IMG/VR virus record: IMGVR_UViG_3300050190_000307
Location: 1 to 22,094 of that record
DNA from: a virus
Reading direction: 5' to 3' (one strand)
Length of the DNA stretch: 22,094 bases
Under the pieces are notes generated by a model. It was not told where the DNA came from. It did not search any database and saw only the letters and a list, made by a program, of their open reading frames with translations. The translations under genes were made by a program, and so were the position numbers. This document shows positions 1-22,094 of this stretch, in pieces (position 1 is the stretch's first letter; each line of letters opens with the position of its first letter).

Positions 1-888
1 TTATTCATTGACTACATCCTTCCGTAAAAAACTCCCATTAGATTGTTTAATATAAATACTTTGCATTTCAAGGTCTTTATTAATATAAATCCTTTCAACT
101 CTCCGATCAAAAGGTAAATCATATTTGAATGAAAGTTCAGATATAAGAGGGGTGTATCCGTTTGATGCTAGATATTCTATCGTTTCTGACAAGTTATCAT
201 ATTTAACTAGTAAAACCATATCAGCATTAGAAAAAGACATATGTCTATCGAATTCAAGACCTTCTACATTATAAACTATTGTTATATGATGACCACGCAT
301 TAAAAGTAGTCGTTTTTGAAAATTAATATTATAAAATTGGTATTGAATACCGTCAGACATAGAAACTTGCGGAAGCTCTTCGGAATCAACCATTTTTGTT
401 ATCATGTCAAATTTTTTAAAAGCATTTAAAAAATTTTCAACATAATCTGTCTTTAAATTCTCAAAGAGTGCTTTTTTAGTTGATTCTGTTTCCTCTTTAC
501 AAAGGTCATCAAATACACAGAATCTATTTCTATTTTCTTCAATTTGTTTTTCAGTATCTTTAAGCACCAATTGTTGGTTATTAAAATTGAATTTGTTTAT
601 CTTCCCTTTTATTAACCCGTCTTTGATAATACTCAAAGCACATGCATTATCAGTAGTGTGATAAGCTAAACTATTTGTAGTATCTTTGCCGTTGTTAAAT
701 TCTTCTTCATAAACGCCTATGCTTTCAACTAATAACTTTGTTCTTTCAAGTAATTCCTGTTCATCGCTTGCATTACCTTCTTGGTATTTGCTCATAGGTA
801 AATTCTCTATCTCTCTTATTAGGTCACTTGTATCGACAGTTTGATAGCTCATCCGAATATCCTTCAATGCAACTATATCTTTATTCAT
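1..888 (-). CDS. ART-like (ADP-ribosyltransferase fold?) protein, paralogue B
   Basis: A 295-residue protein of unknown function. It is clearly paralogous to the gene just upstream (885-1748): both share the block YHTTDNACALSIIK (here around residues 76-89), an IENLP...KYQ motif near the N terminus and a C-terminal block built around ERIY-K-LE-QSIYI. A histidine-threonine beta-strand followed by a helix ending in 'GL', with a late 'E-IY-I-I' strand, resembles the H...E layout of ADP-ribosyltransferase-fold proteins (DarT/PARP-like). This is a motif-level resemblance only, and a catalytic glutamate cannot be fixed. No signal peptide or membrane segment is seen. Its ATG overlaps the upstream TGA as ATGA, so the two are probably translated as a coupled pair. 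The stop codon is at the very edge of the window, so the gene is complete but what follows is unseen. Confidence 0.8.
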   Translation of the reverse strand: MNKDIVALKDIRMSYQTVDTSDLIREIENLPMSKYQEGNASDEQELLERTKLLVESIGVYEEEFNNGKDTTNSLAYHTTDNACALSIIKDGLIKGKINKFNFNNQQLVLKDTEKQIEENRNRFCVFDDLCKEETESTKKALFENLKTDYVENFLNAFKKFDMITKMVDSEELPQVSMSDGIQYQFYNINFQKRLLLMRGHHITIVYNVEGLEFDRHMSFSNADMVLLVKYDNLSETIEYLASNGYTPLISELSFKYDLPFDRRVERIYINKDLEMQSIYIKQSNGSFLRKDVVNE

Positions 889-1748
889 TGGTTTACATCC
901 CGCCTTAAAAACTCACCGTTCGATTGTCTGATATAAATGCTTTGTATTTCTAAGTCTTTACTTACGTAGATCCTTTCTACACCCACAAAAGGTAAATCAT
1001 ATTTAACTGAAAGTTCAGATATAGGAAGTTTTTGAAATCTGTTTGATTCTAAATACTCAAGCGATTCTGCCACGTCATTTTCTTTAACAAGTAAAATTAT
1101 TTCCTTATTTTTATTCTCATAAAAAAGATGCCTGTCAAATTTTAGTCCTTCGATGTTATAAACCATTGTTATGAAGTTCCCGCCCTGTATGAATATTTTT
1201 TGCGAATAAAAAGTAAAATTATAATATTGATATCTTGGATCATTAGACATAAAAACTCGTGGATCATGCGCGGAATTAAGCATTTCTGTAATATTATTTG
1301 AAATTTGTAAACTGTTTATATATTTTTCAAAATACTCTGTTCTTAAATCATTAAATATTTTGCTTTTCGCTGGCTCTGTTTCCTTTTCGCAAAGGTCAAT
1401 TAATGTTTCAACCTTACTTAGTATTTCTTCAGTTTGCAGGTTGACAAAATTGAGCGATTCTTGACCCATTGCGAAAATGTTTTCATCCACACTTCCTTTT
1501 AATAATCCTTCTTTAATAATACTCAAAGCACATGCATTATCAGTAGTATGATATGAGAATTTATTAAAACCATCTCCCCCATTAAGAAATTCCAATTCAT
1601 ACATACTAATAATTTCAGGTAATCGGTTTATTTTACTCTCCAAATTCATTTCAATATATTGTGCACTGCTACACCATTGGTATTTGTTTATAGGTAAATT
1701 TTCTATTTCTTTTATTATGTCGCTTTCATCTACTATTTGATCTTTCAT
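885..1748 (-). CDS. ART-like (ADP-ribosyltransferase fold?) protein, paralogue A
   Basis: A 287-residue protein, first gene of a two-gene unit with its paralogue. The start is supported by an AAGGAG about ten bases upstream of the ATG. Seen: the YHTTDNACALSIIK block at residues 66-79 (H67), followed by EGLLKG, and the C-terminal VERIY-SKDLEIQSIYI block near residues 253-269. The middle is less conserved between the copies, while both ends are well conserved, as expected when the ends hold the functional site. Inference: possibly an ADP-ribosyltransferase or another NAD- or RNA-phosphate-handling enzyme used as a host-takeover or anti-defence effector. It could equally be an unrelated fold. 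It is separated from upstream genes by a strong terminator at 1814-1868, so the pair should have its own promoter in 1749-1813. I see only a TATAAT there, with no good -35. Confidence 0.8.
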   Translation of the reverse strand: MKDQIVDESDIIKEIENLPINKYQWCSSAQYIEMNLESKINRLPEIISMYELEFLNGGDGFNKFSYHTTDNACALSIIKEGLLKGSVDENIFAMGQESLNFVNLQTEEILSKVETLIDLCEKETEPAKSKIFNDLRTEYFEKYINSLQISNNITEMLNSAHDPRVFMSNDPRYQYYNFTFYSQKIFIQGGNFITMVYNIEGLKFDRHLFYENKNKEIILLVKENDVAESLEYLESNRFQKLPISELSVKYDLPFVGVERIYVSKDLEIQSIYIRQSNGEFLRRDVNQ

Positions 1749-1813
1749 GATTTATTTGCTCCTTAATTATAATTTTTATTATATTTTGCTCTCTTTGTCT
1801 CTATGCCTGGACG

Positions 1814-1868
1814 CATAATAAAAAGTTGATTCCTACTTCATTAACGCAGGAATCAACTTTTTATTATG
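1814..1868. terminator. Long perfect-stem bidirectional terminator
   Basis: Two 21-base arms (1814-1834 and 1848-1868) are perfectly complementary around a 13-base loop. Both ends of the stem are AT-rich, so a U-rich run occurs at the 3' side in either direction. It lies downstream of the 1909-2340 gene and upstream of the ART-like pair, isolating them from each other on the minus strand. Confidence 0.88.
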
Positions 1869-1908
1869 TTAAAAACCTTGACGTTGGTGCGTTTTACGGT
1901 ATGCCGAT

Positions 1909-2340
1909 TTAAAGCAACTCGCATTCTATCTGAATACCATCGTCCTCACCATCATCAGAAATATTGTAGACCTTCTTTTTGATCAAATACTCAACACCGT
2001 TCATGCTTACCCGCCCACATATAAACATAAAATTAAGATCCTTGGAAGGAAAATAATACTCCTGTGGTTCTTGAATACCTTGCAATAAAAATTTCACAGT
2101 TATATTGTCTTCTTCGCTGTCGTTTGCGAAAACAACGATATAACATTCAAGTTCATTATCCTCATTATATTTTGGGATGATTTTATGTAATTTAGAACCG
2201 TCTTCGATATCTGTTTCAAAATACTTGTTCAGGATGTTTTCAATATTAACACCAATATTATCTAATCGCTGATTTTGGAAGCGACTGCCATTGTACTTTT
2301 CAAACTTATGATCAAATATCTCAACTCTGTATTTCTTCAT
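1909..2340 (-). CDS. Hypothetical protein, 143 residues
   Basis: I do not recognise this protein. The open frame extends to 2373, but the start at 2340 (MKKYRVEIFDHKF) is preferred because GGAGGG sits six bases in front of it, while the upstream ATG has no such site. The product is acidic, especially at the C terminus (DDGEDDGIQIE), with alternating hydrophobic and charged segments that suggest a small beta-rich cytoplasmic domain, and no membrane segment. It stands alone between two hairpins (2482-2530 upstream and the terminator at 1814-1868 downstream), so it looks like a single-gene unit. Its position between the head genes and the ART-like pair suggests an accessory (moron-type) gene rather than a structural one, but that is inference. 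Confidence 0.75.
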   Translation of the reverse strand: MKKYRVEIFDHKFEKYNGSRFQNQRLDNIGVNIENILNKYFETDIEDGSKLHKIIPKYNEDNELECYIVVFANDSEEDNITVKFLLQGIQEPQEYYFPSKDLNFMFICGRVSMNGVEYLIKKKVYNISDDGEDDGIQIECELL

Positions 2341-2481
2341 AAATCTCCCTCCATACGCTTCTGGAATTATCATTTTTTATCATGTTATTGGCACTCTGAA
2401 GCTCTTCAAATAATCTTGTGACATAATCTTACCCTAATCAATTTCAAAACGATTCTAGATCAAAATCTATGACATTTTTGT

Positions 2482-2530
2482 TTTAGCCCGTCTGAAACCC
2501 TTGATATAAGCGAGTTCCAGACGGGCTAAA
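2482..2530. terminator. 13-bp perfect hairpin, plus-strand T tract
   Basis: Arms 2482-2494 and 2518-2530 (TTTAGCCCGTCTG and its complement) surround a 23-base loop. On the plus strand a run of eight T follows a few bases later. On the minus strand no T run follows. It lies between the end of the head-gene operon (2633) and the 1909-2340 gene. It may be a terminator or an RNA-stabilising stem. The rest of 2341-2632 holds a weaker imperfect stem near 2592-2628 and no gene that I can support. Confidence 0.55.
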
Positions 2531-2632
2531 TGTGATGTTTTTTTTGTTATGATAAGGCTAGTTCTATTATTATGTACTCGCCTTGGCATATAAGTGGCTC
2601 ACAATTCTTCTACCAGGGGGCCTCACTTTTTA

Positions 2633-3754
2633 TTAATATAATCCCTTTAAAGTAATTAAGATTGTAACCACAGAACCTTCTCTATTATTAGTGCAAGTGA
2701 TCAAAAGTTTAGTTGCTGTATAATAAAGATTTTTGACAGTGAAATGATTCCCATCTGTGACCGTAAGCGTGTAATAAGTTGATGCAGGACTAGGGCCTGA
2801 ACCTACAATAGTAAACAAATCTGTGTTGGCTACGCTATCGACATACTGATAAACAGTATAGGCAACAGTTTCATTTTGTAACATACTAAGCGTTTGTGGC
2901 AAAATTGAATTCACAACTACAGGTATAGAATTTACTTTTGCTTCAACATTCAAAGTTGTAAATACAGTCGGATTATCTGCTTTTGTCACTGTAATAATTG
3001 AAGTCCCTGCTACATTGGCAGTTAATAATCCTGTACTACTAACACTCATATTTGCATTGCTTGAAGTATAAGTCACTGGGAAGGTTATACTTACTCCATC
3101 TTTTACCATTGCTATATTTGTCTGATATGTTGCCCCAATATTTACACTTACAGGTGGAACATCAGTAAATGCAACTGTATATGTTATCTTATTTGCAATC
3201 TCAAGAATTCTGTCATCAGCTGCGCTCCATAAATCAAGGTCTGCACTTAAAGTAATTAGACCTTTAACTGTACGATCTATACCAGTTATTTTCCAAGGAC
3301 TTCCCATCTTAATAAAGCGTTGGTTAATAGCAATTGCTAATGTATCTGGATTCTCCTGCATTGTGACTAATATTTTTGATGCAGGAAGAATGATATATTG
3401 ACCTGTGGCAATGTCAAAAGTTTTACCTTCTATAATAGTGGGGATTACTTTGATTAATCCGTCAAAATTGAAATTCACATTGTAATTACATTTTCTTATC
3501 CGCGCTCTGTAGATGCTTGTATCTATATCCTCATTATTTTGAACTTGGCTAATAATCAGCCAATTAAAATTCTGGTAATTTACCACGCTGCCAGTCTCAA
3601 AAGAAATTTTAGAAGTCAAAATGATATCGTCATAGAATGATATCTTATCTGTAGCTTCCACAAACAAACTTCTTTGAGTGACATTGTTTAATAAAAAAGT
3701 CTCACCCTTTTCATACAACAGGAAATCCATATTATTATTCAATAGTAATTTCAA
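2633..3754 (-). CDS. Phage structural protein with C-terminal Ig-like (Big_2) domains
   Basis: A 373-residue protein in two parts. Residues 1 to about 190 look like a phage neck or head-tail protein (block KMGSPWKITGIDRTVKGLITLSADLDLW) and have no Ig character. Residues about 193-272 match the bacterial Ig-like Big_2 pattern (TYTSSNANMSVSSTGLLTANVAGTSIITVT). Residues about 275-373 form a second beta-rich, probably Ig-like, domain. Such domains are known on virion surfaces, where they are thought to bind host surface carbohydrate. The start is TTG, one base after the stop of the preceding gene (TAAGTTG), which fits translational coupling; an ATG eight codons later is the alternative. It follows the head-completion genes, so it is probably part of the connector/neck or a decoration. 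Exact role not determined. Confidence 0.8.
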   Translation of the reverse strand: MKLLLNNNMDFLLYEKGETFLLNNVTQRSLFVEATDKISFYDDIILTSKISFETGSVVNYQNFNWLIISQVQNNEDIDTSIYRARIRKCNYNVNFNFDGLIKVIPTIIEGKTFDIATGQYIILPASKILVTMQENPDTLAIAINQRFIKMGSPWKITGIDRTVKGLITLSADLDLWSAADDRILEIANKITYTVAFTDVPPVSVNIGATYQTNIAMVKDGVSITFPVTYTSSNANMSVSSTGLLTANVAGTSIITVTKADNPTVFTTLNVEAKVNSIPVVVNSILPQTLSMLQNETVAYTVYQYVDSVANTDLFTIVGSGPSPASTYYTLTVTDGNHFTVKNLYYTATKLLITCTNNREGSVVTILITLKGLY

Positions 3755-3755
3755 C

Positions 3756-4040
3756 TTAGATCACCGCCGATTGTCGATTTAATAAATAAAGCCATATCTC
3801 TTGATAATCTGAATATTCTTTTATATTTAGAATTTTATAAACCATATTTTCTATTTTAAGATAGCCATTTATGTCAAGCAATAGCTCTATGTAATCTATA
3901 AATAATCGTTTGCTTATGTTGAATTTATAATCACCGATTTCGACTACAGTGCTATATTCCTGCACATCTGCGGTAATGGTTTTCTGCAAGGAGTTGACTG
4001 GACTATTACCTAAAATCAATACTGTCGATTCATCAAACAT
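3756..4040 (-). CDS. Head closure / head-tail stopper-like protein
   Basis: A 94-residue protein in the slot where SPP1-type phages encode the head-completion protein that closes the connector (gp16-like). The pattern 'ITADVQEYSTVVEIGDYKF ... YIELL-DINGYLKIENMVYKILNIKEYSDYQEIWL' fits the small beta-barrel head-closure family: a VQ-Y strand, then a 'Y-I--I-EY-DY-EI-L' hairpin near the C terminus. It starts 13 bases beyond the stop of the connector gene (4054) and its stop abuts the TTG of the Ig-domain gene, so it is inside the head operon. The assignment rests on position and pattern rather than on a diagnostic motif. Confidence 0.72.
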   Translation of the reverse strand: MFDESTVLILGNSPVNSLQKTITADVQEYSTVVEIGDYKFNISKRLFIDYIELLLDINGYLKIENMVYKILNIKEYSDYQEIWLYLLNRQSAVI

Positions 4041-4053
4041 GTTCTCACGCTCC

Positions 4054-4365
4054 CTACATTGAAAATATCGGAGGTAACGGTAGGGTTATTTTGATCGATG
4101 CAGGAATACCCTCTTCAAACGTTTTCGATTTGCTACCTTCACTGGCATTTTTTACTCCAAGATTCTTTTTGTTCAAATAGTAGAACATTGCCAACTCGAC
4201 TGTCTGGTTAGACAAATCTGTGTTAGCTGAATATTCCTCTTCAGTAAGCACACAATATTTCTTAATAGTGTTTTTTGCTTTTATTAAATAAAAATTGCAA
4301 ATATCATCTTTGCCAGAATCATTTATTTGCAACAAAAGTTTTAATAAAATAATTTCATCGGTCAT
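4054..4365 (-). CDS. Head-tail connector (SPP1 gp15 / HK97 gp6-like)
   Basis: A 103-residue protein matching the phage head-tail adaptor family: an N-terminal helix (EIILLKLLLQIN), 'A-NTIKKYCVLTEEEY', then 'ELAMFYYLNKKNLGVKNASEGSKSKTFEEGIPASIK' and a proline-rich end (LPLPPIF). The segment 'GVK-ASEGSKSKTFE-GIP' is typical of these connectors in Firmicute phages. The protein forms the ring below the portal to which the head-closure protein docks. It lies between the small gene at 4374-4538 and the head-closure gene, exactly the SPP1-type order. Confidence 0.85.
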   Translation of the reverse strand: MTDEIILLKLLLQINDSGKDDICNFYLIKAKNTIKKYCVLTEEEYSANTDLSNQTVELAMFYYLNKKNLGVKNASEGSKSKTFEEGIPASIKITLPLPPIFSM

Positions 4366-4373
4366 AATTACAC

Positions 4374-4538
4374 CTACTTCTTAATATTTTTAGTGGCCTC
4401 TATTTTGATTTCCGGCTCTGGTTTGAATTTAACTTTTTCCTTGATTAGCTCATAATCCGAATCTCTCAGTAGCCTACCAATATGTTCAGCATTACTTACT
4501 TCCCATTGAAGACCTGTCTTTTTATTCAAAAATAACAT
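4374..4538 (-). CDS. Small head-module protein, 54 residues
   Basis: A short gene between capsid and connector. The product begins MLFLNKKTGLQWEVSNAEHIGRLL and ends in a charged, proline-containing tail. Small proteins with an 'NKKTG-W-V-N-EHI-RL--D--YE-I' pattern commonly occupy this slot in Firmicute siphophages, but their role is not known to me. A GAAGGAAGGTGAG ribosome site precedes the ATG. The stop is nine bases before the connector ATG, so it is co-translated with the connector. Its start lies just downstream of the capsid terminator, which implies either read-through or a promoter of its own. Confidence 0.75.
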   Translation of the reverse strand: MLFLNKKTGLQWEVSNAEHIGRLLRDSDYELIKEKVKFKPEPEIKIEATKNIKK

Positions 4539-4576
4539 TGTTCACTCACCTTCCTTCTAATACAATCCGAACCAAG

Positions 4577-4612
4577 AAAAAATAAAGGATGCCTGAATTA
4601 ACAAGCACCCTT
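4577..4612 (-). terminator. Rho-independent terminator after the capsid gene
   Basis: On the minus strand AAGGGTGCTT pairs with AGGCATCCTT (10 bp with two G-U pairs, eight-base loop), followed by TATTTTTTC. It lies just behind the capsid stop and before the small gene at 4538, so it would cut the head operon after the most abundant product. Confidence 0.75.
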
Positions 4613-4619
4613 CTTTGGA

Positions 4620-5465
4620 TTAATATGCTACTTGAAACAATACTGCATATTTTGGCATAACCAATTTAGCACCAGAACAGATTTGACCCATAGCGATATC
4701 TTTGAAACCACTGTCCAATACTGCGGATTCAACCACTTTGTTTTCATTAAATCCATTGACGTGAGCAAAGGTTTTTCCGGCCACGAATGCAAGGCATTGG
4801 AAGGAATCCTTTACAGTTGCCACTTCAACCACTGAAACATCATTAGATTTAACAATAGTTAAATTGCCAACTTTCGTAATATATCCTAATGGCATATCTT
4901 GCTCTTGTGCAGTTCTAATGACTGTATCTTTTGCTAAGAGTGCTGCAATACGAGGAGGGAGCACTACAATTCTGCCTATCTGTGGGATCTCCAATTCATC
5001 CATTTTTGTATCCAGGTCGATCATGTAATCGTAAATATTAGTTTTGTCCAAAGATGTCTTTGCGATAATATGATCTGCATCTGCAACCTCAGTGTATTTG
5101 CTCAATACCAGTTTATCTGCGTCCCTAGCAATCTGAGTACCCATATCAACTAATGTTTCAGAGAACATACCGGTAGGCATACCCTCAGCTACGTCCTTAT
5201 GCTCGATTTCAAACTTATAGTTTTTGTCCTCAGTGATTTGAATAGTTACAGTGCTAGAATCAAGTTGATCGGCAGCTCTGCTAACTGGATTTGTTGCCGT
5301 GTCTTTCAGAGTAGCAGGAATGAGAATATTTACAGTTACACTTGTTCCTTTGCCCTTGATATCGCCCTCATATTGAGTAGCGCAGAATTGTCGAATTACA
5401 GAGTTGTTCCGTTGTGCTACTAAAATCTCTCTCGATACTGTGTCTTGAATAAAATTATTAGCCAT
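4620..5465 (-). CDS. Major capsid protein (HK97 fold)
   Basis: A 281-residue protein with the usual features of a Firmicute phage major capsid protein: it starts MANNFIQDTVSREILVAQRNNSVIRQF, has a central 'GD-KGKGTSV-V-ILIPATLKD' strand region (E-loop area), 'ARDADKLVLSKYT', a 'RIVVLPPRIAALLAKD' segment and 'GYITKVGNLTIVKSNDV', and ends with a short beta strand. It lies directly after a DUF4355-type scaffold, the expected order. AGAAGGAA precedes the ATG. Hairpins flank it at 5510-5529 and 4577-4612, so its mRNA may be a discrete, stable species, fitting a product needed in hundreds of copies. Confidence 0.9.
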   Translation of the reverse strand: MANNFIQDTVSREILVAQRNNSVIRQFCATQYEGDIKGKGTSVTVNILIPATLKDTATNPVSRAADQLDSSTVTIQITEDKNYKFEIEHKDVAEGMPTGMFSETLVDMGTQIARDADKLVLSKYTEVADADHIIAKTSLDKTNIYDYMIDLDTKMDELEIPQIGRIVVLPPRIAALLAKDTVIRTAQEQDMPLGYITKVGNLTIVKSNDVSVVEVATVKDSFQCLAFVAGKTFAHVNGFNENKVVESAVLDSGFKDIAMGQICSGAKLVMPKYAVLFQVAY

Positions 5466-5509
5466 TTTTAAATTCCTTCTTTCAATTATTATTTTTTAGA
5501 ATATAAAAA

Positions 5510-5529
5510 GAACCCCATAAATGGAATCC
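5510..5529 (-). terminator. Weak hairpin with T tract between scaffold and capsid genes
   Basis: On the minus strand GGATTCC pairs with GGGGTTC (7 bp, three of them G-U) around a six-base loop, followed by TTTTTATATT. It begins three bases after the scaffold stop. Only about 45 bases remain before the capsid start and I see no promoter in them, so it is more likely a partial terminator or an mRNA processing/stability stem than a complete stop. Confidence 0.4.
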
Positions 5530-5532
5530 AGA

Positions 5533-6174
5533 TTATTTTATTAGCCCTTGCTTTTTGCTTTCGAAAATTTTGGTTTTATTCTTTTCATACCAGTCCAAGT
5601 CATTCTTGTTTTTATCCCAATCTGCCTGAGTTATTAATCCTGATGGCGCACCACTACCACTTGGTGGGGTATGGCTACCTCCTGCTAGGATCTGTTCTCT
5701 TAAAGTTTGAGTATATGCTTGTAGGGATTTTTCAAGATTAGATAGGTTGCTTGTGGTTGACTCTTCATCTTGACCAAGGAAAAAGGAAACAAGATCGACA
5801 GGGAGCTTTTTCTCCGTTGCCATTTTCAAACCCTTGTTCATAAGGGATTCTCTAGTTTTTTCCTTTTCAAGTACCTCAAACTTGTTTTGAAGCTCCTGAA
5901 TTTTTAAGTCTTTTGGATCTGTTGACGAAGGGTTTCTCTTCAAAATTTCATCCTCTACAAGTTTCTGAAGGTTATTCTGCTTAAATGTTTCGATACCTTG
6001 TGTGACTCGACTATCTGCATAACTTCCAAGATATTTTTTACCTGATTCATCGCTTTCCAAGAAGCTTTTAACGCCATCAAGGTTAGTAAATCCCTTCATG
6101 TAGCCTTTAACCTCTTCAGTGTCTTTATTTGTCTCAAAATATGTCTTAACCTCATCGAAGTTTTCAATTGCCAT
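5533..6174 (-). CDS. Capsid scaffold protein (DUF4355-like)
   Basis: A 213-residue, highly charged, helix-rich protein located immediately before the major capsid gene. Seen: an N-terminal helical part with repeated 'V--F/Y-E---' segments, a coiled-coil stretch about residues 85-115 (DLKIQELQNKFEVLEKEKTRESLM), the 'LPVDLVSFFLGQDEESTTSNLSNLEKSL' block typical of the family, then a Gly/Ser/Pro linker (about 165-180) and a C-terminal basic segment that would contact the capsid protein. It acts inside the procapsid and is expelled or degraded on packaging. An AGAAGGAG ribosome site precedes the ATG. A good hairpin terminator at 6269-6302 separates it from the minor head gene. Confidence 0.87.
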   Translation of the reverse strand: MAIENFDEVKTYFETNKDTEEVKGYMKGFTNLDGVKSFLESDESGKKYLGSYADSRVTQGIETFKQNNLQKLVEDEILKRNPSSTDPKDLKIQELQNKFEVLEKEKTRESLMNKGLKMATEKKLPVDLVSFFLGQDEESTTSNLSNLEKSLQAYTQTLREQILAGGSHTPPSGSGAPSGLITQADWDKNKNDLDWYEKNKTKIFESKKQGLIK

Positions 6175-6268
6175 TATTATCTAACTCCTTCTGCCCTTAA
6201 CAGTATTTTCTTCCTATCAAGTTCATGTATTTAGTGATTTATTCTTTAACGTCTGTAAATCCTGAAAA

Positions 6269-6302
6269 AAGACAATTAAAAAAGACATTGTTTAATTGTC
6301 TT
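6269..6302 (-). terminator. Terminator between minor head and scaffold genes
   Basis: Perfect 12-bp stem (arms 6269-6280 and 6291-6302, AAGACAATTAAA and its complement) with a ten-base loop. On the minus strand it ends in TTTTTTC. It follows the minor head gene (stop at 6318), inside what would otherwise be one head operon. Confidence 0.75.
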
Positions 6303-6317
6303 GCCTTTGAGTTTTAC

Positions 6318-7097
6318 CTATTCAATTGTTGGAGTATAAAAGCACTGACATCTATTGTGCAATGGCAAATCAGGTGCAGTATCAATATCGAACACAGTAT
6401 CATGCAAGCTTTCGCAAACACCACAAGTATTGGATTCGAGCACACTATTATAAACTACTCTATCGATTCCAATATATTTATATACTATCATTTGAGCATT
6501 ATTGAAATTTGTTGCTATTTCATTGTCTAAAAGTGCAACACTACGATTTGCCCCTTGGTTGAATTGCTTATCAATGTTTTTATTAATCACTTCTATAAAT
6601 GCACCCTTCCACAAGTTGCTCTTAATATCTATTTTCACCTTATTGATAAGTTTTTCTTTATTATCCATATTCCTATCATTTAAGGTTTTACCATCAATTT
6701 TATGGAGTATAGACTCATTGATTAGGCTCTCATTTAGCTTTATCATTTCTACATCCATAAATTTGTTGATAATCTCATAAGTCCCTGTGTAGGCTTGCTT
6801 ATACATCGGAAACAATAGAGGGATGAATAATTCATGCTCCTTTTTGTACAAATCATTGCCAATCTGTTTAAGAATCGGATTCAAGGATTTCATTTCCTTG
6901 TTCAATTCACTTGGACTTAGTTTCAAGATCCCATTCTTTGAGTATTTGGCATAAATCGCATTTACCTTGTCCTTCAATAGATCCCTATGCTTCTTAAAAT
7001 CTATTAATAGGGGACTAATCTTCTTACTGTGCTTCGACATAAGAAGAAATAAAGCAATTATCAATGCTTCTAGCTCTTTTTCCTCCTTATTGGTCAT
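6318..7097 (-). CDS. Minor head protein (SPP1 gp7 / Mu gpF-like)
   Basis: A 259-residue protein with the diagnostic C-terminal cysteine/histidine motif of Mu F-type minor head proteins: 'ESNTCGVCESLHDTVFDIDTAPDLPLHNRCQCFYTP'. The N-terminal two thirds are helical and lysine-rich. In SPP1 the equivalent protein binds the portal and takes part in DNA ejection. Its ATG overlaps the portal stop (ATGA at 7094-7097), so the two are translationally coupled, consistent with their physical interaction. Slightly shorter than SPP1 gp7 but within the family range. Confidence 0.88.
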   Translation of the reverse strand: MTNKEEKELEALIIALFLLMSKHSKKISPLLIDFKKHRDLLKDKVNAIYAKYSKNGILKLSPSELNKEMKSLNPILKQIGNDLYKKEHELFIPLLFPMYKQAYTGTYEIINKFMDVEMIKLNESLINESILHKIDGKTLNDRNMDNKEKLINKVKIDIKSNLWKGAFIEVINKNIDKQFNQGANRSVALLDNEIATNFNNAQMIVYKYIGIDRVVYNSVLESNTCGVCESLHDTVFDIDTAPDLPLHNRCQCFYTPTIE

Positions 7098-8437
7098 TGC
7101 GTAGCAACTCCAGTAGATACATCAATCTTATCCAAATTAATATTGTTCTTTTCATCTTCCAATCTCTCTAGTTCAACTTTTCTTTTCTCTATCTCCGGCG
7201 AATGGTCAAGTGGTAAAATACTTCGCATAGTTTCCTTCGATAGTACATCTGTGTTAGATAATTGACTAATGACACTCGAATATGTTAACCACTCCTTGGG
7301 AGTATTCAGCGTGATTTTCACGTTAACTGATTCCCAAGAATAGTCTTTGTTCTCTTTGATTTTTAGATACTTGAACAAGAATCTCACACGTTCTCTAACC
7401 ATATTTTGAACAGTTGCGCCAATAAGATTGCACCTGAATTTCAATTCGATCATCCTTGAAATGATTTGCTCTCCTGAAGTATTAGAGGTAGGACTGTCTT
7501 GAAAGTTCAAATGTCCGACAAGCTCATACATATCATCTTTGCAGTTATTACGAACATTTTGCATAAAACTATCGTTAATCGTTTTCTCTAATTTATCAAT
7601 CTTAGCATCCCCATTCAGAAACATGATTGAGTTTTGATTAATGTTCTGTATCATGGCTTTATTCTTCTCATCTGTAGGATCTACACCTGTTAAGATAAGG
7701 TAGAAATATCGTAAATCTGAACCTAAGTTTATTTGATCACTGTTTAAAATATTAAAATTATCCTGGCATGACTTAATACGATCAAATACAGTTTTATCAA
7801 TATTGCCTACAGAACATGGAACTTCCCCAAAGATATTAGGTGTTGCTGCTTTTACTTCTTCAAATATGTTTTCTACATCATCGGCTACAGTAAAGTCCTT
7901 GCTATCTTTGGTTATCATCTCTTTGTAATGGTAAATCGTATCCCTAGTGTAGACATCTATGTAATTTGTAGTATCGAAATTGTTTTTGAATGAGTACATT
8001 AACAGTTCAATATTCCCATAGGCATCCTTAACAATATAGGAGTTACTAGGATTTAAGATGATACTCTGAAATTCATTTTTACTGTTGACGTAGTACAATT
8101 CCACACTTGAGCGATATATCCCCAATGCTTGCACCAAATCAATGTCATGCTTTTTGCTCCAGTGACTAAGGTTGTACTCAATGTCACTTATAGAATCAAT
8201 ATCCATATTTTTGGAGATGTAATTCAATGGTATTCCGCAAATAAACGAAGTTTCATTGTCCACGAATTTAGAAATATAATTGCGGCATGATTTTGTGTTA
8301 GCTCTTTCATTAATTTTTACATAATCAGTGTCGATTGCTTGTTTTCCAAAATAATAGTTACCCATTTCAATATACTCATATCTCTTACTTTGAAAATCCA
8401 TGTAGTATCTATTTAGTAAATCTATGTTTAGTTCCAT
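7094..8437 (-). CDS. Portal protein (SPP1 gp6-like)
   Basis: A 447-residue portal protein of the SPP1 gp6 family. It forms the ring at the unique capsid vertex through which DNA is pumped by the terminase. Seen: 'RYEYIEMGNYYFGKQAI' near the N terminus, 'RANTKSCRNYISKFVDNETSFICGIPLNY' (the conserved N-Y--FVD--T-Y--G-P block), a central '...TNYIDVYTRDTIYHY' region and a C-terminal 'SPTSNTSGEQIISRMIELKFRC' helix region (the stem/tunnel area in SPP1). The frame is open to 8464, but the ATG at 8437 is preferred because AGGAGG lies six bases before it; the upstream ATG would overlap the terminase gene without a ribosome site. It is followed by the minor head gene with a four-base overlap. Confidence 0.92.
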   Translation of the reverse strand: MELNIDLLNRYYMDFQSKRYEYIEMGNYYFGKQAIDTDYVKINERANTKSCRNYISKFVDNETSFICGIPLNYISKNMDIDSISDIEYNLSHWSKKHDIDLVQALGIYRSSVELYYVNSKNEFQSIILNPSNSYIVKDAYGNIELLMYSFKNNFDTTNYIDVYTRDTIYHYKEMITKDSKDFTVADDVENIFEEVKAATPNIFGEVPCSVGNIDKTVFDRIKSCQDNFNILNSDQINLGSDLRYFYLILTGVDPTDEKNKAMIQNINQNSIMFLNGDAKIDKLEKTINDSFMQNVRNNCKDDMYELVGHLNFQDSPTSNTSGEQIISRMIELKFRCNLIGATVQNMVRERVRFLFKYLKIKENKDYSWESVNVKITLNTPKEWLTYSSVISQLSNTDVLSKETMRSILPLDHSPEIEKRKVELERLEDEKNNINLDKIDVSTGVATQ

Positions 8438-8447
8438 TTCATTCCTC

Positions 8448-10343
8448 CTAATAATTCCATCCAAATGCTTGTTTATCTAGGCAATAGAGAGTTCCGTATT
8501 GTTTAATTTCTATCTCATCTATTTTTTTACATGCTTCTGCTACAACATCAGGAAAGTCATCAAATTTTGAAAATTTAGTTCCTGCAAATGATTTTAATTG
8601 TTCAATTGCTTCCTCATCATCTTCATTAAATATTATTTGACCTAAATTCACTGCTCCAACAATACTATTGATCTTGTCATCCTTATTTTGAGCCTGTGAA
8701 AATGATATGATTTCTATTTTTCTACGTCTTAATTTATCATCTTGATTAATCAGCTCTTGCAATCGTAAGGCATCAGCACCGCCAAAGGTCTGTTTCTCGA
8801 TGATCAAATGTGTGACGGACGGATATTTTCGCAACAAAAAAAGAGTATGTTCTATGTACTCTTCATACTCTTGATCTTTCGTAAATTTGAATATTTCACC
8901 CTTACGAATATATTTAAAATTATTATCACCTTGAGAACATACTGCAAAGGCAAAATAATCTTTTGTCCTTGATTTTGTTCTTGTCTTTGCCGGATCTATT
9001 ACCAAGCATGTTTTTGTAAAGTTATGAGTGTTTATTTCTGTTTCTGATTCGGTGGCTATTGACTTAAATTTACGTTCGCCTATCGAATTAATATCTCCCT
9101 GTATCTCCTGTTTGAATGACGCAGGGGACTCGAAATAGTCTAATGAAAGATCCAGACAGTTCCAGAATTCACTCCACAAGGTAGGATACTGCATTTCTGA
9201 TTCATTTTGATAATAAAATTCTTTAGCATGATATAATCCTTGATTTTTATCAATAAGAATTTTATGGAATTGCTCCCATAATCCTTCATTGAAAAATTCA
9301 TCCACATCATCGACTAATACACCCTTTTCATGCCTAAAACTCCACGTTGGCAATTTCTGTAGTCTATCGTAGAAATCATCTTTTGATTGCAAAGTTCCTA
9401 GTGCGATCATAGAAGTGCCTTGCTTCTTCAATTTACCTGTTTTAACATCGTATATTGGTCTTTGTTTAGCATATTTAACGTCATCTGAATATCGTTTCCA
9501 CTTATTATCTTTTGCTGAATCTGTCCGGCAGTCATCTTCATCCTGATAATCGTCTAAGATTATTAAATCTGGTCTATCTCCTACTGCATTTTTGCGTCCC
9601 CTCATTGGAGATGTGGAAGAAATCGCTTCTATCATCCCTCTGGATGTGAATTCCATTTGAGTAGCATTATTTGCATATCGTTTATCTTTTGGATTATAAA
9701 TCTCTCCAAATGCTTTGATAATTCTCGGATTATTTTCTAGTGCAATTTTCATCTGTTTAATGAATTTCTCTGCTGTTGATCCAATTGAAGAGCCATAGAG
9801 AACATATTTTTTATAGCCATAACAAACTGAAAATAAGCATGGGCCTAGACCTCCAAAAACTGATTTACCTGTACCCCTTGGGAGTAAGTAACCCTGTTGG
9901 TCTGAAGCATCTGGATTCAATATTGTCTCTTGGATATCTTTTAAAATACTTTTATGAATTTCAGCAATAGGAGCAGTATCCTGATTATTGAAGACATTTT
10001 TGAGAAAGAACATTACGAAAAATTCTATATTACGCTGACCAAGTTCCCACGCAAGAGAATGGTAAGAAAATGGGGATGGAGTTGATAGTATTAATTTTTT
10101 AACTGTTGCTTCTGCTTTTTGTTTTTTATAGCCATGATCTATTAAATCTTTTTCAAGATATTCCTTCAATAATTGTAGATCATTTAATTCTTCAATTTGT
10201 TCATCGGTTAGACTTGTCGATATAGCAATTTCTATCACTTCCTTTGACTTTTTAAATTTGTGGCGAATTTTGTGTGGCTTACTGTACGGCTTGTTTTTGT
10301 CAAACCCACAAAGAAGACGGGGGTGGACAAAATAAAAAGACAT
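8448..10343 (-). CDS. terL: Terminase large subunit (TerL)
   Basis: A 631-residue packaging motor. ATPase domain: Walker A L-PRGTGKS (R156 to S161) and Walker B LIILDD (260-265). RNase H-like nuclease domain: the first acidic strand CLVIDPAKT with D450, the second HLIIEKQTFGG with E516, and the third acidic position in FDDFPD near 595-599, then VAEACKKI. All catalytic elements appear intact. It cuts concatemeric DNA and pumps it into the procapsid together with the small subunit and the portal. The N-terminal 100 residues are a longer-than-usual leader rich in lysine. The ATG lacks a strong ribosome site, and I saw no better start. The stop is ten bases before the portal ATG. Confidence 0.95.
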   Translation of the reverse strand: MSFYFVHPRLLCGFDKNKPYSKPHKIRHKFKKSKEVIEIAISTSLTDEQIEELNDLQLLKEYLEKDLIDHGYKKQKAEATVKKLILSTPSPFSYHSLAWELGQRNIEFFVMFFLKNVFNNQDTAPIAEIHKSILKDIQETILNPDASDQQGYLLPRGTGKSVFGGLGPCLFSVCYGYKKYVLYGSSIGSTAEKFIKQMKIALENNPRIIKAFGEIYNPKDKRYANNATQMEFTSRGMIEAISSTSPMRGRKNAVGDRPDLIILDDYQDEDDCRTDSAKDNKWKRYSDDVKYAKQRPIYDVKTGKLKKQGTSMIALGTLQSKDDFYDRLQKLPTWSFRHEKGVLVDDVDEFFNEGLWEQFHKILIDKNQGLYHAKEFYYQNESEMQYPTLWSEFWNCLDLSLDYFESPASFKQEIQGDINSIGERKFKSIATESETEINTHNFTKTCLVIDPAKTRTKSRTKDYFAFAVCSQGDNNFKYIRKGEIFKFTKDQEYEEYIEHTLFLLRKYPSVTHLIIEKQTFGGADALRLQELINQDDKLRRRKIEIISFSQAQNKDDKINSIVGAVNLGQIIFNEDDEEAIEQLKSFAGTKFSKFDDFPDVVAEACKKIDEIEIKQYGTLYCLDKQAFGWNY

Positions 10344-10387
10344 ACAATTTCTTGCGTGTCTCAGTGTTTTCTCTGTATTTAGTTTGC

Positions 10388-10945
10388 TTAGATGAAAAAA
10401 CCTTCTAAACTTTCGTCTAATTCATCTTGTGTGATGCCAATGTAACGCTTTGTGATCGCCAATGATGAATGATTGAACATATCCATGAGCTTTACTAAGT
10501 CACCAGTGGCCTCATAGTAAAAGAATCCAAAACTTTTTCGCATGGAATGCATCCCAAAATGCTCTATTTTAAGCCTATCAGCCACTTGTTTCAATGCTCT
10601 GTACGCTTGTACCCTAGTTATGTTCTTCTTGATGCCATCTTTGCCCGCTTGGCGCGATGTGAATAAGTAATCAGTATCGTTCATACCTTGAATATACTTG
10701 TCAATCTCTACTTTAAACTGTCCTGATATAAGAAACATCTTGTTCTTGTTTGTCTTTTGCTCCCTTAATTCAATGTATCTCCTGTTTTTTACGTCAGATA
10801 CCTTTAAGTCTATGATGTCACTAATTCTAAGGCCACAATTGCACCCAAACACAAAGATCATATAGTCCCTATAACTTTGTTTAAGTAACTCCTGCTTCAT
10901 CTCTTCTATCTTACTTCTATCCTTGATTGGCATTACCAATTCCAT
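10388..10945 (-). CDS. Minimal tyrosine recombinase (catalytic domain only)
   Basis: A 185-residue protein that contains essentially only the catalytic domain of the tyrosine recombinase/integrase family. Active-site residues are all present: R40 (CGLRISDI), the beta-hairpin K64 (EQKTNK), H133-x-x-R136 (HSMRKSF), H159 (NHSS) and the nucleophile Y168 (KRYIG). The N-terminal arm-binding and most of the core-binding domain of true integrases (usually 300-400 residues in total) are missing. It sits between the small and large terminase genes, an unusual place for an integrase. Roles to consider: resolution of genome multimers, or a recombinase-fold DNA-binding regulator, since SP-beta uses such a protein as repressor. 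AAGGGG precedes the ATG. Its promoter and candidate operators are directly upstream (10984-11127). Confidence 0.88.
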   Translation of the reverse strand: MELVMPIKDRSKIEEMKQELLKQSYRDYMIFVFGCNCGLRISDIIDLKVSDVKNRRYIELREQKTNKNKMFLISGQFKVEIDKYIQGMNDTDYLFTSRQAGKDGIKKNITRVQAYRALKQVADRLKIEHFGMHSMRKSFGFFYYEATGDLVKLMDMFNHSSLAITKRYIGITQDELDESLEGFFI

Positions 10946-10983
10946 AATGTCTCACCCCTTCATCTCTCTTAATCTCTCTTAAT

Positions 10984-11127
10984 CTCATTATAGTACACTC
11001 AGAGTCATATGTCAACTCATTATGTTACACTAGATAAGATTCAATGAGAGATATTTGAAGGAATCAAGCTATAGGCAGGTTGTAGGGTTTTAGTGAGTGT
11101 AACACAATAACATTCTGTTACACTCAC
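10984..11127. repeat. Four copies of a TGTTACACT-type motif around the promoter (candidate operators)
   Basis: CTCATTATAGTACACT (10984-10999, covering the -10) and CTCATTATGTTACACT (11016-11031, abutting the -35) agree at 14 of 16 positions and are 32 bases apart, about three helical turns. A third copy CATTCTGTTACACT is at 11111-11124. An inverted fourth lies opposite it, so that 11093-11103 and 11117-11127 form a perfect 11-bp inverted repeat (GTGAGTGTAAC) with a 13-base spacer, itself bracketed by GGGTT/AACCC. The arrangement suggests cooperative binding of one protein. It could alternatively be the recombinase's own target sites. Confidence 0.75.
10987..11015 (-). promoter_or_regulatory. 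Perfect consensus sigma-A promoter
   Basis: On the minus strand TTGACA (11015-11010), a 17-base spacer and TATAAT (10992-10987) form an exact consensus. Transcription should begin near 10980, leaving a leader of about 35 bases before the recombinase ATG at 10945. It should drive the recombinase and, reading on, the large terminase and portal. A promoter this strong in a temperate element normally needs repression, which the surrounding repeats may provide. Confidence 0.88.
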
Positions 11128-11230
11128 ATATTTTAACCCAATAATGACACTATCTAAGACATTAACCTACACAAGTGGATAGTATTGACACAGATTAGAT
11201 TCTGATTGATTCTAGGGCATTTGCTTTGTC

Positions 11231-11662
11231 TTATTCTGCATTGTCTATATCTTCTTCAGTGTCATCATCAGGTTCTCTTGAGTACAACTGTTCTAGTAAT
11301 GAACTATCAACAGAGGTGTTGTCGCTTACTGTCTGCTCTACTCTTTGTGTGGGAGATCCCAACAGATAAGACAATAAGGTCTCATTAGCTTTTAATTTAC
11401 TTCTGACATCACTAGACTTATTTGCAATGTCTTGTATGTTCTTTATGTATTTACTAGCATCAGCAGCTAACACAGACCTCGTTTGGTTAATAAGCATAAC
11501 ACGCTCGTTTCCTAGACGCTTAACCATCTCTGTACTTTTCAACAACTCATACAAAGTAGTCTTACCCACTTGCAATACTCCTGCTATATCTACTATCCTC
11601 TCGCCCTGAAGATATCTCTTTAAGAAATCTTCCTTCATTATTTCCGTCATAACCTTACCCAT
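11231..11662 (-). CDS. Probable terminase small subunit
   Basis: A 143-residue protein with an N-terminal helix-turn-helix (about residues 10-40: KEDFLKRYLQGERIVDIAGVLQVGKTTLYELLKS), a helical middle suited to oligomerisation (about 60-95) and a strongly acidic C terminus (SREPDDDTEEDIDNAE). This layout of DNA-binding domain, oligomerisation helices and a tail for the large subunit is that of small terminase subunits, which recognise the packaging (pac/cos) site. It precedes the large subunit in transcription order, although a recombinase gene and a regulated promoter lie between them. AAAGGAAG lies before the ATG. Another DNA-binding protein is possible, since no diagnostic motif was seen beyond the HTH. 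Confidence 0.7.
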   Translation of the reverse strand: MGKVMTEIMKEDFLKRYLQGERIVDIAGVLQVGKTTLYELLKSTEMVKRLGNERVMLINQTRSVLAADASKYIKNIQDIANKSSDVRSKLKANETLLSYLLGSPTQRVEQTVSDNTSVDSSLLEQLYSREPDDDTEEDIDNAE

Positions 11663-11719
11663 ATTATCAACTTCCTTTCTTTGGAATTCCTACTTATTTG
11701 CATTTATTATTACTTTATC

Positions 11720-12094
11720 TCATGTCTTATATGTAGCTATCTGAAAGTTATACGTCTTATCATCCTCATCCATAAAGAATGGAATAGTAAACAGTTTGAC
11801 ATCTAAGATATTTACACCCACTGTTTCCTTCTTGACATAATCATCAAAGAAATAGAATTTATTCTCAAATCGTTTTCTTTGTGTAGCACTCGTTAGACTG
11901 ACTTCATTACCTGCCATACAATCAACGAACTCCATTGCATCTGAGGCCAAACAGTTAATAACGACTTCCTTCCTATTAGCACCCTTCAATAGTAGTTTGA
12001 CTTCTACCATTACTTCATCTAGATTAATCTTCTCTTTCTCAATCAGCAATGAATTCTTCCCCTTTACATTATAAATACCTCTAATTTCGACCAA
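11720..12094 (-). CDS. Hypothetical protein, up to 124 residues
   Basis: Not recognised. The predicted product is mixed alpha/beta, with the strands 'VMVEVKLLLKG', 'EVVINCLAS', 'FENKFYFFDDYV' and 'VNILDVKLFTIPFFMDEDDKTYNFQIATYKT', and no membrane segment. The start is uncertain: the open frame begins with a TTG at 12094 that has no ribosome site, whereas a TTG fifteen codons later (12049) has AAGGGG at a suitable distance. A terminator (12119-12146) lies immediately upstream, so expression may depend on read-through or an unseen promoter. It is 57 bases upstream of the small terminase gene and probably co-transcribed with it. Confidence 0.65.
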   Translation of the reverse strand: MVEIRGIYNVKGKNSLLIEKEKINLDEVMVEVKLLLKGANRKEVVINCLASDAMEFVDCMAGNEVSLTSATQRKRFENKFYFFDDYVKKETVGVNILDVKLFTIPFFMDEDDKTYNFQIATYKT

Positions 12095-12118
12095 CTATTG
12101 TGATCGGATCCAAATACA

Positions 12119-12146
12119 AAAAGCACCCTCAATCAAGGATGCTTTT
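12119..12146 (-). terminator. Hairpin terminator behind the YegP-like gene
   Basis: On the minus strand AAAAGCATCC pairs with GGGTGCTTTT (10 bp, one G-U) around an eight-base loop, ending in a T run (CTTTTTGTATTT). The arms are very similar to those of the capsid terminator at 4577-4612. Confidence 0.72.
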
Positions 12147-12162
12147 ATAAGTTCTTTGTCTA

Positions 12163-12327
12163 TTAACCTGGATACCCATTTCTCACTGCATTTGCTACAC
12201 AGTCTTCTCTATTTTTATAACCCTGTCCTGCATTACCAACTTCTTTACCATTTGGAGCTGTCCTTCTCCATCGCCATTCATTAGCTGCATCTTTGTAGAA
12301 CTCCCATTTATCACTCTCTCCTGTCAT
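12163..12327 (-). CDS. DUF1508 / YegP-like small protein
   Basis: A 54-residue protein starting MTGESDKWEFYKDAANEWRW and continuing with RRTAPNGKEVGNAGQGYKNREDC. The order 'W/F-E-YKDA--E-RWR---NG--VG--GQGYK---DC--' is the signature of the DUF1508 (YegP) fold, normally one beta-beta-beta-alpha unit, here a single copy. The biochemical role of the family is unknown to me. A very strong ribosome site (GGGAGGTGG) precedes the ATG, and a terminator follows the stop, so it forms a one-gene unit divergent from the PIN-domain gene. Solitary DUF1508 proteins are found in many bacteria, so it may have been picked up from a host. Confidence 0.85.
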   Translation of the reverse strand: MTGESDKWEFYKDAANEWRWRRTAPNGKEVGNAGQGYKNREDCVANAVRNGYPG

Positions 12328-12422
12328 TTAATCCACCTCCCTTTCATCAATTACTTTCGACAAAAGGAAGGATTTTCCTGCCAATAAATCTCTTTTTTTA
12401 TATTTCCAAAACATTTATTGAC

Positions 12423-12451
12423 TAATTAGCGTTTATAATGAAATAATTAGC
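12423..12451. promoter_or_regulatory. Divergent promoter region with two TAATTAGC repeats
   Basis: TAATTAGC occurs at 12423-12430 and 12444-12451, 21 bases (two helical turns) apart. Between them TATAAT (12432-12437) is a plausible plus-strand -10 for the PIN gene, but its -35 is poor. On the minus strand TTGCTT, 17 bases and TATAAA give a moderate promoter for the YegP-like gene. The repeats overlap both and could bind a shared regulator. Confidence 0.45.
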
Positions 12452-12463
12452 AAAAAGCAAGGA

Positions 12464-12955
12464 GTGACTATTATTAAACGTTGTTACCTACTTGATACCA
12501 ATATAATCCTTACGATTTGGGAGCAAGGTCTAGATATCTTAGATATAATTGAAGAAAATTCTTTCGTAGATTTTAAGATCACTAATGATTGTGTTGTCGA
12601 ATCATGCCCATATACAGAAGATATCAATGAATATTTTCGTAATCCAAAAATACTACAATTACTGGATCATATGATTAGTAATGACGTGAGTTCTGGTGTA
12701 GAAGGTATTAAATTAAATCGATTTATCATTAAAAAGGACAATAAGATTTATTCTATTGTTGGGAATAAAATTTCTCCCATAGATTATTCGCTTATAGTTA
12801 TGTGTCAAAACTATCCTTATCTTACGCTTGTAACTGATGATAAACGGATTCTTAAAAGTGCTCAAAAAATTATCCCTCAGATTCAATACCTAAACTTCAA
12901 AGAATTCATGGTAGACCTACAACGATTAGAGGTAATCACTTCTTCCTCGATATAA
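12464..12955 (+). CDS. PIN-domain ribonuclease-like protein
   Basis: The only plus-strand gene in the window, up to 163 residues. PIN-domain features: D11 and N13 in YLLDTNIIL, E46 in 'NDCVVESCPY', D107 in SPIDYSLIV and D125/D126 in LVTDDKRIL, which give the acidic metal-binding quartet. PIN domains are Mg-dependent ribonucleases, often toxins of VapBC-type systems, but no partner antitoxin gene is adjacent. Start: the GTG at 12464 overlaps the AAGGAG ribosome site (12459-12464), so the true start may be one of the two ATT codons at 12470 or 12473, at 5 or 8 bases spacing. Strand, position and lone status suggest an accessory gene, either expressed in the lysogen or acting against host RNA or tRNA. 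Fold assignment is fairly sure, substrate unknown. Confidence 0.82.
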   Translation: MTIIKRCYLLDTNIILTIWEQGLDILDIIEENSFVDFKITNDCVVESCPYTEDINEYFRNPKILQLLDHMISNDVSSGVEGIKLNRFIIKKDNKIYSIVGNKISPIDYSLIVMCQNYPYLTLVTDDKRILKSAQKIIPQIQYLNFKEFMVDLQRLEVITSSSI

Positions 12956-13187
12956 CCAGCACCAACACGATAACTAGATATTGATTCATCGGTAAAAATC
13001 CCTATTAGCAACCAAAACAACTATGTTTCCATCGTTATTATCGAATTTAATCAATGCTGCGTCGTTGAAAGTCTGATGTACTAGGGCATTGAGCGATACT
13101 TATTCAATAAATAGACTTAAATTAACCACTAGAAATAGCTGAAACCCCTATGCAACCTAGCTTTTCACGAATAGCATTCGATATCCT

Positions 13188-14777
13188 TTATTTTGTCTTC
13201 ATAATCTGCCTAATTTTCCAATTGGAGAAATAGACATGACAGTCCCATTTATTTTCCACATTGCCCCATTTGATAGCTTTCAATTGTGCCGGAGTAGCAC
13301 CTTCAAACTTCCAAGATGTATTTTTCAACATGTAGGAAGTAATTTTACTAATGGATTCATTTTCAACAAAGTCAATCACATCTATAACGCTTGAACTTGA
13401 ATTTACCAGCTCAATAGAATTATGATCTTTCAAGGAATTAACTTCATAGACATAGAATTCATCATCATATCTATCCTTCTCAATGACATAGTGAAAATCT
13501 GTACTTATTGATAGTGCATAAGTATCATTATCTGCCTTCCACCAATCATAAGAAGATGTTTCATTTAGCGTGTATCCTAAATCAGCATTGAATAAGGCAA
13601 CTTCTTCAGCATATAGCTCTTGTTCCCTAATTAATTCTTCATCTGCCTTTTGCTTTTCAATGACTTCTTCTTTGTTTCTTTCTTGTGCCTCACTCAGGTT
13701 TTCACCATCATTTATTTTGACACCAAAGACATCCTCAATACTCATAAGGTCATGGGTCTTAATGGTATCCTTCATATCTAAAATTAAGCAATCAGATTTA
13801 CCAGGATCGATTCTAAGCCCTCTACCAATCATTTGCACATATTTGGTCTTACTCTTAGTTGGAGAAGCTAGAATAATGCAGTTTAGTGCTTCCATATCCC
13901 ATCCGGTTGTTAGGATATTACAATTCGTAATCACAGGAAATTTACCCTTTGAAAAAGCATCTAACAATTCTGATCTATCATCTTTATCCGTTTTACTATT
14001 CACTGTCCTGCATTTAATCCCATCGGCAATAAAAGCGTTCATAATATTATTACTGTGTTCTATTCCTGCTGTGAAAATAACAGTATGTTCTCTATCCCTG
14101 GCATACTTTTTGTAAGCATCAACAATTTGCTTATTCCTTTGGGGTGTATCTATTTCATCTTGAAGAGATTTTTGGTTAAATTCTCCTGCTATCGTTTTCA
14201 CATTACTAATGTCTTGATCTGTTTGTATTTGAAAGGCTCTTGGCTCGCAAAGATACCCACTTTTAATCATTTCTAAAATTGTTTTACCATATGAAACTTC
14301 ATCGAAAATATCTTTTAATTTATCTGAATACGGAGTTGCTGTGAACCCGCAAATCTTAATGTCTTTATTTAGTTTTGATAGAATCAATTTGATTTGATCA
14401 ATTCCCATATGTACCTCATCAAAAATGGCATATTCAAATTCACCTAATGCAATCATTTTCTCCAATCGAGTGGATTTCTTATGACTGAGGCTCTGCCTTG
14501 TGGCTAACACAACTGAATGATCAAACTCATTAATATTAGCCTGTACTGAACCAACATCACAATTAGGATCTAATTTCTTGAGTTTGTCAATTCCTTGAAC
14601 TCTAAGCTCCTTACTTGGAACAATAATCAAAACTTTTCCTTTTGCTTTAGCAGCCACGCTTGAAAATATTACTGTTTTTCCAGTACCACAGGGCAATACA
14701 ATTAATCTATTCTCACCTGCTTCCATGAACTCAATTATTTCTACAGCTTCTTGTTGATAATCCCTTAACTCGTACAT
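13188..14777 (-). CDS. SF2 helicase (ResIII/DEAD-like) with unknown C-terminal domain
   Basis: A 529-residue superfamily 2 helicase. Motif I LPCGTGKT (28-35), motif II DEVH (120-123), motif III GFTATP (144-149), the LTTGWD block (289-294) and motif VI QMIGRGLR (315-322) are all present, so ATPase activity is expected. After the helicase core comes a charged coiled-coil (about 360-397, rich in Glu/Lys/Gln) and a C-terminal part of about 130 residues that I do not recognise; its 'ATPAQLKAIKWG' resembles a small nucleic-acid-binding segment. Likely role: DNA unwinding or fork remodelling in phage replication or recombination. AAGGGGAG precedes the ATG. The upstream neighbour is a 48-codon ORF and then the structured block 14952-15325. 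No close gene follows on this strand for about 860 bases. Confidence 0.9.
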   Translation of the reverse strand: MYELRDYQQEAVEIIEFMEAGENRLIVLPCGTGKTVIFSSVAAKAKGKVLIIVPSKELRVQGIDKLKKLDPNCDVGSVQANINEFDHSVVLATRQSLSHKKSTRLEKMIALGEFEYAIFDEVHMGIDQIKLILSKLNKDIKICGFTATPYSDKLKDIFDEVSYGKTILEMIKSGYLCEPRAFQIQTDQDISNVKTIAGEFNQKSLQDEIDTPQRNKQIVDAYKKYARDREHTVIFTAGIEHSNNIMNAFIADGIKCRTVNSKTDKDDRSELLDAFSKGKFPVITNCNILTTGWDMEALNCIILASPTKSKTKYVQMIGRGLRIDPGKSDCLILDMKDTIKTHDLMSIEDVFGVKINDGENLSEAQERNKEEVIEKQKADEELIREQELYAEEVALFNADLGYTLNETSSYDWWKADNDTYALSISTDFHYVIEKDRYDDEFYVYEVNSLKDHNSIELVNSSSSVIDVIDFVENESISKITSYMLKNTSWKFEGATPAQLKAIKWGNVENKWDCHVYFSNWKIRQIMKTK

Positions 14778-14802
14778 CTATTTTAACTCCCCTTATTATT
14801 AA

Positions 14803-14949
14803 TTAAATTGTTCTCTTATTTTTAGACACAAAAAGGACTACAAACGATTCAATACTAATAGGGTACAATTCACCACCCATAGCATTTGAAACGATCCTAG
14901 CCAATCCTGAAGCCTCATATTTGATTCTAGTGACTTTAGTTAATTTCAT
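14803..14949 (-). CDS. Possible small protein, 48 residues
   Basis: Open frame starting MKLTKVTRIKYEASGLARIV and ending KNKRTI. The composition (basic ends, 'GGELYPISIESFVVLFV' in the middle) looks protein-like, and it ends 25 bases before the helicase ATG. Against it: there is no recognisable ribosome site, and the ATG lies three bases from the foot of the long inverted repeat 14952-15085, so initiation might be occluded. Not recognised. Confidence 0.4.
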   Translation of the reverse strand: MKLTKVTRIKYEASGLARIVSNAMGGELYPISIESFVVLFVSKNKRTI

Positions 14950-14951
14950 TA

Positions 14952-15085
14952 ATTAAACACATATTCAATGCACATTAAATATTCCCTAGTTTGGCAATAT
15001 GTCCTCACTTTACTTACTGGCTAAATAAAAAAAGGAAAACTAGGAGCCAAGATTAATATCTATGTGCATTGGTTATGTGTTTAAT
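14952..15085. repeat. Long imperfect inverted repeat (origin or noncoding RNA candidate)
   Basis: Arms 14952-14975 and 15062-15085 match at 22 of 24 positions. Nested inside, 14985-14992 and 15037-15044 (CCTAGTTT/AAACTAGG) are a second perfect pair, and TTTGGC/GCCAAG add further pairing with a bulge. The apex is an A-rich loop. No coding frame explains this. Position between two replication-type helicases suggests an origin element; it could also be an RNA structure in the leader of the 14803-14949 ORF and helicase. Confidence 0.75.
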
Positions 15086-15130
15086 AAACTTTCATATGCA
15101 AACAAAGGGGAACGACAACAATTTGAATTT

Positions 15131-15214
15131 GCTAAAGGTTGGGCTTCCCTCTCGGGTCGCCAAACCAAGCAAATGTCAAAATTGTGTGTTTGATTTTGCC
15201 CACCGTGGGCAAAA
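15131..15214. other. Two GC-rich hairpins in noncoding block
   Basis: 15131-15170 folds as an interrupted hairpin (GGTT-GGC-CCC against GGG-GCC-AACC with a TCTC loop). 15194-15214 is a perfect 9-bp hairpin (TTTTGCCCA, three-base loop). Both stand out by GC content from the AT-rich surroundings. I did not match them to a known riboswitch, tRNA or ribozyme. With the inverted repeat and the terminator they fill the 374-base gap 14950-15323, where I see no other gene. Confidence 0.6.
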
Positions 15215-15232
15215 GTCATATCTCTTTAATTT

Positions 15233-15325
15233 TTTTACTTATTAATTTTTGAATCAATAAGTAAAAAGTGTCCAGATTTTACGTTGTATCAGTATATTGA
15301 TAGGAGGTAAAAAGTGGACACTTTT
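15233..15325 (-). terminator. Overlapping hairpins at the 3' end of the 538-residue helicase gene
   Basis: Stem B (AAAAGTGTCCA at 15264-15274 with its complement at 15315-15325) covers the helicase stop codon. Stem A (15233-15243 with 15256-15266, TTTTACTTATT) shares bases 15264-15266 with stem B, so the two cannot both form fully. On the minus strand each is followed by T-rich or A/T-rich sequence, giving a terminator with two alternative folds. Confidence 0.65.
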
Positions 15326-16940
15326 ATGTAATTGTTTTGCATTGATTATTTTTATCAGTTATTATCCAATATGTTTTATTAAAATTAATGGATTTTTTAG
15401 ATCTTTCTTTTTTGGATGTTATTTTGAAATATAAATTATTATCTTTAAATAGGCTATTAATAGTTTTCATTCCACAGCTTCCATGATTCTCTTTAGGTGG
15501 ACAAAACAATTTACCCAATAATAATTGAATGAAATCATCTTTGCCATATCCATCTTCTTCGACCTCTTCAAATAGTTTTTTCCCTTTTAAATTTCCTACT
15601 ATGTCTCTAAGGGTTATTGCATCATAGGTATCCTCTAATTTTATAGTAGTTGAATAATCAATTTCTAATACTTCACATACTGTAAAACCAAAGCCATTTT
15701 CTTGCATTTTTTTGGCTACTTCAACATCCTTATTCAATTTGAAATAAACAACATCGTTCAAACATGCTTCAATTACCTTATCCGATGTGTAATAGACAGC
15801 AGTATTCTTTTCCTTGCGACCATATTTCTTAACATATTCTAACCCACCATATTCAACCAAATAGTTTGCCTTTTGTAATTTAGTATTGAACTTATTTAAT
15901 GTTAAATTAAGACTTTGCTTGCCTCTATTTCTTATGTAGACGGTGATTTTATCATTTTGATTAGTCACCCTTTTTCTTCCCAGGCATTGAATTAATGTAT
16001 CCAAATCGAAATAATCTACAATCATATGTTTAAGAGAAACATCCTCGATACTTACTCCGCAATCTAAAACAGAAGTAGTGCATAATACTTGGCAATCAAA
16101 TTTCTTTTCATTAATGATTTGCTCTTGAATAATGTCATTTGAATACTTTCTATATGCACCATTATTTTTGCTACAAATAAATTCTGCTTTGTCAAAAAGG
16201 TCATTACTTGCTTGATACGCCTTCTCAGCTCCACAGAAATACATTGCTTTTTCATCTGGTGGTAATTCTACTAGCATTTTCATAAGTGCTTGATCATCCT
16301 CATAAAAGCAAACATTTTCTATGTATTCATTAGTTCTCTTCATGGAGTAAACTTTCAATTTTTGTTTTCTATTAACTTCAAGGTACTCTCTAATATTTTT
16401 GCTAGTGGCTGAAAGCATAATTTTTATTGAATTAGTAGCATTAATTAACCAGTTAATGCTCAAATCGGTATTCTCATTAACATAAACATCTCCGCAAACA
16501 TAGTGGATTTCATCTGCAACTATTATGTCATATTTTTTTTTTGGTTCTTTACCATATGATAATAAAGTTTCTAGTTTTTGGTAATTCATTATAGTAATTA
16601 CATCTTGTCTTTTTTCTCTTTCAATATCTACCGCAAATTGACTTTTCAAGATGTCTCTATTTGTTAGAAATAAAATACTCAAGCCTTTACTTTTGCAATG
16701 ATTGTAAAGTGGATTATTAATAAACCATGATTTACCTGAATCCGTTTGGGCATCAAATAAGATATTATCTCCGTCTTCCCAACTTTCAATATCTTTAATT
16801 TTTACTAAATGACTGATACGTGGTTTTACCCATTTTATGCTTAATGGATCTGGTAGTTTACTATTTATATCTTCAATTAATTCATTGACCCATTGAATAT
16901 CTATCTGTACATCTTGAATGAAATTATCTTTTACTTTCAC
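15324..16940 (-). CDS. SF2 helicase, origin-binding-protein-like
   Basis: A 538-residue protein of the SF2 helicase superfamily. Motif I is AQTDSGKS (64-71), less usual than G-x-G-KT/S but with G-K-S kept. Motif II is DEIH (143-146), motif III SAT (177-179), then 'TTSVLDCGVSI' (288-298) and motif VI QCLGRKR (318-324). The arrangement, with the second RecA domain ending in 'D--TLIQ-LGRKR', resembles phage and herpesvirus-type origin-binding helicases. The C-terminal 200 residues are unrecognised, with a likely DNA-binding, lysine-rich end. The start is GTG at 16940 (AGGGG ten bases upstream); no ATG is nearby. It lies downstream of a candidate attenuator and upstream of the inverted-repeat block, which would suit a replication initiator next to its origin. 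That pairing is inference. Confidence 0.85.
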   Translation of the reverse strand: MKVKDNFIQDVQIDIQWVNELIEDINSKLPDPLSIKWVKPRISHLVKIKDIESWEDGDNILFDAQTDSGKSWFINNPLYNHCKSKGLSILFLTNRDILKSQFAVDIEREKRQDVITIMNYQKLETLLSYGKEPKKKYDIIVADEIHYVCGDVYVNENTDLSINWLINATNSIKIMLSATSKNIREYLEVNRKQKLKVYSMKRTNEYIENVCFYEDDQALMKMLVELPPDEKAMYFCGAEKAYQASNDLFDKAEFICSKNNGAYRKYSNDIIQEQIINEKKFDCQVLCTTSVLDCGVSIEDVSLKHMIVDYFDLDTLIQCLGRKRVTNQNDKITVYIRNRGKQSLNLTLNKFNTKLQKANYLVEYGGLEYVKKYGRKEKNTAVYYTSDKVIEACLNDVVYFKLNKDVEVAKKMQENGFGFTVCEVLEIDYSTTIKLEDTYDAITLRDIVGNLKGKKLFEEVEEDGYGKDDFIQLLLGKLFCPPKENHGSCGMKTINSLFKDNNLYFKITSKKERSKKSINFNKTYWIITDKNNQCKTIT

Positions 16941-17177
16941 AAACCGACTACCCCTGCTTTCTAATGCAGGAAGAATAAATATTTTGTTCCATTATTTGTT
17001 TGTAAATTATTGACACATAAATCTTCTTCCTCACATTTATTTCTACTTATATTTTCCTTTGCTCGCTTAGTGCTCACTCTTATATAGTTGGATCATAGCC
17101 AACTTTCTATATTTGTTTGTTGTGGCCTTTTGCTATTTATCCCACCTCTCTTATTCGCTTTCATTGTTGAAAAAGCT

Positions 17178-17205
17178 GAGTAGTCAGCTATAAAACTGAC
17201 TACTC
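17178..17205 (-). terminator. Perfect 10-bp hairpin
   Basis: GAGTAGTCAG (17178-17187) pairs with CTGACTACTC (17196-17205) over an eight-base loop. On the minus strand AGCTTTTTC follows, so it is a probable second terminator after the one at 17262-17298. A smaller hairpin AGTTGG/CCAACT lies at 17086-17104. The rest of 16941-17177 holds no supported gene. Confidence 0.6.
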
Positions 17206-17261
17206 CAAATGAAGTGAGTAAAAGAAAAGATAAATAAATGGCAGTAAAGCCAAAAAATCAT

Positions 17262-17371
17262 AAAAAAAATAGGGCACAACAAACCCTGGCTGCGCCCTTT
17301 CCTACGAATACTCACGTAGGCTAGCATCTTTTCTTTTAAGGAGGGCAAGGACTGGCTACCTTACGAGATGC
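17262..17371 (-). ncRNA. Candidate structured RNA with attenuator terminator
   Basis: On the minus strand three elements follow in order. First, an extended hairpin closed by GCATCT/AGATGC (17366-17371 with 17324-17329), with an inner TAAGG/CCTTA helix and a 17-base loop. Second, a hairpin CCTACG/CGTAGG (17315-17320 with 17301-17306). Third, a terminator whose arms are 17292-17298 and 17271-17277 (AGGGCGC/GTGCCCT, one G-U) followed by T8. The first loop contains GCCCT, complementary to the AGGGC of the terminator, so an alternative anti-terminator pairing is possible. It lies between the small HTH genes and the helicase. No match to a named riboswitch class was recognised. Confidence 0.6.
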
Positions 17372-17454
17372 AACGGCAAAATGATAATATGAAATAATTA
17401 AATTAGGTTTAGATACTATATGTTAAAGCCTTACTGAAGGGCTAATAACCAAAG

Positions 17455-17640
17455 TTATTTGTTCAGGTTCCTTGCCACATTGTCTGGAACCCATCTATGT
17501 TTATTCCTTTTTTTGCGTCCTCTGTTTGTAATTATTAAGTCCGTGAGGTTCCCACGGACTTGTTTCAAAAACCCTTTATTAATAAGCCAATCGGCTTCTA
17601 ATTTTGATACTCTTTGCAATGTTTTTGATCTTCCTTTCAA
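17455..17640 (-). CDS. Small basic protein, up to 61 residues
   Basis: A short Lys/Arg-rich protein, e.g. 'NRGRKKRNKHRWVPDNV'. Its first half, 'LQRVSKLEADWLINKGFLKQ', could form a helix-turn-helix-like unit, so nucleic-acid binding is plausible but not shown. The frame opens with a TTG at 17640 without a ribosome site. A TTG seven codons later (17619) has AAGGAAG at about nine bases and may be the real start. It lies seven bases behind the HTH gene and is probably co-transcribed with it from the promoter at 18001-18030. Confidence 0.55.
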   Translation of the reverse strand: MKGRSKTLQRVSKLEADWLINKGFLKQVRGNLTDLIITNRGRKKRNKHRWVPDNVARNLNK

Positions 17641-17647
17641 ATATAGT

Positions 17648-17839
17648 TTAATTAGATTGTTTAACGCTTAAAAAGTGCTCAATTGCTTCAATTGTTTCAG
17701 GATATAAGACAACTTTATTTTTGCGGAATCTTGATAATACGCTCTCATGGATCTGCAATGTCTTGCAAATATGTTTCGCGGTTATTCCTTCATCCGAGAT
17801 ATACCGATTAAGATTTATCCGTACTTCCTCTTGGCTCAC
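17648..17839 (-). CDS. Small helix-turn-helix DNA-binding protein, 63 residues
   Basis: The segment 'ITAKHICKTLQIHESVLSRFRKNK' (about residues 19-42) is a typical Cro/XRE-type helix-turn-helix: 'ICKTLQIHESVLSRFR' has a turn followed by a recognition helix. The remaining residues form flanking helices (N-terminal 'NLNRYISDE', C-terminal 'PETIEAIEHFLSV'). The start is GTG at 17839, with AAGGAG about ten bases upstream. It may be an autoregulator or a regulator of the neighbouring polymerase or helicase genes. An inverted repeat in its leader (17884-17932) is a candidate operator. Confidence 0.75.
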   Translation of the reverse strand: MSQEEVRINLNRYISDEGITAKHICKTLQIHESVLSRFRKNKVVLYPETIEAIEHFLSVKQSN

Positions 17840-17883
17840 CTCTAATCACTCCTTTCATAAATGCAAAATATATTATAATTATT

Positions 17884-17932
17884 TTTGCAGGGTAGTTTCT
17901 TCCTATATTAATATTCACACAATCCCTGCAAA
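17884..17932. repeat. 9-bp inverted repeat in HTH gene leader
   Basis: TTTGCAGGG (17884-17892) and CCCTGCAAA (17924-17932) are perfect complements with a 31-base spacer, lying between the promoter at 18001-18030 and the HTH gene. This could be an operator for the HTH protein or an RNA stem in the leader. Confidence 0.5.
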
Positions 17933-18000
17933 CCATTACTATTGTTGCATTACAAGGAACTGGATAGAGGTAAAAATTAAGAGTTTTTAAAAAAACAATA

Positions 18001-18030
18001 ATTATACTACATTTAACGTATTTTTGTCAA
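18001..18030 (-). promoter_or_regulatory. Near-consensus sigma-A promoter at the 3' end of the polymerase gene
   Basis: On the minus strand TTGACA (18030-18025), an 18-base spacer and TATAAT (18006-18001). Both hexamers are exact and the spacer is one base over optimum. The -35 lies inside the last codons of the polymerase gene. It should drive the HTH gene, the small basic gene and, through the attenuator, the helicase, independently of the phage polymerase. Confidence 0.85.
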
Positions 18031-21000
18031 TGCTTTTTTAGAGTATTTTTGTATATTATTAATGTCAAAAATTGTATTTAGAGTATTCCCCTCACCATCA
18101 TCCATAAACGGGATGTCAATTAACAGATTGGTTTGACCTGTCGGAGAAAGATAAAATCCATTACCGTGCAAATTCTTCATGATCAATTCATATTTGCAAT
18201 TGCTTATGTTCGACAGTTTGCAGATATGGCTGGGGGTTATTTTATTCTTTTTGCCTGGACAGATAAAGAACCTTGCATTATTTGATTTGTGTAGCCTATT
18301 TATCACTAGTAATACAAACAAAACTCTTTTTTGTTCATTGGTTAATTTTGCCCTACGAATATAATTTACTTCCGACTGATATACATTAACCTCAATATTA
18401 GTAACATCAATATTAATCTTTTTTGTCTGTATTATTTTCCCCTTATCATCTTTTATTTCTTGATCCATGCTGAGGTTAATCTTTACTAATTCACTCGACT
18501 CGTTATTTTTCTCTATCTTCTTCTGTGCTTTTTTCGCTTTTAGTTCAAATACTTTGGTATCAAAATCTTTGTCAGTAAAATATTCACCTTTGCTATTGAC
18601 TCGGCTCACCATTTCATTAGGGAAGCAGTTCCAAAGAATGGCTTTATCAACATACTTCTTGTCCGTATAGCAGATGATCAATAGATAGTCTAGAATTTTA
18701 TCGAGGTTAACATTAGCACGACATAAAGATAATAGGGAATTCCTTACATAATCATAAAAGATTTTATATTTGTAATTGTTATCTTTTACGTCCTGTGATT
18801 TAGTTTGATAAATCCTCTCTTGGGAAATCTGGCTATGCAGTTTATTAAACTCTTCCATCATTTTTTTAACGCTTTTATAAGTATAAGAATATTGGTCAGT
18901 TTTGCTTTTTAATAATTTTTCCCATCCAAAATTAATGATTTGGGAATCCTCCACCGCCTTATCAATCTCAGCAAATTTTTCTTCCAGATACAAGCAAATC
19001 ATATTGACTGTACATTTGTTTCGATTCAATTTTTCAATTGGCTCAGACAACCCTTTAATTTTTCTGTTAGCATTTATTCTTTTCTCTTTTGTGATTTCTT
19101 TTGGATATTTATATCGCATGAAATAAGGTAATTTTTGTTTACTCAGAGATTTCTTGATCTCAGTCGGAGTATTTGCAAGTATACCTGTCTTAGCATAGTC
19201 AATGATTTGCGCCCCAATTACACTCATAACCTTAATATGATTATCTCTTTGCTCTGATTGTTCAAGACTCCAAAGGGTAGTAATATCGTTGACACACTGG
19301 CCTATACCACCCTTCATACCATTGCAATCCGTTTCAATAAGCTTCTTCATATCATTAATAGGGTAGGTTAGTTTTGGCTGTTTCTTTTCATCTTCTGATT
19401 GCTCAGGAGGGATATGCAGAATAGTCTTACTCTCTTGTCTGATAATAGCTGTTAGGAGTCTGCCCTCAGCGATACCATAAATGTGGTCGCCATCAAAATC
19501 TGCCGTTCCAAGCCTTAGTGCCGTACTATCCTTAATATTGATGACATACCCCTCTGTGATATAATCAAGGTATTTTACATCATCATTATCTGGTTTTACT
19601 ACATCAATTAACTTCCATTCTCTAGCAATATGGGGGAATCTACATAAGCCTATCTTTTCAACTTTTTCAGAGTACCAAAATTGGTTATATACCTCGTTTG
19701 CGTTTAATACCCCTGTCACAATTAACCCAAACGCATGTTGTGCCAATCCAACTAGATCTGGAATTAGAGTTTGGAAGCTGCCTCTCAAAACTAACATGCC
19801 CTTGCAACTTCGATTCTTAAATCCTTTTAGATCATCTTTGATTTTATTTTGTATGTAGTCATCATTAAATAAATCTTTGTTGGCTTTAAGTGCTTCATAA
19901 TAGGTAGGTAAATAATGCTCCTCTTGTTGCCGTATTTCACCTGTTTCTTCATCTACTTTATCCACCATACCTCTAAATTTTAGGAACTCATCTACATCTG
20001 TTCTAATTTTTTGATATGTATTTACTGTTTTATAGCATAGCTTTTCAACCTCGTCTTGGCTTATTGATAATGTCTGAAGTGGTTGGTAACTCAATACCAC
20101 ACTATCATTGAGATGCTTAGTATCTGAATATGCCGATATATTGAAGGTTCTTTTATATCCATGTGTTTCAGTTGTGAAAGCCTTTAACCAAGCATCATAA
20201 CTGGAATATAGCTTATGGAATTTGAACTGGGATTTTGTTAATATGGCATCGACCAAAAGATTCCCCTCTGCATCGAATAAATCCCATGTTCTTCCCCACA
20301 TATCAGTGATCTGATTAACACCTTTTTCCAATGCAAACCCTCTCATATCGAAGGTAAAAAGATCTCCTTTCCCACACGGAATAAATCTGAATTGCCAACA
20401 GGCAGGGATTTTGCTTTTACTTGCTTTTTCCTCATTTCCTTTATCATCTTGTACAATATTAATTCCCAAATCATTACAAAACTTTTCAGCACATTCTACC
20501 GATATCAAACCTGCGCCATCGAATGGCATGATCTCAGTTTCATGTTTTTGATTATTAACTACCTCATATTGATCTTTACCTGTTTCTTTTACTAAATCAA
20601 AGATTTCTTCAATATCATGTTTATAATCATCAATAATCACAATTCTAGGCATTGTTACAGGAATTGAATCAGTGGAGCATAAAGCAAAATAGCTTGAGAA
20701 TTTCGCAAAAACATCGTACTTTTGATCAACGCTCAAACCGCAAAGTAGAATTTCATTTACCTTGTCATATAGCGATTCTTTAATAAATACCTCTTTAGAA
20801 TTGCGAATATTTCCAGAACTAGCCATAAGACGTTTGGATCTATCATTATTGAAAGTTAAAATCCCCTTGGAATCCTTAAGTAATTGAATATCCTCACCTA
20901 TGTCAACAACCACGACATCATTTATGTAGGGATAATTTGATTTATTTGATAGTGGTTTTTTATTCTCAGGATTGAGATGTTTGACGATCCTTAATAATTC

Positions 21001-21168
21001 TGATTCACGCATAAGGGTAGAATATTTTTTCAGGTTATCTTGATCAACCTCTAGTTTATTATCTTGAAAAGCCTTTATCTTTAATTTTAGAATTTGGTTC
21101 ATTGTTTGGTTTATTGTTTGGTTTATTGTTTGGTTTATTGTTTGGTTTATTGTTTGTTCAATCTTCAT
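18013..21168 (-). CDS. Single-chain DPBB RNA polymerase (YonO / QDE-1 type)
   Basis: A 1051-residue protein. Key site: RLGTADFDGDHIYG, with the three metal-binding aspartates of the D-x-D-G-D motif at D557, D559 and D561, the catalytic signature of double-psi beta-barrel RNA polymerases. Further blocks fit the group that contains eukaryotic QDE-1-like enzymes and SP-beta YonO: 'MPFDGAGLISVECAEKF' (214-230, cf. DG-G-IS---A), 'IPACWQFRFIPCGKGDLFTFDM' (254-275), 'CKGMLVLRGSFQTLIPDL' (455-472), 'GVLNANEVYNQFW' (486-498) and 'GLCRFPHIAREWKL' (507-520). Known: YonO is a DNA-dependent polymerase for SP-beta late genes. Inferred: the same role here. It begins with five TINQ-type repeats; GGAGG lies about 12 bases before the ATG. 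The C-terminal 350 residues are unrecognised. It is longer than YonO (about 900 residues). All catalytic residues are intact. Confidence 0.9.
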   Translation of the reverse strand: MKIEQTINQTINQTINQTINQTMNQILKLKIKAFQDNKLEVDQDNLKKYSTLMRESELLRIVKHLNPENKKPLSNKSNYPYINDVVVVDIGEDIQLLKDSKGILTFNNDRSKRLMASSGNIRNSKEVFIKESLYDKVNEILLCGLSVDQKYDVFAKFSSYFALCSTDSIPVTMPRIVIIDDYKHDIEEIFDLVKETGKDQYEVVNNQKHETEIMPFDGAGLISVECAEKFCNDLGINIVQDDKGNEEKASKSKIPACWQFRFIPCGKGDLFTFDMRGFALEKGVNQITDMWGRTWDLFDAEGNLLVDAILTKSQFKFHKLYSSYDAWLKAFTTETHGYKRTFNISAYSDTKHLNDSVVLSYQPLQTLSISQDEVEKLCYKTVNTYQKIRTDVDEFLKFRGMVDKVDEETGEIRQQEEHYLPTYYEALKANKDLFNDDYIQNKIKDDLKGFKNRSCKGMLVLRGSFQTLIPDLVGLAQHAFGLIVTGVLNANEVYNQFWYSEKVEKIGLCRFPHIAREWKLIDVVKPDNDDVKYLDYITEGYVINIKDSTALRLGTADFDGDHIYGIAEGRLLTAIIRQESKTILHIPPEQSEDEKKQPKLTYPINDMKKLIETDCNGMKGGIGQCVNDITTLWSLEQSEQRDNHIKVMSVIGAQIIDYAKTGILANTPTEIKKSLSKQKLPYFMRYKYPKEITKEKRINANRKIKGLSEPIEKLNRNKCTVNMICLYLEEKFAEIDKAVEDSQIINFGWEKLLKSKTDQYSYTYKSVKKMMEEFNKLHSQISQERIYQTKSQDVKDNNYKYKIFYDYVRNSLLSLCRANVNLDKILDYLLIICYTDKKYVDKAILWNCFPNEMVSRVNSKGEYFTDKDFDTKVFELKAKKAQKKIEKNNESSELVKINLSMDQEIKDDKGKIIQTKKINIDVTNIEVNVYQSEVNYIRRAKLTNEQKRVLFVLLVINRLHKSNNARFFICPGKKNKITPSHICKLSNISNCKYELIMKNLHGNGFYLSPTGQTNLLIDIPFMDDGEGNTLNTIFDINNIQKYSKKALTKIR
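21093..21152. repeat. Five tandem 12-bp units in the polymerase 5' end
   Basis: TTTGGTTTATTG (plus-strand sense) is repeated five times at 21093-21152, the leftmost copy with one C. Because 12 is a multiple of three, the copies translate as T-I-N-Q (last one T-M-N-Q) without breaking the frame. Copy number could vary by slippage. Confidence 0.9.
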
Positions 21169-21343
21169 TCTTATTATTTTCCTCCATATTATTATTTCTC
21201 TATTTATTATTGGTTAAGATTCATTTCCTTGCATTTAAATGCCTCTCTAAGCCTTCGAAATATTGAAGGTGAACAATCTATCCTAAAACCCATTTGCGTT
21301 AAACCTTGACACCTAATATCAGTTTTATGATTATTAGTGCACC

Positions 21344-21370
21344 TGAAACCCTTGCAGGAGAAGGGTTTCA
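21344..21370. terminator. 10-bp perfect hairpin before the polymerase gene
   Basis: TGAAACCCTT (21344-21353) and AAGGGTTTCA (21361-21370) with a seven-base loop, behind the stop of the 21409-21777 gene. No T run follows on either strand, so it may be a stability or processing stem rather than a complete terminator. The remaining 21169-21343 has a plausible plus-strand TTGACA at 21306 with a poor -10, and no gene I can support. Confidence 0.5.
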
Positions 21371-21408
21371 AATACCAACATTTTCACTAATTCAAAGACA
21401 TAACCTAT

Positions 21409-21777
21409 CTAGTAGTTAATATTATTCATTATTTGAGTAAAGGCATCGACCAAATCTTTTTCATCCATTCTTACAATATTTTTATAAGTTTTATTTTTTA
21501 TCTCCTTGGAGAAAAATGTTTCATTACACTCAGTAAGAATGTCCATAAGTATGAAATCTTTAAGATCATTATGTTCAATTGCTTCTTTTATTTGTCCCTT
21601 AACTGTTTGGACATCAATAAGATGTGCCACAGAAAGTAGAACCAAAATTATCTCAGAATCAGCACCTTGGAGCTTCCCAAAGTCCTTTCTAAACCCGTAT
21701 TTACTATAATCCTGGGTTGCGGATGCTTCGGCTGCCGCACGTTGCCTATTATATTTTGGCATATTTAATACTTGCAT
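21409..21777 (-). CDS. Hypothetical protein, 122 residues
   Basis: Not recognised. The N terminus is basic with repeated Ala/Gln (RQRAAAEASATQDYSKYGFRKDFGKL), and the rest is mostly helical and acidic (EIILVLLSVAHLIDVQ, IKEAIEHNDLKDFILMDIL, EKDLVDAFTQIMNNI), resembling a small adaptor or tail-assembly-chaperone type protein, but there is no decisive motif. GGAGGT lies six bases before the ATG. Its ATG overlaps the stop of the upstream gene (TAATG), so the two were one translational unit. That unit is now cut by the insertion at the right edge, so its expression may be altered. Confidence 0.7.
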   Translation of the reverse strand: MQVLNMPKYNRQRAAAEASATQDYSKYGFRKDFGKLQGADSEIILVLLSVAHLIDVQTVKGQIKEAIEHNDLKDFILMDILTECNETFFSKEIKNKTYKNIVRMDEKDLVDAFTQIMNNINY

Positions 21778-21964
21778 TAAGCTACCTCCGCATTTTTCTG
21801 AACAATTGTGTAAAGTAACGAATTTATTACGCTCTCTTTTGTGTTCTTACTATAAGTAATTTTGTGAAACAATATCTCTTGCAAGCTTAATTTTACAATC
21901 TTGCCATATGTCAGACCATCGTCCTCAACTCTGAAATCGAGCGTGAACTTTTTGTCAATAGCAC
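21777..21964 (-). pseudogene. 5'-truncated phage gene, cut by an IS-like end
   Basis: The frame continues to 22040, but its first 25 or so codons are a translation of the repeated IS-like end (RRRGSLLPEQW), so they are unlikely to be native. The native part, from about 'DKKFTLDFRVEDDGLTYGKIVKLSLQEI' to the C terminus 'VQKNAEVA', is about 60 residues of a beta-strand-rich domain. I do not recognise it, though such a strand order would suit a phage tail or neck protein. Its base composition is somewhat richer in GC than the neighbours. The original start and N-terminal region are not in the window. Confidence 0.5.
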
Positions 21965-22094
21965 TGTAGTGAATAATCCGGAGTGAAATGAGCCACTGTT
22001 CCGGAAGGAGAGAGCCACGTCTCCGGAGTTTTTGAGCCACCCCTCCGGAAGGAGAGCCACTTGAGGTAAAGTTCCTATAGAATGTAATTATGCA
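21965..22094. mobile_element. Probable terminus of an IS21-family element
   Basis: From TGTAGTGAATAATCC (21965 on) four degenerate direct repeats follow, each TCCGGA, a spacer of 4-7 bases, then GAGCCAC (21977-22062). Ends of IS21-family elements typically begin with TG and hold several such TCCGGA/GTGGCTC-type sites bound by the IstA transposase. No transposase gene is visible, as the window ends at 22094. The element would extend to the right. Alternative: a decayed or solitary end. Confidence 0.55.

Follow-up and report, generated by a model that had tools for sequence, protein, structure and literature searches.

The window analyzed here, a stretch of 22,094 nucleotides, is a phage fragment of about 22 kb whose minus strand carries identified phage genes (terminase, portal, integrase, helicases, and polymerase). 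Between the two helicase genes lies a block of 374 bases (14952–15325) with several inverted repeats. A preliminary description of this DNA favored a replication origin beside an origin-binding-like helicase, and gave a long structured RNA as the other reading.

Organization of the locus

On the minus strand, the gene for a YonO-like RNA polymerase is followed by hel1, the block, hel2, and then the terminase and portal genes (Table 1). The closest relative (L006, identical to L009) is a Desulfosporosinus sp. BRH_c37 prophage with the same gene order, and its Hel1 is 84% identical to that of the window. The DxDGD catalytic motif is present in the polymerase as ADFDGD. In 29 of 77 loci a member of this polymerase's protein cluster is encoded no more than about 5 kb from hel1, on one side or the other, which suggests that the two genes form a common module. 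The start of the polymerase gene (21094–21168) contains a short tandem repeat, a run of TINQ repeats (MKIEQTINQTINQTINQTINQTMNQ). Elsewhere in the window, two adjoining and apparently paralogous genes (295 and 287 aa, no function assigned) occupy the fragment end at positions 1–1748, and a lone plus-strand gene of 163 aa, without a family match, lies inside the minus-strand operon at 12464–12955; by eye, its product looks like a PIN-type domain. Among the related loci, L007 (2660–5960) and L115 carry inserted pairs of transposase and ATPase genes that are IS21-like by eye.

The gap between the helicase genes had been described as holding no gene. A possible minus-strand ORF follows the block, however, and the gap is perhaps not wholly gene-free. 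L006 has a larger small ORF at the same place, 3' of the block.

Table 1. Coordinates of the features discussed, as positions in the window
Feature	Coordinates	Strand	Description	Basis or remark
YonO-like single-chain RNA polymerase	18013–21168	-	1051 aa, LGTADFDGDHIY motif	Pfam RdRP
hel1	15324–16940	-	SF2 DEAD/DEAH-type helicase, 538 aa	ORF; Pfam ResIII/Helicase_C
M1	15264–15325	.	62-bp three-tier imperfect inverted repeat with AT-rich center	Begins at hel1 stop codon
AT-only inverted repeat	15232–15267	.	Overlaps M1	Not conserved in L006
M2	15099–15221	-	Two conserved hairpins, 15194–15214 and 15120–15183	
M3	14949–15088	-	Long stem with 27-nt arms, inner stem, and invariant GGACATATTGCCAAA on 3' side	
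Possible ORF	14800–14946	-	48 codons, without clear ribosome-binding site	Read by eye; coding status uncertain
hel2	13188–14777	-	Second SF2 helicase, RadD/XPB-like, 529 aa	

A composite block

The block folds far better than its shuffles on either strand, with -127.8 kcal/mol on the minus strand (shuffles -70.1; z -10.9) and -121.8 kcal/mol on the plus strand (z -8.5); in both cases, none of 100 shuffles was as good. Pairing conserved in relatives, which the preliminary description had named as a check, was also found. Comparison with L006 showed that the conserved units are three (M1, M2, and M3), and the block is a composite of several elements rather than one. Most of the structures first reported are there. 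The long inverted repeat that had drawn attention to the block is real (arms at 14949–14975 and 15062–15088, 24 of 27 positions complementary, 86 nt apart) and encloses the nested second palindrome, a stem of CCTAGTTT and AAACTAGG, but it is M3, a less widespread part of the block. Both GC-containing hairpins were likewise recovered, one of them lying within 15120–15183 (M2). What had been called a double terminator, however, is a pair of overlapping inverted repeats, M1 and the AT-only repeat.

The block gave no tRNA match and no Rfam match at the gathering score; relaxed Rfam thresholds returned only matches far below gathering scores, mostly to eukaryotic families and none of them relevant. 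With the block as query, named phages gave no match at the DNA level. No earlier report was found in the literature searched, and a search there for a named RNA motif associated with helicases gave no result.

M1 recurs at the 3' end of hel1

The outer arms of M1 (AAAAGTGTCCA ... TGGACACTTTT) are inverted sites that flank an AT-rich spacer. Hel1 relatives were drawn from viral contigs, genomes, and phages, and at most of the 77 loci, which are partly related so that counts are not fully independent, a hairpin of about 55–70 nt with the same three-tier plan begins no more than a few bases from the hel1 stop codon. An earlier, looser hairpin scan over-extended stems and was replaced by a stricter one. 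At 44 of the 77 loci the M1-like hairpin beat all ten of its own shuffles, and of 22 new loci tested blind, 13 had a hairpin that beat 50 shuffles, with at least two further loci showing the same M1 shape. In L067 and L069 hel1 is frameshifted, and the hairpin nonetheless follows the true end of the reading frame. Because 6 of 18 other gene ends used as controls also carry a hairpin above 20 shuffles, the presence of M1 alone is a weak argument; the weight of the case rests on the common shape together with the covariation, DNA-type, and C-terminus tests.

A model of M1 (R2) was built from 17 M1 sequences and used to search 745 kb. The hel1 3' end was the site of 57 of the first 59 matches, part of these 57 being the model's own training sequences, and the remaining two were both strands of a second M1 copy in L045. 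The M1 elements of the window, L006, and L007 escape R2 and were assigned via position and shape. One R2 match, in G015, turned out to be a terminator-like hairpin of the chromosome. In a whole-contig search M1 was usually single per phage contig and at the hel1 end. Second near-identical copies were found in two phages, at 5226–5282 of L117 (G055) and 3478–3534 of L116 (G060); one lies upstream of hel1, while that of G060 lies 20 kb away, after the tape-measure gene.

The arms of M1 vary between phages yet remain complementary. The covariation score was 0.82, against 0.22 in shuffles and at most 0.22 with the partners slid, and across the 17 sequences the outer stem was 97% paired with zero one-sided changes. 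A search for iterons around M1 showed no overall enrichment of outer-arm words in the flanks (77 vs 67) and no general iterons.

M1 behaves as DNA

The mismatches tolerated within a stem were compared under a pairing score in which G.U and A.C count equally. In M1 the ratio of G.U to A.C was 38:30 in the first set and 48:36 after new loci were added, whereas terminators of the same loci gave 37:7, as expected for RNA (Fisher p 0.003 against 48:36). Among 27 M1 elements outside the training set, the gene strand gave the best score in 14 and the opposite strand in 13, the differences between strand scores being sometimes small. A T-tract follows M1 in only one of 46 elements, namely the window's own. 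M1 behaves as DNA, not RNA, and the terminator reading of 15264–15325 fails, since the relatives' elements are without a T-tract or G.U bias and occur in both orientations. The comparison of G.U with A.C also gives genome scans a simple means of separating hairpins of the DNA and RNA types.

Hel1 and its C-terminal domain

The Pfam matches of Hel1 are ResIII, Helicase_C, and DEAD only. In fold searches (AF2 model, pLDDT 85) the helicase part matched generic SF2 enzymes, and origin-binding proteins of HHV-1, HHV-3, and giant viruses were among the closest viral models, with the HSV-1 OBP–OriS complex also among the fold neighbors. The helicase had been called origin-binding-like, which fits these structural neighbors. 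Pfam Herpes_ori_bp gave no match in Hel1 at E 0.001. The C-terminus was modeled alone because the whole-model structure search barely tested it, and no strong fold match came out. The model has the element order of a winged helix, and its matches, weak at Z 4.5 or less, are nearly all winged-helix DNA-binding domains; from these weak matches the region of residues about 435–530 is predicted to be winged-helix-like.

M1 and this region vary together. In Mantel tests, M1 similarity correlated more strongly with identity over Hel1 residues 425–538 (r 0.30, p<0.001) than with identity of the core (r 0.15, p 0.04). Controlling for the core left a C-terminal effect of 0.28 (p<0.001), while controlling for the C-terminus left none for the core (-0.10). 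Single pairs of loci illustrate this. L055 and L063 have cores 97% identical, C-termini 72% identical, and unrelated M1s, whereas L060 and L063, with cores at 78% and C-termini at 81%, have the same M1 arm. Because M1 and the C-terminal coding sequence adjoin, linkage through recombination is an alternative explanation for the correlation.

M2 and M3

M2 was found in five distinct sequences (the window, L006, L031, L115, and L089/L130), always just after M1, and an improved M2 model searched against 73 loci and 83 genomes gave matches confined to hel1 loci. A stretch in L037 resembles the reverse complement of the M2 tail, yet no inverted M2 copy was found there. Covariation in M2 amounts to 29 double-change cells against 9.4 in shuffles. 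M3 is present in two sequences only, the window and L006, with GGACATATTGCCAAA invariant in its internal loop. The counts for M2 by itself (4 G.U, 0 A.C) are too small for a judgment; for M2 and M3 together the ratio is 16:4, and because of this ratio, small as the numbers are, both are most simply taken as RNA on the gene strand. The structured-RNA reading of the preliminary description thus fits M2 and M3 better, but not M1. There is about an even chance that M2 and M3 belong to a structured RNA of the phage, a proposal compatible with any reading of M1; the covariation of M2, the mismatch ratio, and the invariant GGACATATTGCCAAA argue for it, while the small number of distinct sequences and the lack of an Rfam match count against it.

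Two further features were seen in this region of the relatives. Downstream of M2 or M1, L006 (7870–7940), L031 (6180–6270), L115, and L032 share a conserved motif, GAATACAGGGCGCTTACCAGCGGGGT, that the window lacks. Hairpins near hel1 with the loop GCTATCGCT, otherwise different in sequence, occur in L006 (about 7930), L039 (5560–5610), and L043 (5600).

Discussion

The best explanation of the block, with a probability of roughly 0.45, is that M1 is a Hel1 site and lytic replication origin and that M2 and M3 are gene-strand hairpins. The presence of M1, its conserved pairing, its DNA-like behavior, its adjacency to hel1, and its joint variation with the C-terminal domain are observations. On comparison of the sequences, M1 is probably the cognate DNA site of Hel1; by analogy, it is possibly a phage replication origin. 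We infer a mechanism in which the winged-helix-like domain of Hel1 would grip the two inverted outer arms and the helicase motor would open the intervening AT-rich hairpin or extrude it, M1 thereby acting as the lytic replication origin of these prophages in the manner of UL9 on OriS, while M2 and M3 would be hairpins on the gene strand, probably RNA within the hel1–hel2 transcript. The origin first proposed for the whole block is narrowed accordingly in extent: M1 is a DNA-level element tied to Hel1 and co-varying with its C-terminal domain, but the block around it is composite. Against an origin, the Hel1 matches to origin-binding proteins sit among many generic SF2 helicases, and the extra copy of M1 that G060 has at a distance of 20 kb would be unusual for a single origin.

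In OriS, inverted boxes flank an AT-rich spacer and UL9 also binds the hairpin form, and RVKNL is the recognition motif of the herpes-type origin-binding protein (PMC12543377). Similarly, Hel1 is an SF2 helicase with a candidate DNA-binding region at its C-terminus, and M1 consists of inverted sites around an AT-rich center able to form a hairpin. However, Hel1 has 538 aa against 851 for UL9, its C-terminus is winged-helix-like, and RVKNL is absent from its translation; M1, a putative origin, adjoins the helicase gene and has three tiers. Because it has neither a Pfam Herpes_ori_bp match nor RVKNL, we do not assign Hel1 to the UL9 family. In lambdoid phages, the DNA-binding domain of the initiator O and ori adjoin and vary together between phages, much as the Hel1 C-terminal domain and M1 do. 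Lambda O is not a helicase, however, and the lambda ori comprises iterons located within the O gene, whereas Hel1 is a helicase and M1 a palindrome after the gene. It is a tentative proposal, short of an even bet, that these phages hold a counterpart of the herpesvirus origin system in which an exchangeable Hel1 C-terminal DNA-binding domain evolves with an adjacent hairpin-forming origin. The phages in question often also have a YonO-like RNA polymerase.

Much of the same evidence (the hel1-end matches, covariation, C-terminus correlation, and orientation) would be expected if Hel1 bound M1 in some role besides replication initiation, for example in regulation, recombination, packaging, or partition. 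This is rather unlikely, though the second copy in G060 would suit it. Packaging sites often lie at terS/terL, and these genes follow M1 in L031, L043, and L089, but they do so in few loci only, M1 following hel1 whatever the next gene, and a packaging site was set aside for this reason. As an RNA hairpin of the hel1 transcript, whether a terminator, a 3' end stabilizer, or a regulatory RNA, M1 would resemble an intrinsic terminator in being a hairpin after a gene; it lies directly 3' of the stop codon, the window's own copy is followed by a T run, and hairpins follow other genes too. The near-equal G.U and A.C counts, the equal orientations, and the general lack of a T-tract set it apart from terminators and make this improbable.

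Still less probable is a reading of M1, M2, and M3 as small mobile elements or repeats that collect in this intergenic gap. The near-identical second copies in G060 and G055, the different combinations of hairpin modules among relatives, and the IS elements that L007 and L115 carry within or next to this gap would fit such a reading, but M1 is mostly a single element at the hel1 end, and its arms vary freely, stay complementary, and track the Hel1 C-terminus, unlike copies of a transposing repeat. The promoters of the N4 virion RNA polymerase are small hairpins of 5–7 bp upstream of early genes, recognized as DNA. M1 is likewise a phage hairpin behaving as DNA, and many loci have polymerase genes close to hel1, so that M1 might be a hairpin-type promoter for the YonO-like polymerase; the promoter of YonO itself was not determined in PMC5467207. 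We regard this as the least probable of the alternatives: M1 is an element of 55–70 bp that comes after hel1 and not before each operon, is usually single and orientation-neutral, and many hel1 loci have no polymerase within the flanks examined.

The finding is broader than first described, in that a helicase-linked, DNA-level palindrome is common to many phages. If M1 is the site of Hel1, the two would form an unrecognized initiator–origin pair common to dozens of prophages, in Desulfosporosinus relatives and other bacteria, with a specificity readable from sequence. Such a pair would explain part of the replication module in prophages with YonO-like polymerases, could provide swappable origin–protein pairs, and would offer a bacterial model, open to testing, for herpes-type origin recognition.
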